From NCBI RefSeq assembly GCF_900156415.1, contig NZ_FTNM01000001.1, forward strand, positions 558,001 to 622,000: a DNA stretch of 64,000 nt, given 5' to 3'. Positions 1 to 64,000 of the stretch are shown here, piece after piece. Origin of the DNA: Pontibacter lucknowensis. GTDB taxonomy: Bacteria; Bacteroidota; Bacteroidia; Cytophagales; Hymenobacteraceae. The position numbers were made by a program, and so were the translations under genes. A model generated the notes under the pieces. It was not told where the DNA came from. It searched no databases and was given only the letters and a program-made list of their open reading frames with translations. The stretch's first letter is position 1, and every line of letters begins with the position of its first letter.

Positions 1-765
1 TTCATGCTTTCGTTGGTCATGCTGTTCTCCGGCTGCGACGACTATGACGATAAAACTTCACCTTTGGCTAACCAGACTATACATGGCAAGACCATACATG
101 TAGGAGAAGGTACTGCTTACAGTTGGGCCACGTTTGATGAAGCCGGTAATCCCGCTGCTGTAGGTGTACGCTTCTCGGAACAAGCCGTTAATACGCTCCC
201 TCAACAAGACAACTCCGAAGGACACGGGCACATGATCTATTACGAGATGGAGCTGCCGCAAGAGATCATGCAGCAGACACCTTTCAAGCATATCGTGATG
301 GATTGGAACCCGATGGGGCACCCGCCTGCCTTGTACGAACTGCCTCACTTCGATGCGCATTTTTACATGATCTCGTCGGCAGAGCGCAAGGCAATCGGCG
401 ACGAAGTGAGCGATCCTAAACTAATGATAGAACCTGCTCCACGCTACCTGCCAGCAGACTATATTGATGTGCAGGTGAACGTACCGCAAATGGGCAAGCA
501 CTGGGTAGACCGGCATAGCCCTGAGTTGAATGGCGAGAAGTTTACCCAGACCATGATCTATGGCTCTTATGATGGCCGCGTCATCTTTTTTGAGCCGATG
601 TACACGGTGGAGTACCTGCAGTCGAAGCCTGATGATACTTTTGATCTGAAGCAGCCGGAAGAGTTTCAGCAAAAAGGCCTCTACTACCCTACCCGCTACG
701 GCTTCTATTATGATGCAGATAAGAAGGAATATGTGATCTGGCTAGATAACATGCAGCTGAAATAA
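1..765 (+). CDS. Putative lipoprotein, TTHB210/DUF5602-like (5' partial)
   Basis: The frame is open from the left edge and ends with TAA. The first ATG, at position 4, leaves only nine residues before a lipobox (LFSGC), which is too short for a lipoprotein signal peptide, so the true start probably lies outside the window. The mature protein of about 240 residues begins with an acidic stretch (CDDYDD) and carries a histidine-rich region (GHGHMIYYEMELP, MGHPP, HFDAHFYMI). That pattern recalls the TTHB210-like/DUF5602 family of extracytoplasmic proteins; the assignment is from memory of the family and is tentative. No enzymatic function can be claimed. It converges on the TPR gene, with a long hairpin between them. 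Confidence 0.7.
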   Translation, partial: FMLSLVMLFSGCDDYDDKTSPLANQTIHGKTIHVGEGTAYSWATFDEAGNPAAVGVRFSEQAVNTLPQQDNSEGHGHMIYYEMELPQEIMQQTPFKHIVMDWNPMGHPPALYELPHFDAHFYMISSAERKAIGDEVSDPKLMIEPAPRYLPADYIDVQVNVPQMGKHWVDRHSPELNGEKFTQTMIYGSYDGRVIFFEPMYTVEYLQSKPDDTFDLKQPEEFQQKGLYYPTRYGFYYDADKKEYVIWLDNMQLK

Positions 766-771
766 GATGCT

Positions 772-834
772 ATACCTACTTATAAACGAAAAAGCCTACT
801 GTTCAAGCAGGCTTTTTCGTTTATAAGTAGGTAT
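772..834. terminator. Bidirectional terminator, perfect 26-bp stem
   Basis: Arms 772-797 and 809-834 are perfect reverse complements around an 11-base loop. The stem has an A-run on one side and a T-run on the other, so it can end transcription from both convergent neighbours. The arm contains TTATAAAC, also found in the hairpin at 55499-55550, and its base contains part of the GGTATA motif. Confidence 0.85.
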
Positions 835-866
835 TCTTCAGCTATATCCCAGTGCTTGTAAGAAGC

Positions 867-3254
867 TTAACCCTTCGCCAGTTTCTTGCGCTCCTTTTCG
901 TAGGCCTTGCCCAGATGCTTCAGTTTCTTGTCACCTTGTGTATAACTCGCGGCCATCACCTTGGCCGTTTCAGTCTGACCGCTGGTTACGTCTTTTATAG
1001 CTAACTGTATACCTAGCTGTTGCTGTGTTTTCTTGGTCTTGCCTTTAGAATAACCCCTATCGAGCAGGTCAGTGAGCAATTGCAGAGCCGCTTTCTCTTG
1101 TCGGATGCCCGTGAAATGATCTACCACAGTAGCAGTAAAGGCCAACTTGCTTTGTCCCTGTGCAAAGTTATAGAGTGAAATGTGATCCAGCCCAAAGCGA
1201 GCGATTGACTTGCTCAGGTAGTGCTGCTCAGCATCGTTGTAGCGTTTTATCGCATCGGTATAGCGACCAGTCGCTACCATACGGTTAGCTTCTTCGAGCA
1301 TGCGCTGGTAAGCTGCGGCATCGGCAATGGTGGACTGACCGTCTTCTGCCGTGAACGTGGCAATGGTGCAAGTTGCTTTTGATGCCGCTGCATTGAGGGC
1401 GGCTTGATAAGCCTGGTCGGCGGCGATGAATTTTTTCTCCTTCACAAGAGACTGCGCAGCGGCATAATGACGGTCGTAGTCAGCCTGCACGTTCAGGCAC
1501 TCCTGCGTGAAAATGCGGTCGCGTAGCTCGATGTACTTGGCCTGCACCTCAGTGTCACGTTCCAGGGCATAGCGACTGCGCATATTTTCAGCTGAGCTGG
1601 CTACTGCTCTGGCATCACTCAACCGGTTGCTCATGGCCAGGGTATAGCCATCAGCCAGCTGACTCAGCAGCACCGGCTTGGCTGCCTGCTGCAGCAAGTT
1701 GCTTAGTTCACGTACCGGCTGAAAGGTATAGCCCTGCTCCAACGTCATAGCCGACTCAAACTGCTCCAGTGCATAGCGGTAGTCTTTCGCCTTCATGGCC
1801 TGACGACCTTTGTCGATATGCTGCACATAATACTGGTATTTCACCTGTCCCTGCAGTTCAGCCGCCTCAGTGGCATCGTGCAGCAGGTAGTCGTACTGGC
1901 GCTGGAAGGTATAGGCATCGTCGGCCATCTGCTCAGCCTGTGCCAGGTCACCACGGCTCAAAGAACGTTTGCCCTCCTCTACCATGCTGCGATAATAGCC
2001 ATACACGGCTCGGCCTTCACCGTCATTCAGTGCAGGCATGTTGCAACGTAATCCGCCCAGGGTGCTGCACAAGTTGCGGGCATCGGCGTAGGCGGCTACG
2101 GCACTGCGGTAATCACCACGGCTGTTGTGCGCATGGCCTTCTGCCATAAATGTGCTGTAGATGTCGTGCGCTAGTCCCAAAGCCATCTGCTGGGTTTCAG
2201 GGTCTACACGCATCTGGGTGAGGATGTCACGGGTACGGCCGGCCGCTTCGTGCACCTTGCCACTCATAAAATCCAGTCGGGCCAGTTGCAGGTGCGCAGG
2301 CGCAAAGCGCGGGTTCACCTCCAGTGATTTCACAAAATAGGTGCTGGCAGCAGCCAGGTTATTGCGCGCCATCAGGCTGATGCCTCGGTTATAGAACTGC
2401 TGATCAAGTGTAGCCAGGGTATGGTTCACCGCTTTGCGACGTTCTTTCAGCAACTGGTTCAGCTGGTTCGACTTGGCTACATAGCGCTGCGGGTCATACT
2501 GGTTCAGGCTTAGCTTGTCAGAGAAACGCTTGTCCTGCAGCTTCTGCAGCATTTCTTCCATCTCGCGTAGGCGCTGGTCCTGTTGCTTGATGCGGTCCAC
2601 GTCGTCATGCTTGATCAGGACCACGTCCTGCAGCATCTTGTTCAGGGTGGTGTCGGCGGCATAGTAGTCTTTGATCAGGCTGATACGCTCTTCCAGTTCC
2701 TGCACATCGGCGTGGGTATACACCAGCTCCAGTCCTTCCACTTTTAAGGTATAGCCCTGGCTGTTGGCGGTATCAGGCACGGTTGTCTCCAGCGCCACGA
2801 TGCCGTTCGGCTTCAGGTTCAGGGCAGGCAGGCTATAGCGCTTCACTTCTTTCTGCTGACTGTTGAGCAAGCGCACCGTCATTTTGGTCTGCTCCGGCAA
2901 GAGCACGCTGCCCAGGTCGAAGCCACGGTAATGTACATCGCCGCTCACGCCAATTTGCTGCAGTTGCACCTTGATCTGCAATTGATCACCGGCTTTGGCA
3001 ATACGGGCCTGCTGTTCTAATCTTACTACAAACTCAGGCTTACGGCTTGGGCGCCCGCCGGATTTGCTAGTAGTCGTACCTCCCTCGGTTAGCAGCTGTA
3101 TGATCTTGTTGCTGTTTACCTGACTGCTGTTGCCGGCTGCTTCCTGCTTGATCAGGAAGGAAACAGGTATAGCTTCGTTAAACGCGAGTCGGCTCTGTGC
3201 CTGTACAGCAACAGCCACTGTGAGTATCCAGATCAGAAGTAATGCTCTTTTCAT
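867..3254 (-). CDS. Secreted TPR-like repeat protein
   Basis: A 795-residue protein with a clear signal peptide (hydrophobic residues 4-17, cleavage likely after AQA near residue 19). Residues about 60-185 look like a beta-rich domain. Residues about 220-280 are strongly charged and probably coiled coil. From about 285 onward there are repeated helical hairpins with TPR-like spacing (for example NNLAAASTYFVKSLEVNP). The C-terminus is very basic (KERKKLAKG). No catalytic motif is visible. The family is not recognised; a periplasmic scaffold or protein-interaction role is inference. It ends at the shared terminator with the upstream lipoprotein gene. Confidence 0.75.
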   Translation of the reverse strand: MKRALLLIWILTVAVAVQAQSRLAFNEAIPVSFLIKQEAAGNSSQVNSNKIIQLLTEGGTTTSKSGGRPSRKPEFVVRLEQQARIAKAGDQLQIKVQLQQIGVSGDVHYRGFDLGSVLLPEQTKMTVRLLNSQQKEVKRYSLPALNLKPNGIVALETTVPDTANSQGYTLKVEGLELVYTHADVQELEERISLIKDYYAADTTLNKMLQDVVLIKHDDVDRIKQQDQRLREMEEMLQKLQDKRFSDKLSLNQYDPQRYVAKSNQLNQLLKERRKAVNHTLATLDQQFYNRGISLMARNNLAAASTYFVKSLEVNPRFAPAHLQLARLDFMSGKVHEAAGRTRDILTQMRVDPETQQMALGLAHDIYSTFMAEGHAHNSRGDYRSAVAAYADARNLCSTLGGLRCNMPALNDGEGRAVYGYYRSMVEEGKRSLSRGDLAQAEQMADDAYTFQRQYDYLLHDATEAAELQGQVKYQYYVQHIDKGRQAMKAKDYRYALEQFESAMTLEQGYTFQPVRELSNLLQQAAKPVLLSQLADGYTLAMSNRLSDARAVASSAENMRSRYALERDTEVQAKYIELRDRIFTQECLNVQADYDRHYAAAQSLVKEKKFIAADQAYQAALNAAASKATCTIATFTAEDGQSTIADAAAYQRMLEEANRMVATGRYTDAIKRYNDAEQHYLSKSIARFGLDHISLYNFAQGQSKLAFTATVVDHFTGIRQEKAALQLLTDLLDRGYSKGKTKKTQQQLGIQLAIKDVTSGQTETAKVMAASYTQGDKKLKHLGKAYEKERKKLAKG

Positions 3255-3443
3255 AGTTTTATCGTTTTAGCCTGACTTCGCCAAGTCAAAATCCATTCCA
3301 CTTTTCTACTAAACTCCGAAAGTATAGAAAAAAGGGTATATAAATGATGTTCAAAGGTATAAATTCCGTGAAGGACAATCGCTTGAGGAATTGCGAGGCA
3401 TTGGCCTGATATTTTTTTAATTTGCGGCACTAACAAGATTGCT

Positions 3444-4511
3444 ATGTATCCATACCGACACCTCTTTGACTTCACCCGCGAGATTTTCCTGAACATTGGT
3501 TGCTCTCTGGAAGATGCCCAGCTAGCCACCCAGGTATTGCTGGAAGCCGACCTGCGCGGCGTTGACTCCCACGGCGTGGCCCGACTGAGTGGCTACATCC
3601 GCCTCTGGGAAGCCGGCCGCATCAACCCGAAGCCTAATATCACCATAGCCCACGAAACGCCCAGCACAGCCACGGTAGACGGCGACGGCGGACTTGGACT
3701 GGTGGTAGCGCCACGAGCCATGGAAATTGCCATGAAAAAAGCCGAGAACGTAGGTTCGGGCTGGGTATCGGTGCGCAACTCCAACCACTTCGGTATAGCC
3801 GGTTACCATGCCATGCAGGCCCTGCAGCGCGACATGATAGGCATGGCCATGACCAATGCCAGCCCGCTGGTAGCACCAACGCACTCAACGCAGCGTATGC
3901 TCGGCACTAACCCGATTGCAGTAGCCGTGCCAGCCAATGAGCAACCTCCTTTTGTAGCCGACCTCGCCACCACTACTGCCGCCAACGGCAAGCTGGAAAT
4001 ACTGCAGCGCAAGCAAAAGCAAACGCCAAGCGGCTGGGTACAGACGGCTACCGGATTGGGCTCTACCAACCCTTTTGAAGTACAAGCTGGTGGTGCACTG
4101 CTCCCGTTGGGCAGCACCAAAAACCGCGGCAGTCACAAAGGCTATGCGCTCGGCTCTATCGTCGATATTTTCTCAGGTGTGCTGTCGGGTGCCAACTATG
4201 GCCCGTGGGTACCGCCTTTCGTAAGCTTCCTCGCTCCTCCCGCCGACCCGGTGGGCCAAGGTATAGGGCACTTCCTCGGCGCTATGCGCATAGACGCCTT
4301 CCGTCCTGCTGACGAGTTCAAGCACCATATGGATAACTGGATCAACGCTTTCCGTAACGCTCAGGTAAAACGTGGCGAAAAAGCCGTGCTTATACCGGGT
4401 GACCCGGAGCGCATCATGACAGCCAAACGCCTGCAGAAAGGCATACCGCTGTTGCCGCCAGTAGAGAAAGACCTGACAGAGGTAGGCAAGAAGTTCGGCA
4501 TAAAATTCTAA
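3444..4511 (+). CDS. Ldh/Mdh family NAD(P)-dependent oxidoreductase
   Basis: A 355-residue member of the Ldh_2 family (PF02615), which includes L-malate, L-sulfolactate, delta-1-pyrroline-2-carboxylate and ureidoglycolate dehydrogenases and is unrelated to the classical Rossmann Ldh/Mdh. Diagnostic motifs are DSHGVARLSGY (about residues 37-47), NSNHFGIAGYHA, and the GTNPIAVAVP segment with a following MA/DLATT region. The glycine-rich GSHKGYALG segment is also present. The substrate cannot be decided from sequence. The next gene starts three bases after its stop, so the two are probably co-transcribed. The intergenic region upstream (3255-3443) is shared with the divergent TPR gene and has a near-consensus TAATTTG element about 25 bases before the ATG. 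Confidence 0.85.
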   Translation: MYPYRHLFDFTREIFLNIGCSLEDAQLATQVLLEADLRGVDSHGVARLSGYIRLWEAGRINPKPNITIAHETPSTATVDGDGGLGLVVAPRAMEIAMKKAENVGSGWVSVRNSNHFGIAGYHAMQALQRDMIGMAMTNASPLVAPTHSTQRMLGTNPIAVAVPANEQPPFVADLATTTAANGKLEILQRKQKQTPSGWVQTATGLGSTNPFEVQAGGALLPLGSTKNRGSHKGYALGSIVDIFSGVLSGANYGPWVPPFVSFLAPPADPVGQGIGHFLGAMRIDAFRPADEFKHHMDNWINAFRNAQVKRGEKAVLIPGDPERIMTAKRLQKGIPLLPPVEKDLTEVGKKFGIKF

Positions 4512-4514
4512 GTC

Positions 4515-4856
4515 ATGGCAACGGACAAAGGTATAGCCCTGTTTAGGCTATTAGGCTTAGGCTCCACAAGGCGCAGTATCCTGATGCTCGTGTTGTCCTG
4601 GATTCTGAATGTAGCCTGGCTCGGGTTCAACTATTTCTGGCGGCTTGTTCCGGAATCAGTGCTGATCGCTATACCTGTGCTGCTGTTATTATATGGATTA
4701 CTTGCCCTGGTCGCCTACATATACTGGGGCATTAAAGGCGTACGCGAACAGGACGAACCATATGCCAGTATCATGGTTGGGGCGATCGTCGCGATCACGC
4801 TGCTATACCTGAACTATACCTTACTCGACGCACTGCTTTCGCTTAGTCAGTCATAA
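4515..4856 (+). CDS. Small membrane protein, three TM segments
   Basis: A 113-residue hydrophobic protein with three predicted membrane helices at roughly residues 20-42, 46-70 and 85-110. The loop between the second and third is short and charged (KGVREQDEPY). The family is not recognised. It starts three bases after the oxidoreductase stop codon, so it is very likely translated from the same message. A role alongside that enzyme is only suggested by position. Confidence 0.7.
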   Translation: MATDKGIALFRLLGLGSTRRSILMLVLSWILNVAWLGFNYFWRLVPESVLIAIPVLLLLYGLLALVAYIYWGIKGVREQDEPYASIMVGAIVAITLLYLNYTLLDALLSLSQS

Positions 4857-4862
4857 AAAAGC

Positions 4863-4891
4863 GAAGAGCTGGCCATCACGGTCAGCTCTTC
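4863..4891. terminator. Terminator between convergent genes
   Basis: GAAGAGCTG (4863-4871) pairs with CAGCTCTTC (4883-4891). A-rich sequence lies before it and CTTGTTTT after it, so it can serve the plus-strand membrane protein and the minus-strand Hsp70 gene. Confidence 0.7.
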
Positions 4892-4921
4892 TTGTTTTAT
4901 GGTATAGGGAACAGGTATAGC

Positions 4922-6781
4922 CTACTCTATCTTCTTGCCTGCCATCGCCTGCTTGATGGAGATCTGCATCACGCGTTCTGCGAACGGACTTGTCTGCTCT
5001 TCCAGTGTATCTACAGCTTTCAGAATCTGATCTTTGTCACCGCTTGGCAGCACGTCGCGCAGTTTCTGCAAATTCTCTTGCGTCAGTTTAATTTCCTCTT
5101 CTGTCAGGTGCTGGCTGTTCTTCTCCAGGAAGCGCTCCACCTGGTACAGCATCTGCTCAGCTGTGGTGCGTGCTTCGATCACCATACGAGCCGACACGTC
5201 CTCACGGGCATGCGTGATAGAGTCCATCAGCATCTGCTCCACCTGCGAGTCTGTCAGTCCGTACTGCGGCTTCACCTCTACCTCCTGCCGCACACCCGAG
5301 CGCAACTCGATCGCCTCCACTTTCAGGATGCCGTCGGCGTTTAGAATAAAGTTTACGTCCACTTTCGGGAAGCCGGCAGGCATGGCCGGTATACCTTTCA
5401 GATCAAACTCAGCTAGCTTGCGATTCTCCTTCACCAGATCACGCTCGCCCTGGTACACCGAGATTTTCATATTCACCTGCCCGTCAATGGAAGTGGTATA
5501 CTGACGGCCGGCTTTGGTCGGAATCTTGGAATTGCGGGGAATGATCGAGTCCATCAGTCCGCCCATGGTTTCTATACCTAGTGTGAGCGGCGTCACGTCC
5601 AGCAGCAGGATGTCTTTGCGATTACCTGACAGGATATCGGCTTGAATGGCAGCACCGAGGGCTACCACTTCATCTGGGTTAAGCGTATTATTAGCAGGCT
5701 TTCCGAAGAACTCCGACACCGTTTCGTATACCATCGGCACGCGGGTAGAGCCACCTACCATGATCACGGCATCGATTTGCTCCGGCTCCAGCTTGGCATC
5801 GCCCATCGCCTGTCGGCAGCTGTCAATTGTCTTGGCCACGATCGGGGCAATCAGCTCCTCAAACTTGTGGCGTGTAATACCGCATTCAATATCATTTACC
5901 TTGCTGGTATAGATCTGCTGCTGGCTCAAGGCCTTCTTGGCCTCCTCTGCCTTCAAGCGCAGTTCCTGCTGCAGGTTCTTGTCCTCGTTCAGCGTATCAG
6001 CCACTAATTGATTTTCCTGGATCCAGTAATTGATGATGGCCCGGTCCATGTCATCGCCGCCCAGGTAGGTGTCGCCGTGGGTAGAGAGCACTTCAAATAT
6101 ACCCTGGTGCAGGCTCAGAATAGAGATATCGAAGGTACCACCGCCCAGGTCATACACAGCGATCGTCTTCTCTTCTGAAGGATCTATACCTATACCGTAG
6201 GCCAGTGAGGCAGCAGTCGGCTCGTTCACGATGCGCAGCACTTCCAGTCCTGCCAATTTGCCGGCATCGCGTGTAGCCTGGCGCTGTGAGTCGTTGAAGT
6301 AAGCCGGCACTGTGATCACGGCTCTGTTCACAGGCGTTTTCAAAGCATGCTCGGCACGCTCACGCAACTCTTTCAATATCTCTGCGGATAACTCAATTGG
6401 GGAATAGAACTTATCCCCTACTCTGATCTTCACCAGTCCTTCGCTATCATCATCGATGATCTTATAGCCGAAATAGTCTTTGTGCTCTCCCAGGTCTTTG
6501 TAAGACTTGCCCAGCAGGCGCTTCACAGAATAAATGGTATTTGCCGGATCGGTGGTGAGGTATTCTTTTGCCTCGTTGCCCACAATTGTCTCGCCGTTCT
6601 TGGTGAAGTGCACCACAGAAGGCACAATGGTACCGCGACCGAGGTCGTTTATAGCTACCGGCTTTTTGGTTTCGGGATGTATATAGGCTACCAGGCTGTT
6701 GGTAGTCCCAAGATCTATACCTACGATCACCTCTTCCTGCTGAAGGGCTCCCGTAGAAAGGTTTATCGCAACTTTTGCCAT
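4922..6781 (-). CDS. hscA: HscA-like Hsp70 chaperone
   Basis: A 619-residue Hsp70. The nucleotide-binding domain carries GIDLGTTNS near residue 21, VITVPAYFNDSQRQATRDA, the YDLGGGTFD phosphate-2 loop and the MVGGSTRVP adenosine motif, followed by a substrate-binding domain and helical lid. The sequence around the first phosphate loop (SLVAY, PSVVHF, ANTIYSVKRLLGKS) resembles HscA, the iron-sulfur scaffold chaperone, more than DnaK. The C-terminus (AGKKIE) lacks the acidic EEVD-like tail and glycine-rich run usual in DnaK. The start was set at 6781 (MAKVAINL); an upstream in-frame TTG adds 17 unlikely residues. No iscS, iscU, hscB or fdx gene is adjacent, so the HscA call rests on sequence only; a second DnaK is the alternative. 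Confidence 0.8.
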   Translation of the reverse strand: MAKVAINLSTGALQQEEVIVGIDLGTTNSLVAYIHPETKKPVAINDLGRGTIVPSVVHFTKNGETIVGNEAKEYLTTDPANTIYSVKRLLGKSYKDLGEHKDYFGYKIIDDDSEGLVKIRVGDKFYSPIELSAEILKELRERAEHALKTPVNRAVITVPAYFNDSQRQATRDAGKLAGLEVLRIVNEPTAASLAYGIGIDPSEEKTIAVYDLGGGTFDISILSLHQGIFEVLSTHGDTYLGGDDMDRAIINYWIQENQLVADTLNEDKNLQQELRLKAEEAKKALSQQQIYTSKVNDIECGITRHKFEELIAPIVAKTIDSCRQAMGDAKLEPEQIDAVIMVGGSTRVPMVYETVSEFFGKPANNTLNPDEVVALGAAIQADILSGNRKDILLLDVTPLTLGIETMGGLMDSIIPRNSKIPTKAGRQYTTSIDGQVNMKISVYQGERDLVKENRKLAEFDLKGIPAMPAGFPKVDVNFILNADGILKVEAIELRSGVRQEVEVKPQYGLTDSQVEQMLMDSITHAREDVSARMVIEARTTAEQMLYQVERFLEKNSQHLTEEEIKLTQENLQKLRDVLPSGDKDQILKAVDTLEEQTSPFAERVMQISIKQAMAGKKIE

Positions 6782-6829
6782 GTTCTTATACTTTGGTGAG
6801 GCCACCCTATACCTGAGCAGCGCTATACG

Positions 6830-6837
6830 CAAAGTTA
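6830..6837 (-). promoter_or_regulatory. Candidate -7 element of the Hsp70 gene
   Basis: The minus strand reads TAACTTTG, matching the Bacteroidota -7 consensus TAnnTTTG, about 50 bases before the ATG at 6781. No clear TTG was found at the -33 spacing, so the call is moderate. Confidence 0.5.
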
Positions 6838-6892
6838 CGAAAAAATAAGGGGCTATGTGGGGATGGCCCCGGTTTATACCTGATACAGGGGC

Positions 6893-7459
6893 TTATACCT
6901 TTAATATAGCCAACGAAACAGGGTAAGGATTTTGTGTAGCATCTTTGCTAACCAGCCAGCAAACTCTAATCACATGAAGTGCATTCAGGAAGTATAGCAC
7001 CAGATAGGCGCAAAACACATACCACGAACCAGGATAATGCATGATCTTCATACAGGCAAAAAGCATAACCAGTGGATAAGTAACCAAAGACCAGGTGATC
7101 TGGAAGTTTAGCAGACTTATACCTTGCTCGTGCACATGGAGCACTTTCTTTTTCTGTGTTATCCAGATGATCAGTGGAAAAACAAGATTCCCCAGCGGCA
7201 TTAACAGATAAGATAGTACCGAAAGATGCATCAGCAATAACACGCCTTTATCTGGTTCCTTGCCATAGTCATACACTTCCTCTACGTCTACGTCCAGTGC
7301 CTGACAGATAGATTTTAAGGTATAGCCCCGCGGCTCTGTCTCCCCTTTCTCTATACGTTGCAGCGTCCGTAAGCTTATATCTGCCATTCCCGATAGCTCC
7401 TCCTGGCTCAGGCCTTTTCGCTTTCGTATTTCGATAATCTTGTTTCCTAATTGCTTCAT
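6893..7459 (-). CDS. XRE-family regulator with DUF4870-like membrane domain
   Basis: A 188-residue protein from the ATG at 7459; the upstream in-frame start at 7483 is TTG and is not favoured. Residues 1-60 form an HTH_3/XRE domain (IRKRKGLSQEELS, ISLRTLQRIEKGETEPR), a Cro/C1-like DNA-binding fold. The remainder contains about four membrane segments with the LSYLLMPLGNLVFPLIIW pattern typical of DUF4870-like proteins. A membrane-tethered transcription regulator is the natural reading; the signal and targets are unknown. It stands alone between the Hsp70 and septum-protein genes. Confidence 0.75.
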   Translation of the reverse strand: MKQLGNKIIEIRKRKGLSQEELSGMADISLRTLQRIEKGETEPRGYTLKSICQALDVDVEEVYDYGKEPDKGVLLLMHLSVLSYLLMPLGNLVFPLIIWITQKKKVLHVHEQGISLLNFQITWSLVTYPLVMLFACMKIMHYPGSWYVFCAYLVLYFLNALHVIRVCWLVSKDATQNPYPVSLAILKV

Positions 7460-7573
7460 CGATTCTACAGATTTGTTTCTCAATACTACATCAAAAGTAT
7501 CATCCGAGCTGCCGGTGTTTCTATGTCATTCCTACGACATTCATGACTTTTAGGCTCCTAAGGTCTATAAATG

Positions 7574-7603
7574 CAGAAAGCTGTTCGTTAAAACAGCTTT
7601 CTG
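7574..7603 (-). terminator. Terminator of the DivIC-like gene
   Basis: A perfect 12-base stem, CAGAAAGCTGTT (7574-7585) with AACAGCTTTCTG (7592-7603), with a six-base loop. It lies 25 bases past the stop codon of the minus-strand gene. Confidence 0.75.
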
Positions 7604-7628
7604 ACCATCCATCATCGGATCTGTATTC

Positions 7629-7928
7629 TCACTCCTCTTTTTTCGGCACAACTATAAATACATCCTCTCCCGGACGCTTCATCAGGTATTTCTCCCTTGC
7701 AAACTTCTCAAGCAGTTCCGGATTACCCATCAGTTCCTCACGGTCCTGCTGTACCTCGGCCATTTTTTCCAGGTAGTACTCTTTGTCTTTTTCTTTATCG
7801 CGCAACTCCCTGCTCATGCGGTACTGTGTAATAAAGTCGTTGGAATCAAAGAAAAGCATCCATACCAGGAAGAGCATACCTGTAATGAAATAAAAACTGC
7901 GAACAAACTTAGGTATACGTTGAAGCAT
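7629..7928 (-). CDS. Septum formation initiator (FtsB/DivIC-like)
   Basis: A 99-residue bitopic protein: a short basic N-terminus, one membrane helix at about residues 10-27 (FYFITGMLFLVWMLFF), a coiled-coil stretch (about 38-65) and the conserved PELLEKFAREKYLMKRPGEDVFIV C-terminal segment of the DivIC/FtsB family. In well-studied bacteria these proteins join FtsL and FtsQ/DivIB to activate septal cell-wall synthesis. Placement downstream of eno is common in this and other phyla (ftsB follows eno in many Proteobacteria). Which of FtsB or DivIC it equals is not decidable here. Confidence 0.85.
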   Translation of the reverse strand: MLQRIPKFVRSFYFITGMLFLVWMLFFDSNDFITQYRMSRELRDKEKDKEYYLEKMAEVQQDREELMGNPELLEKFAREKYLMKRPGEDVFIVVPKKEE

Positions 7929-7966
7929 ATATAGGAAACTATAGATATTATTCTGAGGGCTTTACA

Positions 7967-7974
7967 CAAAAATA
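7967..7974 (-). promoter_or_regulatory. Candidate -7 element for the DivIC-like gene
   Basis: The minus strand reads TATTTTTG, which fits TAnnTTTG and overlaps the T-tract of the eno terminator. The -33 element is not evident. Confidence 0.35.
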
Positions 7975-8004
7975 AGGGTGTGAGTCATAAACCCACACCC
8001 TTAT
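7972..8004 (-). terminator. eno terminator
   Basis: ATAAGGGTGTG (7972-7982) pairs perfectly with CACACCCTTAT (7994-8004). On the minus strand a T-run follows the stem, 26 bases after the eno stop. Confidence 0.85.
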
Positions 8005-8029
8005 CGGTAAAATATTTTCTAGATGTTCT

Positions 8030-9328
<1,299 letters not shown>

Positions 9329-10435
9329 TTACTTGTTTTGCTCTAACAGTGTGATAAAATCATCGAATAGGTAAACAGAATCATGCGGTCCAGGGGAAGA
9401 CTCAGGGTGATACTGCACCGAGAATGCTGGCTTCGACTTCATACGAATACCTTCCACCGTATTATCATTCAGGTTGATATGCGTCACTTCTACGTCCGGG
9501 TGGTTCTTCAGTTGCTCCGAATCCACAACGAAACCATGGTTCTGCGACGTGATCTCGCTCAAGCCAGTGATCAGGTTCTTAACAGGGTGATTGAGCCCTC
9601 TGTGGCCATTGTGCATTTTGTAGGTTGCAATACCGTTGGCCTGTGCCAGCATCTGGTGTCCCATGCATATTCCGAACATAGGTCTGTTCTTATCCAATAT
9701 CTGCTTCACACTCTCAATGGCAATTGTAGTAGCAGCAGGATCACCAGGACCATTAGAGATAAAGTAACCGTCCGGGTTCCACTTTTCCATTTCCTCAAAT
9801 GATGTATCATAAGGGAATACCTTCACCTCGCAGCCACGAGCCACCAGGTTGTTCAAGCTATTACGCTTTACACCAAGGTCGAGCACAGCAACTCTATACT
9901 TTACAACTTCAGGCTTCATCTCATACACCTCAGGCGTGCTCACATGCGACGAGAGCTCAAGACCAGCCATAGATGGTACCTCAGCTAATCGTTGCTTCAA
10001 TGCTGCTACATCAGCAGTCTCAGAAGAGATGATACCATTCATAGCGCCTTTGTCACGAATGTGGCGCACAAGAGCACGCGTGTCGATTTCACAGATACCA
10101 ACTATACCTGCTTTTTCAAAGTAGTCTTGCAAAGAACCTTCTGCACGCTTACGGGAGAAGAAGTGTGAGAACTCTTTACACACAAGACCATTGATCTGTA
10201 CTTTCCCTGATTCGACTTCATCAGATTGAACACCGTAGTTACCAATGTGTGAAAAAGTAGTGACAACTAACTGACCATAGTACGATGGATCCGTAAAGAT
10301 TTCCTGATAGCCAGTCATACCAGTGTTAAAGCATAACTCACCACCTGTTGTACCGATACGCCCCAGGCTCTTGCCTGTGAATACGGTACCATCTTGCAAT
10401 AAAAGAATAGCTTCGGAAGTTGTGTGTTTTTTCAT
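9329..10435 (-). CDS. carA: Carbamoyl-phosphate synthase small subunit
   Basis: A 368-residue glutamine amidotransferase subunit that supplies ammonia to CarB for carbamoyl phosphate, the precursor of pyrimidines and arginine. The N-terminal domain has LQDGTVFTGKSLG and FNTGMTGYQE; the C-terminal class I amidotransferase domain has the nucleophile in GICMGHQ and the His-Glu pair in YHPESSPGPHD. The start was placed at 10435 (MKKHTTSEA); the longer frame begins with TTG. carB is not nearby. It lies between the rplQ terminator and eno and appears to be the first gene of a carA-eno unit. Confidence 0.95.
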   Translation of the reverse strand: MKKHTTSEAILLLQDGTVFTGKSLGRIGTTGGELCFNTGMTGYQEIFTDPSYYGQLVVTTFSHIGNYGVQSDEVESGKVQINGLVCKEFSHFFSRKRAEGSLQDYFEKAGIVGICEIDTRALVRHIRDKGAMNGIISSETADVAALKQRLAEVPSMAGLELSSHVSTPEVYEMKPEVVKYRVAVLDLGVKRNSLNNLVARGCEVKVFPYDTSFEEMEKWNPDGYFISNGPGDPAATTIAIESVKQILDKNRPMFGICMGHQMLAQANGIATYKMHNGHRGLNHPVKNLITGLSEITSQNHGFVVDSEQLKNHPDVEVTHINLNDNTVEGIRMKSKPAFSVQYHPESSPGPHDSVYLFDDFITLLEQNK

Positions 10436-10449
10436 TTTAATAATTTGAT

Positions 10450-10457
10450 ACAAAAAT
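10450..10457 (-). promoter_or_regulatory. Candidate -7 element for carA
   Basis: The minus strand reads TATTTTTG, only 15 bases before the carA ATG and overlapping the T-tract of the rplQ terminator. No -33 TTG is apparent, so it is a weak call. Confidence 0.35.
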
Positions 10458-10459
10458 AA

Positions 10460-10489
10460 AAAAGGGACACGACTTACGTCATGTCCCTT
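10460..10489 (-). terminator. Terminator of the ribosomal superoperon (after rplQ)
   Basis: AAAGGGACA (10460-10468) pairs with TGTCCCTTT (10481-10489), and the stem can extend inward through GAC/GTC with one weak pair. On the minus strand a T-run follows. It sits 23 bases after the rplQ stop. Confidence 0.85.
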
Positions 10490-10511
10490 TGCAATATTTC
10501 ACAAATGAAGC

Positions 10512-11024
10512 TTATTCAGCATCTTTTGTTTCATCTTTAGTGCCCTCTGCTTCTGGAGTTGCTGGAGCTGAAGCCTCAGTAGACTCAGCACCTTTTTTCT
10601 TAGAAGAAGAACGACGACGAGTTTTCTTAGCACCACCGGCAGCGCCAGTTGTAGTCAACATATCCTCGTTGTAGTCAACAAGCTCGATAACACACATTTC
10701 AGCATTGTCACCAAGTCTGTAACCAGTCTTCAGGATACGAGTGTAACCACCGGGTCTGTTAGCGATCTTTACAGATACTTCGTCGAACAACTCTTTCACA
10801 GACTCTTTGTCTTGCAGGTAAGCAAATACAGTTCTTCTGGAGTGAGTTGTGTCGTTTTTAGATTTTGTCAGTAGAGGCTCCACATACTTGCGCAGTGCTT
10901 TCGCTTTAGCTACTGTTGTAGAAAGACGCTTGTGCAGGATAAGCGAAGCAGCCATGTTTGACAGCATTGCTTTACGGTGCGAAGCGGTTCTTCCTAAATG
11001 ATTGATTTTTTTACCGTGTCTCAT
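10512..11024 (-). CDS. rplQ: Ribosomal protein bL17
   Basis: A 170-residue bL17 of the large subunit, located near the peptide exit tunnel. The core ([24 protein letters not shown], ending near residue 122 at IELVDYNE) matches the family. The last 45 residues are an extra low-complexity tail, first basic ([12 protein letters not shown]) then acidic and Ala/Glu/Thr rich. Such extensions are frequent in Bacteroidota bL17. It is the last gene of the alpha block and is followed by a strong hairpin. Confidence 0.97.
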
Positions 11025-11094
11025 TATTTTGAATTGTGCACGTGCATACCGTCGATCAACCCACCCGGGGATCGGGAATTATGCCGCAGGATTA

Positions 11095-12084
11095 TTAATC
11101 TTCTTCTAATTTATACTTAGAAAGGTCCATGCCAAAAGTCAGGCCTTTCTCTTGCACCAGATTCTCAAGCTCTGTCAAAGACTTCTTACCGAAGTTACGG
11201 AACTTCATCATGTCAGAGATGTCAAGCTGCACCAAGTCGCCAAGGGTTTTGATGTCGGCAGCCTTGAGGCAGTTGTAAGCTCTAACAGAAAGATCCATAT
11301 CCTGAAGTGAAGTCTTCAGGACTTTGCGCATGTGCAGAAGTTCTTCATCCACAGCTTCTTCTTCTTCAGGCTTAGCTGTTTCGAAAGTCATTGTGTTATC
11401 AGAGAAGAGCATGAAGTGCTGGATCAAAATATTGGCAGCGCCTTTCAAGGCATCTTCAGGATGTATAGAACCATCAGTCTGTATGTCAAGCAATAGCTTT
11501 TCATAGTCAGTCTTCTGCTCAACACGTGTATTTTCTACGCTGAACTTTACATTCTTGATTGGCGTGAAAATGGCATCAATTGGAATAAGACCAAAAACCT
11601 GATCAGCCGGCTTATTTTCTTCAGCAGGAACGTAACCACGTCCTTTCTGAATAGTAAGCTCTACTTCCAGAGTCATGTTCTTGTCCAGGTTACAGATTAC
11701 CAGCTCAGGGTTTAGAACCTCAAAGCTTGTAGAGAATTTGCTGATGTCGCCAGCTACAAATTTATCCTGACCTGAGATAGATACAGTGATCTTATCATCA
11801 ATGACTTCGCTTATTTTCTTAAAGCGAACCATTTTCAAATTAAGGATGATGTCAGATACATCTTCCACTACGCCTTCAACAGACGAGAACTCGTGCAGTA
11901 CACCAGGTATGCGAACGCTAGTAATTGCGTAACCTTCCAGAGAAGAAAGCAAAATTCTTCGCAAAGCATTACCGATGGTTACTCCGTAACCTTTTTCAAG
12001 CGGCTTGAATTCAAATAAACCATGAAAGTCGTCGGCTTTTTCCATTACAACTTTCTCTGGCATTTGAAATGCTAATATTGACAT
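11095..12084 (-). CDS. rpoA: RNA polymerase alpha subunit
   Basis: A 329-residue alpha subunit. The N-terminal dimerisation domain carries [20 protein letters not shown] (the beta/beta' assembly region). An acidic linker ([11 protein letters not shown], about 240-250) leads to the C-terminal helix-hairpin-helix domain ([29 protein letters not shown]) that contacts DNA and activators. A 70-base gap to rplQ contains a 10-base palindrome (TGCACGTGCA, 11037-11046) and a GATC-flanked short inverted repeat of unknown meaning. Confidence 0.98.
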
Positions 12085-12121
12085 ACTTGCAGTGTTAAAG
12101 GTTAAAAATTGATTAAGCGGC

Positions 12122-12727
12122 TTACTTAGAGTAAAGCTCGACGATCAGCTGCTCCTGAATTTTCTCAGGGATCTGGTCACGCTGTGGCGCAGACACAAAT
12201 TTACCAACCATCTCAGCACCATCCCACTCTAACCAGCTAAATGCACGTGCGTTACGTACGCTTAGGCTAGTTGTAATCGCCTCAAGAGATTTTGATTTCT
12301 CTCTCACGGCTACCGTATCACCAACTTTTAAGCTATATGATGGAATGTTAACGATCTCGCCGTTAACAGTGATATGCTTGTGCAAAACTAGCTGACGGGC
12401 AGCTCTTCTTGTCGGAGCGATACCCAGTCTGTAAACTGTGTTATCAAGTCTGGACTCAAGAAGGATCAACAGGTTTTCACCAGTGATACCGCCTTTACGA
12501 GCTGCCTTGTCAAACAGGTTAGCAAACTGCTTCTCCAGCATACCATAGATATATTTTGCTTTCTGCTTTTCAGCAAGCTGAACTGCATATTCAGACTGCT
12601 TCTTACGACGACCACGGCCGTGCTGTCCTGGAGGATAGCTTTTCTTTTTTAATGCTTTGCTTGGGCCAAAAATCTCCTCGTTGAATTTTCTGGAGATTTT
12701 GCTTTTAGGACCAGTATATCTTGCCAT
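12122..12727 (-). CDS. rpsD: Ribosomal protein uS4
   Basis: A 201-residue uS4, a primary 16S rRNA binder in early small-subunit assembly. It begins [15 protein letters not shown] and contains the S4 RNA-binding domain at about residues 92-155 ([30 protein letters not shown]). The N-terminus lacks the CxxC zinc knuckle found in some uS4 proteins. Gene order rpsK-rpsD-rpoA is that of the classical alpha operon, where S4 can be the autoregulator; no leader structure was resolved here. Confidence 0.97.
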
Positions 12728-12749
12728 TGTATTTAATCTAATTTACTAA

Positions 12750-13142
12750 TTAAACTCTTCTGCGTTTAGGAGGACGACATCCGTTGTGAGGAAGTGGTGT
12801 AACATCTTTAATAGTTGTTACTTCGATACCAGTATTCTGTACAGTACGGATGGCGGACTCTCTACCTGCACCAGGGCCTTTAACAAATACTTCAGCTTTA
12901 CGCATACCCAGGTCATAAGCAACCTTTGCGCAATCTGCAGCAGCCATTTGTGCAGCGTAAGGAGTGTTCTTTTTAGAACCTTTAAAACCCATTTTACCAG
13001 CAGAAGCCCAAGAGATAACTTGTCCTGCGTTGTTGGTTACTGAGATAATAATATTGTTGAAAGAAGCTTTGATGTGTACCTGGCCTGTTGATTCAACAAC
13101 TACAACACGCTTCTTAGCTTTGTCTTTTCTTTTCTGAGCCAT
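12750..13142 (-). CDS. rpsK: Ribosomal protein uS11
   Basis: A 130-residue uS11 of the 30S platform. Core motifs [17 protein letters not shown] and [13 protein letters not shown] and the invariant C-terminus [11 protein letters not shown] are present. The start was placed at 13142 (MAQKRK); an in-frame TTG two codons upstream is not needed. Confidence 0.97.
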
Positions 13143-13151
13143 GATCAAAAA

Positions 13152-13529
13152 TTATTTAGAAGCTTTCTTCTTGTTTGCTACTGTCTTACGCTTACCTTTT
13201 CTTGTGCGCGAGTTATTCTTCGTGCGCTGACCTCGTACAGGTAGACCTTTACGGTGTCTCAAACCACGGTAGCAGCCAATATCAAGAAGACGCTTGATAT
13301 GCAATTGCACTTCTGATCTCAAAACACCTTCAGTTTTGATCTCAGCTGCAATCACATTTCTGATCTCATTAGCTTCATCTTCGGTCCAGTCTTTCACCTT
13401 TTTGTCAAGATCCACCCCGGCTTTGTTTAGGATTTGCACAGAGAGATTACGACCTATACCATAGATGTACGTCAAAGAGATCTCTCCTCTTTTGTTGTCC
13501 GGAATATCAACTCCTGCTATTCTTGCCAT
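13152..13529 (-). CDS. rpsM: Ribosomal protein uS13
   Basis: A 125-residue uS13 of the 30S head, contacting the P-site tRNA and 50S bridges. It begins [19 protein letters not shown], has the helix-hairpin-helix segment IYGIGRN, and ends in a basic tail ([17 protein letters not shown]). The nine-base gap to rpsK indicates co-translation. Confidence 0.97.
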
Positions 13530-13538
13530 AATTAATAA

Positions 13539-13655
13539 TTATCCTTGTCTTTGTTTATATCTTGGATTTTTTTTGTTGATAACATAAAGCTTCCCCTTAC
13601 GGCGGATCACTTTACATTCAGCACTTCTCTTTTTTACTGATGCTTTGACTTTCAT
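13539..13655 (-). CDS. rpmJ: Ribosomal protein bL36, zinc-free type
   Basis: A 38-residue frame read directly on the minus strand: it starts [20 protein letters not shown] and ends NPRYKQRQG. Length and both ends match bL36. The zinc-binding set (Cys11, Cys14, Cys27, His32 in the metal-bound form) is reduced to Cys14, with Ser11, Asn27 and Arg32, so this is the C-minus type that does not need zinc. It lies between infA and rpsM as in most bacteria. Confidence 0.95.
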
Positions 13656-13660
13656 TGTAG

Positions 13661-13879
13661 TTATTTATATCGATAAACAATTCTTCCTTTAGTTAAATCA
13701 TAAGGAGACATCTCCAATTTAACTCGGTCACCTGGCAGAATCTTGATGTAATTCATTCTCATTTTACCTGAGATATGTGCGATCACCTGATGACCATTTT
13801 CTAACTCTACCCGGAACATTGCATTTGATAATGCTTCGATGATAGTACCGTCTTGCTCGATAGAGGACTGCTTCGCCAT
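13661..13879 (-). CDS. infA: Translation initiation factor IF-1
   Basis: A 72-residue single OB-fold protein that occupies the 30S A site during initiation. The sequence [39 protein letters not shown] and [21 protein letters not shown] is near-universal for IF-1. Its start immediately follows the map stop, implying translational coupling. Confidence 0.97.
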
Positions 13880-14653
13880 TTATTGTTGTTTAGCTTTATC
13901 TATATAATCAAAAGTTGTTAATACTTCTGCTTGATCTTTTCTTATTACAACTGTATGCTCAAAATGAGCAGAGGGTTTATTATCACGGGTCCGGATTGTC
14001 CATCCATCCTCTTCTTGAATAATATACCTGGTACCGAGGTTTACCATTGGCTCAATCGCAAGTACCAATCCATTTTGAAGCTTTAATCCCTGTCCACGTT
14101 TCCCGTAATTAGGCACTTCAGGAGCCTCATGTAGGTTACGTCCTATACCGTGCCCTACCAATTCTCGTACGACACCATATTTAGAAGCTTCAGCATGTGT
14201 CTGGATTGCATGGCTGACATCACCAAGCCTATTTCCAACAACTGCCTTTTCAATCCCTTTGTACAAGGATTCTTTTGTAACATCTAACAGATGTGAAACC
14301 TCCTCAGAAACATTACCAACAGCATGGGTATATGCACAGTCACTATGAAAACCGTTATAATAGACTCCACAGTCAACAGAAATTACGTCTCCATCGTTCA
14401 AAACGTAATTACTTGGCATTCCATGAACTACAGTCGAGTTTATCGAGATACAGAGGCTAAAAGGAAACCCATTGTAGTTTTTAAAAGATGGAACAGCTCC
14501 ATGATCTTTAATAAACTCTTCAGCTCTTTTATCAAGGGTAAGAGTTGATACCCCTTCCTTTATAAGAAGAGCTATTTCGCCATGTGCTTTACTTAATATT
14601 AAAGCACTCTGGCGAATTAGCTCTATTTCTTCTTCAGTCTTGTAAAAAATCAT
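13880..14653 (-). CDS. map: Methionine aminopeptidase, type I
   Basis: A 257-residue enzyme that removes N-terminal methionine from nascent proteins. The five metal ligands can be placed: Asp in ISVDCGVYYNGFHSD (two residues), His in GHGIGRNLHE, Glu in LAIEPMV and Glu in AHFEHTVVI. It lacks an N-terminal SH3-binding zinc domain, so it is the short type Ia form. It lies between secY and infA; no adk gene intervenes, unlike in Firmicutes. Confidence 0.96.
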   Translation of the reverse strand: MIFYKTEEEIELIRQSALILSKAHGEIALLIKEGVSTLTLDKRAEEFIKDHGAVPSFKNYNGFPFSLCISINSTVVHGMPSNYVLNDGDVISVDCGVYYNGFHSDCAYTHAVGNVSEEVSHLLDVTKESLYKGIEKAVVGNRLGDVSHAIQTHAEASKYGVVRELVGHGIGRNLHEAPEVPNYGKRGQGLKLQNGLVLAIEPMVNLGTRYIIQEEDGWTIRTRDNKPSAHFEHTVVIRKDQAEVLTTFDYIDKAKQQ

Positions 14654-14656
14654 TTA

Positions 14657-15973
14657 TTAGGATACCATGGCAATATTCTCTGTTCTGCCTCTAAGCTTAC
14701 CAGATTTCATCATGCCATCATAATGACGCATTAGTAAATAACTTTCAATCTGCTGCAATGTGTCGAGAACAACACCCACCATAATGATCAGTGAAGTGCC
14801 CCCGTAGAACTGAGCAAACTCTCTAGTTACTCCAAATAGCATGGCGATAGCAGGAAAGATTGCAACGAGCGCTAGATAAATAGCACCAGGCAGCGTGATT
14901 TTTGTAAGAATATTATCAATATACTCTGAGGTAGAACGACCAGGTTTAACACCCGGCACAAAACCACCACTACGCTTCAAGTCATCAGCAATTTGATTTG
15001 GATTAACAGTAATCGCTGTGTAGAAGTATGTAAATATCAGGATCATCAATCCAAACACTACATTGTACTGCCATGAAGTGAAATCAGAGAATGTCGCTCC
15101 TATATAACTCGCTGTTTCATTTGAATCTGCCCAGATTGAAGCAATCATAGAGGGTAGAAACATCAACGATTGAGCGAAAATGATAGGCATAACACCTGCT
15201 GCATTTACTTTCAAAGGAATAAACTGGCGCTGTCCACTGTATAGCGAGCTACCGCCAACCTGCTTAGCATATTGTACTGGGATTCTTCTTACAGCCTGAG
15301 TAAGCATTACTACAGACATTACTACAAAGAAGAGAACCACTAACTCAAAAATAAACAGCAGTGCACCATTTAACTCTTTAGATAAGGCTTCAGCAACAAT
15401 GGCACCTGGGAAACGAGAGATAATGCCAATCATAATCAGCATTGATATACCGTTACCTATACCTTTATCTGTAATTCTTTCACCAAGCCACATACAGAAG
15501 ATTGTGCCCGATGTTAACACAATCATGGAGCTAATGGTAAACAGCGTGGTATTTATTACAATTGCTTCGCTGTTAATCGTAGCAACAAAGCCTACTGCCT
15601 GAGCAAGCGTAATGATAATAGTAAGAACTCGGGTGATTTGGTTGATTTTCTTTCTACCAGACTCACCCTCCTTCTGCATTTTTTGAAAATACGGAACGGC
15701 TATAGTAAGTAGCTGTAATACGATAGAAGCTGAAATGTATGGCATGATCCCTAACGCAAAGATGGAAGCATTGCTAAATGCTCCACCTAAGAACGTATCC
15801 AAAAGGCCAAATATACCTTCGGTGTTGGCCTTGAGCTGGTTAGGATCTATACCAGGAAGAACAACATAAGAACCTAATCTAAAAATAGCTATAAAACCTA
15901 AGGTATTGAGTATTCGTACTCTTAGATCATCAATAGCAAAAATGTTCTTAATTGTTGTTATAAACTTCTTCAT
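14657..15973 (-). CDS. secY: Protein translocase channel SecY
   Basis: A 438-residue polytopic membrane protein with ten expected helices, forming the SecYEG channel. Visible landmarks are the N-terminal RILNTLGFIAIFRLGSYV helix, the plug region after LDTFLGGAF, the GERITDKGIGNGISM segment, RRIPVQYAKQ in the large cytoplasmic loop and the NPNQIADDLKRSGGFVPGVKPG loop. The partner secE is at 39907-40098. It follows rplO by five bases. Confidence 0.97.
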   Translation of the reverse strand: MKKFITTIKNIFAIDDLRVRILNTLGFIAIFRLGSYVVLPGIDPNQLKANTEGIFGLLDTFLGGAFSNASIFALGIMPYISASIVLQLLTIAVPYFQKMQKEGESGRKKINQITRVLTIIITLAQAVGFVATINSEAIVINTTLFTISSMIVLTSGTIFCMWLGERITDKGIGNGISMLIMIGIISRFPGAIVAEALSKELNGALLFIFELVVLFFVVMSVVMLTQAVRRIPVQYAKQVGGSSLYSGQRQFIPLKVNAAGVMPIIFAQSLMFLPSMIASIWADSNETASYIGATFSDFTSWQYNVVFGLMILIFTYFYTAITVNPNQIADDLKRSGGFVPGVKPGRSTSEYIDNILTKITLPGAIYLALVAIFPAIAMLFGVTREFAQFYGGTSLIIMVGVVLDTLQQIESYLLMRHYDGMMKSGKLRGRTENIAMVS

Positions 15974-15978
15974 AAAAA

Positions 15979-16425
15979 TTAAAGGGCTACTGTTTTACCG
16001 CCTGCTTTTTCGATGGATGAAATGGCAGTTTGAGAAAAAGCGTGAGCGTGTACTTCTACAGCTTTAGATATCTCTCCTCTACCTAAGATCTTAACTTTGT
16101 CGTTCTTGGACACTAAACCGTGTGCCTTGAAGAAATCAAAGTTAAAAACTTTTTCATTAGTTTCTGCAGCCAAAGACTCCAGAACATCTAAATTTATTCC
16201 TTTATACTCTACTCTGTTGAAGTTTTTGAAACCAAACTTAGGTACACGTCTCTGAAGTGGCATCTGACCACCTTCAAAGCCTGACTTCTGAGAGTAGCCT
16301 GAACGAGACTTGGCACCTTTGTGACCTCTAGTAGAAGTTCCACCTCTACCTGAGCCAGTTCCTCTGCCTATTCTCTTTCTAGTCTTAACAGACCCTTCTG
16401 CAGGTTTTAATGAATTCAAATACAT
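15979..16425 (-). CDS. rplO: Ribosomal protein uL15
   Basis: A 148-residue uL15, a late 50S assembly protein. The basic glycine-rich N-terminus (RKRIGRGTGSGRGGTSTRGHKG, GFEGGQMPLQRRVPKFGF) and the C-terminal SAIEKAGG-like segment (ISSIEKAGGKTVAL) identify it. It starts one base after the rpmD stop. Confidence 0.96.
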   Translation of the reverse strand: MYLNSLKPAEGSVKTRKRIGRGTGSGRGGTSTRGHKGAKSRSGYSQKSGFEGGQMPLQRRVPKFGFKNFNRVEYKGINLDVLESLAAETNEKVFNFDFFKAHGLVSKNDKVKILGRGEISKAVEVHAHAFSQTAISSIEKAGGKTVAL

Positions 16426-16426
16426 A

Positions 16427-16606
16427 TTAAATGTCCTTTACTTCTACTAAATTGTGAACCTTGTTAATCATACCAGCAATCTGAGGTGTTTTCTCAACAG
16501 TTACTGATTTATTGATCTTACCAAGACCTAGCGCTTGAATTGTAAGCTTTTGGTTCTTTGGTCTGTCAATAATGCTTTTAACCTGTGTGATTGTTACTTT
16601 AGCCAT
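16427..16606 (-). CDS. rpmD: Ribosomal protein uL30
   Basis: A 59-residue frame read on the minus strand: MAKVTITQVKSIIDRPKNQK at the start and VHNLVEVKDI at the end. The single ferredoxin-like domain with LGLGKINKSV and TPQIAGMINKV matches uL30. It sits between rpsE and rplO, the conserved spc-operon position, with five bases to rpsE. Confidence 0.95.
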   Translation of the reverse strand: MAKVTITQVKSIIDRPKNQKLTIQALGLGKINKSVTVEKTPQIAGMINKVHNLVEVKDI

Positions 16607-16611
16607 CTCAA

Positions 16612-17130
16612 TTAACCGTTAAATACTTTCTGCAAATTAACACCACGCTGCTGAGCTACGGCCAAAGGATCACGCATTTTTGACAGCGCATCAAAAGTTG
16701 CTTTTACCACGTTATGTGGGTTAGAAGACCCTTTAGACTTGCAAAGTACGTCTTTGATACCAGCACTTTCCAATACAGCACGCATTGCACCACCGGCAAT
16801 TACACCAGTACCTGGAGCTGCAGGCTTAACAAGAACGAAACCACCTGAGTACTTACCTTCCATTGCATGTGGAACAGTGTGATGGTAAAGAGGAACTTTA
16901 ACCAAGTTCTTCTTTGCATCGTCTATACCTTTAGCAATAGCGTCAGTTACTTCGTTTGCTTTACCAAGGCCGTATCCAACAACACCATTACCATCACCTA
17001 CTACAACGATGGCAGCAAAGCTAAATCTTCTACCACCTTTTACAACTTTAGCTACACGATTGATCGCAACAACTTTTTCTTTGAGTTCGATCTCGCTAGC
17101 CTTTACACTACGAATATTATTTTTCAACAT
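16612..17130 (-). CDS. rpsE: Ribosomal protein uS5
   Basis: A 172-residue uS5, important for decoding fidelity and head-body movement. It contains the double-stranded RNA-binding fold ([30 protein letters not shown]) and the C-terminal domain ([23 protein letters not shown]). Confidence 0.97.
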
Positions 17131-17135
17131 AATTC

Positions 17136-17486
17136 TTAGAATTTAAGGCCTGCCTCGCGTGCGCCTTCAGCCAATGATTTTACGTTACCATGGTAAAGGT
17201 ATCCAGAACGGTCAAACACCACCTGCGTGATACCCATCTCGAGAGCTTTAGCTCCTATTTCTTTTCCAACCTGATTGGACACTGAAATATTAGCGTTGGA
17301 TACACCATCAAGCTTCACAGAAGAGGCAGCCGCCAAAGTTTTTCCTGTAGTGTCATCGATCAGCTGTGCATAGATAGCTTTGTTGCTTCTAAAAACAGAT
17401 AATCTTGGTCTGGCAGAAGTACCAGAAATCTTGTTTCTGATACTTCTCTTAATTCTAAGTCTTCTTGATACTTTATTAACAGACAT
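17136..17486 (-). CDS. rplR: Ribosomal protein uL18
   Basis: A 116-residue uL18, which binds 5S rRNA with uL5 in the central protuberance. Motifs [27 protein letters not shown] and [26 protein letters not shown] are characteristic. Five bases separate it from rpsE. Confidence 0.97.
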
Positions 17487-17494
17487 GATGATGA

Positions 17495-18049
17495 TTATTT
17501 AGACGCTGTCTTACCAGCTTTTCTTCTTACAACTTCTCCTACAAAACGGATACCTTTACCTTTATAAGGCTCTACTTTGCGAAGTGATCTGATTTTAGCA
17601 GCTACCTGACCGATCAGTTGCTTGTCATTACTTTCAAGCGTGATTACTGGTGCTTTACCTTTTTCTGTTACTGCAGTTGCAGAAACTTCTTCAGGCATGG
17701 TCATGAAGATATTGTGTGAGTATCCAAGAGCAAGCTCCAGTACATTTCCCTGTACAGTTGCTTTGTAACCAACACCCACTAACTCCAGCTGCTCTTTATA
17801 GCCTTCACTTACACCTACCACCATGTTGTTGATAAGTGAACGGTAAAGTCCATGCATAGCTTTGTGACGCTTCTGCTCAGTAGGACGCTCAACCACAATC
17901 TGGTTTTCTTCCTGCTTAACAATAATGTCTTTATCTACCGGAGTAGTTAGTGTTCCCTTAGGACCTTTTACAGTAACAACGTTATCCTTTGCAACAGCAA
18001 TTTCAACGTTTGTCGGCAGAGTGATTGGCAATTTTCCTATACGTGACAT
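17495..18049 (-). CDS. rplF: Ribosomal protein uL6
   Basis: A 184-residue uL6 made of two related domains, near the sarcin-ricin loop and the factor-binding site. It begins [12 protein letters not shown] and carries [10 protein letters not shown] plus the C-terminal signature [11 protein letters not shown]-like segment [14 protein letters not shown] and RRKAGK. Confidence 0.97.
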
Positions 18050-18063
18050 TGTCTATCCTCCTA

Positions 18064-18462
18064 TTAGTAAACGTAACACAATACCTCACCACCTACATTC
18101 AGTGACTTGGCTTCTTTTTCAGTCATTACACCTTTGGAAGTTGACAGAATAGCAATACCCAACCCGTTCAGAACGCGTGGCAAGCTGTCATTTCCGGTAT
18201 ACTTACGAAGCCCTGGCTTACTTACCCTCTCAAGTTTCACAATAGCAGATTGCTTAGTGGTAGGGTTGTATTTCAGAGCGATCTTAATAGTACCTTGTAC
18301 AGAGGAATCATCAAACTTATAGCTTTGAATGTATCCTTTTTCGTACAATACTTTTGTAATCTCTTTCTTGATATTGCTAGATGGTATTTCAACTACTCTG
18401 TGGTTTGCCTTGATGGCATTACGCACTCTAGTTAAATAATCTGCTATTGGATCTGAGTTCAT
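18064..18462 (-). CDS. rpsH: Ribosomal protein uS8
   Basis: A 132-residue uS8 that binds helix 21 of 16S rRNA. It starts MNSDPIADYLTRVRNAI and has the C-terminal family motif STSKGVMTEKEAKSLNVGGEVLCYVY. Eighty-nine bases, unusually many for this block, separate it from rpsN; that gap holds a hairpin and a TATCTTTG element on the minus strand. Confidence 0.97.
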   Translation of the reverse strand: MNSDPIADYLTRVRNAIKANHRVVEIPSSNIKKEITKVLYEKGYIQSYKFDDSSVQGTIKIALKYNPTTKQSAIVKLERVSKPGLRKYTGNDSLPRVLNGLGIAILSTSKGVMTEKEAKSLNVGGEVLCYVY

Positions 18463-18504
18463 TATGAATCACTTAAATCTTGAACGCTTTTTCTAAGCGA
18501 GCGG

Positions 18505-18512
18505 CAAAGATA
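18505..18512 (-). promoter_or_regulatory. Candidate internal -7 element upstream of rpsH
   Basis: The minus strand reads TATCTTTG, followed by CCGC, a good TAnnTTTG match, about 42 bases before the rpsH ATG inside the ribosomal gene block. A TTG at the -33 spacing is not evident. Confidence 0.4.
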
Positions 18513-18528
18513 AGAATATCTTTTCTTC

Positions 18529-18548
18529 TTTCTTAATATGTTAAGAAA
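18529..18548. other. Intergenic hairpin between rpsN and rpsH
   Basis: TTTCTTAA (18529-18536) and TTAAGAAA (18541-18548) form a perfect eight-base stem with a TATG loop. The stem is AT-rich, so it may be a weak terminator or an RNA-processing site. It lies just upstream of the candidate rpsH promoter. Confidence 0.45.
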
Positions 18549-18551
18549 AAA

Positions 18552-18821
18552 TTACCAGCTCGATTTTGTTACACCAGGAATTTTACCCATAACAGCCAGT
18601 TCTCTGAACACTACACGTGAGATACCGAATTTTCTCATGTAACCACGTGGTCTTCCAGACAGCTTGCAACGGTTATGTAACCTTACTGGAGATGAATTCT
18701 TAGGAAGCTTATCAAGTCCTTCGTAATCTCCTTTAGCTTTAAGTTCAGCACGCTTCGCAGCGTACTTTGCCACTAACTTCTGTCTTTTAAGCTCTCTCGC
18801 TTTTACTGCTTCTTTAGCCAT
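18552..18821 (-). CDS. rpsN: Ribosomal protein uS14, zinc-free long type
   Basis: An 89-residue uS14 of the 30S head. Length and a single cysteine ([13 protein letters not shown]) show the long C-minus form rather than the about 61-residue zinc form with two CxxC pairs. The C-terminus [18 protein letters not shown] is typical. Confidence 0.97.
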
Positions 18822-18826
18822 TTTTC

Positions 18827-19381
18827 TTATTTCTTAATATTAGTGAAAGGCATACCAAACGCTTTAAGCAACTCATAGCTCTCCTCATCTGTTTGAGCAG
18901 TCGTTACGAAGGTAATATCCATACCACTAATGGCTTTGATTTTATCTATGCTGATTTCAGGGAAGATGATCTGCTCTTTTACACCAAGTGTATAGTTGCC
19001 ACGACCATCAAAACCTTTATCACTAACACCTCTGAAGTCACGTACGCGTGGAAGAGCGATTGTTAGAAGACGGTCCATGAACTCGTACATACGCTCGCCT
19101 CTTAGTGTCACACGTGCACCAATTGGCATGCCTTCGCGAAGCTTGAAGTTAGAAACTGATTTCTTAGCGATAGTAGCTACAGCCTTCTGACCAGAGATGG
19201 TCGTCAGTTCCTCTACTCCGATGTCAACAAGTTTCTTGTCAGCTACTGCAGCACCGATACCTTTGTTAATAGAGATCTTAGTGATCTTCGGCACCTGCAT
19301 TACGTTCTTATACTGGAACTTTTCTTTCAGGGCAGGTATAACCTCCTTCTGATATTTTTCTTTAAATCTTGCAGTTGCCAT
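18827..19381 (-). CDS. rplE: Ribosomal protein uL5
   Basis: A 184-residue uL5, which with 5S rRNA forms part of the central protuberance and touches the P-site tRNA. Motifs KITINKGIG-like ([11 protein letters not shown]), [15 protein letters not shown] and [20 protein letters not shown] are diagnostic. Confidence 0.97.
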
Positions 19382-19382
19382 A

Positions 19383-19706
19383 TTAGATTACTTCTCCTGA
19401 TTTTTTAGAATAACGCTCTGTTTTACCTTCGCTGTTTTTTCTTCTGCCAGCTTTGGTGGTTTCTCCTGACTTAGGATCTACTAAAGCTACGTTGCTGGCA
19501 TGAATAGGAGCTTCCATTTTAGAGATACCACCTTGAGGGTTCTTGGCGCTAGGCTTTGCATGCTTCGTCACCATATTAATTCCCTCAACTGTAACTCTTT
19601 GCTTCTCGATATTAACAGCTGTAATGCGGCCTGTCTTTCCGCGGTCGTCACCGGCAATCACTTTTACTGTATCGCCAGTTTTTACATGAAGTTTTTTCTT
19701 ATTCAT
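19383..19706 (-). CDS. rplX: Ribosomal protein uL24
   Basis: A 107-residue uL24, an assembly initiator of the 50S subunit. The KOW motif is present ([21 protein letters not shown]-like, about residues 8-28), followed by [14 protein letters not shown] and [20 protein letters not shown]. One base separates its stop from the rplE start. Confidence 0.97.
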
Positions 19707-19726
19707 CTTGATGTCTGAATTAATGA

Positions 19727-20095
19727 TTAAAGAACTTCAGGTGCCAACGAAACAATTTTCATGAATTGCTTTTCACGAAGCTCACGCGCAACTGGTCCGA
19801 AAATACGCGTACCACGTGGCTCGTTGTTAGCATTCAGAAGAACAGCGGCATTGTCGTCGAAACGGATATAAGAACCGTCTTTTCTTCTGATCTCTTTCTT
19901 TGTTCTTACAATAACTGCCTTAGAAACAGTTCCCTTTTTAACGTTGCCAGAAGAAAGGGCTGATTTTACAGTTACTACGATTCTATCCCCGATAGAAGCG
20001 TACTTCTTGCCTGTACCACCTAGAACACGGATACAAAGAACTTCTTTGGCTCCACTGTTATCGGCTACGTTCAATCTAGATTCCTGCTGTATCAT
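19727..20095 (-). CDS. rplN: Ribosomal protein uL14
   Basis: A 122-residue uL14, which binds 23S rRNA at the subunit interface. The start [18 protein letters not shown] and the signature [29 protein letters not shown] are nearly invariant. Confidence 0.98.
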
Positions 20096-20096
20096 T

Positions 20097-20354
20097 TTAT
20101 TTCGCCCTTTCTATTATTTCTACTAAACGCCAGTTCTTGTTTTTGCTTAGAGGACGTGTCTCCTGAATGCGTACGGTATCACCGATGTTGCACTCGTTCT
20201 TCTCGTCATGAGCCATGAATTTGGTGGACTTGCTAACGAACTTACCATAGATTGGGTGCTTCATTCTGCTTTCCACTAACACAGTGATAGACTTGTCCAT
20301 CTTGTTGCTAACAACCTTACCACTTCTTTCTTTTCTAAGATTTCTCTCTTCCAT
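20097..20354 (-). CDS. rpsQ: Ribosomal protein uS17
   Basis: An 85-residue OB-fold protein, a primary 16S rRNA binder. It contains [19 protein letters not shown] and the C-terminal signature [23 protein letters not shown]. Confidence 0.97.
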
Positions 20355-20369
20355 GATTTCTATTAAGTA

Positions 20370-20570
20370 TTAAGAGTTAGCTTCAATTTCACGGCGACGA
20401 ATTTCTGTATTCAGACGAGCAATTGCTTTTTTCGTCTCACGGATTTTCATCGGATTTTCCAACGGAGAGATAGCATGTGCAAAACGCAGGTTCTGCATGG
20501 TTGTTTGCTCCGTATTAAGCTTCTCTTTCAGCTCTTCTAAAGACAAAGCTTTAATCTCTGAATTTTTCAT
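20370..20570 (-). CDS. rpmC: Ribosomal protein uL29
   Basis: A 66-residue helical protein at the tunnel exit near uL23. It begins MKNSEIKALSLEELKEKL and has the LRFAHAISPLENPMKIRETKKAIARL pattern of the family. Three bases separate it from rplP. Confidence 0.96.
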   Translation of the reverse strand: MKNSEIKALSLEELKEKLNTEQTTMQNLRFAHAISPLENPMKIRETKKAIARLNTEIRRREIEANS

Positions 20571-20573
20571 ATA

Positions 20574-20996
20574 CTATTTCTCAACGTAATCTCTACGTAC
20601 TACAAACTTTGTTTTAACTGGCAGCTTCTGGGCAGCTAATCTAAGTGACTCTTTTGCCACTTCCATAGGAACGCCATCTGATTCAAACATGATGGTACCT
20701 GGCTTAACCACGGCTACCCAATACTCAGGAGAACCTTTACCCTTACCCATACGAACCTCTGCAGGCTTTTTCGTAACCGGCTTGTCAGGGAAAATACGAA
20801 TCCATACCTGGCCTTCACGTTTCATTGCTCTTGTCATGGCGATACGAGCAGCTTCAATCTGGCGGCTTGTAATCCATGAAGCCTCCAGTGATTTGATCGC
20901 AAAAGAACCAAATGAAATAGTACTGCCTCTATGAGCCAGACCTTTCACGCGGCCTTTTTGCATTTTTCTATATTTAGTCCTTTTCGGCTGTAACAT
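20574..20996 (-). CDS. rplP: Ribosomal protein uL16
   Basis: A 140-residue uL16, needed for the peptidyl-transferase region. It begins [16 protein letters not shown]; conserved segments include [26 protein letters not shown] and [19 protein letters not shown]. The arginine hydroxylated in some bacteria (in the MGKGKG region context) cannot be judged for modification. Confidence 0.97.
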
Positions 20997-21026
20997 TTTC
21001 TAAAACTTAATAATGTTATCAATCAA

Positions 21027-21779
21027 TTATTGGCGACGCTTACGCTTAGGAGCTCCGTCAGTTTTCTTGCGATCACCACGGCCTCTTCTATCGCCACCCT
21101 GTGCACCTGCTCCACCTTTGGTATCCATGTCTGCATTAGGAGTAAGGTCTTTTTTACCGTAAACCTCTCCTTTGAAGATCCATACTTTGATACCTAGCTT
21201 ACCATATACAGTCTGAGCTTCAGACAATGCATAATCGATATCAGCACGAAGTGTGTGCAGAGGAGTTCTGCCTTCTTTGTAGTGCTCAGTTCTTGCCATT
21301 TCAGCACCGCCTAGACGACCTGAAACCTGAACTTTGATACCTTCAGCACCAACACGCAGCGCAGAAGCAATCGCTTGCTTCATCGCACGACGGAAAGAGA
21401 TACGGGCCTGCAGCTGCTGAGCGATAGACTCACCTACCAGCTTTGCATCAAGCTCAGGACGCTTAATTTCAAAAATGTTTATCTGAACATCTTTGTTAGT
21501 AAGCTTCTTAAGCTCTTCCTTGATCTTATCTACTTCCTGTCCGCCTTTACCGATTACTACACCAGGTCTGGCAGTGTTGATAGTGATAGTGATGCGCTTT
21601 AGGGTTCTTTCAATGATAATTTTAGAAATACCACCTTTAGGAATACGCGCTAAAATATACTTTCTGATTTTCTCGTCTTCAACCAGTTTCTCAGCGAAAT
21701 CTTTGCCACCATACCAGTTAGAATCCCAACCTTTGATAACTCCTAGGCGAAAACCGATCGGATTTACTTTCTGTCCCAT
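21027..21779 (-). CDS. rpsC: Ribosomal protein uS3
   Basis: A 250-residue uS3 from the [13 protein letters not shown] start at 21779; the longer TTG-initiated frame would add 16 residues overlapping rplV and is rejected. It has a type II KH domain (about 40-110; [17 protein letters not shown]) and the C-terminal S3 domain (GVEGIKV-like, [18 protein letters not shown]). The last 40 residues are a Gly/Arg/Lys-rich disordered tail. Confidence 0.97.
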
Positions 21780-21783
21780 GTTC

Positions 21784-22179
21784 TTACTTATTGGCTTTTT
21801 TAGATTTCTTTGATTGCTGTTGCTCAAGTTGCTCTTCAGTCATGCTGTCTATTACAAGAGTCACATGATTAGATCTTTTTCTGATTCTGTAACCACGGCC
21901 CTGTGGTGCAGGACGCAGACGCTTCAGCATTTTACCTTCATCTACAAAGATCTCTTTGATATAAAGATTAGCATCTTCTATGCGAGCATCTTCATTCTTC
22001 TGCTGCCAGTTAGAAAGAGCTGATAAAAGGAGCTTTTCAATTCTTGCAGCACCTGAGTTTGCTTCGAATTTCAATAATCCAAGGGCTTTGTTTACGCTCT
22101 TGCCGCGTACCAGACCCGCTACTAATCGCATTTTGCGAGGAGAAGTAGGTACGTTCTTAAGTCTTGCTACTGCTTCCAT
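21784..22179 (-). CDS. rplV: Ribosomal protein uL22
   Basis: A 131-residue uL22 lining the peptide exit tunnel. The chosen start [21 protein letters not shown] matches the family; an upstream TTG start would run into rpsS. The tunnel beta-hairpin region includes [24 protein letters not shown] Lys-rich tail follows. Confidence 0.96.
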
Positions 22180-22180
22180 T

Positions 22181-22459
22181 TTATCGCTTGCCTTTATCTT
22201 TTTTAGCAATATGACCTCTAAAGTTTCTGGTTGGGGCAAACTCTCCAAGTTTGTGACCTACCATGTTCTCAGTCACATAAACAGGAATGAATTTATTTCC
22301 GTTATGAACTGCGAATGTGTGACCTACGAAATCCGGAGAAATCATGGATCTGCGTGACCAAGTCTTGATAACAGTCTTCTTACCAGACTCGTTCATCACG
22401 TCTACTTTCTTCTCGAGCCTATAGTCAATATAAGGCCCTTTTTTTAATGATCTAGCCAT
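22181..22459 (-). CDS. rpsS: Ribosomal protein uS19
   Basis: A 92-residue uS19 of the 30S head. It starts [12 protein letters not shown] and has the signature [27 protein letters not shown]. Confidence 0.97.
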
Positions 22460-22462
22460 TTA

Positions 22463-23287
22463 CTATTTCTTTCCTCTATTAACTATAAGTTTCTCAGAAT
22501 GCTTTTTCTTGCTGCGTGTCTTAAGACCTTTAGCCAGCAAGCCTTTGCGTGAACGTGGGTGACCGCCAGATGACTTGCCTTCACCACCACCCATAGGGTG
22601 ATCGACAGGGTTCATGGCAACACCACGTACTCTTGGACGCTTACCTAACCATCTGTTACGACCGGCTTTACCAATCTTAACATTCATATGATCAGAGTTA
22701 GAAACTGTTCCTACAGTTGCGTAGCAATTTACAAGCACCATACGAAGTTCACCAGATGGCAACTTGATAGTTGCATAGCGACCTTCTCTTGCAACTAGCT
22801 GTGCATAAGAACCTGCACTTCTGGCAAGTGTTGCACCTTGGCCAGGCTGCAATTCGATGTTGTGAATGATTGTACCTAGAGGAATGTCAGATAAAGGAAG
22901 GCAGTTACCTACTTCTGGTGCATTACCTGGTCCTGAAACTATCTCAGTTCCCACCTGGATTCCAGATGGTGCAATGATATAGCTTTTCTCACCGTCTGCA
23001 TAATAAAGCAGTGCAATACGAGCAGTTCTGTTCGGATCGTACTCGATTGTTTTAACCGTAGCAGGCACACCGTGCTTTGTACGCTTAAAGTCAATCACTC
23101 TGTACTTCTGCTTATGACCACCGCCCATATAGCGCATAGTCATTTTACCTGAGTTGTTGCGTCCACCAGATTTTTTACTCGGTGCCAACAAAGATTTCTC
23201 TGGAGTAGCCGTCGTGATCTCATCGAACGCTGGCGCTACACGGAATCTTTGACCTGGTGTTGTTGGTCTTAACTTCTTTAAAGCCAT
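22463..23287 (-). CDS. rplB: Ribosomal protein uL2
   Basis: A 274-residue uL2, one of the largest 50S proteins, needed for subunit association and the peptidyl-transferase centre. It carries [21 protein letters not shown], the OB/SH3-like core, and the catalytic-region motif [22 protein letters not shown] with the conserved histidine. Confidence 0.98.
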
Positions 23288-23297
23288 TGTTATTTAA

Positions 23298-23582
23298 TTA
23301 AATGCTGCTGTAAAAGTCGATTACTTCACCCTCTTTCAGGGTAACGATTGCTTTTTTCTTAGAAGATGTACGGCCAGTTACAGCGCCAGACTTAGTATAC
23401 TTGCTCTTTACTTTGCCTTGCGTCTTCATGGTAGCTACCTTTTCTACAGTAACTCCGTAAAGCTTCTCAACTGCCTTTTTGATTTCTACTTTGTTGGCTT
23501 TAATGTTCACCTCGAAAGCATACTTTCCAACCTCGTTCATGGCAGCGAATTTTTCCGTCAGAAGCGGTTTTTTCAGGATCAT
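23298..23582 (-). CDS. rplW: Ribosomal protein uL23
   Basis: A 94-residue uL23, docking site for trigger factor and SRP at the tunnel exit. It begins MILKKPLLTEKFAAMNEVGKYAFEV and contains ANKVEIKKAVEKLYGVTVEKV. Confidence 0.96.
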   Translation of the reverse strand: MILKKPLLTEKFAAMNEVGKYAFEVNIKANKVEIKKAVEKLYGVTVEKVATMKTQGKVKSKYTKSGAVTGRTSSKKKAIVTLKEGEVIDFYSSI

Positions 23583-23586
23583 AATA

Positions 23587-24213
23587 TTATGCGCTTAGGA
23601 GGTTTTCAATAATGTTAACTGAATCTTCAACCAGCAGTACACGGTCTGTATTCAACAGGTCGTATGTATTCAAATCGCTAGCTGTAGAAATCTTCACCTT
23701 ATTCAGGTTGCGGCCGGAAAGAACAACATTCTTATCCACTGCAGGTATTACTAGTAAAGTTTTACCTTCTACCTTCAGGTTGCTAAGCATGCTTTTGAAT
23801 TCTTTCGTTTTCGGAGCTTCAAAAGTGAAAGCCTCAACCAAAGAAACTTTATTGTCTTTTACTAACAATGAAAGAGCAGAAGCACGAGCAACTTCCTTAA
23901 GCTTTTTGTTAAGCTTAAAGCTGTAGTTTCTTGGTTTTGGTCCAAATACTCTACCACCACCTACAAAAAGAGGAGCTTTCAAGCTACCTGCACGAGCTCC
24001 ACCAGTACCTTTTTGCTTTTTGATCTTCTTAGTAGATCCAGCTACTTCGTTTCTTTCTTTGGACTTGTGCGTACCTTGTCTCTGATTAGCCAGGTACTGC
24101 TTCACGTCAAGATACATTGCATGCTCGTTCGGTGTAGCACCAAACACAGCATCAGAAAGTGTTACCTTTCTACCTGTATCCTCACCTTTAATATTCAATA
24201 CAGAAAGCTCCAT
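23587..24213 (-). CDS. rplD: Ribosomal protein uL4
   Basis: A 208-residue uL4. The tunnel-loop segment [29 protein letters not shown] and [17 protein letters not shown] is characteristic. In E. coli this protein represses the S10 operon through its leader; no equivalent leader structure was identified in the short leader here. Confidence 0.97.
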
Positions 24214-24215
24214 TT

Positions 24216-24833
24216 TTATTTCTCAATTAACACGTAAGAATTCTTGGCACCTGGAACAGAGCCACTAACTACTAACAGATTTTTGTCTGCGATTACACGA
24301 ACCACTGTTAAGTTCTGTATCTTAACACGGTTACCGCCCATACGACCGGCCATGCGCATACCTTTGAATACTCTTGATGGCCAAGAGCACGCACCAATTG
24401 AACCAGGGTGTCTTGCTCTGTTGTGCTGACCGTGTGTCTGGCCACCTACACCGGCAAAGTTGTGACGCTTTACAACGCCTTGAAAACCTTTACCTTTTGA
24501 TGTACCCACTACGTCAACATACTCTCCTTCTTCGAAGAGATTCACATCTACTGTATCACCAAGATTCAGAGATATTCCTTCTACATCGAATTCAGCAACT
24601 TTTTTCTTGGCTGTCGTATTAGCTTTTTTGCAATGTCCAGCTTCTGCTTTCGTTACTCTTTTAAGCTTTTTGTCGCCGTAGCCAAGCTGCACCGCTGCGT
24701 AGCCATCAGTCTCAACCGTCTTCACTTGAGTAACTACACATGGTCCTGCTTGAATAAGCGTAACTGGCGTGTATTTACCATCTGTAGTGAAGAGGCTTGT
24801 CATTCCGATTTTTTTACCGATAATTCCAGGCAT
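24216..24833 (-). CDS. rplC: Ribosomal protein uL3
   Basis: A 205-residue uL3, an assembly initiator near the peptidyl-transferase centre. It starts [15 protein letters not shown] and contains the W-loop region [20 protein letters not shown] and [29 protein letters not shown]. It is the first gene after a terminator and its own promoter (24896-24927), so the S10-spc-alpha block appears to begin here and not at rpsJ. Confidence 0.97.
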
Positions 24834-24895
24834 TCAACTTGTTTTTTAAAAGATGGATATAATGATTTTATCCCACAGCTCTCGCTAAGGGAGTG

Positions 24896-24927
24896 CAAAG
24901 TTAATAAAATTTAAAATGCTTTAGCAA
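24896..24927 (-). promoter_or_regulatory. Promoter of the rplC-rplQ ribosomal block
   Basis: On the minus strand TTG (complement of 24925-24927), 21 bases, then TAACTTTG (complement of 24896-24903): both halves of the Bacteroidota promoter at proper spacing. It lies about 65 bases before the rplC ATG and downstream of the rpsJ terminator. Confidence 0.75.
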
Positions 24928-24960
24928 CTTTTGTCTAAAATATTATTAATCAGCGCATAA

Positions 24961-24988
24961 AAAAAGAGAACCCGAAGGTTCTCTTTTT
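24961..24988 (-). terminator. Terminator after rpsJ
   Basis: AAAAAGAGAACC (24961-24972) pairs perfectly with GGTTCTCTTTTT (24977-24988) around a four-base CGAA loop. On the minus strand it ends in a T-run, 20 bases after the rpsJ stop. Confidence 0.88.
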
Positions 24989-25007
24989 AATATTCGATCT
25001 GTTCTTA

Positions 25008-25313
25008 TCAAACTTTGATCTCAACATCCACACCGCTAGGAAGTTCTAACTTCATCAGTGCGTCTACTGTTTTAGAGCTTGTAGAGTAGATATCAACCAG
25101 ACGCTTGTAAGTGCAAAGCTGAAACTGCTCTCTGGATTTCTTGTTCACGTGTGGTGAACGAAGAACTGTGAATTTATCCTTCTCTGTAGGCAGAGGAATA
25201 GGACCGCTTACGATAGCTCCAGTAGCCTTTACAGCTTTTACAATCTTCTCAGAAGATTTGTCTACCAGGTTATGGTCGTAAGACTTAAGCTTAATTCTAA
25301 TTTTCTGATTCAT
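25008..25313 (-). CDS. rpsJ: Ribosomal protein uS10 (NusE)
   Basis: A 101-residue uS10, also the NusE partner of NusB in transcription antitermination and of NusG in coupling. It begins [20 protein letters not shown] and carries [29 protein letters not shown]. It is the last gene of the rpsL-rpsG-fusA-rpsJ unit and is separated from rplC by a strong terminator. Confidence 0.97.
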
Positions 25314-25325
25314 TATCTTTTACTA

Positions 25326-27428
25326 CTATTTAGCTGCAGTTCCTTTTAATTTAGCAATGATGCCATCGGCCAGGTTTTGTGGTACTTGCTCGTAATGAGA
25401 AAAAGTAAGAGAAGCCGTTGCTCTACCTGAAGTAATGGTACGAAGGTCAGTTACGTAACCAAACAGTTCTGAAAGCGGAACGTCTGCCTTCACTACTGTA
25501 GATGTTCCTTTCGTATCCATACCTTTCATGATACCTCTTCTTCTGTTCAAGTCACCAGTTACAGGACCTGTGTACTCATCCGGAGTCACTACATCTACAG
25601 CCATGATTGGCTCAAGTAGTTTCGGAGCACACTGCTTACCTGCTTCTTTGAAGCCCTGACGTGCAGCCAGTTCAAAAGAAAGTGAGTCAGAGTCAACGTC
25701 GTGGAATGAACCGTGGAACAAACGAACTTTCATAGAGTCGATTGGGAAGCCAGCCAGAATACCATTCTTCATTGCTTCTTCGAACCCTTTCTGAATTGCC
25801 GGGATGAATTCTCTTGGAATCACACCACCCACAATTGCATTTTCGAACTCCAGTCCTTGCTTGCCATCTTCACGTGGTCCCATTGTGAACACGATGTCGG
25901 CAAACTTACCACGACCACCTGACTGCTTCTTGAACACTTCTCTGTGCTCAACTGCTTTCGTGATAGTTTCTTTGTAAGCTACCTGTGGAGCACCCTGGTT
26001 CAGTTCAACCTTGAATTCACGCTTCATACGGTCGATGATGATCTCAAGGTGAAGCTCACCCATACCTCTAAGGATAGTCTGACCTGTTTCCTCGTCAGTG
26101 TTTACCTGGAGGGTTGGGTCTTCCTCAACAAGTTTGGCGATTGCCATACCCATTTTATCGGAGTCAGCCTGCGTCTTAGGCTCAATTGCGTAACCAATTA
26201 CTGGCTCAGGGAACTCCATCGATTCCAGAACGATTTTAGCGCTCTGATCGCAAAGTGTATCACCTGTTTTGATGTCTTTAAAGCCTACTACTGCAGCAAT
26301 ATCACCAGCTTGCAGTTTGTCAATCTGGATTTGCTTATTGGCATGCATCTGGAAAATACGCGAGATACGCTCTTTGTTTCCAGATCTTGAGTTATACACA
26401 TACGATCCTGAGTCAAGTACTCCTGAGTATGCACGTACAAAGCAAAGACGACCTACATAAGGGTCTGTAGCAATTTTAAATGCAAGGCCTGCGAATGGAT
26501 CAGTCTCTGACGGCTTTCTTGCTACTTCTGCACCTGTGTCAGGGTTTGTACCAATAATGCTTTCTTTGTCAACTGGTGATGGAAGCAATGCCATTACATA
26601 GTCAAGCATTGTTTGTACACCTTTATTCTTGAAAGAAGAACCGCACAGCATTGGCACGATTGCCATGTCAATAGTTGCAGCACGAAGAGCATTAAGAATT
26701 TCTGCTTCTGTGATTGAATTAGGATCTTCGAAGTATTTCTCCATCAAAGTCTCATCATATTCAGCTACAGCTTCCAAAAGTTTCTCTCTGTATTCCTCTG
26801 CTTCTTCTATCATATCATCTGGAATAGGAACTTCAGTAAAGGTCATACCTTTATCGCTCTCATTCCATACAATACCTCTGAAGTTAACTAGGTCAACTAC
26901 ACCCTTGAAGTTGTCTTCAGAACCGATTGGCAACTGAAGTGCAACAGCGTTGCTACCAAGCATTTCTTTTACCTGACGGCATACGTTCAGGAAGTCAGCG
27001 CCCGAGCGGTCCATTTTATTAACGAAACCGATACGAGCTACTTTATAGTTGTCAGCAAGTCTCCAGTTTGTCTCAGACTGAGGTTCAACCCCATCAACTG
27101 CACTGAAAAGGAATACCAGACCATCCAGTACACGCAGTGAACGGTTTACCTCAACTGTAAAGTCTACGTGACCTGGAGTATCGATAATGTTGATATGGTA
27201 GTCGTTACCTCTGTATGGCCAGTTTACAGTAACAGCTGCGGAAGTAATTGTGATACCACGCTCTTGCTCCTGCTCCATCCAGTCAGTGGTAGCACCACCT
27301 TCGTGAACCTCACCTAATTTGTGAGATTTACCTGTATAGTAAAGTATACGCTCTGTTGTTGTTGTTTTACCAGCGTCAATGTGAGCGGCAATACCAATAT
27401 TACGTGTGTATTTTAAGTCCCTTGCCAT
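25326..27428 (-). CDS. fusA: Elongation factor G
   Basis: A 700-residue translocation GTPase. G1 (AHIDAGKTT), switch I (ERGITITSA), G3 (DTPGHVDF) and G4 (NKMD) are in the first 150 residues, followed by domains II-V with the domain IV signature ([15 protein letters not shown]) and C-terminal [17 protein letters not shown]. Position between rpsG and rpsJ marks it as the canonical str-operon EF-G. Confidence 0.98.
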
Positions 27429-27431
27429 TAA

Positions 27432-27899
27432 TTAAAATCTAAAGTGTGAGAATGCTTTGTTTGCCTCGGCCATTCTGTGCGTGTCGTCTTTCTTCTTAAC
27501 GGCAGCACCTTCACCTTTTGCAGCTGCGATGATCTCACCAGCTAATTTGTCTTTCATTGTCTTCTCACCTCTCTTACGAGCGTAAGAGATCATCCACTTG
27601 ATACCAAGAGATACTCTGCGATCCGGACGAACCTCAGTCGGCACTTGGAAAGTAGCACCACCTACGCGGCGGCTTTTTACCTCTACGCTTGGCATCACAT
27701 TGTTCAATGCTTTCTTCCAAGTCTCAAGGCCGTTCTCTTTCGTTCTTTGCTCTACTAATTCTACAGCATCATAGAAGATACCATAAGCAATACTTTTCTT
27801 ACCATCTTCCATCAGATAGTTTACGAAACGTGTTACTAAGGTCTCTTTGAATTTTGGATCAGGAAGGAGAACTCTACTTTTAGGCTTTGCTTTTCTCAT
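27432..27899 (-). CDS. rpsG: Ribosomal protein uS7
   Basis: A 155-residue uS7, a primary binder that nucleates 30S head assembly. It begins [17 protein letters not shown]; conserved segments include [18 protein letters not shown] and [12 protein letters not shown]-like [19 protein letters not shown]. Confidence 0.97.
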
Positions 27900-27918
27900 T
27901 GTAATATAATTCTATCAA

Positions 27919-28335
27919 TTATTTTTTCTTACCACCTTTACCTGCAGCAGCGGCTGGCTGGCCTGGCTTAGGTCTCTTAGCACCGTACTTCGAGCGTGAC
28001 TGCAAACGGCCGTTAACTCCGGCTGTATCCAGTGCACCGCGTACGATGTGATAACGAACACCTGGAAGGTCTTTCACTCTACCACCTCTGATAAGCACAA
28101 TAGAGTGCTCCTGAAGGTTGTGACCTTCACCTGGGATATAAGCGTTCACTTCTTTACCGTTCGTAAGTCTAACCCTAGCTACTTTACGCATAGCTGAGTT
28201 TGGCTTCTTAGGAGTGGTTGTATACACTCTTGTACATACACCACGGCGTTGTGGGCATGAATCTAGGGCTGGAGACTTCGACTTTGAAGTTAACTTCTCT
28301 CTTCCCTTTCTTACTAATTGCTGTATAGTAGGCAT
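27919..28335 (-). CDS. rpsL: Ribosomal protein uS12
   Basis: A 138-residue uS12 that controls decoding accuracy. It begins [15 protein letters not shown]. The streptomycin-relevant lysines are wild type: the TTPKKPNSA loop and [12 protein letters not shown] both keep their lysines. A Gly/Ala/Lys-rich tail ([12 protein letters not shown]) extends the C-terminus by about a dozen residues. It is the first gene after a strong promoter. Confidence 0.98.
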
Positions 28336-28382
28336 TTATAATTTGTTAATTATAGATATTTTTCACTCTAAAATTTGGTCTG

Positions 28383-28414
28383 CAAAGGTAGGAAAACCAT
28401 TTTGCAAATTCAAA
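28383..28414 (-). promoter_or_regulatory. Promoter of rpsL-rpsG-fusA-rpsJ
   Basis: On the minus strand TTTG (complement of 28411-28414), a 20-base spacer, then TACCTTTG (complement of 28383-28390). This is a full match to the Bacteroidota -33/-7 consensus, about 48 bases before the rpsL ATG. Confidence 0.85.
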
Positions 28415-28440
28415 ATTTTAATTCATTAATTATTAGCACA

Positions 28441-28758
28441 TTAGGCTTCGCCTACTGTTCCTCCAAAGTTCATTGGGAAAGATGGTGCTTCATTTGCCGG
28501 TTTAATTTCCCCAAAGCTGCTTTCGAACTTTTGAATGTTATCGGCCAGAGCCGCCAATAATCTTTTGGCATGCTCTGGCGTGATAACTATTCTTGATTTC
28601 ACTTTTGCTTTAGGCAATCCTGGCATCAGTCTTATAAAATCAATCACAAACTCGCCACTTGAATGGGCTATCATTGCCAGGTTGGCATATTCCCCCTCTG
28701 CTATCTCTTCAGATAACTCAATGTTTATTTGATTTTGATTTTTCAGTTCCTCTGCCAT
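28441..28758 (-). CDS. DUF3467 family protein
   Basis: A 105-residue cytoplasmic protein of the DUF3467 family: INIELSEEIAEGEYANLAMIAHSSGEFVIDFIR, LPGLPKAKVKSRIVITPEHAKRLLAAL and a C-terminal Pro/Gly-rich tail are the recognisable pattern. Function is unknown. It begins six bases after the rpoC stop and so is probably transcribed with rpoBC; the rpsL promoter follows in the next 105 bases. The rpoC-DUF3467-rpsL order is, from memory, common in Bacteroidota. Confidence 0.85.
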   Translation of the reverse strand: MAEELKNQNQINIELSEEIAEGEYANLAMIAHSSGEFVIDFIRLMPGLPKAKVKSRIVITPEHAKRLLAALADNIQKFESSFGEIKPANEAPSFPMNFGGTVGEA

Positions 28759-28764
28759 ACCTGC

Positions 28765-31700
28765 TTATCTATTGTTCTGTAGTTCCTGCTGCTTGGCGCG
28801 GCTTCCAACTCCAGACTTCTTTGATTCTACCAATGAATCGTATTCTTCCTGGCTTCCAACAATTAAGTTTTGGTAATCGCGCAGACCTGTACCAGCCGGG
28901 ATCAGGTGACCTACGATCACGTTTTCCTTAAGACCTAACAGTTCATCGGCTTTACCTTTGATCGCTGCTTCGCTCAGTACTTTCGTAGTTTCCTGGAACG
29001 ACGCTGCTGAAATAAAGCTTTGTGTACCCAATGAAGCTTGTGTAATACCTTGCAAGGTTGGACGCGAAACTGCTGGAGATGCATCACGTACAGTCACCAG
29101 TTTCAAGTCACGACGTTTCAAACTAGAGTTTTCGTCACGCAGTCTTCTAGCTGTCACGATCTGGCCTGGCTTCAGGTTAGTTGAGTCACCTGCTTCCTCT
29201 ACCACTTTCATGTCGATAATGCGGTCGTTTTCTTCCATGAAGTTGATCTTGTCAACCACCTGGTGTTCCAAGAAGCTTGTATCACCTGCGTCGATGATCA
29301 CAACTTTTTGCATCATCTGGCGAACTACTACCTCAATGTGCTTATCGTTGATCTTCACACCCTGCAAGCGGTATACTTCCTGAATCTCATTTACCAGGTA
29401 CTCTTGTACTGCACCCGGCCCTTGAATATTCAGAATGTCTGTTGGTGTAATAGCTCCATCTGAAAGTGGCATACCTGCACGAACAAAGTCATTGTCCTGT
29501 ACCAGGATGTGCTTAGAAAGCGGCACCATGTACTTCTTCTTCACTCCGTCTTTCGACTCAATGAAGATTTCGCGGTTACCTCGCTTCACGCTACCATATG
29601 TTACCACACCATCAATCTCAGATACAACCGCCGGGTTAGAAGGGTTACGCGCCTCGAATAGTTCAGTCACTCGTGGAAGACCACCTGTAATATCGCGTGT
29701 TTTACCAATTGCACGCGGGATTTTCACCAGGATCTGACCAGCTTTAATTTTCTCACCGTTCTCAACTGTCAAGTGAGCTCCTACTGGAATGTTATAGCCT
29801 TTCGACTCTCCACTCTTCGGATTCACAATGATAGCCGGGTTCTGGGTTTTATCTTTCGTATCGATAATCACCTTCTCACGGTATCCTGTCTGTTCGTCCG
29901 ATTCCTCTCGGTAAGTTATACCTTCTATGATTGACTCGTAAGCAATCTCACCGTCAAACTCAGAAAGGATTACTGCGTTATATGGATCCCACATACACAG
30001 TTGGTCACCTTTTTCTACAAGCTGCCCATCATTCACGGTGATGAATGAACCGTAAGGCACGTGGTTGCTGATTAACAGTTTACCAGTTGCCGGATCAACG
30101 ATCTTAACCTCTCCTGAACGACCCATTACTACTTTCACTGGCTCACCTTCATTGTTGATGGTTTCGATCGTACGAACATCTTCAAATTCGATTTTACCAG
30201 CGAACTTCGCACGGATCATAGCATCTACTGCAATGTTTGATGCTGTACCACCTACGTGGAATGTACGAAGTGTCAACTGTGTACCAGGCTCACCGATTGA
30301 CTGTGCGGCGATTACACCAACAGCCTCACCTTTCTGCACCATAAAGCCTGTTGCCAAGTTACGGCCGTAGCACTTAGCACAGATACCGCGCTTGGATTCG
30401 CAAGTCAGTACAGACCGAATCTCTACTGTCTCGATCGCAGTGTTCTCTATAGCACGTGCTACTTCCTCTGTTACTTCTGAGCCTGACTCTACAATCAGTT
30501 CGTTTGTAATCGGATCATAGACATCGTGTACAGTTACACGGCCCAGGATACGCTCAGAAAGCGACTCCACAATATCTTCGTTATCCTTCAGTGCACTCAC
30601 TTCCAGACCTCTCAGTGTACCGCAGTCTTCTTCGTTCACAATAACGTCCTGTGACACGTCTACCAGACGACGTGTAAGGTAACCAGCATCCGCAGTTTTA
30701 AGGGCAGTATCAGCAAGACCTTTACGGGCACCGTGTGTAGAGATGAAGTACTCGATTACATCCAGACCTTCCTTAAAGTTAGAAAGGATCGGGTTCTCGA
30801 TAATCTCACCTACTGAGCCTTGCAATGATTTCTGAGGTTTCGCCATCAGACCACGCATACCACCCAGCTGACGAATCTGCTCTCTCGAACCACGAGCACC
30901 TGAGTGCATCATCATGAAGATCGAGTTGAAGCCCTGGTCGTCATTCTCCAGACGGCGCATCAACGTTTCAGTAATCTGGTTGTTGATACGAGTCCAAATA
31001 TCAATTACCTGGTTGTAACGCTCGTTGTCAGTGATCAGACCCATGGAGTAGTTCTGCCATACAGCGTCTACATCTTTCTTGGCCTGTGCTACCAGGATAT
31101 CTTTCTCTGCTGGAATCTGGATATCGCCCAGACCCATTGAAAGCCCTCCTTTGTAAGCAGACTGGAAACCTAGTGTCTTGATATCATCCAGGAAGTGGGC
31201 TGTACGAGCCATACCTGTTTCCTTGAACACGCGAGAGATGATCTGCTGAAGTTTTTTCTTCGTTAACAGCTCGTCGATGTATCCAACTTCTTCCGGAACA
31301 AACTGGTTGAAGATCACGCGACCGGCAACTGTCTCGATCAGTTTTGTCTCGAGTTCGCCTTTCTCGTTCTTAACCTTGGTTCTTACTTTAATATAAGCCT
31401 GCTTAGACAGACGACCTTCGTTGATGGCAATAATTACTTCCTCCGCAGAGTAGAAGCTCATGCCTTCACCAGGTATATGTTCGTTTTCTGTGCTACGCTT
31501 TCCTTTTGATACATAGTACAAACCAAGTACCATGTCCTGAGAAGGTACCGCAATTGGCGCACCGTTAGCAGGGTTCAGGATGTTATGCGAAGCAAGCATC
31601 AGCATTGAAGCTTCCAAAACAGCAGCAGGTCCAAGTGGAACGTGCACGGCCATCTGGTCACCGTCAAAGTCGGCGTTAAATGCCGTACACACTAATGGGT

Positions 31701-33090
31701 GCAGCTGGATCGCCTTTCCTTCGATCAGTTTCGGCTGGAATGCCTGTATACCTAATCTGTGGAGCGTAGGAGCGCGGTTAAGGAGTACTGGATGGCCTTT
31801 CAGCACGTTCTCCAGGATGTCCCAAACAACAGGGTCCTTACGGTCTACAATTTTCTTGGCTGACTTTACAGTCTTAACAATGCCTCTTTCGATCAGCTTG
31901 CGGATGATGAACGGCTTGAAAAGCTCAGCTGCCATGTTCTTAGGCAGACCGCACTCGTGCAGCTTCAGTTCTGGACCAACTACAATTACCGAACGGCCAG
32001 AGTAGTCAACACGCTTACCAAGCAAGTTCTGACGGAAACGTCCCTGCTTACCTTTCAGCATGTCAGAGAGTGACTTCAGCGCACGGTTGCCCTCTGCACG
32101 AACAGCGTTCACTTTACGTGAGTTGTCGAACAGGGAGTCAACCGCTTCCTGCAGCATTCGCTTCTCGTTACGAAGGATTACTTCAGGAGCTTTGATTTCA
32201 ATCAGACGCTTCAGACGGTTGTTACGGATAATAACACGACGGTAAAGGTCGTTCAAGTCAGACGTAGCGAAACGGCCACCATCCAACGGAACAAGTGGGC
32301 GAAGCTCTGGTGGAATAACAGGAACCATGCGGATGATCATCCACTCTGGTCGGTTTTCGATTCTTGTTGTAGCATCACGGAATGCTTCCACTACACGAAG
32401 ACGCTTCAAGGCCTCAGCCTTACGCTGCTGCGACGTCTCATGAGCGGCAGCGTGACGAAGCTCGTAGGACAAGTCGTCCAGGTTCGTACGCTCCAACAGC
32501 ATCTGCAATGCTTCAGCACCCATCTTCGCGATGAACTTGTTTGGATCGTTGTTATCCAACATTTGGTTCTCGCGTGGGAGCTTGTCAATCATATCCAGGT
32601 ACTCGTCTTCGGTCAGGAAGTCCAGTGTGTTCACACCGTCTTCTGCCAAAATACCTGGCTGGATTACTACATATCTTTCATAGTAGATGATCTGGTCAAG
32701 CTTCTTGGTAGGTAAGCCTAACAGATAACCGATTTTGTTCGGAAGAGATTTGAAGTACCAGATGTGCGCTACAGGAACTACCAGTTCGATGTGGCCCATG
32801 CGCTCACGGCGCACTTTCTTCTCAGTAACCTCCACACCGCAACGGTCGCAGATGATGCCTTTATATCTGATTCTCTTATATTTTCCGCAGTGGCATTCCC
32901 AGTCCTTTACAGGTCCGAATATTCTTTCGCAGAATAGACCACCCATCTCAGGCTTATAGGTTCTATAGTTGATTGTCTCAGGCTTTGTAACCTCGCCATT
33001 TGATCTTTCCAGAATCGACTCTGGAGAGGCCAGGCTTATCGTTACTTTGGAGAAGTCCTGAGTTAGCTTTTTGTTTTTTGCAAATGCCAT
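28765..33090 (-). CDS. rpoC: RNA polymerase beta' subunit
   Basis: A 1441-residue beta' subunit. The N-terminal zinc finger has four cysteines (CHCGKYKR and CDRCGVE), the active-site loop NADFDGDQM lies near residue 470 and holds the three catalytic magnesium ligands, and the second zinc site is [13 protein letters not shown]. Trigger-loop and bridge-helix segments ([22 protein letters not shown]) are intact. The start was chosen at 33090 (MAFAKNKKL); the longer frame uses TTG. The C-terminus ([11 protein letters not shown]) is slightly extended. Confidence 0.98.
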
Positions 33091-33148
33091 ATTATTACAA
33101 TAATGTCGATACAATGAATATGCCTTACAGCGAATCTGTATAAAGTGC

Positions 33149-33182
33149 GCTAAGCGCCCTGACTTTTGCCAGGACGCTTAGC
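33149..33182 (-). other. Hairpin in the rpoB-rpoC intergenic region
   Basis: GCTAAGCG (33149-33156) pairs with CGCTTAGC (33175-33182), with an inner CCTG/CAGG extension. No long T-run follows on the minus strand, so an RNA-processing or attenuation role is as likely as termination. Confidence 0.6.
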
Positions 33183-33192
33183 TTATACTTTA

Positions 33193-36100
33193 CTATTCTA
33201 AGGTGATCTCGAGTGCCAGACCTCTTAACTCGTGAATCAATACATTGAATGATTCAGGGATATTTGGCTTCGGCAACACATCGCCTTTCACGATTGCTTC
33301 ATAAGCTTTCGCACGGCCGATCACATCGTCAGATTTCACTGTAAGTATTTCCTGCAGTACGTTCGAAGCACCGAATGCCTCGAGAGCCCACACCTCCATC
33401 TCACCGAAACGCTGCCCACCGAACTGAGCTTTACCGCCCAATGGCTGCTGCGTAATAAGTGAGTATGGTCCGATAGAACGTGCGTGCATCTTATCGTCAA
33501 CCAAGTGGCCCAGTTTAAGCATGTAAATCACACCTACTGTTACCGGCTGATCGAAACGATCACCTGACAGACCATCGTACAGGTATGTACGGCCGAAGCT
33601 AGGCAATCCAGCTTCTCTTAATTCAGACTGTACCTGCTCTTCTGTAGCACCGTCGAAGATCGGAGTAGCATAAGTTCTACCCAACTTCTTGCCGGCCCAT
33701 CCAAGCACGGTTTCATAAATCTGACCGATGTTCATCCTTGAAGGTACACCCAATGGGTTTAGCACGATATCCATTGGTTCACCTGTTTCCAGGAACGGCA
33801 TATCTTCCTCACGCACAATACGGGCAACCACACCTTTGTTACCGTGACGACCAGCCATCTTGTCACCCACTTTCAGCTTACGCTTCTTCGCAATGTATAC
33901 CTTGGCTAACTGCACGATACCTGCTGGCAACTCATCTCCTACCTCCAGTGTGAATCGCTCACGCTTGAAGTGCGCAGAAGTGATGTTGCGGCGCTTGTTA
34001 TAGTTCTTCACAAGCTCCACCAGCATGCTGTTGGTCTTCTCGTCGGCAGTCCAGTTCTCCAGAATCAGATCCTTAAACATGTTCACCTCTTCCGGAACCG
34101 CATAGTTACTTTCGTCCTTATATGGGTTCTTTTCTGGGAACAATGCTTCAATGATGTTCTTGCGAGAGAACTTAACTCCTTTCGTCAGGATTTCATCGCC
34201 GAACTTGTGCTTGATACCCTGCGATGTCTTGCCTTCCAGCAGAGCCACCAGTTTATCAACCATCACATTCTTAATGGCGTTCAGATCCTTCGAGTATTTA
34301 ACTTTAAGCTCTTCAACCTCTTTCTTAGACTTAGCCCGCAGGTTTTTGTCTTTCTTAGGTCTTGAGAAAAGTTTTGTCTCAATTACTACACCGTTCAGTG
34401 ATGGCGGCGCCTTAAGCGATGCATCCTTCACATCACCGGCTTTGTCACCAAAGATGGCACGTAGAAGTTTTTCTTCCGGTGTCGGGTCAGTCTCACCTTT
34501 TGGTGTAATCTTACCGATCAGGATATCACCTTCACGAACCTCAGCACCGATACGGATAATACCGTTCTCGTCCAGGTTCTTCACGGCTTCCTCGCTCACG
34601 TTCGGAATCTCAGAAGTAAGTTCTTCTTCACCACGCTTGGTCTCACGAACTTCAAGCTCGAATTCCTCGATGTGGATAGAAGTGAAGATATCATCTCTTA
34701 CTACTTTTTCAGAGATAACAATAGCATCCTCGAAATTGTAACCTTGCCAAGGCATGAACGCCACTTGCATGTTACGACCGATTGCGAGTTCACCATTATT
34801 AGTAGCATAACCCTCGCACAGCGGCTGACCTTTGGTTACACGCTGTCCAGTGTAAACAATCGGCGTTAAATTGATACAGGTATCCTGGTTCGTTCTTCTG
34901 AACTTAATCAGGTTGTATGTTACATACTCTGCATCAAAGGCAACCAACTTCTCTTCTTCTGTCAGATCGTATTTTACAACAATCTTATTAGCGTCTACGA
35001 AGTCAATTACACCATCACCTTCAGCGATTACCAGTGCTCTTGAGTCAATAGCCGCTCTTCTTTCCAGACCAGTACCTACGATTGGTGCTTCTGCTTTCAA
35101 AAGTGGAACCGCCTGGCGTTGCATGTTTGAACCCATCAGGGCACGGTTGGCGTCATCGTGCTCCAGGAATGGAATCAATGATGCCGCTACCGATACAATT
35201 TGGTTCGGCGCAACGTCCATATAGGTATAGGTCTTAGGTTCTTCCACAGGGAAGTCACCTTCGAATCTACCTTTTACTCTATCATTGATGAAGTTACCAC
35301 TGTCATCGATAATGGCATTAGCCTGCGCGATGTGGTGAGTATCTTCCTCTTCTGCTGTCAGGTATTCAACCGATCCATCCATCTCTACTATACCTTCGTT
35401 TACCTTGCGGTAAGGCGTCTCGATAAAGCCCATGTGGTTTACTCGAGCATGCACGCATAGTGATGAAATCAGACCAATGTTCGGACCTTCCGGAGTTTCA
35501 ATTGTACACAGACGACCGTAGTGCGTGTAGTGAACGTCACGTACTTCGAAACCTGCACGCTCTCTGGATAGACCACCTGGTCCCAATGCAGATACACGAC
35601 GCTTGTGCGTCACTTCTGCCAGTGGGTTAGTCTGGTCCATAAACTGAGATAGCTGGTTAGTTCCGAAGAACGAGTTGATCACAGAAGACAGCGTACGCGC
35701 GTTGATCAAATCAACAGGCTTGAAGTCCTCGTTGTCACGCACGTTCATACGCTCTTTGATTGTTCTTGCCATACGGGCAAGACCAACGCCAAACTGCGCA
35801 TATAGCTGCTCGCCTACCGTTCTTACACGGCGGTTGCTCAAGTGGTCTATATCATCTACTACAGCCTTGGAGTTGATCAGACCGATCAGATACTTTACAA
35901 TAAGAACGATGTCCTCATTTGTAAGCACTTTTGCGTCCCAGTTTGTATCCAGACCGAGCTTCTTATTGATTCTGTAGCGGCCAACTTCACCAAGATCGTA
36001 ACGCTTGTCAGAGAAGAACAGCTTCTGGATAATGTCACGCGCAGTTTCTTCGTCTGGCGCCTCTGTATTACGAAGCTGACGATAAATCTGCTCTACTGCT

Positions 36101-37065
36101 TCTTTCTCAGAGTTTGAATTATCCTTCTGAAGCGTATTGTAGATAATGGCATAGTCCGCAATGTTCACGTTTTCACGGTGAAGAATGATAGACTTGGTAC
36201 CAGAATCCAGAATAACGTCGATATCGTCTTGCGTAATTTCTGAATCACGCTCAAGAAGTACTTCGTTACGATCAATTGATACTACTTCACCTGTATCCTC
36301 ATCCACAAAGTCTTCTGTCCATGTGCGTAACACACGTGCAGCCAACTTTCTGCCGATCGCATTCTTCAGATTTGTCTTTGTAGCAGGCAACTCTTCAGAA
36401 AGACCGAACAGGTCAAGGATATCTTTATCTGTACCATAACCAATAGCACGCAAGAGCGTTGTTACCGGAAATTTCTTCTTACGGTCAATGTAGGCATACA
36501 TGACGTTGTTTACGTCTGTTGCAAACTCAACCCAAGATCCTTTGAAAGGAATAATTCTGGCAGAATAAAGTTTTGTACCGTTTGTGTGCTTGCTTTGAGC
36601 AAAGAACACACCCGGAGATCTGTGAAGTTGAGATACAATAACACGTTCAGCACCGTTGATAACAAATGAGCCTTTCTCGGTCATGTATGGGATATTACCC
36701 AAGAACACTTCCTGCTCGATTGTCTCAAAGTCTTCATTGTCCTCATCGTTACAGATGAGACGAAGCTTGGCCTTTAGCGGAACCGAATAAGTTAGACCAC
36801 GGTCAATACACTCATCTACTGAGTATTTTGGCGGGTCGATATGGTAGTCGATAAACTCTAGTACAAAGTTTTCTCGTGAATCGGAAATCGGAAAGTTCTC
36901 AGCGAACACCTTGAACAAACCTTCCTGTGCTCTATTTTCAGCAGGAGTCTCCAGCTGGAAGAAGTCCTGGAATGACTGTAGCTGAACATCTAAGAAGTCA
37001 GGATAGTCAATTACCGGATTTATAGAGGCAAAATTGATTCGCTCTGTCGTTTTATTCTTAGCCAA
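33193..37065 (-). CDS. rpoB: RNA polymerase beta subunit
   Basis: A 1290-residue beta subunit. The rifampicin pocket ([13 protein letters not shown] and [13 protein letters not shown]) has Asp477, His487 and Ser492, equivalent to E. coli Asp516, His526 and Ser531, so the main resistance positions are wild type; Ala replaces Ser at the position equal to 522. The [13 protein letters not shown] and C-terminal [24 protein letters not shown] segments are intact. Confidence 0.98.
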
Positions 37066-37135
37066 AGCCTTGGAATTTTAACGTTTACAATATGATTCCA
37101 GCACACAGCCATTCGTATAGCCATGGGCAAAAAAA

Positions 37136-37153
37136 GGATTCAAATTTGAATCC
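37136..37153. other. 18-bp perfect palindrome upstream of rpoB
   Basis: GGATTCAAATTTGAATCC is a perfect palindrome between rplL and rpoB. It is preceded by an A-run on the plus strand, so on the minus strand T-residues follow it. It may act as an operator or as a weak second terminator. Confidence 0.6.
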
Positions 37154-37160
37154 GTATACA

Positions 37161-37200
37161 AACAGGAAAAGACCTGACTAAACTGCCAGGTCTACCTGTT
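37161..37200 (-). terminator. Attenuator-like hairpin between rplL and rpoB
   Basis: AACAGG (37161-37166) with CCTGTT (37195-37200), and AGACCTG (37170-37176) with CAGGTCT (37187-37193), form a two-part stem with a small asymmetric bulge. Position matches the known rplL-rpoB attenuator of other bacteria, which lowers RNA polymerase relative to L7/L12. Confidence 0.65.
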
Positions 37201-37222
37201 CTCGGTATGTTGGTAAGTGAGA

Positions 37223-37603
37223 TTATTTAACCTCTACTTCAGCGCCAGCTTCTTCCAAAGACTTCTTCAGTGATTCAGCTTCGTTCTTATCCACACCTTC
37301 TTTCAAAGGCTTAGGAGCGCCGTCTACCAGTTCTTTAGCTTCTTTCAGGCCAAGACCAGTCAATTCTTTTACAAGCTTAACAACTGCAAGCTTAGATGCA
37401 CCAGCTGACTTAAGGATTACGTCAAAAGAAGTTTTCTCTTCTGCAGCAGCTCCTCCTTCAGCAGCACCACCACCAGCCATCATAACTGGAGCAGCAGCAG
37501 CTGGCTCGATACCATACTCATCCTTAAGAATTGTAGCTAGTTCATTAACCTCTTTCACAGTTAAGTTTACTAACTGCTCAGCGAATGCTTTCAAATCTGC
37601 CAT
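37223..37603 (-). CDS. rplL: Ribosomal protein bL12 (L7/L12)
   Basis: A 126-residue stalk protein that recruits translation GTPases. The N-terminal dimerisation helix (residues 1-32), Ala/Gly-rich hinge ([25 protein letters not shown] region) and C-terminal domain ([42 protein letters not shown]) are all present. Confidence 0.98.
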
Positions 37604-37645
37604 TTTATTGAAATTAAAAGTTACTTATTGATTACGTTTTTAAAA

Positions 37646-38170
37646 TTATTCTTTTTCAGATAGGGTTTTCAGGATACCGGCTAGTTTGCCGCCGCTGCTC
37701 TGAAGAGCAGAAACAACATTCTTAGCTGGAGACTGAAGCAAGCCGATGATATCACCGATAAGCTCATGCTTAGACTTGATGCTGGCAAGTGTATCCAGTT
37801 GGTTTTCGCCAATGTAGATACCGCCATCAATATAGGCACCCTTCAATAATGGAAGTGCGTTACCTTTCTTTCTGAAGTCTTTCAGAAGCTTACCAGGAGC
37901 ATTGCCTGATTCAGTAGAAAACAAGATACCAGATGATCCTTTCAGGATAGCTTCCAGATTAGTGGTGTCTGCCTCTAAGGTATCTAATGCTTTCTTAATG
38001 AAAGTGTTTTTGTAAACTTTGTACTCCAACCCTCTTTCGAAGGCTAATCTCCTGAACTGGTTGATGCTCGCTACAGTCATAGTAGATGCATCTGTGATAT
38101 AGAAATAGTTAGTGTTCGCTAACTTCTCGCTCAGGTCTTTAACAATTATCTCTTTTTCTTCCCTGGTCAT
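37646..38170 (-). CDS. rplJ: Ribosomal protein uL10
   Basis: A 174-residue uL10, which anchors bL12 dimers to the ribosome. It starts MTREEKEIIVKDLSEKL at 38170, just past the rplA stop; the longer TTG-started frame overlaps rplA. The family segment YYITDASTMTVA-like (FYITDASTMTVASINQFRRL) and YKVYKNTFIKKAL are present. Confidence 0.96.
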   Translation of the reverse strand: MTREEKEIIVKDLSEKLANTNYFYITDASTMTVASINQFRRLAFERGLEYKVYKNTFIKKALDTLEADTTNLEAILKGSSGILFSTESGNAPGKLLKDFRKKGNALPLLKGAYIDGGIYIGENQLDTLASIKSKHELIGDIIGLLQSPAKNVVSALQSSGGKLAGILKTLSEKE

Positions 38171-38174
38171 GTTC

Positions 38175-38867
38175 TTAGATAGTTGCGTTCTTGTCAACGA
38201 TTACGGCCGGGCTCATTGTGCTAGACAATGTTATGCTCTTAATGTAAGTACCCTTTGCTGAAGATGGCTTCAGGCGGTTCAGTGTAGCAATCACTTCTGC
38301 AGCGTTAGCAGCTAACTGCTCTGGTGAGAAAGAAACTTTGCCTACACTTGTATGGATGATACCATACTTGTCAACTTTAAAGTCAATCTTACCTGCTTTA
38401 ACTTCTTTTACTGCTTTAGCTACGTCTTGTGTAACTGTACCAGATTTAGGGTTTGGCATCAGGTTACGAGGACCTAAGATTCTACCTAAACGACCTACTT
38501 TAGCCATTACAGCTGGCATCGTGATGATCACGTCTACATCTGTCCAGCCTTTTTCAATCTTTTGGATATAGTCATCCAGACCTACGAAGTCAGCGCCTGC
38601 ATCTTTGGCTTCCTGCTCTTTGTCAGGTGTTACCAATGCCAGTACTTTTACGTCTTTACCTGTGCCATGTGGAAGGGTAACAATACCACGAACCATCTGG
38701 TCGGCTTTGCGAGGGTCAACGCCTAAGCGTACATCAATATCAACAGAGGCATCAAACTTGGTAAAAGTGATATCTTTTACTACTGAAGCCGCATCTGTTA
38801 AAGAATACTCTTTTGTCAGGTCAGCCTTTTCTAAGGCTGCTTTCCTGTTCTTTGAAATCTTCGCCAT
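38175..38867 (-). CDS. rplA: Ribosomal protein uL1
   Basis: A 230-residue uL1 of the mobile L1 stalk at the E site. Motifs [39 protein letters not shown] and [22 protein letters not shown] are diagnostic. In E. coli it represses the rplKA message; no binding site was resolved here. Confidence 0.97.
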
Positions 38868-38883
38868 TATCCTTTAACTCTAA

Positions 38884-39327
38884 TTATTCGTTCCACGGAG
38901 CGTTTCCAGACACTGTAATACCCATGCTTCTAGCTGTACCAGCTACCATTTTCATGGCGGCTTCCAGTTTGAAAGCATTTAAGTCAGGCATTTTCAGCTC
39001 TGCAATCTCTCTTACCTGATCCCATGTAACTGAACCTACTTTGTTACGGTTTGGCTCTTTAGAACCACCCTTAATCTTAGCAGCATCCATTAACAATACC
39101 GGAGCAGGAGGCGTCTTAATAACGAAGTCGAAGGACTTATCTGCGTATATTGTAATCAACACTGGTAACACTTGTCCTGGCTTATCCTGGGTTCTAGCAT
39201 TGAACTGCTTACAGAACTCCATGATGTTAAGACCTTTAGAACCAAGTGCAGGTCCAATCGGTGGCGATGGGTTCGCGGCACCTCCCTTTACCTGAAGTTT
39301 CAGGTAACCTTTTATTTCCTTTGCCAT
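38884..39327 (-). CDS. rplK: Ribosomal protein uL11
   Basis: A 147-residue uL11 at the base of the GTPase-associated centre and needed for stringent-response activation by Rel in other bacteria. It begins [34 protein letters not shown]; the proline pair and the C-terminal [13 protein letters not shown] region are intact. Confidence 0.97.
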
Positions 39328-39339
39328 TATTTGTATTTA

Positions 39340-39897
39340 CTACGATTCTTTTTCTACCTGCATGTAATTCAGCTCAACTGGTGTGTTACGGCCGAATATC
39401 TTTACCATAACGTTAAGCTTCTTACGTTCTTCGAACACTTCCTCCACAGTACCTGAGAATCCACTGAAAGGACCGTCCATCACTTTCACCATTTCTCCAA
39501 CTAAGAATGGAGTATCCAATACTTCTGCCTGTTCTTCAGCTTCGTCAACAGTACCCAGGATTCTGTTTACTTCAGACTGCCTAAGCGGAACCGGCTTTTT
39601 ATTCTGACCGCCTTCGTTTGACCCAAGGAAGCCGATAACGCCTGGTGTGCTGATGATAATGTGTTCAGCTTCTCCATGTGAAAGATCAGCTTGTACCAGT
39701 ACATATCCCGGAAAGAAATTTCTCTCTCTGATCTTCTTCTTTCCACCACGCATCTCATACACCTTCTCGGCTGGTATGAGAACCTGAGGAACGTACTCTC
39801 CAAGATTCTGTCTTACTACTTCGTTCTCCAGATACGCCTTTGCCTTTTTCTCCTGTCCGCTTACAGCGCGAACCACATACCATTTTAAATCAGCCAT
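39340..39897 (-). CDS. nusG: Transcription factor NusG
   Basis: A 185-residue NusG with the N-terminal NGN domain (WYVVRAVSGQEKKAKAYLENEV, RNFFPGYVLVQ) and C-terminal KOW domain (GEMVKVMDGPFSGFSGTVEEV). It binds RNA polymerase beta' and, through KOW, uS10 or Rho. It is between secE and rplK as in most bacteria. Confidence 0.97.
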   Translation of the reverse strand: MADLKWYVVRAVSGQEKKAKAYLENEVVRQNLGEYVPQVLIPAEKVYEMRGGKKKIRERNFFPGYVLVQADLSHGEAEHIIISTPGVIGFLGSNEGGQNKKPVPLRQSEVNRILGTVDEAEEQAEVLDTPFLVGEMVKVMDGPFSGFSGTVEEVFEERKKLNVMVKIFGRNTPVELNYMQVEKES

Positions 39898-39906
39898 AGA
39901 CTCAAA

Positions 39907-40098
39907 TTAAAATTGGTTGTAAAACCAAGACAGCGACGAATCAAAAACGAAATCCATAGCTCCAACTACCAGAGCAAATATTAAAGACCCGATCAACACC
40001 AATACAGAGCTATTCTGCAGGTCAGAATATGCAGGCCATGAAACTTTGTTTTTCATTTCCTCCACTGTCTCGTCTATGTAGCCTTTTACTTTGCTCAT
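39907..40098 (-). CDS. secE: Protein translocase subunit SecE
   Basis: A 63-residue single-helix SecE, the short form seen outside enterobacteria. MSKVKGYIDETVEEMKNKVSWPAYSDLQNSS is followed by one membrane helix (about 34-54, VLIGSLIFALVVGAMDFVF). The start is the ATG at 40098; a longer open frame runs into the tRNA-Trp gene and is not coding. Confidence 0.95.
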   Translation of the reverse strand: MSKVKGYIDETVEEMKNKVSWPAYSDLQNSSVLVLIGSLIFALVVGAMDFVFDSSLSWFYNQF

Positions 40099-40126
40099 CG
40101 CCTTCGCTTTAATAGGATTTAAATTG

Positions 40127-40199
40127 CACGGGTGGAGAGACTCGAACTCCCAGCCAATGGTTTTGGAGACCACTACTCTACCAATTGAGCTACACCCGT
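40127..40199 (-). tRNA. tRNA-Trp (CCA anticodon)
   Basis: Seventy-three bases with a perfect seven-pair acceptor stem (ACGGGTG/CACCCGT), discriminator G, D-arm TAGCTCAATTGGTAGAG, anticodon loop CTCCAAA and T-arm GGTTCGA-like GAGTTCGAGTC. CCA is not encoded. It lies between tuf and secE. Confidence 0.96.
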
Positions 40200-40207
40200 A
40201 AAAAAAT

Positions 40208-40231
40208 GCACACCAATTTTAATTGGAGTGC
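40208..40231. other. Hairpin between tuf and tRNA-Trp
   Basis: A 24-base near-perfect inverted repeat (GCACACCAATT with AATTGGAGTGC, one A-A mismatch). On the minus strand it precedes the tRNA-Trp 5' end by eight bases and may be an RNase processing signal. Confidence 0.5.
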
Positions 40232-40260
40232 AAATTTATTTAAAAGAATATTAAAAACAA

Positions 40261-40292
40261 ACCCGTTTCCGAAAAAGATTCCAGAAACGGGT
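40261..40292 (-). terminator. tuf terminator
   Basis: ACCCGTTTC (40261-40269) pairs with GAAACGGGT (40284-40292). On the minus strand it is followed by a T-rich run, 16 bases past the tuf stop. Partial read-through would be needed if tRNA-Trp and secE share the upstream promoter. Confidence 0.85.
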
Positions 40293-40307
40293 CAGTTTTA
40301 TATATTA

Positions 40308-41495
40308 TTAGTCAAGGATTTCAGTTACCTGACCGGCACCTACTGTTCTACCACCCTCACGGATAGCGAAACGCAGACCTTTCTCCATTGCTACTGCGTT
40401 GATCAGGTTCACCTCGATAGTGATGTTATCACCAGGCATAACCATTTCTACGCCTTCTGGCAGCATGATCTCACCAGTAACGTCTGTCGTTCTGAAGTAG
40501 AACTGTGGACGGTACTTGTTGAAGAACGGCGTGTGACGTCCACCTTCTTCTTTAGAAAGAACGTAAACCTCAGCCTTGAACTTCGTGTGAGGCTTCACAG
40601 AACCTGGCTTACAGATAACCATACCACGACGGATATCAGATTTTTCAATACCACGAAGCAATAGACCTACGTTGTCACCAGCTTCACCACGGTCAAGGAT
40701 CTTACGGAACATCTCAACACCAGTTACTACTGACTTAAGGTTCTCAGCACCCATACCCAGGATTTCAACTGCCTCACCAGAGTTGATCACACCACGCTCG
40801 ATACGGCCTGTAGCTACAGTACCACGACCAGTGATTGAGAACACGTCCTCAACTGGCATCAGGAATGGAAGGTCAGTCAAACGAGCTGGAATCGGAATAT
40901 AGCTATCAACTGCAGCCATCAATTCTTCGATTGTCTTCACCCACTTCTCGTCGCCGTTCAAGCCACCAAGAGCAGAACCCTGGATAACTGGAATGTTGTC
41001 GCCGTCGAAATCATAGAAAGAAAGAAGCTCACGGATTTCCATCTCAACAAGCTCAAGAAGCTCTGGATCGTCCACCATGTCAACTTTGTTCATGAATACT
41101 ACCAGCTGAGGTACACCTACCTGACGAGCAAGAAGGATGTGCTCACGAGTCTGTGGCATTGGACCATCAGTTGCAGCAACCACAAGGATAGCACCGTCCA
41201 TCTGAGCAGCACCAGTAACCATGTTCTTCACGTAGTCAGCGTGACCTGGGCAGTCAACGTGAGCATAGTGACGGTTCTCAGTTGCGTATTCTACGTGAGA
41301 AGTATTGATTGTAATACCTCTTTCTTTTTCTTCCGGAGCGTTATCAATAGAAGAGAAGTCGCGAAGTGCAGCAAGACCTTTCTTAGCCAAAACTGTAGTA
41401 ATGGCAGCAGTCAAAGTTGTTTTGCCGTGGTCAACGTGACCGATAGTACCGATGTTTACGTGCGGTTTGGAACGGTCAAATGTTTCTTTAGCCAT
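40308..41495 (-). CDS. tuf: Elongation factor Tu
   Basis: A 395-residue EF-Tu that delivers aminoacyl-tRNA to the ribosome. GHVDHGKTT near residue 19, [16 protein letters not shown] and the domain II/III segments ([35 protein letters not shown]) are intact. No kirromycin-type substitutions were searched for in detail. It is flanked by four tRNA genes on the same strand. Confidence 0.98.
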
Positions 41496-41564
41496 TGTAT
41501 GATAATTAAATTAAGGTTAAAACGTTTAAGTATGTTGCGTTAATTATACACGTAACGGACTTTG

Positions 41565-41636
41565 AGCCAACGATGGGAATTGAACCCACGACCCCTTCCT
41601 TACCAAGGAAGTACTCTACCCCTGAGCTACGTCGGC
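41565..41636 (-). tRNA. tRNA-Thr (GGT anticodon)
   Basis: Seventy-two bases; acceptor GCCGACG/CGTTGGC with one G-T pair, anticodon stem CTTCC/GGAAG with loop TTGGTAA, T-loop GGGTTCAATTCCC. CCA is not encoded. Confidence 0.96.
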
Positions 41637-41748
41637 TTTTGCCATCACTTATCTTAAAAATGAGTTTATACTAAAAAGGAAATCCATCTTCATGAAATTC
41701 CTTACAAAGCAACCCATAATTGATAAGCAGCACGCCGTTTGCTTATTG

Positions 41749-41821
41749 AGCGGGAGACGAGGGTCGAACTCGCGGCCTATAGCTTGGAAGGCTATCGCTC
41801 TACCAACTGAGCTACTCCCGC
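41749..41821 (-). tRNA. tRNA-Gly (TCC anticodon)
   Basis: Seventy-three bases; acceptor GCGGGAG/CTCCCGC, D-arm TAGCTCAGTTGGTAGAGC, anticodon stem ATAGC/GCTAT with loop CTTCCAA, T-arm GAGTTCGACCCTC. CCA is not encoded. Confidence 0.96.
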
Positions 41822-41861
41822 TTTTAATGAAGCAAACCATTAAATAGCGTGGTCTTAATTG

Positions 41862-41944
41862 TGGGGAGAGCAGGATTCGAACCTGCGAAGTATCACTACA
41901 ACGGAGTTACAGTCCGTCCCATTTGGCCGCTCTGGAATCTCCCC
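41862..41944 (-). tRNA. tRNA-Tyr (GTA anticodon)
   Basis: Eighty-three bases with the long variable arm of class II tRNAs; acceptor GGGGAGA/TCTCCCC, anticodon stem ACGGA/TCCGT with loop CTGTAAC, T-arm GCAGGTTCGAATCCTGC. First gene after the promoter at 42029-42058. Confidence 0.95.
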
Positions 41945-42028
41945 TAATATTCAACCTGGCTGACTTATTCAGCCTTTCCTTAGCACTTCAAAACTGTTTT
42001 TCAGTCCGCTGTTCGTTCTAAGGAGATG

Positions 42029-42058
42029 CAAAATTAAGCGCTTTTTCTTTCCAGTCAA
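42029..42058 (-). promoter_or_regulatory. Promoter of the tRNA-Tyr/Gly/Thr-tuf cluster
   Basis: On the minus strand TTG (complement of 42056-42058), a 19-base spacer and TAATTTTG (complement of 42029-42036). It lies 85 bases before the tRNA-Tyr 5' end. Confidence 0.8.
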
Positions 42059-42099
42059 ATATTCTCTAAAAAATTATTCACTTTTTTTTTCTGGGTGCT

Positions 42100-44652
42100 C
42101 TACAACGCAACCTGATTGTACAGTTCCAGAAGCCTTTTATCTTGCTCATTCGCTCTTATTTCTTTAAGCAACTCTACTATCTCGGGACGCTCTGAATGCA
42201 CCATAAGTGTTTGAAAGGCAGCCATGCGTACGTAATACAGTCGATGCTCCTGTGCTAATTCTGCCAGCATACCAATCGCCTCGGGGGTATAGGCTTCCGG
42301 GTTTACCGCCATAAATGCGCCGTAGCTCTGCAACAGATAATAAAGGCCTGCTCCTTTGGCATTTTTCATCTGCTTCATAAACCAATCATACTTTTTCGCT
42401 CCTCCTTTCACTGCATAGTATGAAGCCAGCGCCAGCACGATTTCCTCATTTGTCTCCTTTTCAAAACTAGCCAGGCGTTGGTTGATGTCAGGTGCCTCTG
42501 TCATAGCATAGCCCAGTATACCTGCGGCTGCCACTTTGTAGGAGTCATCTTCCATTGCTTTCTTATATAGCTCACTATACTCATCATCGCCCCATTCAGA
42601 AAGCAGCATGATCGCACCTGCTCTTACTTCACCCTTTGCATCGCTTTCAGCTATTCGCTTCACAATTGGCTCCAGCGTTTCTGTCTGCTTAGCTGGCAAT
42701 CGTCCCGCTACATCTAAAGCCAGGTTTCGCACAGCCCAGAATTCGTCTTTCAAAACGCCCTGTAACAGGCTTACCATTTCCTGCTGGCTTAACTCCTTCT
42801 CCAACTCTTCCAATGCCGCAAGTTTTGCAGCCAACCCGCCTGCATTGTTAAACTGAAACTCCAATTCTTCGGCTGTCTTCGCATGCTCTACAGTACCAAG
42901 TAGCTGCTGCTCGCTGTCAAACAGCACAAGTTGCGGCTCTGCATCCACAGGCAGGTTAAACACCTGGTTTGCTTTTGTGATCTCGATACTATGTTCTGCT
43001 TTCTTGCCATTTTCCCAAACTGCTACTTTCAGCGGCAACCTATACACTGGCTGGTATATTGTATCCTGTTGCTGCCATACCTGAAGCGCAAGCGCACCGT
43101 TCTGATAAGTATGGCTAACTTTAAGCTCCGGATGACCGGCTCGCAGGAACCACTGATCAAAGAACCACATTAAGTCTTCGCCAGTAGTATCTTCAAAGGC
43201 CATGCGCAATTCAGCCACTTCTACATCTGAGAATTTGTTCTGTGTGAGGTAGCGGTTAAGTGAAGAGAAGAAGGCTTCGTCCCCAACATATTTGCGTAGC
43301 ATGTGCAGCACACGGCCGCCCTTGGCATAGGAGTGACTGTCGAACATGTCTTCCCGATCCGCATAGCGATAGCGAATCAGCGGTTCGCGCTTACTTTCGG
43401 ATTCATCAAGGTACTGCCCCAATTCGTCCAGGTGATGGAAGGCGGCTTCATCAGCACCGTACTTGTGCTCTGTCCACAGGTATTCAGAATAGTTGGCGAA
43501 CGCCTCGTTAAGCGGCAGGTTAGCCCAGGATTCTGTGGTCACGTAGTTACCGAACCACTGGTGGAACAGTTCGTGCGCAATGATGCCATCCCAGTTTTTA
43601 TCGAGAAGCTCCCGCTCATTCAGTTGCAGATCTTCCATGAAAGTAGAGGCCGACGTGTTTTCCATAGCTCCTGACACAAAGTCGCGCACGACCACCTGCG
43701 AGTATTTCGACCAGGGGTAATCCACGCCTAGTTTTTTTGAGAAGAACTCAAGCATTTCGGGCGTATTACCAAATATCTTCTTCGCAGTTTTCTCATAAGC
43801 CGGCTCCACATAGTAGTTCACCTCCAGGTCACGCCACTTGTCTTTTACTACGGCATACTCCCCAATGGCCATCATGGTCAGGTATGGCGCGTGAGCCTGC
43901 TCCATTTTCCAGTAGTCGGTCTTGGTGCCATTCGGGTTTTTGCGTGAGTAGACGAAGGTGCCGTTGGAGAGTGTGGTGAACTGCTGATCCACGGTAATGT
44001 ATAGCTCCTGCGTCATGCGCTCGTTTGGCGAGTCGATTGTCGGGAACCAGGCAGAGTTCGCTTCGGTTTCGCCCTGGGTCCAGATTTGGCGTGGCTTGTT
44101 TGGCTCCTCCCCTTTCGGGTTGATGAAGTAGAGTCCTTTGTCTTCGGTGATCGCATCACTGCCACCTACTGCCAGTTCATTTGGCTTAGCCGTATAATCT
44201 ATCTCAATGAGATACTTGTCGTTTCGGGTATACGTTTTGTCCAGGTCAATTGTCAGCTTCATTCCATCGTAGATATACTGAAGCTCCTTCGCGTCAAAAC
44301 CATTCATTAGGTTCACGCTGTGGATATCAAAACCTTTGGCATCTAATACAAGCTTATTCTGGGGATAGAAATAAGGCTTGAGGGTAAGCTCTGCGATGCC
44401 ATGCAGATATTGCTTATCCCAGTCAAAACTCACGCGCAGTTTGGTATGCAGCAAGTCGTGCACCCGTGTTTTGGAGGGGTTGAAGGCATGGTTCTTTGGG
44501 GCCCAGACAGGAGGCTCGGCAACTTCTACAGCCGGTTTACCTGTTACTGGCTCAACCGCGGGAGTCGCCTTCGTTTGTTTGTTCACGCTGCAGCCGCCTG
44601 TAAAAGCCATAGCGGCAGCAAGGCCAACTATGCTCAGAAACCTATGATTCAT
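42100..44652 (-). CDS. M1 family metallopeptidase, lipoprotein
   Basis: An 850-residue zinc aminopeptidase of family M1. The start at 44652 gives a lipoprotein signal (MNHRFLSIVGLAAAMAF with lipobox TGGC), so it is likely membrane-anchored outside the cytoplasm. The GAMEN exopeptidase motif (SGAMENTSAST) and the zinc site HELFHQWFGNY followed by NEAFA are intact. The C-terminal third (from about residue 600) is built of helical HEAT/armadillo-like repeats. The substrate is unknown beyond peptides. It is divergent from the biotin-carrier-like gene, sharing 87 bases. Confidence 0.92.
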   Translation of the reverse strand: MNHRFLSIVGLAAAMAFTGGCSVNKQTKATPAVEPVTGKPAVEVAEPPVWAPKNHAFNPSKTRVHDLLHTKLRVSFDWDKQYLHGIAELTLKPYFYPQNKLVLDAKGFDIHSVNLMNGFDAKELQYIYDGMKLTIDLDKTYTRNDKYLIEIDYTAKPNELAVGGSDAITEDKGLYFINPKGEEPNKPRQIWTQGETEANSAWFPTIDSPNERMTQELYITVDQQFTTLSNGTFVYSRKNPNGTKTDYWKMEQAHAPYLTMMAIGEYAVVKDKWRDLEVNYYVEPAYEKTAKKIFGNTPEMLEFFSKKLGVDYPWSKYSQVVVRDFVSGAMENTSASTFMEDLQLNERELLDKNWDGIIAHELFHQWFGNYVTTESWANLPLNEAFANYSEYLWTEHKYGADEAAFHHLDELGQYLDESESKREPLIRYRYADREDMFDSHSYAKGGRVLHMLRKYVGDEAFFSSLNRYLTQNKFSDVEVAELRMAFEDTTGEDLMWFFDQWFLRAGHPELKVSHTYQNGALALQVWQQQDTIYQPVYRLPLKVAVWENGKKAEHSIEITKANQVFNLPVDAEPQLVLFDSEQQLLGTVEHAKTAEELEFQFNNAGGLAAKLAALEELEKELSQQEMVSLLQGVLKDEFWAVRNLALDVAGRLPAKQTETLEPIVKRIAESDAKGEVRAGAIMLLSEWGDDEYSELYKKAMEDDSYKVAAAGILGYAMTEAPDINQRLASFEKETNEEIVLALASYYAVKGGAKKYDWFMKQMKNAKGAGLYYLLQSYGAFMAVNPEAYTPEAIGMLAELAQEHRLYYVRMAAFQTLMVHSERPEIVELLKEIRANEQDKRLLELYNQVAL

Positions 44653-44739
44653 GATGGAATGTTTTAATTTTGAGCTCAATTTCTAAAAATACTCTGATAA
44701 ATCAATTATCTTTAAGCTTCCAAAACCTGATTTACAAAG

Positions 44740-45237
44740 ATGCTCCAGATAAAAACCGCTAACGACAAGACATGGCAGGTTGATATTCAAAAAGACGCTA
44801 TTCTCCTTAATGGATCACCTTTCAACTGGGACATTTCTCCCCTTGGCCCTAACAGATATCATATCATAAAAGACGATAAGTCGTATACCGCAGAGTTGGT
44901 AGAAGCTGACTATCAGGCCAAAACATTCACTTTTAAGATAAATGGCATCAAGCAGACCGTGAGCGCGAAAGACCGCTTTGACCTGCTGCTTGACAAATTA
45001 GGTATGAGCAACGCCAACGCCCAGAAAGTGAACGATGTGAAGGCACCTATGCCTGGCTTGATACTTGAAATAAAAGTACAGCCCGGGCAGGAAGTGAAGA
45101 AAGGCGACCCTATCATGATATTGGAGGCGATGAAGATGGAGAACATCCTCAAATCTCCTGGAGACGGCGTGGTGAAGGAAATAAAGGTAGCCGTGAAGCA
45201 GAACGTGGAGAAAAATCAGATCCTGATTCAATTTTAA
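44740..45237 (+). CDS. Biotin/lipoyl carrier domain protein (BCCP-like)
   Basis: A 165-residue protein whose C-terminal 75 residues form a biotinyl/lipoyl domain: APMPGLILEIKVQPGQEVKKGDPIMILEAMKMEN, with Lys132 in the AMKM motif as the expected biotinylation site. The N-terminal half is a beta-rich region resembling the pre-domain of propionyl/methylcrotonyl-CoA carboxylase carriers. No carboxylase or transferase gene is adjacent, so the partner enzyme is unknown; decarboxylase/acyl-CoA carboxylase partnership is inference. Confidence 0.85.
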   Translation: MLQIKTANDKTWQVDIQKDAILLNGSPFNWDISPLGPNRYHIIKDDKSYTAELVEADYQAKTFTFKINGIKQTVSAKDRFDLLLDKLGMSNANAQKVNDVKAPMPGLILEIKVQPGQEVKKGDPIMILEAMKMENILKSPGDGVVKEIKVAVKQNVEKNQILIQF

Positions 45238-45322
45238 TTTTTTTTGTGTTGCCGGATGGGCAGCACGTACTGCCTTGCCGCGACATGAGCACCATAAATG
45301 TTAACATTACTATAAAACGACC

Positions 45323-46108
45323 GTGAAGTATAAAAGAATATTGCTGAAGTTAAGCGGCGAAGCGCTAATGGGAGAACAGCAGTACGGCATTGACTCTGAC
45401 AGGCTGATGCAGTACTCGCAGGAGATTAAAGAAGTGGCCGCACTTGGCGTTGAGGTAGCAGTAGTGATTGGTGGAGGCAACATCTTCAGAGGTGTGCAAG
45501 CTGAGCAGGTGGGCCTTGACCGCGTACAGGGTGATTACATGGGCATGCTGGCAACTGTCATCAACAGCATGGCTTTGCAGAGTGCGCTCGAAAAGCTAGG
45601 CGTTTATACCCGCTTACTTTCTGGCCTTAATATCCAGCAGGTATGTGAGCCTTATATACGTCGCCGTGCAGTGCGTCACCTTGAAAAAGGACGTGTCGTT
45701 ATTTTCGGAGCTGGCACAGGCAATCCCTACTTCACAACCGACTCAGCCGCCAGCCTTCGTGCCATCGAAATAGAAGCGGACGTTGTATTGAAGGGTACCC
45801 GTGTAGACGGCATATACTCAGCTGACCCAGAGAAGGACCCGAACGCAATTTTCTACTCGAATATCTCATTCAAAGACGTGTTCGAGAAAGGCCTGAACGT
45901 AATGGATATGACTGCCTTTACACTCTGCAAGGAAAACGGCTTGCCAATCATTGTATTCGACATGAACACCGGAGGCAACCTGAAGCGACTGGTACAGGGC
46001 GAGAAAATCGGCACGCTTGTAAGCATGGAAGACCTGGCAGACTCAATAGAAGAAGCCATCGATAATATCCAGGCTTCAGAAGGAGCAGGCTCAACTGACA
46101 AGAATTAA
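45323..46108 (+). CDS. pyrH: UMP kinase
   Basis: A 261-residue amino-acid-kinase-fold enzyme that phosphorylates UMP to UDP. The start is GTG ([18 protein letters not shown] when initiated); an in-frame stop lies seven codons upstream, so no ATG alternative exists. GGGNIFRG and the [22 protein letters not shown] segment are diagnostic. About 20 residues beyond the usual C-terminus are polar. pyrH-frr adjacency is a classical order, often with rpsB-tsf upstream, which are absent here. Confidence 0.95.
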
Positions 46109-46161
46109 TAAATTGCAGTATACATAAGATAACAGAAGAACCTTATTAAGCTAAAATTGAT

Positions 46162-46725
46162 ATGACGGAAGAAATTCAGTTTTACCTCAGCGAAGCCGAG
46201 GAGTCGATGCAAAAATCGGTACAGCATACAAACTCTGAGCTGCTTAAAATCAGAGCTGGCAAAGCCTCTCCTGCCATGGTAGAGGATCTGCGCGTAGATT
46301 ATTATGGCACTCCAACTCCTATCTCTCAGGTTGCTGGTATTACCACCCCAGACGCACGCACGCTCTTGATCAAGCCATGGGAGAAGAACATGGTTGCTGA
46401 AATTGGCAAAGCCATCAAAAACAGTGACCTAAACCTGAATCCGCAGCATGAAGCAGATTCCATCCGTCTGAACATTCCGCCACTGACGGAAGAGCGTCGC
46501 CGTGACCTGGTGAAGCAAGTGAAGAACGAGACTGAAAACGGCAAGATTGCGATTCGCAACATTCGCAAAGATGTGAACGACTCACTGCGAAAACTGCAGA
46601 AAGAAGGCACCTCAGAAGATGCTGTGCGTGATGCGGAAGCTAAAGTTCAGAAGATGACAGACAGCTACATTGTGAAAATGGACGAGCTCCTTGCGAAGAA
46701 AGAAGCTGAGATCATGACCGTGTAA
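46162..46725 (+). CDS. frr: Ribosome recycling factor
   Basis: A 187-residue RRF that splits post-termination ribosomes with EF-G. The segments IRAGKASPAMVEDLRVDYYGTPTP, ARTLLIKPWEKN, LNIPPLTEERRRDLVKQVK and AIRNIRKDVNDSLRKL cover the two domains. It lies 53 bases downstream of pyrH. Confidence 0.97.
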   Translation: MTEEIQFYLSEAEESMQKSVQHTNSELLKIRAGKASPAMVEDLRVDYYGTPTPISQVAGITTPDARTLLIKPWEKNMVAEIGKAIKNSDLNLNPQHEADSIRLNIPPLTEERRRDLVKQVKNETENGKIAIRNIRKDVNDSLRKLQKEGTSEDAVRDAEAKVQKMTDSYIVKMDELLAKKEAEIMTV

Positions 46726-46740
46726 GCATCTCATACCTTT

Positions 46741-46785
46741 ATAAAGGAGAAGCCCGCTGAGCATTCAGCGGGCTTCTCCTTTTAT
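46741..46785. terminator. Terminator between frr and nadD
   Basis: ATAAAGGAGAAGCCCGCTGA (46741-46760) pairs with TCAGCGGGCTTCTCCTTTTAT (46765-46785), with one unpaired T. A/T-rich flanks allow use by both convergent genes. Confidence 0.88.
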
Positions 46786-46800
46786 ATGCCTGTGCATTAT

Positions 46801-47373
46801 TTACAGGTATAGCTTGTGCACCTTGATATACTCTGCCACCTCGTCTGGCACCATATACTTGATCGACTTTTCCTCCTTGATACATTTCCGAATAAATGTA
46901 GCCGATATATCCAGCACAGGAGCCTTGATGAAAGTCACATTGGGCATAGCCGGCAATTCGGTGGTAACAGAGCCAGAGCGCGGGTATACATATACACGGT
47001 GATATTCCAGTATACGATCATAGTTCTTCCATTTTGGGAAGAGTGGCAGATTGTCCTCCCCCATGATCAATACAAACTCGTAGCTTGGGTACTTTTCCTG
47101 CAGGTAGGTAAGCGTGTCGATGGTATAGCTCGGCTTGGGCATGTTGAACTCGATGTTCGAAACGCCTAGACTTGGGTTATCAGCCACGGCCAATGATACC
47201 ATATGCAGCCGGTCAAACTCGTGCAGCAGCGTATTGCTGGGCTTGAAGGGGTTCTGTGGCGACACCACCAGCCAAACCGTATCCAGGTCTGTGTTATTGG
47301 CCATGAAATTAGCCAGTATCAGGTGCCCGATGTGAATGGGGTTAAAGGAGCCGAACAGCAGCCCTACTTTCAT
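46801..47373 (-). CDS. nadD: Nicotinate-nucleotide adenylyltransferase
   Basis: A 190-residue nucleotidyltransferase that makes nicotinate adenine dinucleotide in NAD synthesis. The nucleotide-binding GSFNPIHIGHL (with the HxGH pair) and the C-terminal ISATFIRKCIKEEKSIKYMVP segment identify it. Its first four bases overlap the end of gmk, indicating translational coupling. Confidence 0.95.
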   Translation of the reverse strand: MKVGLLFGSFNPIHIGHLILANFMANNTDLDTVWLVVSPQNPFKPSNTLLHEFDRLHMVSLAVADNPSLGVSNIEFNMPKPSYTIDTLTYLQEKYPSYEFVLIMGEDNLPLFPKWKNYDRILEYHRVYVYPRSGSVTTELPAMPNVTFIKAPVLDISATFIRKCIKEEKSIKYMVPDEVAEYIKVHKLYL

Positions 47374-47954
47374 ACGATGGCCGGTTCAGCGTTCAGAAAC
47401 TCGTTTACCAGTTTTTCTGCCTTAGAGCAGGCTTCTTCCAGATTGTCGTTTACGATCACCTTGTCGAACTGGTCTTCAAACTTCATCTCAAACTCCGCTT
47501 TGAATACACGGCTCGAAATGCTGGAAGCAGAGTCGGTGTTGCGGGCCTGCAGGCGCTTGGCCAACTCCTCTATTGAAGGCGGCTTCACGAAAACCGCCAG
47601 TGCTCTCTCTTTGTAAAAATGCTTTATACTCAGTCCCCCTTTTACATCCACGTCCAGTATCACGTGTTTGCCACTTTCCCAGATACGTTCTATTTCAGAT
47701 TTCAAAGTGCCGTAGAAGGCGCCTTCGTATACCTCTTCCCACTCTACAAATTCGTCTTTAGCGATCTTCTGCTTAAATTCTTCCGGTGTTATGAAGTAGT
47801 AGTCTTTTCCGTTTTCTTCGGTGCGGCCGCGCTTGTCGCGTGTGCAGGCCGAAATAGAGAAGGCAAGTAGTGGGTTTACCTGCAAGAGGTGCTTTACAAT
47901 AGTAGTTTTGCCGGCGCCGGAGGGTGCCGAAAAAATGATAATCTTTCCTTGCAT
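47370..47954 (-). CDS. gmk: Guanylate kinase
   Basis: A 194-residue kinase converting GMP to GDP. The P-loop is SAPSGAGKTT, followed by the GMP-binding region ACTRDKRGRTEENGKDYYFI and EWEEVYEGAFYGT. The first P-loop residue is Ala where Gly is more common, a mild variant. It is coupled to nadD and lies six bases from the anti-sigma gene. Confidence 0.95.
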   Translation of the reverse strand: MQGKIIIFSAPSGAGKTTIVKHLLQVNPLLAFSISACTRDKRGRTEENGKDYYFITPEEFKQKIAKDEFVEWEEVYEGAFYGTLKSEIERIWESGKHVILDVDVKGGLSIKHFYKERALAVFVKPPSIEELAKRLQARNTDSASSISSRVFKAEFEMKFEDQFDKVIVNDNLEEACSKAEKLVNEFLNAEPAIV

Positions 47955-47960
47955 CAGAGG

Positions 47961-48242
47961 TTATACAGTTTCTTGAATTCTGGCTTTAATGGACAAAGCT
48001 AAGCTTTCCGGCACAATTACGCGCTTAAGATGACCACTTACAAGCCCTTTGAGGAGTTTTTGCTTTTGATGGCTTTCGAAGCAGGGAACGCACTCTTCGA
48101 TGTGAGTATTAAAGTAGGACTGCTCTTCTGTGGAGGCTTCTCCATCAATCATCAGGTCCAACAACTTGGCAATCTTGTCGCATTCCGACTCATGCCCGTC
48201 TTCAGAAAGTTTCTGGTGCGCTTCTGTAAATTTCGATTCCAT
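47961..48242 (-). CDS. Zinc-finger anti-sigma factor
   Basis: A 93-residue soluble protein with a zinc anti-sigma (ZAS/zf-HC2) motif HIEECVPC, i.e. H-x3-C-x2-C, and an upstream Cys in SECDK. Such proteins bind and inhibit an ECF sigma factor, with release on thiol oxidation in some cases. It lacks a membrane segment. It starts 25 bases downstream of the ECF sigma gene stop, so the pair is probably co-regulated. Confidence 0.85.
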   Translation of the reverse strand: MESKFTEAHQKLSEDGHESECDKIAKLLDLMIDGEASTEEQSYFNTHIEECVPCFESHQKQKLLKGLVSGHLKRVIVPESLALSIKARIQETV

Positions 48243-48267
48243 CTTAACTCAAACTCTTTAGGTTATT

Positions 48268-48861
48268 CTAACTGTTATATCCCATGCTCTTCGCATACTT
48301 TTCCAACTTCTCTTTCAAAGAGTTACGGGCACGGTGCAGCCTGGAGCGCACGGTACCTATAGGTATATCCAGAATTTTAGCCATTTCCTCGTAGGTGAAG
48401 CCCTCGAGATCACATAAAATGATCACGGTTCTGAAGTCGACTGGCAATGCGTTCAGGGCACTGGCCACCTCGTCGCCAATCAGGTCCTGTACACTTTCGG
48501 TGCGCATGTCGGTGGTGGAGGCCACGCCGCCCTCGCCTTCTACGTCGTCCGAATTGTAGTACCCCTCGACCTCACTATAATCTACCTTGGCAGGCTGTTT
48601 GCTCTTTTTCCGGAACTCATTAATGAAAGAGTTCTTCAGGATTCGGAACAGCCAGGCTTTTGCATTAGTTCCTTGTTCAAAGTAATCGAAAAAGCGGTAT
48701 GCCTTCAGGTAAGTCTCCTGTACCAGGTCATTGGCATCATCTTCATCGAGGGTGAGCCTGTAGGCAAAATTGTACAGAGGATCCAGCACAGGCAGTAGCT
48801 CCGCCTCGAACCGGGCATCTTTTTCCTCTTTACTCAACTGTTTACCTGTTTGCTCGCTCAT
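48268..48861 (-). CDS. ECF sigma-70 factor
   Basis: A 197-residue ECF sigma factor. Region 2 (YRLTLDEDDANDLVQETYLKAY, AWLFRILKNSFINEFRK) binds the -10-like element and melts DNA; region 4 (LPVDFRTVIILCDLEGFTYEEMAKILDIPIGTVRSRL HRAR) is the -35-binding helix-turn-helix. The linker is longer than average (about 90-120). A zinc anti-sigma gene follows. A TATATTTG element lies about 50 bases upstream. Confidence 0.93.
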   Translation of the reverse strand: MSEQTGKQLSKEEKDARFEAELLPVLDPLYNFAYRLTLDEDDANDLVQETYLKAYRFFDYFEQGTNAKAWLFRILKNSFINEFRKKSKQPAKVDYSEVEGYYNSDDVEGEGGVASTTDMRTESVQDLIGDEVASALNALPVDFRTVIILCDLEGFTYEEMAKILDIPIGTVRSRLHRARNSLKEKLEKYAKSMGYNS

Positions 48862-48908
48862 TTGACTTGATTTTGTAATTTATAAAGTCGTCATCGCGTA
48901 ATTATACG

Positions 48909-48916
48909 CAAATATA
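48909..48916 (-). promoter_or_regulatory. Candidate -7 element of the sigma/anti-sigma unit
   Basis: The minus strand reads TATATTTG, about 48 bases before the sigma factor ATG. No clear -33 TTG at the right spacing. The rest of the 270-base intergenic region shows no gene. Confidence 0.45.
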
Positions 48917-49093
48917 GAAATTTTAATTACATACCTTTCTAGGCGCCTTTGGGTTGCACGGGAGCCACATTGGTATGCGCAGGACAGGCAGCTCTTAAGC
49001 CGCTCTTATTCCTTTCTTTATTAGAAACATACGGATTTTCAGAACTTTCAGCAGTTCCTGAGCTTTTTTTTCACTGGTTTAGGTGTTAAAGCT

Positions 49094-49101
49094 TAATTTT
49101 G
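49094..49101 (+). promoter_or_regulatory. Candidate -7 element of the double glycosyltransferase gene
   Basis: TAATTTTG, matching TAnnTTTG, 30 bases before the ATG at 49132. The -33 partner is not clear. Confidence 0.5.
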
Positions 49102-49131
49102 CAACTCCAACCACATAGGGAGTTCCCACAC

Positions 49132-50673
49132 ATGAGCCAACCAATATCGGTTACCATTCTGACTAAAAACAGCCAGCAGCATCTCTTCAGCTGTCTGCAT
49201 TCCTTGCAGCGCTTTCCTGAGATAATTGTACTGGATAATGGCTCTACGGACGAGACAATGGCTATTGCGGCCCGCTACCCGAATGTACGCATCGTGCAGC
49301 ACACCTTTATCGGATTTGGACCGCTGAAGAACCTGGCCGCGCAGCACGCCTCTCACCCATGGGTCCTCTCCGTTGACAGCGACGAAGTGCTTTCACCTCA
49401 GCTAACAGAAGAAATTCTGCAGCTCGACCTCCGCGATACGCATAAGGTATACAGCTTCCTGCGCCATAACTTTTACGGCAAAAAGCATATCAAAGCCTGT
49501 GGATGGGATAATGACTATGTACTGCGTCTTTACCACAAAGGCACTACCCGCTTTGCTGATCTGCCCGTGCACGAGTACATTATAACAGATGGCTTACAGG
49601 TACAGGCTCTGCGTGGCACCATGGATCACTATTCCTTCAACAGCATATCGCAGCTGATTGCCAAGATGGACCAGTATACCACACTCTTCGCCAAAGAAAA
49701 AAGGTTCCGGAAGCGCTCCTCTCCTGCCATCAGTTATTTCAAGTGGGCTTTCTCGCTTTTCAGGAACTATGTGCTGCAGCGTGGGTTTCTGTATGGGTAC
49801 GAAGGTATGGCCATCTCCTTCTCGAACGCCAACGGCACTTTTTACAAATACATGAAACTGCACGAAGAGAACCAGCGCCTGGGCATCAGCCTGGTCATAA
49901 CAACCTATAACTGGAAGGAAGCCCTAGGCACAGTCCTCCGTAGTGCTTTTCAGCAGAGCGAGCTCCCGCGCGAAATCATTGTGGCCGACGACGGATCCCG
50001 CGAAGACACACGTGCTCTTGTAGCGCAACTAGCGAAAGAGTCGCCGGTACCGGTGCTGCATAGCTGGCAGGAAGACCTGGGTTTTAGAGCTGCAGAGAGT
50101 CGCAACAGAGCCATTGCAATGGCAACCGGTGAGTATGTGGTGATCATTGATGGGGATATGGTGCTGCATCCTGACTTCTTAAAGGGCCATCGTCGTGCTG
50201 CCCGCAAAGGTTATTTTACGCAAGGAAAGCGTGTGCTCCTGAGTCCAGAGTTGAGCCAGAAGCTGTTCAGTCGCGGTCCTTCTCCCATTTCGCCTCTTTC
50301 ATCGGGTATAAAAAACCGGTTCAATGCTACTAACTCGCCTTTTCTATCAAGGCTGTTTAGCAAGGACAAGGCCGGCATCGCTTCGATCAAGAGCTGCAAT
50401 ATGGGCTTCTGGATGGAAGACATTGTGCGCGTCAACGGATTCAATGAGGATTTTGTAGGCTGGGGACGAGAAGATAGTGAGTTTGCAATCCGCTTGCTAA
50501 ACAGCGGCACGAAGCGGCAAAACCTTGCTTTTGGCGGTGTAGCCTATCATTTACATCATCAGGAGAACTCCCGCCAAAGCCTGGCAGCTAATGACGCACT
50601 CCTTGAGAAAGCCATTTCTGAAAAAAGCACCTTTTGCCCCAACGGCATCGATAAGCACTTTCACAAAAAATAA
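49132..50673 (+). CDS. Two-domain GT2 glycosyltransferase
   Basis: A 513-residue protein with two complete family 2 glycosyltransferase domains. The first (residues about 5-235) resembles the WaaE/KdtX-like group: ISVTILTKNSQQHLFSCLHSL, IIVLDNGSTDET, LSVDSDEVLS and the CGWDNDYVLRLYHK segment. The second (about 250-490) begins SLVITTYNWKEALGTVLRSA, has ADDGSREDT and IDGDMVLHPDFL metal-binding motifs, and ends with the galactosyltransferase C-terminal pattern GWGREDSEFAIRLLNSG and HLHHQE. The start is the ATG at 49132. A role in LPS or glycan assembly is inferred; sugars are unknown. Confidence 0.85.
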   Translation: MSQPISVTILTKNSQQHLFSCLHSLQRFPEIIVLDNGSTDETMAIAARYPNVRIVQHTFIGFGPLKNLAAQHASHPWVLSVDSDEVLSPQLTEEILQLDLRDTHKVYSFLRHNFYGKKHIKACGWDNDYVLRLYHKGTTRFADLPVHEYIITDGLQVQALRGTMDHYSFNSISQLIAKMDQYTTLFAKEKRFRKRSSPAISYFKWAFSLFRNYVLQRGFLYGYEGMAISFSNANGTFYKYMKLHEENQRLGISLVITTYNWKEALGTVLRSAFQQSELPREIIVADDGSREDTRALVAQLAKESPVPVLHSWQEDLGFRAAESRNRAIAMATGEYVVIIDGDMVLHPDFLKGHRRAARKGYFTQGKRVLLSPELSQKLFSRGPSPISPLSSGIKNRFNATNSPFLSRLFSKDKAGIASIKSCNMGFWMEDIVRVNGFNEDFVGWGREDSEFAIRLLNSGTKRQNLAFGGVAYHLHHQENSRQSLAANDALLEKAISEKSTFCPNGIDKHFHKK

Positions 50674-50692
50674 GTATCTATACCCTTCTTGC

Positions 50693-50741
50693 CAATGCCT
50701 ATACCTGTTGCCTGGGATCTCTGCAACAGGTATAGGCATTG
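50693..50741 (+). terminator. Terminator with GGTATAG in both arms
   Basis: CAATGCCTATACCTGTTGC (50693-50711) pairs perfectly over 19 bases with 50723-50741, followed by ATTTTTATT. Each arm carries the CTATACCT/AGGTATAG motif that is over-represented in the window. Confidence 0.85.
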
Positions 50742-50901
50742 ATTTTTATTAAGCCTTCCACACACAAAGTAATTTTATAACATCAGGTATAGCCTGCAGG
50801 CAACAAATTTACAGCTTTAGAGTAATGTAAATATTAAGCTATTTTTTATTACAAAATAAATTAACTTCCTGTGTTGTCACTTCTAACGCCCTTGCTTCCG
50901 G

Positions 50902-53874
50902 ATGCGCCTTATTGCTTTTACACTCTTACTGGCAGTTTCTTTAAACTTGCAGGCGCAACAGTTCAACTTCCGAAACTGGTCGCTTGAGCAGGGCTTACCG
51001 CAATCTCAGGTGAATGACATCCTGCAGGATCACAAAGGGCAGCTCTGGCTAGCTACGCTGGGGGGGCTCAGTCGCTTTGACGGGTCTACCTTCCATACCT
51101 ATACCAAGCGCGATGGCATGAGCAGCAACAGTATAAGCTGCCTGCTGCTCGACAGCCGCCAGCGCATCTGGATCGGGACTACTGATAAGGGCTTGATGCT
51201 GCTCACGGGCAATAACTTTTATGCTTATGACCTGGAGGCTGGCCTGCCGCCCGGAGGGGTCTACAGTATAGCAGAAGATAACCAAGGCACTATATGGGCA
51301 GCAACAGACAGTGGCGTTTACTACCTGGCCAAGAATGCATTTGTGCAGCACACTGAATTACCACCCATCCGTTACAATGACGTGCTTTTCACAGCCACAA
51401 ACGAGCTCTGGGCAGGGAGCAACTCCCAGGGCGTGTACAGCATCACATCGAAAGGAACAACTAATTATACCTCCGCCAACAGCTCCCTGCCCTATAACAG
51501 CGTTAATGTGCTAAACCAGTCACCTGACGGTACTATTTGGATAGGTACTGCCAACGGCGCGGCAACTTTCCGGCAAAACAAGCTGGAGCACTTTGAGTTG
51601 CCGGCAGGTATAACGAGTCCGAATATAAGAGACTTCACAACTGACAACTACGGTCATCAATGGTTAAGTCTGAACCTGAATGGCGTGCTTAAATACGATG
51701 GCAAAGAGTTTCAGCACCTGACCCGCTTCAGCGGTCTGCGCACAGACAGAGTCAACTGCATCACAACAGATCGTGAAGGGAATATCTGGATTGGAACAAC
51801 TGGCCATGGCCTGATGCAGTACCGTAACCCCTGGTTTGTACACTTTTTTGATATGGGACAGGTGAAGGAGCCTGTTATATCAGCTCTGGCGCAAGATACC
51901 AAAGGCAGGGTGTGGTTGGGTACTGATGACGGCTATGCTGCTTATATGGAAGGAGGTATTTTAAACTGGCTGCAGACTGATATTTGGCCCAGAGGCACCA
52001 CCCTGCATAGTATGTGGGTAGCACATGAAAATGATGTGTGGGTATGTACCAGCAAAGGCCTATACCGTTTGGGGCCCGGCAAAGTAACACATTACAGCAC
52101 GGCGCAGGGGCTGCCCTCAGCAGAGGTGTTTCAGGCTATGCTCATGCGAAATGGTGACCTGCTACTCGCAACTGCCGCCGGATTGGCTGTTCTGCCCCCC
52201 AACCAGCAATTTATTAAGCCATTGCACAAGCCACAGCTTACAGGCAATGTGTATGCCCTACATCGTGACAGCCAGGGCAGAATATGGGTTGGTGCCGAAA
52301 AAGGTGTGTTCCGGTACGAGAACAACGCCCTGGCCGCCGCCAAAGGACTGGGCGAAGCTGGCTTTCGTGAGATCCGCACTATTGCAGAGGACGAGTGGGG
52401 CACCCTGTACTTTGGCGGTTTCAATTACGGCATCATGGCCTGGCATGACAAGTGGAGGGCTCCCAAGGTATACAACTCCCGGAACGGACTGCCCAATGAA
52501 GGTATAAAGAGCCTTTTTGTTGATAACACCAATCACCTGTGGGTCGGCACCAGTCGGGGCGTACTAAAAGTGCAGCTTGATCAGCTACATACCCGGGGGC
52601 GCATCAGCATCCGGTCGTATGCAAATCAGGAGGGGTTTCGGGGTCTTGAAGTCAGCAACAAGGGTATCACCCAGACGCCAGACGGTACCGTGTGGTTTGC
52701 CACCGCCAAAGGCCTGACCATGTACCTGCCTGACATGGACAGGCGCAATCAGGTATACCCCAATACAATCCTGACCAATATCATGCTCTTTCTGAAACCC
52801 ACTGACTGGGCGAGCATGGGTTATGCGACAGACTCAACTACTGAGCTCCCTGTAAATCTTCGGCTCCCACACCATCAAAACCACCTGACATTTGACTTTC
52901 ATGGCATATCACTAACTGCCCCCGACCGTGTGCGCTACCGCTACCGCCTCAAAGGACATGACGACCATTGGTCTGCTGTCACGGATCATTCCTTTGCCAC
53001 CTATGCCAGCCTCGACCCGGGTACCTATACCTTTCAGTTACTCGCAGCCAACAGCGACGGCTACTGGACGCCTAGTCCTCTTACCTATACCTTCACCATT
53101 GTACCTCCGGTGTGGCGCAGAGAGTGGTTCATCGTGCTACTGGTACTCATAGCCACCGGCGCAACGATCAGCCTGATCAGGCTGCGCGAAAGAAGTCTGG
53201 TAAAAATGAATACGCTGCTCGAACATAAGGTACAGTATCGAACACAGCTGCTGGAAGAAAAAAACCGTGAGAAGGAAATTCTACTGAAGGAGATCCATCA
53301 TCGCGTTAAAAACAATCTGCAGATCATTATGAGCATGCTCAACCTGCAGGCCCGCCACGTACAAGACCCGAATGCACTTGAAGTAATGCAGTCAGTCAGG
53401 GGCCGGGTGAGATCGATGGCTATTCTGCACGAGCGCCTCTACCAGCACGAAGACCTGGCCTCTATTGATTTGAACGCCTACATAGAAGATATATGCGAAG
53501 GCCTGAGCGCCACATACGGCACCAAAGAGCGCCATATCAAAATCAAGCTCGATATACCTACTATCATGGTGGAGGCAGACACAGCCCTGTCATTAGGGCT
53601 GATTGTGAATGAACTTGTTTCCAATTCTATTAAATATGCCTTCCCCAACCGTTATGGGCAAGTCGCTATTTACCTAAGGCCAGAACACGAAAACGCTTAT
53701 ACCCTGACAGTACATGACGACGGCGTGGGCTTGCCTAGCGACTTTCAAGAACGGCGCAAAAAATCATTTGGTCTCCAACTGGTGTCCTCACTGGCACGAA
53801 AACTTGGAGGCAATATCGAATTCCAAAATAATAATGGTACAAAATCAATATTGTATTTTGTTTTGGCATCGTAA
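50902..53874 (+). CDS. Beta-propeller sensor histidine kinase (HisKA_2)
   Basis: A 990-residue membrane kinase. A signal peptide (to about residue 19, NLQAQ) is followed by Reg_prop-type propeller repeats (about 25-640; recurring WIGT..GL and W.GT motifs), a Y_Y_Y domain (about 675-735; YRYRLKGHDDHW), one membrane helix (about 742-760), a HisKA_2 domain with the phosphoacceptor in EIHHRVKNNLQ (His799 or His800) and a HATPase domain with the N box NELVSNSIKYAF (about 903) and DDGVGLP (about 939). It is not a hybrid: no receiver domain is fused. It ends 30 bases before the LytTR regulator gene, which is its likely partner. Confidence 0.92.
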   Translation: MRLIAFTLLLAVSLNLQAQQFNFRNWSLEQGLPQSQVNDILQDHKGQLWLATLGGLSRFDGSTFHTYTKRDGMSSNSISCLLLDSRQRIWIGTTDKGLMLLTGNNFYAYDLEAGLPPGGVYSIAEDNQGTIWAATDSGVYYLAKNAFVQHTELPPIRYNDVLFTATNELWAGSNSQGVYSITSKGTTNYTSANSSLPYNSVNVLNQSPDGTIWIGTANGAATFRQNKLEHFELPAGITSPNIRDFTTDNYGHQWLSLNLNGVLKYDGKEFQHLTRFSGLRTDRVNCITTDREGNIWIGTTGHGLMQYRNPWFVHFFDMGQVKEPVISALAQDTKGRVWLGTDDGYAAYMEGGILNWLQTDIWPRGTTLHSMWVAHENDVWVCTSKGLYRLGPGKVTHYSTAQGLPSAEVFQAMLMRNGDLLLATAAGLAVLPPNQQFIKPLHKPQLTGNVYALHRDSQGRIWVGAEKGVFRYENNALAAAKGLGEAGFREIRTIAEDEWGTLYFGGFNYGIMAWHDKWRAPKVYNSRNGLPNEGIKSLFVDNTNHLWVGTSRGVLKVQLDQLHTRGRISIRSYANQEGFRGLEVSNKGITQTPDGTVWFATAKGLTMYLPDMDRRNQVYPNTILTNIMLFLKPTDWASMGYATDSTTELPVNLRLPHHQNHLTFDFHGISLTAPDRVRYRYRLKGHDDHWSAVTDHSFATYASLDPGTYTFQLLAANSDGYWTPSPLTYTFTIVPPVWRREWFIVLLVLIATGATISLIRLRERSLVKMNTLLEHKVQYRTQLLEEKNREKEILLKEIHHRVKNNLQIIMSMLNLQARHVQDPNALEVMQSVRGRVRSMAILHERLYQHEDLASIDLNAYIEDICEGLSATYGTKERHIKIKLDIPTIMVEADTALSLGLIVNELVSNSIKYAFPNRYGQVAIYLRPEHENAYTLTVHDDGVGLPSDFQERRKKSFGLQLVSSLARKLGGNIEFQNNNGTKSILYFVLAS

Positions 53875-53904
53875 CTAGCTAATTTTACGTATGAGATTAA
53901 TGCT

Positions 53905-54645
53905 ATGACAAAACCAAAAATTCTTATTTCGGAAGACGAAATTATAATCGCAGAAGACCTGGCTGCCTGTTTGGAAGAGCTAGGCTACCAGACGTGTGGC
54001 ATCGACTCCGGTGCGAACACTCTTGAGATGATCCGGACCCTGCAACCAGACCTGGTGCTGCTCGATGTGAACCTGAAAGGTGATGCTGATGGGATAGAGA
54101 TCGGCTCTAAAATACGGGAGGAGTTTGACATCCCTTTCATCTACCTGACCGCCTATGCCGACAAGGCTACACTGGACAGGGCAAAGAAAACAGAGCCCGA
54201 TGGGTTCCTGGCTAAACCCTTTGACGAGAAAAACCTGCGTTCTGCTATCGAGCTTGCCCTTTACAAACACGACTCCGGGCACAAAGTAGTGGACAACGGC
54301 GCAGGCAAAGCCCCCAAAGAAGCCGAGACACAGACTGATTACATCTTCGTAAAGGTAAAGCACCGCATCATCAAGGTACAGTATAGCGACATCCTGTGGG
54401 TAGAGGCCTATGACAACTACTCTTTCATTGTCACTGTAGATCAAAAGTACCTGGTCAGCTCTACACTCAAGGACATGGAGCACAAGCTGCCTTCCGGCAA
54501 TTTTGTGCGGGTGCACCGCTCTTATATTGCCAACCTCGACAAAGTAGAGGCGCTGGAAGAAAACGCAGTCGTGTTCTCCAAAGGAGAAGTCCCGATCGGT
54601 AAATCCTACAAGAAGGCCCTGATGTCGCGCTTCAACATCATCTAA
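53905..54645 (+). CDS. LytTR-family response regulator
   Basis: A 246-residue regulator with a receiver domain (residues about 4-120; phosphoacceptor Asp54 in LVLLDVNLKGD, TAYADKATLDRA with the switch Thr/Tyr, and PFDEKNL) and a LytTR DNA-binding domain (about 146-244; IIKVQYSDILWVEAYDNYSFIV, VRVHRSYIANLDKVEAL). Directly follows the propeller histidine kinase, so the two probably form a two-component system. Target genes are unknown. Confidence 0.93.
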   Translation: MTKPKILISEDEIIIAEDLAACLEELGYQTCGIDSGANTLEMIRTLQPDLVLLDVNLKGDADGIEIGSKIREEFDIPFIYLTAYADKATLDRAKKTEPDGFLAKPFDEKNLRSAIELALYKHDSGHKVVDNGAGKAPKEAETQTDYIFVKVKHRIIKVQYSDILWVEAYDNYSFIVTVDQKYLVSSTLKDMEHKLPSGNFVRVHRSYIANLDKVEALEENAVVFSKGEVPIGKSYKKALMSRFNII

Positions 54646-54680
54646 TAGCAAAAATCACCAGTCATACGTGAAGCTACAGG

Positions 54681-54717
54681 TTGCCCTGACTCTGAAATAT
54701 ATACAGAGCCAGGGCAA
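54681..54717 (+). terminator. Terminator after the LytTR regulator
   Basis: TTGCCCTGACTCTG (54681-54694) pairs with CAGAGCCAGGGCAA (54704-54717) with one mismatch, followed by an AT-rich stretch. Confidence 0.75.
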
Positions 54718-54735
54718 TTAATTTAGTGCTCCCCC

Positions 54736-54743
54736 TATCTTTG
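54736..54743 (+). promoter_or_regulatory. Candidate -7 element of the GT2 gene
   Basis: TATCTTTG, a TAnnTTTG match, 18 bases before the ATG at 54762. A -33 TTG was not found. Confidence 0.45.
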
Positions 54744-54761
54744 TGCATTCACTCTTTTTAA

Positions 54762-55499
54762 ATGAATATGCCCAAGGGAATTACTGTCGTTATTACCAGC
54801 TGCAACCGCTTCGATCTGCTGGAGGCTACACTGCACAGCTTCTTCAAATTCAACACCTACCCCGTTGAGAAAATCCTGATCATAGAGGATAGCGGAGACG
54901 GCAAGGGGCTGGAGAGCGTACTGCGCAAATTCAGCTACGACAAGTTTGAGACGATTGTAAACCCGGAGCAGCTCGGCCAGCAGAAGAGCATCGACAAAGC
55001 TTACAGCCAGGTAAAGACCGAGTACATCTTCCATTGCGAGGATGACTGGGACTTTCTGCGCAAAGGCTTTATTGAGGACTCCCTTGTATTGATGGAAGCT
55101 TTCCCGAAGCTGATTACAGTATGGGGCCGTAGTGCCGAAGAGTACCCTGCCGACTTTTTCAGCCCTACTGTGGCTGAGTTTGAAGGTATACGCTACCGGA
55201 AAGTTCAGAAAGATATCTTTACGCTTAACCCCAGCCTGAAACGCGTGAGTGACTACCGCCTGATGGGCAGCTTTGAGCAGTATACGCCGGGGCAGTTTGA
55301 GAGAGAGATCTCAGATTTCTACGCCGACCTGGGCTATACCGCTTTCATCCTGGAGGAGCCTTACACTAATCATTTGGGTTGGCATCGCCGCATCCACTTC
55401 CGCGACAAAGCCAACAAATACCTCAAACTCGACAACAGGTTTAAGCAGGCCAAAGCCTCGGTATACAAAATGCTGAAAATGGGAAAGTTTAAGAAATAG
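54762..55499 (+). CDS. GT2-type glycosyltransferase
   Basis: A 245-residue GT-A-fold transferase: GITVVITSCNRFDLLEATLHSF at the N-terminus, an EDSGDGKG nucleotide-sugar loop and the acidic pair in FHCEDDWDFL that would bind the metal. The C-terminus is basic and hydrophilic (HLGWHRRIHFRDKANKYLK). ATG at 54762; the ATG two codons later (54768) is equally possible. Substrate unknown. It stands alone between the LytTR regulator and ahcY. Confidence 0.82.
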   Translation: MNMPKGITVVITSCNRFDLLEATLHSFFKFNTYPVEKILIIEDSGDGKGLESVLRKFSYDKFETIVNPEQLGQQKSIDKAYSQVKTEYIFHCEDDWDFLRKGFIEDSLVLMEAFPKLITVWGRSAEEYPADFFSPTVAEFEGIRYRKVQKDIFTLNPSLKRVSDYRLMGSFEQYTPGQFEREISDFYADLGYTAFILEEPYTNHLGWHRRIHFRDKANKYLKLDNRFKQAKASVYKMLKMGKFKK

Positions 55500-55550
55500 C
55501 TTATAAACAGGAAAGCCGGAGCTGATGCTCCGGCTTTCCTGTTTATAAGC
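55499..55550. terminator. Bidirectional terminator, perfect 24-bp stem
   Basis: Arms 55499-55522 and 55527-55550 are perfect reverse complements with a TGAT loop. The arm shares TTATAAAC and GAAAGCC-like sequence with the hairpin at 772-834. It serves the plus-strand GT2 gene and the minus-strand ahcY gene. Confidence 0.88.
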
Positions 55551-55561
55551 AATACTCAAAA

Positions 55562-56869
<1,308 letters not shown>

Positions 56870-56894
56870 ATTTTACTTTTTTCTTAGGGAAGCA

Positions 56895-56925
56895 CAAAAT
56901 TACAAAATTTCTCACTCAACTTCAA
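56895..56925 (-). promoter_or_regulatory. ahcY promoter
   Basis: On the minus strand TTG (complement of 56923-56925), a 20-base spacer and TAATTTTG (complement of 56895-56902), about 26 bases before the ahcY ATG. Confidence 0.78.
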
Positions 56926-56979
56926 CATAATAGCACTACTCAACTGAAAGTCAATTAGTTTGAATATACCTTAAAAATA

Positions 56980-57010
56980 TTGAGGCCTGTACCAATGGCA
57001 CAGGCCTCAA
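56980..57010 (-). terminator. Terminator of the DUF4397 gene
   Basis: TTGAGGCCTGT (56980-56990) pairs perfectly with ACAGGCCTCAA (57000-57010). A T-rich run follows on the minus strand, 23 bases past the stop. Confidence 0.85.
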
Positions 57011-57032
57011 CCAGGTAGCGTCTTCTTCGTGG

Positions 57033-57722
57033 TTATCGGTTAGTAATGATCTCGGCACCAAGCGAGTTCGTGTTGTCAGCAGGTGGCGACACGAAACCTC
57101 TGGCAAATACAGTGTAGATGCGGCCACTGGCCAATTGCACGTTAGGCACGGCCAGCACTACAGTTTCTGTTCCGGCCAGTCTCACTTCCAGATCGTAAGA
57201 ACCTGTCGGTACAGGGGTAAAAGGAGTCGCATCTTTGAATTCGCTGCTGCTGAACAGAACAGGTCCACCAGTTACGGCAATGTCTACTGCCGGGGCGTCT
57301 GGCGAAAGGTGCACAAAACGAACGTGCGCATTACCGGAGGCCGGTGCACTCAGGTCATCCATAAGCACCAGTGGCTCTATATTGCTCAACGTGTTGATCG
57401 CGAATACAGAGTAGTTCATGTTACGCTCCAGATCCAGGTTCGCATTGATAACTGATGTGTTAGTGCCAGCAGCATTTACTTTTATGTTTCGGCGACCAGC
57501 CGGCACTTCCAAATAGCCTGTATTATTTGGATAGGTAAGGGCTGCCGAATTCACTTTCTCATCATCCACCAATAAATCAACGCCCGGTGCGTCAGGTGAG
57601 GCGTGCACCACCAGTACATTCGCGTTTTCGATGACGGTCATGTCATCATCGTCATCATCACAGCTTGTTAGCACCATGGCTGGCAGCACCGCCAGCATCA
57701 TGATTTTCATCCATTTCTTCAT
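57033..57722 (-). CDS. DUF4397 lipoprotein
   Basis: A 229-residue lipoprotein: MKKWMKIMMLAVLPAMV with lipobox LTSC, then a run of six aspartates directly after the lipidated cysteine. Two repeats of the DUF4397 pattern follow (ANVLVVHASPDAPGVDLLVDD and AHVRFVHLSPDAPAVDIAVTGG), beta-rich domains of unknown function. An acidic stretch right after the cysteine resembles lipoprotein export signals reported in Bacteroidota, so a surface location is plausible but inferred. Confidence 0.85.
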   Translation of the reverse strand: MKKWMKIMMLAVLPAMVLTSCDDDDDDMTVIENANVLVVHASPDAPGVDLLVDDEKVNSAALTYPNNTGYLEVPAGRRNIKVNAAGTNTSVINANLDLERNMNYSVFAINTLSNIEPLVLMDDLSAPASGNAHVRFVHLSPDAPAVDIAVTGGPVLFSSSEFKDATPFTPVPTGSYDLEVRLAGTETVVLAVPNVQLASGRIYTVFARGFVSPPADNTNSLGAEIITNR

Positions 57723-57839
57723 AGTAGTCTGATAAATTATTTATTAAAAATTTCTTTTAGCTGTGATTACAACCAGCAGGTATAGGGATTGTTTGCGGTT
57801 GGCCGTTTTTTATAAGAAAAACAGGGCTGATTAAATTTG

Positions 57840-57847
57840 TACCTTTG
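57840..57847 (+). promoter_or_regulatory. Candidate -7 element, methyltransferase gene
   Basis: TACCTTTG ends only nine bases before the ATG at 57857. If functional, transcription would start within a few bases of the start codon. No -33 TTG at the usual spacing was found. Confidence 0.4.
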
Positions 57848-57856
57848 CAGTGTACC

Positions 57857-59053
57857 ATGAAGCACTACACTCCCGAAGAGAAAGATTATATGCGGCAGCA
57901 CCAGCATCGCAACCCTGCCGAGCTGATGCTGCAGGCAAGCCGCTACCCACAGTTACCAGTGGCTGAACTGGTAAAGCAGATCCAGGCACGGCAAAAAGCC
58001 ATTGACAAACTGCCGACCTGGGTAGCCTATCCGGATGTGGTATTTCCAACGGCCGTATCAGTAGAGCAGACTTCCTCAGAGGCAACTGCTGCCTTCAAAG
58101 CTTCGCTGATAAAAGGCAAGCTGCTCGTCGACCTGACAGGCGGGTTCGGGGTAGACAGTTTCTTTTTCTCGAAGCAGATTAAACAGGTGGTGCATGTGGA
58201 GCAGAACAGCGAACTTTCAGAAATAGCCTCTTATAATTTCAAGCTGCTGGGCGCTACTAATATTGATGCTGTCAACTCCTCCGCAGAAGATTTTCTGCAG
58301 CAGTTTACTGGTAAAGCCGATGTGCTATACCTGGATCCGGCACGTCGTAGTGATAAACAAGAGAAGGTGCACCTGCTGCAAGACTGTGAACCGGATGTAC
58401 TGCAGTTGCTGCCGGCGCTGTTTGAAAAAGCAGATGCTGTGCTGCTCAAAACCTCCCCCATGCTTGATATTGAGCTGGCGCTTGAGCAACTGGGTTCAGT
58501 AGCCAGAGTATGGGTAATCGCACTGCACAACGAGTGCAAGGAAGTCCTATACCTGCTTCAGCCCGGTGCAAAGGCAAACCCCAGACGGTATGCGATCAAC
58601 CTGATGCCAGACGGTAGCATTCAAACGCTTACTTTCGATAAAGAGCAGGAAGAGCAAACGTCAGTCAGCTTCGCTGATCCAAAGGCCTATCTCTACGAGC
58701 CTAACTCCGCTATACTTAAATCAGGCGCCTACCGCAGTGTGGCCAGCCAGTTTGGCCTGCAGAAGCTGCATCCTAACAGTCACCTTTATACCTCTGATCA
58801 GCTTATACCTGATTTCCCGGGCCGGGCTTTTGCCTGCCAGGGCACGGGCCGATATAACAAAAAAGAAATCCTTGCCAGGCTCCCGCAGCGCAAAGCCAAC
58901 ATCACGGTGCGCAATTTTCCAGAGTCAGTGGCTGACATTCGCAAGAAGACAGGTATAAAAGAAGGAGGTGCAGAATACCTTTTCTTTACCACAGACATGC
59001 ACCAGAAGCCGCTTGTGATCTTTTGCCGGAAAGCAATCGCCCCTGCCCTATAA
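57857..59053 (+). CDS. THUMP-like class I methyltransferase
   Basis: A 398-residue protein. Residues about 20-85 are helical; a SAM-binding Rossmann fold follows (LVDLTGGFGVDSFFFSK as motif I, VLYLDPARR as motif IV); the C-terminal part has a PG_1098-type ferredoxin-like domain and a THUMP-like domain (ATVRN-like NITVRNFPESVADIRKKTGIKEGG). These domain names are from family memory. A nucleic-acid (probably RNA) methyltransferase is likely; the substrate is unknown. The start was set at 57857 (MKHYTPEEK); an in-frame TTG four codons upstream is possible but unlikely. Confidence 0.8.
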   Translation: MKHYTPEEKDYMRQHQHRNPAELMLQASRYPQLPVAELVKQIQARQKAIDKLPTWVAYPDVVFPTAVSVEQTSSEATAAFKASLIKGKLLVDLTGGFGVDSFFFSKQIKQVVHVEQNSELSEIASYNFKLLGATNIDAVNSSAEDFLQQFTGKADVLYLDPARRSDKQEKVHLLQDCEPDVLQLLPALFEKADAVLLKTSPMLDIELALEQLGSVARVWVIALHNECKEVLYLLQPGAKANPRRYAINLMPDGSIQTLTFDKEQEEQTSVSFADPKAYLYEPNSAILKSGAYRSVASQFGLQKLHPNSHLYTSDQLIPDFPGRAFACQGTGRYNKKEILARLPQRKANITVRNFPESVADIRKKTGIKEGGAEYLFFTTDMHQKPLVIFCRKAIAPAL

Positions 59054-59091
59054 TTTTTTTTTCAGATTTTTTATGGAGCTTTAATTTTGGC

Positions 59092-59099
59092 AGCTCTTC
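59092..59099 (+). promoter_or_regulatory. Candidate -7 element, 250 bases upstream of the small Ser/Gln-rich gene
   Basis: TAATTTTG followed by GC. The 293-base region 59054-59346 holds no other recognised gene. If this promoter drives the gene at 59347, the message has a leader of about 240 bases; the leader may carry structure near 59300-59321 (GTCCCGT with an imperfect ACGGAGAC partner). Confidence 0.4.
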
Positions 59100-59346
59100 A
59101 TAAAATCCTACCGCCTTTCTTTTTAGTCCTTTCAGATTACGCTCTCAATAGGTTCAGCCACAAATACATACATCTGATGTTATACTTACATAGCACTATA
59201 TAACCATAATTGCTCCAGCCGGTTTTATTGCTATACCTGTTCCAACACTGACCTGCTTAAGCTGCTAACTGTTAAAACCTTAGTCCGTAAAACAGAGGGT
59301 CCCGTCTGGCACGGAGACACCATGTTAAACATAAAACTTGAAAGCT

Positions 59347-59778
59347 ATGAAACGCAATAATGAAGAGAACCAAAATCAGAACAACAATCTGAATCAAAAC
59401 AGAAATAATAATCAGAATCAACCAAGAAATGAATCAGGTGAGTTTGAAAGCACTTCTCGCTCCCAAAGCAATCCAATGAACCAGAGCGGCCAGCGATCGC
59501 AGACCAGCAGCAGCAACCAGGGCCAAGGTTGGCACGGTGACTCGCAAGGTCATGCACAGGCCGGCCGACAGAGCCATAAAAATGACAGCTCATCGTCATC
59601 TATCAGCAACAGTTCATCTCAGGGTAGCCAGTCCCAGGCCAGAAGCAGCAACCAGTCACAAGGCAGTAGCAGCCAAAGCCAGGGAAAAGGCTGGCACGGA
59701 GACTCAGAGGGACACGCACAAGCAGGGCGTCAGAGTAACAAGGACAACAACTCAGGCTCCAGCAATAATAACTCCTAA
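59347..59778 (+). CDS. Disordered Ser/Gln/Asn-rich protein with two GWHGDS repeats
   Basis: A 143-residue, extremely hydrophilic protein without signal peptide or membrane segment. Asn/Gln/Ser make up most of it. The 16-residue motif GWHGDSxGHAQAGRQS occurs twice, at residues 61-76 (Gln at x) and 115-130 (Glu at x). The repeat has a glycine-histidine-alanine-glycine layout reminiscent of KGG/con-10 stress proteins, but the KGG signature itself is absent, so that link is tentative. ATG at 59347; the in-frame TTG at 59338 is unnecessary. A hairpin follows. Confidence 0.75.
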   Translation: MKRNNEENQNQNNNLNQNRNNNQNQPRNESGEFESTSRSQSNPMNQSGQRSQTSSSNQGQGWHGDSQGHAQAGRQSHKNDSSSSSISNSSSQGSQSQARSSNQSQGSSSQSQGKGWHGDSEGHAQAGRQSNKDNNSGSSNNNS

Positions 59779-59806
59779 TATAGTTTAGCTGAATATATTA
59801 CAGAAA

Positions 59807-59830
59807 AGCCCGTGGCAGATGCTGCGGGCT
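59807..59830 (+). terminator. Terminator after the Ser/Gln-rich gene
   Basis: AGCCCG (59807-59812) pairs with CGGGCT (59825-59830) with a possible short inner stem, followed by TCCCTATTT. It lies about 30 bases past the stop. Confidence 0.65.
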
Positions 59831-59913
59831 TCCCTATTTACATCAACTAGCGTTCTTGAACTTCGTAAACTTAGTATAAGACACGATTTTAAACGAACTG
59901 AAATTTTAAAGCT

Positions 59914-60087
59914 ATGAAAAACGAAAAAGAAAATAAGAACATGCCGAAAAATCAGCAGTCGGGCATGAATAAGCCTGGTAGCAAAAAGGACATAGGCAAC
60001 GACCTGCACAAGGATGCGGTAGGGAAAAAGGGCTCTAACAACCCGACGCCACAGGCCCGCACAGACAACGAGCAGAAAAAACACTAA
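59914..60087 (+). CDS. Small hydrophilic protein, 57 residues
   Basis: An open frame too short for routine lists: it begins MKNEKENKNMPKNQQSGMNK and ends TDNEQKKH. It is highly charged and polar, rich in Lys, Asn and Gly, without hydrophobic core, so probably disordered. The start context (AAAGCTATGAAA) is the same as that of the upstream gene (GAAAGCTATGAAA), and a hairpin terminator follows, which supports real expression. Function unknown. Confidence 0.6.
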   Translation: MKNEKENKNMPKNQQSGMNKPGSKKDIGNDLHKDAVGKKGSNNPTPQARTDNEQKKH

Positions 60088-60110
60088 CGATCGATTAACA
60101 CTCACTCTAG

Positions 60111-60151
60111 GAGCCCCGGTTATACTGTGACCCAGTAAACAGCCGGGGCTC
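60111..60151 (+). terminator. Terminator after the 57-residue gene
   Basis: GAGCCCCGG (60111-60119) pairs with CCGGGGCTC (60143-60151), with an inner TACTG/CAGTA stem, followed by TTATTATA. Confidence 0.8.
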
Positions 60152-60299
60152 TTATTATACAGTCGCTCTCAAACCTGCACAGGCTTAGCTTTATGTTCAG
60201 CATTATTTTAAATGATTAATTAGACATAATAAGTTTTTTATTATATATTATTGGCTTAATATTTGATCTGCTCAAGTACCCATCAACATAAGCCAAGCT

Positions 60300-63044
60300 A
60301 TGCGCAAACCTTTACTTTTCTTATCACTGCCTTTTGTCTTACTGCTGCTTGCTTTCAGCTTCAAAAAGGACAGCAACGACGACCTGATTACGCGCATTGC
60401 GCTCCAACTTCAGAAGTTCTATACCCTGCACCCACAGGAGAGCATCTACCTCCATCAGGACAAAGCGCTCTACAGCCTCGGCGAGACTATCTGGTTCAAA
60501 GCATATGCTTCTCAAAACACAACTGATAGCCTGAGCACGGTACTCTACGCAGACCTGGTAGGCCCTGACAACAAAGTGCGCCTGAGCAGGAAGCTGAAGC
60601 TGCAAAATGGCATGGCACACGGGGACTTCTACCTACCCGACACTTTATCAGAGGGGCTGTACCAGCTCAGGGCTTACACGAACTGGATGCGCAACTTCGA
60701 CCCGCAGTACTTTTTTACCAGAGAACTCAACATTGCCAGTCCCTCCCTTACGGAGGCCAAAGCCAGTATTACTTTCCAGACGCACACCTCCGCAGCCGGA
60801 GACTCCATCATCACCAGTCTGCAGTTTTACAAGCACCCTTTTGAACCGCTAAAGAACCTGAAACTAAAGACACAACTGGTGCTGGATGGTAAAAAAGGCA
60901 AGTCAGGTAGCCTGGAAACAGATGCGCAAGGTATAGCCCGGCTACCGCTTTTCTTCAGCAATGCCCAGAGTGGTAGCGTGAGGGAGGCCCTCCTGATCGT
61001 GCAGTCCGATGATAAGAGCAATCCATTCCAGCGAAGTTACCGCCTGCCGGTAGGCCAGCCGGCACTCGACCTGCAGTTTTTCCCAGAGGGTGGACACCTC
61101 GTGGCAGGTATACCTTCGCGGATAGGTTTCAAAGCCGTGGACATAAGCGGCAAAGGACAGCAGGTAGCAGGCATGGTGCAGGACCAGCAAGGTAACATGG
61201 TAATGGACTTTAAAAGTGAGCACCTGGGTATGGGCGCTTTTACGTTTATGCCCGAACCCGGCAAAACCTACACTGCGCAGGTACAGCTCCCCAATGGTCG
61301 CACAGCCAGGTATAAGCTACCGGAGGCACAGCCTGAGGGCGTGGTGCTGCAGGTCGTACAGCATAGTGAACATACAGTAAACTTCCGGATAGAGCATAAC
61401 TTCAGCAACCAGGTTACACAAGGCCCTATGTATCTGATTGCACATGCTGCGGACAGCCTTATTTTTGCGGTGAGAGCCAACACCGATAAACCGGTACTGG
61501 AGTCAGCTATACCTGCATCCCGGTTCCCGGTGGGTTTGATCCACTTCACCCTTTTCAGCGCTGACGGCAAAGCCCTGAGCGAACGCCTGGCCTTTGTGAA
61601 CCATCCGCCACAGCTTCAGCTCAATATCACAACCGACAAGGCCATGTATGGCAAAAGACAAAAAGTGACCATGCAGCTCGAGGCCCGCGATGCTAACGGC
61701 ATGCCGGTAGCCGGTAATTTCTCGCTCGCCGTACGCGACGCCCTCATCGACCAGAACCAGCAGCCTTACGAAAACAACATTTACACGCAGCTATACCTGC
61801 AGGGTGAGCTGAGAGGCAATATCGAGCAGCCCGCTTATTACTTTGACAAAAAGCAGTCACAGGCACGCCGCCACCTGGACCTGCTGCTGCTCACCCAGGG
61901 CTGGCGCCGCTTCAACTGGGACAACCTGCTACAGGACAAGCTGCAAACCACCCCACATCTTCCGGAGGAGAGTATTTCATTTTCAGGGAAAGTAGAAAAA
62001 GAGCTCGGTAAGAAGACACCGCAGAAAAGTAATCTGACGCTCATCTTCACACCAAACACGGCTCCAAAAGACACTATACCTACCCTGCCTAACCTGATCA
62101 TGGCAGAGACGAACCCCGACGGTAGTTTCCGTTTTGTAGGGCTGGACTTTGAGGATACGTTGAAGGTCTTCATACAGGCGCGAACGCCAAAGGGCAGCAA
62201 CAACCAGCTGATTCACCTGGATCGGACCACTGCCCCTATACCTAATTTTCAGGCATTGGAAGGAGCCACCCTATCGCCTGACCAAATAACAGCCTACCGC
62301 AGGCGCATGAGCGACTGGGCAAAGGCAGACCGCCAGCACCGCCTGACGACGGGTGCCATTCAACTGAAACAGGTAGACATAACAGCCAGAAAGCAGGAGT
62401 TCAGCAATGACCACCGCATTTATTTTAAAGAGAACGCAGATGCTCGTATTGAGCTAGACAAATTCACGGTAGTATATCCAAATGTACTACAATACCTGGC
62501 TGGCCGTGTAGCCGGAGTGCATGTTACGGGTTCGGGCAGTGAGACCAGTGTTATGATACGCGGCGACGGGCCACTGTTTGTACTGGACGGTATGCGCGTT
62601 GAACTAGAGACAGTAAACATGCTCGACCCCTCGGACATTGAGGCGATTGAGGTGCTGAAAGGAGCTAATGCTGCCATCTATGGCTCTTCATCAGGCGGCG
62701 GCGTGATTGCGCTTTTCACCAAGAGAGGCAATCCGAACTACAACTATGCGAATGAAAAATCTCCCGGCACGATCAATTTCAAGCTGGCCGGCTACAACAA
62801 GCCATCGGAGTTTTATTCGCCGCGCTACGATGTACCCCAGGACCGCCACAACCTGCCCGATTACCGCAGCACCCTGCACTGGCAACCGAATGTTAAAACC
62901 GATGCCAGTGGCAGAGCAACCATTACGTTCTTCACGTCAGATGTCATTACTGAGTTTGTGGCCGTGTGCGAAGGTATAGCAAAGCAGGGTACGGTAGGCG
63001 CGACCTCCTATCGCTTCAGCAGCGACACACGGATACAGCCATAG
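60300..63044 (+). CDS. MG2-like protein with TonB-receptor plug, no barrel
   Basis: A 914-residue exported protein. Residues 1-21 are a signal or anchor segment. An MG2/macroglobulin-like region follows (about 45-150, QESIYLHQDKALYSLGETIWFKAY and LSEGLYQLRAYTNW), then several beta-sandwich domains to about residue 700. A TonB-dependent receptor plug domain lies at about 705-815 (PNVLQYLAGRVAGVHV, IRGDGPLFVLDG, DIEAIEVLKGANAAIYGSSSGGGVI). The protein then ends with a short macroglobulin-like segment (TDASGRATITFFTSDVITEF) instead of the usual 600-residue beta-barrel. Similar barrel-less plug proteins occur in Bacteroidota; the role is not known. Confidence 0.82.
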   Translation: MRKPLLFLSLPFVLLLLAFSFKKDSNDDLITRIALQLQKFYTLHPQESIYLHQDKALYSLGETIWFKAYASQNTTDSLSTVLYADLVGPDNKVRLSRKLKLQNGMAHGDFYLPDTLSEGLYQLRAYTNWMRNFDPQYFFTRELNIASPSLTEAKASITFQTHTSAAGDSIITSLQFYKHPFEPLKNLKLKTQLVLDGKKGKSGSLETDAQGIARLPLFFSNAQSGSVREALLIVQSDDKSNPFQRSYRLPVGQPALDLQFFPEGGHLVAGIPSRIGFKAVDISGKGQQVAGMVQDQQGNMVMDFKSEHLGMGAFTFMPEPGKTYTAQVQLPNGRTARYKLPEAQPEGVVLQVVQHSEHTVNFRIEHNFSNQVTQGPMYLIAHAADSLIFAVRANTDKPVLESAIPASRFPVGLIHFTLFSADGKALSERLAFVNHPPQLQLNITTDKAMYGKRQKVTMQLEARDANGMPVAGNFSLAVRDALIDQNQQPYENNIYTQLYLQGELRGNIEQPAYYFDKKQSQARRHLDLLLLTQGWRRFNWDNLLQDKLQTTPHLPEESISFSGKVEKELGKKTPQKSNLTLIFTPNTAPKDTIPTLPNLIMAETNPDGSFRFVGLDFEDTLKVFIQARTPKGSNNQLIHLDRTTAPIPNFQALEGATLSPDQITAYRRRMSDWAKADRQHRLTTGAIQLKQVDITARKQEFSNDHRIYFKENADARIELDKFTVVYPNVLQYLAGRVAGVHVTGSGSETSVMIRGDGPLFVLDGMRVELETVNMLDPSDIEAIEVLKGANAAIYGSSSGGGVIALFTKRGNPNYNYANEKSPGTINFKLAGYNKPSEFYSPRYDVPQDRHNLPDYRSTLHWQPNVKTDASGRATITFFTSDVITEFVAVCEGIAKQGTVGATSYRFSSDTRIQP

Positions 63045-63045
63045 T

Positions 63046-63642
63046 CTACTTTTTCCGGCTGACCCACTTGTTGCCCTTTAGCCAGAAGCGCCAAGGCAGC
63101 AGGGCATCATCGCCGGCGTAGTCTATACCTACACGGGGGCCGATAGCTATACCTTCAGCAGGTACGTCTATACCTTCCTCTATCCAGATGGTGTCGCCGG
63201 TGAGTGGTTCGCCGTAGTGGCGGCGGTCTATACCTAAGGCGATACTAAGCACGCCCGGCCCGGCAGTAAGGTTGGGTTTAGGGGTGAGCATATTGCGGCG
63301 CAGCAGCATTTCTTCTATGCCTTCTGTCGGCTCAATGGCCCGTACCAGCACGGCGTCGGCGCTTCCTTCTACATTGGTAATGATGTTAAAAAGGTTGTAC
63401 ATGCCATACACCAGGTATACATAAGCCACTCCGCCCTCGTGGTACATGATCTCGGTACGCTGGGTCCGGCGGTTCATGTGCGCATGGCAGGCCTTGTCGT
63501 TTGTGCCGGAGTAAGCTTCTGTTTCCACGATCATGCCTCCGGTGAGGATGCCACCGTGGTTCGTGTAGAGGTATTTCCCCAGCAGGTCCTGCGCCACCTG
63601 CACCACATCCGCTCGGGTATAAAAGTCTTTTCTGAGCTTCAC
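63046..63642 (-). CDS. DNA-3-methyladenine glycosylase (Aag/MPG family)
   Basis: A 198-residue base-excision repair glycosylase of the Aag family, which removes alkylated purines and hypoxanthine. Conserved segments are LLGKYLYTNHGG, the catalytic-region MIVETEAYSGTNDKACHAH, VYLVYGMYNLFNIITN, and RRNMLTPKPNLTAGPGVLSIALGI. The glutamate of VETEAY is the expected water-activating residue. It converges tail-to-tail with the MG2/plug gene, with no gap. Confidence 0.93.
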   Translation of the reverse strand: MKLRKDFYTRADVVQVAQDLLGKYLYTNHGGILTGGMIVETEAYSGTNDKACHAHMNRRTQRTEIMYHEGGVAYVYLVYGMYNLFNIITNVEGSADAVLVRAIEPTEGIEEMLLRRNMLTPKPNLTAGPGVLSIALGIDRRHYGEPLTGDTIWIEEGIDVPAEGIAIGPRVGIDYAGDDALLPWRFWLKGNKWVSRKK

Positions 63643-63811
63643 TTTGTAATGAATAATGATGAATGAGTAGTTAATTCATAGCTGCCTGCAAGCAAATGAT
63701 GAACAGGTATACGTGAAACAAGCTTATCGACCAATACCTTATCCGCGCATTATTGTTCGTTATCATATGCAACTCACTAAATCTAATCGCTCATTCGTCA
63801 TTACTCATTAC
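63643..63811. other. Intergenic stretch, nothing recognised
   Basis: AT-rich sequence between the glycosylase start and the riboswitch promoter. No open frame of note, RNA or repeat was seen. Confidence 0.5.
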
Positions 63812-63840
63812 TTGTTTCTTCGTTAAAACAATTACCTTTG
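63812..63840 (+). promoter_or_regulatory. Promoter of the cobalamin riboswitch
   Basis: TTG (63812-63814), an 18-base spacer and TACCTTTG (63833-63840), i.e. a near-ideal Bacteroidota promoter immediately before the aptamer. Confidence 0.75.
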
Positions 63841-63841
63841 C

Positions 63842-64000
63842 CTTCAGATTGGTGGCCTTGTTGTTTCCGCGACAAAGCCTTAAAAGGGAAATAGGTGAGA
63901 TACCTATGCTGTTCCCGCAACTGTGATCTTCTTAAAAAGGGTTAGCCAAAACCACCGCCACTGTGCCGCACGACGCACGGGAAGGCTGGCTAACCTGAAG
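63842..64000 (+). promoter_or_regulatory. Cobalamin (B12) riboswitch aptamer
   Basis: The core follows the cobalamin aptamer: GGGAAATAGGTGAGA, then CTATGCTGTTCCCGCAACTGTGA, then AGCCA...CCGCCACTG as the B12 box region (about 63944-63963) and GGGAAGGC near the end. A peripheral stem (GTTAGCCA with TGGCTAAC) and the closing P1 stem (CTTCAG at 63842-63847 with CTGAAG at 63995-64000) can be drawn, so the aptamer is complete and ends at the last base. The regulated gene, typically B12 transport or synthesis or a B12-independent isozyme, lies outside the window. Confidence 0.92.

Follow-up and report, generated by a model that had tools for sequence, protein, structure and literature searches.

What is the repeated peptide in the 143-residue open reading frame considered here (gene A, Table 1), and what could a protein consisting largely of filler around two copies of it be for? 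The initial annotation of the 64,000-nt stretch of DNA in which it lies (the window), from Pontibacter lucknowensis of the Bacteroidota family Hymenobacteraceae, had called the repeat novel-looking, had seen in it the layout of the KGG/con-10 stress repeats without the KGG itself, and had proposed a stress or desiccation protein. We address the two repeat copies, their relation to known repeats, their distribution and genomic context, and a promoter-like element upstream of the gene.

Table 1. Features of the gene A locus (window coordinates)
Feature	Position	Strand	Remarks
Upstream conserved gene, synteny anchor	57845..59053	+	Synteny
Gene A promoter-like element AAC-N16-CGTAAA	59267..59291	+	ECF-sigma-type; ends 55 bases before ATG
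Gene A, 143-aa protein with two WHGD...QSHKN repeats	59347..59778	+	Syntenic orthologues, AlphaFold2
Repeat copy 1, 22-residue register GQGWHGDSQGHAQAGRQSHKND	59521..59586	+	16-residue core GWHGDSQGHAQAGRQS at 59527-59574
Repeat copy 2, 22-residue register GKGWHGDSEGHAQAGRQSNKDN	59683..59748	+	16-residue core GWHGDSEGHAQAGRQS at 59689-59736
Gene C promoter-like element AAC-N16-CGTAAA	59845..59869	+	ECF-sigma-type
Gene C (P0002), 57-aa hydrophilic neighbour	59914..60087	+	Near gene A in 27/27 motif-bearing loci

Two constrained repeat copies in a probably disordered protein

The frame of gene A runs from ATG to TAA, as first stated, and the gene is present in a single copy in the source genome. 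Both coordinates and composition agree with the initial description of two 16-residue copies that differ in one residue and are set in Ser/Asn/Gln-rich filler (36 Ser, 26 Asn and 23 Gln among the 143 residues of the protein). The protein combines high Gly content (10.5%) with high hydrophilicity (GRAVY –2.04), the composition by which hydrophilins are recognized, the numerical limits being Gly over 6% and a hydrophilicity index over 1. AlphaFold2, given 23 aligned proteins, predicts no secondary structure (mean pLDDT 47.4), which is in line with intrinsic disorder but does not prove it; no related protein was found among solved structures. Escherichia coli YciG, a KGG repeat protein, is termed a hydrophilin (PMC5437024), and its relatives are described as lacking structure in solution and as protective under stress in Salmonella (PMC7161692), the mode of action of the KGG repeat being called uncharacterised in the latter paper. 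By analogy, gene A would encode a disordered, hydrophilin-like protein with a protective role under stress.

At the DNA level the copies differ in 12 bases, 11 of them third codon positions and one a first position, in agreement with the many third-position differences claimed initially. Among the 16 codons, ten carry silent changes and one a replacement (Q/E), out of 10.5 silent and 37.5 replacement sites between the copies. The comparison of synonymous and nonsynonymous change proposed at the outset, extended to 11 two-copy orthologues, yields pN/pS of 0.066 in motif columns (pS 0.58, 94% identity, no gaps) versus 0.188 in filler columns (67% identity counting gaps, 14% gaps), and W, H, D and the second H of the motif are invariant in the Pontibacter alignment. 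This pattern is not due to chance: the repeat is under purifying selection, as had been suspected, and the remainder is freely exchanged filler. Moreover, each copy retains its own signature in most of the 11 orthologues (...SQGHA.AGRQSHKND in copy 1 and ...SEGHAEAGRQSNKNN in copy 2, the latter not followed in two species, L010 and L012), so the duplication predates the two-copy clade and is not recent, in agreement with the initial argument.

Relation to the KGG repeat

The initial annotation was right that the tripeptide K-G-G is absent: both window copies read RQS, and in some members of the genus (L016, L025) copy 2 contains SQGG. The proteins con-10 and GsiB belong with the KGG repeat proteins (PF10685). 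The PF10685 profile does not match the gene A protein even at E 10, nor anything else in the source genome, and scans of this protein and its relatives against Pfam, NCBIfam and PHROGs assign the QSHKN unit to no named family; nor do the L047-type and L050 proteins match Pfam. When a profile of QSHKN units is compared with KGG units by hhalign, the two align in the expected register, at a probability of 5% and E 0.0079, both profiles being very shallow. The lack of Pfam matches and the weak profile comparison weaken the link to KGG.

The two types are joined by mosaic and intermediate proteins. One from the source's own family (L030) has GGSSEQHAEAGRQSHKN twice, side by side with a single GGSSEQHAEAGRKGGEASH, in addition to canonical units, and matches PF10685 as a whole at E 2.1e-13; its GRKGG unit alone scores 20.5 bits (the cut-off is 20.4), and its GRQSHKN unit has no match. 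These units share the whole of GGSSEQHAEAGR and read either QSHKN or KGGEASH from there on. QSHKN units and units above the PF10685 cut-off occur in one protein in L030, L074, L079, L081, L088 and L099, and L086 looks similarly mosaic by sight. WHGD-type heads with KGG tails are found in L046, L050, L104 and L106 (e.g., GRGWHGDSEGHAKAGRKGG in L050 and AWYGDSKGHAEAGRKGG in L104); of these, L104 exceeds the PF10685 cut-off, its other unit scoring best, and L106 stays below it at 15.7 bits. The interchange of the two units within one protein is a feature of these relatives and not of the window protein itself.

Given that mosaics and intermediates join the QSHKN and KGG types, the repeat does not constitute a new type. 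Judging from sequence, it is best read as a variant of the KGG repeat with QSHKN, or QSH(K/N), where KGG stands, and hence as belonging to a KGG superfamily taken in a wider sense; by score it is no PF10685 member. The likeness to KGG/con-10 seen in the initial annotation hence turns out to be more than a resemblance. The impression of novelty holds in that Pfam, NCBIfam and PHROGs have no annotation for the QSHKN unit, but not beyond this, as the unit grades into KGG and recurs in other phyla.

It is rather unlikely that WHGD...QSHKN is instead an independent motif that has converged on the KGG layout and co-occurs with it since both suit disordered stress proteins. The missing Pfam match and the non-significant profile comparison agree with such an origin, and short low-information repeats may converge easily; however, the L030 units that share GGSSEQHAEAGR and differ in their endings argue against it, as does the same QSHKN/KGG mixture in several proteins of different records. 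No paper on QSHKN-type repeat strings, and none joining at least three of Pontibacter, KGG, hydrophilin and desiccation, was found in the open-licence literature.

Distribution outside the genus

A lack of homologues in any genome had been named at the outset as an outcome that would speak against the motif; homologues exist both within Pontibacter and beyond it. The C-terminal half, (T/S)(P/H)EQH(A/V)xAG(R/Q)QSHKN, and close forms occur outside the genus in records labelled Massilia, Kaistia, Komagataeibacter, Agrobacterium and others, and the QSHKN form is also present in Pseudomonadota and in Patescibacteria-labelled records; some of the motif-bearing records are metagenome bins, whose taxon labels may be wrong. 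The distribution is patchy: matches are found in 4 of 395 sampled genomes of Bacteroidota (at E 0.01, source genome included), in 14 of 398 of Pseudomonadota, the phylum of Kaistia (at 1e-3, centre genome included), and in 7 of 239 from the phylum of the Roizmanbacteria record (centre genome included). Phage records give no match, and the 22-residue query found nothing in plasmids; the Kaistia relative used as a query retrieves 15 plasmid records, labelled "hypothetical protein" where annotated.

Two further forms were observed. In a Doudnabacteria record, a 31-aa ORF (L043, 2989-3081) contains almost nothing but the motif, and one protein in the Pseudomonadota sample (L089 and L097) has four GWFGDS(E/A)GHS(E/Q)A(A/S)(Q/R)RGW units, which may be another ending of the same repeat.

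The locus in Pontibacter

Orthologues were sought with a 21-residue query in 150 genomes of the family, 50 of them from the genus; matches reaching E 1e-3, which came from 27 genomes, were accepted as real, and those in the other 24 of the 51 genomes matching up to E 10, as chance. All 27 motif-bearing genomes of the 150 belong to the genus, making up 27 of its 50 genomes. In each of these loci gene A is flanked by the upstream anchor gene, which we take to be methyltransferase-like, and by the small downstream gene C. At one locus (L028) there is only a 35-residue frame with no start codon and a worn motif; the other printed gene A proteins of the genus have 66 to 171 residues and one or two motif copies.

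The equivalent locus was located in all 23 other genus genomes, where the stretch also includes gene C and the motif is absent or decayed, so the motif is dispensable. Many of these loci encode a related first protein with the C-terminal motif absent or eroded (L109, L121, L131). At motif-less loci of sister species a second protein, gene B, is found, reading, e.g., EFHGFASNPEKSFEAGKKG. Gene B is called in 13 of the 27 motif-bearing loci (in six of these as a fusion with gene C) and in 15 of the 23 others; none was found in the close relatives of the window, L002-L012. By sight it appears KGG-like, and the three gene B proteins scanned do not match PF10685. Between genes A and C, a hairpin AAGCCCGTGGCA...TGCTGCGGGCTT at 59806-59831 is largely kept in the 11 closest orthologues; it was not called by the terminator scan.

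A promoter-like element shared with other genes

AAC and CGT are hallmark boxes of ECF sigma factors (PMC8103513), and an AAC –35 box and a CGT –10 box at fixed spacing are found upstream of gene A. The exact AAC-N16-CGTAAA has only two matches in the window, before genes A and C. AAC-N16-CGTA(A/C)A precedes gene A by 46-74 bases in 26 of the 27 Pontibacter loci, with 0.0008 per gene expected in first-order Markov sequences. As these loci are kin, the stronger argument is the presence of the element before non-homologous genes of one genome. The looser AAC-N16-CGTA is found 30-90 bases before 3 of the 160 window ORFs of at least 50 aa, the third being, by its look, presumably a ribosomal protein gene.

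Several other genes have the element. Gene B in motif-less genomes is preceded by it with N16 in 12 of 15 cases and with N17 in two more. AAC-N16-CGTATA is present 51-57 bases upstream of a DUF892 gene (YciE/F-like) in 6/6 genus genomes; the outgroup DUF892 locus (L167) has only AAC-N17-CGTA, at a distance of 94 bases from a late Met. The Hsp20 gene of the MKPM/MKPA type is preceded by AAC-N16-CGTA(A/G)A in 6/6 cases and another Hsp20 paralogue in 0/8, these counts covering 14 of the 20 Hsp20 loci (L171-L184). Genome-wide, the exact AAC-N16-CGTAAA is not enriched (28 matches vs. 54 for the reversed control). Scans for sigma-70-type promoters and terminators near gene A gave chance-level matches only, and no paper linking CGTAAA, ECF and Bacteroidota was found in the open-licence literature.

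From these sites, gene A appears to be regulated through an ECF-type stress promoter, and the conserved element common to the DUF892 and Hsp20 genes lends indirect support to its being a stress protein.

The exact element was also observed 58 bases before a hydrophilic 276-aa ORF (C5:780003, L140), 84 bases before a lipoprotein-like 228-aa ORF (C6:173753, L145) and 71 bases upstream of a 330-aa Gly/Ser/Tyr-rich ORF (C10:219557, L156), the last one with two SWFGD(D/E)(D/E)AERRRRMD(D/E)M motifs, faintly like the GWFGD/GWHGD units. None of the three ORFs has a Pfam match.

Interpretation

We consider it fairly probable that gene A encodes a disordered, hydrophilin-like protein with variant KGG-superfamily repeats, which belongs to an ECF-driven stress regulon and has a protective role; as part of this joint reading, the two repeats are, with the same moderate confidence, its only strongly constrained parts. 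In response to envelope, oxidative or water stress, an ECF sigma factor would read the AAC-N16-CGTAAA elements and turn on genes A and C along with the YciE/F-like DUF892 gene and one Hsp20 gene. The gene A protein, being soluble, would then accumulate, its repeats acting as short sticky or water-binding segments with the filler as a spacer, and these might shield other macromolecules or modulate how they condense, as supposed for hydrophilins such as YciG.

A bolder version is offered tentatively, as a possibility with the odds against it: QSHKN would mark a second class within the KGG superfamily, parallel to KGG itself, with another partner or ligand specified by its final residues; WHGD...H...QSHK would be a minimal functional peptide that can stand alone; and Pontibacter would control it through an ECF-driven general stress regulon of Bacteroidota type, analogous to that of EcfG.

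The motif could also be a metal- or nucleic-acid-binding module, with its conserved Trp, Asp and two or three His, tethered by the filler. The invariance of W, H, D and the second H in Pontibacter and the Doudnabacteria ORF with little beyond the motif speak for such a module, yet GGTPEQHAEAGRQSHKND forms lack the W-H-G-D part and no fold is predicted; a module of this kind is improbable. It is scarcely credible that gene A is drifting almost neutrally, as a low-complexity locus that slowly decays and owes its conservation to recent ancestry only: the filler is fluid and part of the genus has lost the motif or has it in decayed form, but the motif keeps its low pN/pS at pS of 0.58 and the promoter element is retained in 26/27 loci.

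Under the preferred reading, a disordered protective protein with variant KGG-superfamily repeats, these proteins provide a natural series in which QSHK replaces KGG and the rest is kept, which may reveal the positions that matter and those that swap. The common ECF-type element defines a concrete candidate stress regulon in a Bacteroidota genus, comprising genes A and C, the DUF892 gene and one Hsp20 gene. Moreover, the gene A family suggests that a group of KGG-like stress proteins goes unrecognized in Pfam annotation at present.

Comparison with known systems

The stress locus yciGFE of enterobacteria is one point of comparison. Among 22 records outside the family sample, a DUF892 ferritin-like gene is found within 2 kb of the QSHKN gene in four, W01, G671, G879 and G545 (the last being an unclassified bin), and not in the other 18. 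In Pontibacter, gene A and the DUF892 gene have a similar promoter-like element; unlike in yciGFE, they lie on different contigs in 6/6 Pontibacter genomes, and do so in the source genome, and the promoter type is ECF-like, whereas RpoS control is reported for YciG (PMC7161692).

The general stress regulon of EcfG in Alphaproteobacteria offers another parallel. In Pseudomonadota, GGAAC-N16-(C/G)GTT is found 20-90 bases upstream of 5 of the 18 QSHKN loci tested (0.03 expected; the earlier scan covered 23 ORFs, 22 besides that of the window), the five loci being probably mutually non-independent, and the site is absent from the other 13. These sites fit the published EcfG motif of Sphingomonas, GGAAC-N17-20-GTT (PMC6599016). 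The Pontibacter element differs, being AAC-N16-CGTA(A/C/T/G)A.

With hydrophilins the gene A protein shares its Gly content, GRAVY and lack of a predicted fold, and it differs from them in the dominance of Asn/Gln/Ser filler. Finally, the KGG repeat of PF10685 (YciG and YmdF of E. coli) has a similar unit length, is Gly-rich and follows the same order, G-(W/F)...D-(S/P)-E...A-G-(R/K); it also shares with gene A the tandem or spaced copies, the small hydrophilic protein and the co-occurrence in mosaics, whereas gene A has QS(H/N) for KGG, a WHGD head and long Asn/Gln/Ser filler.
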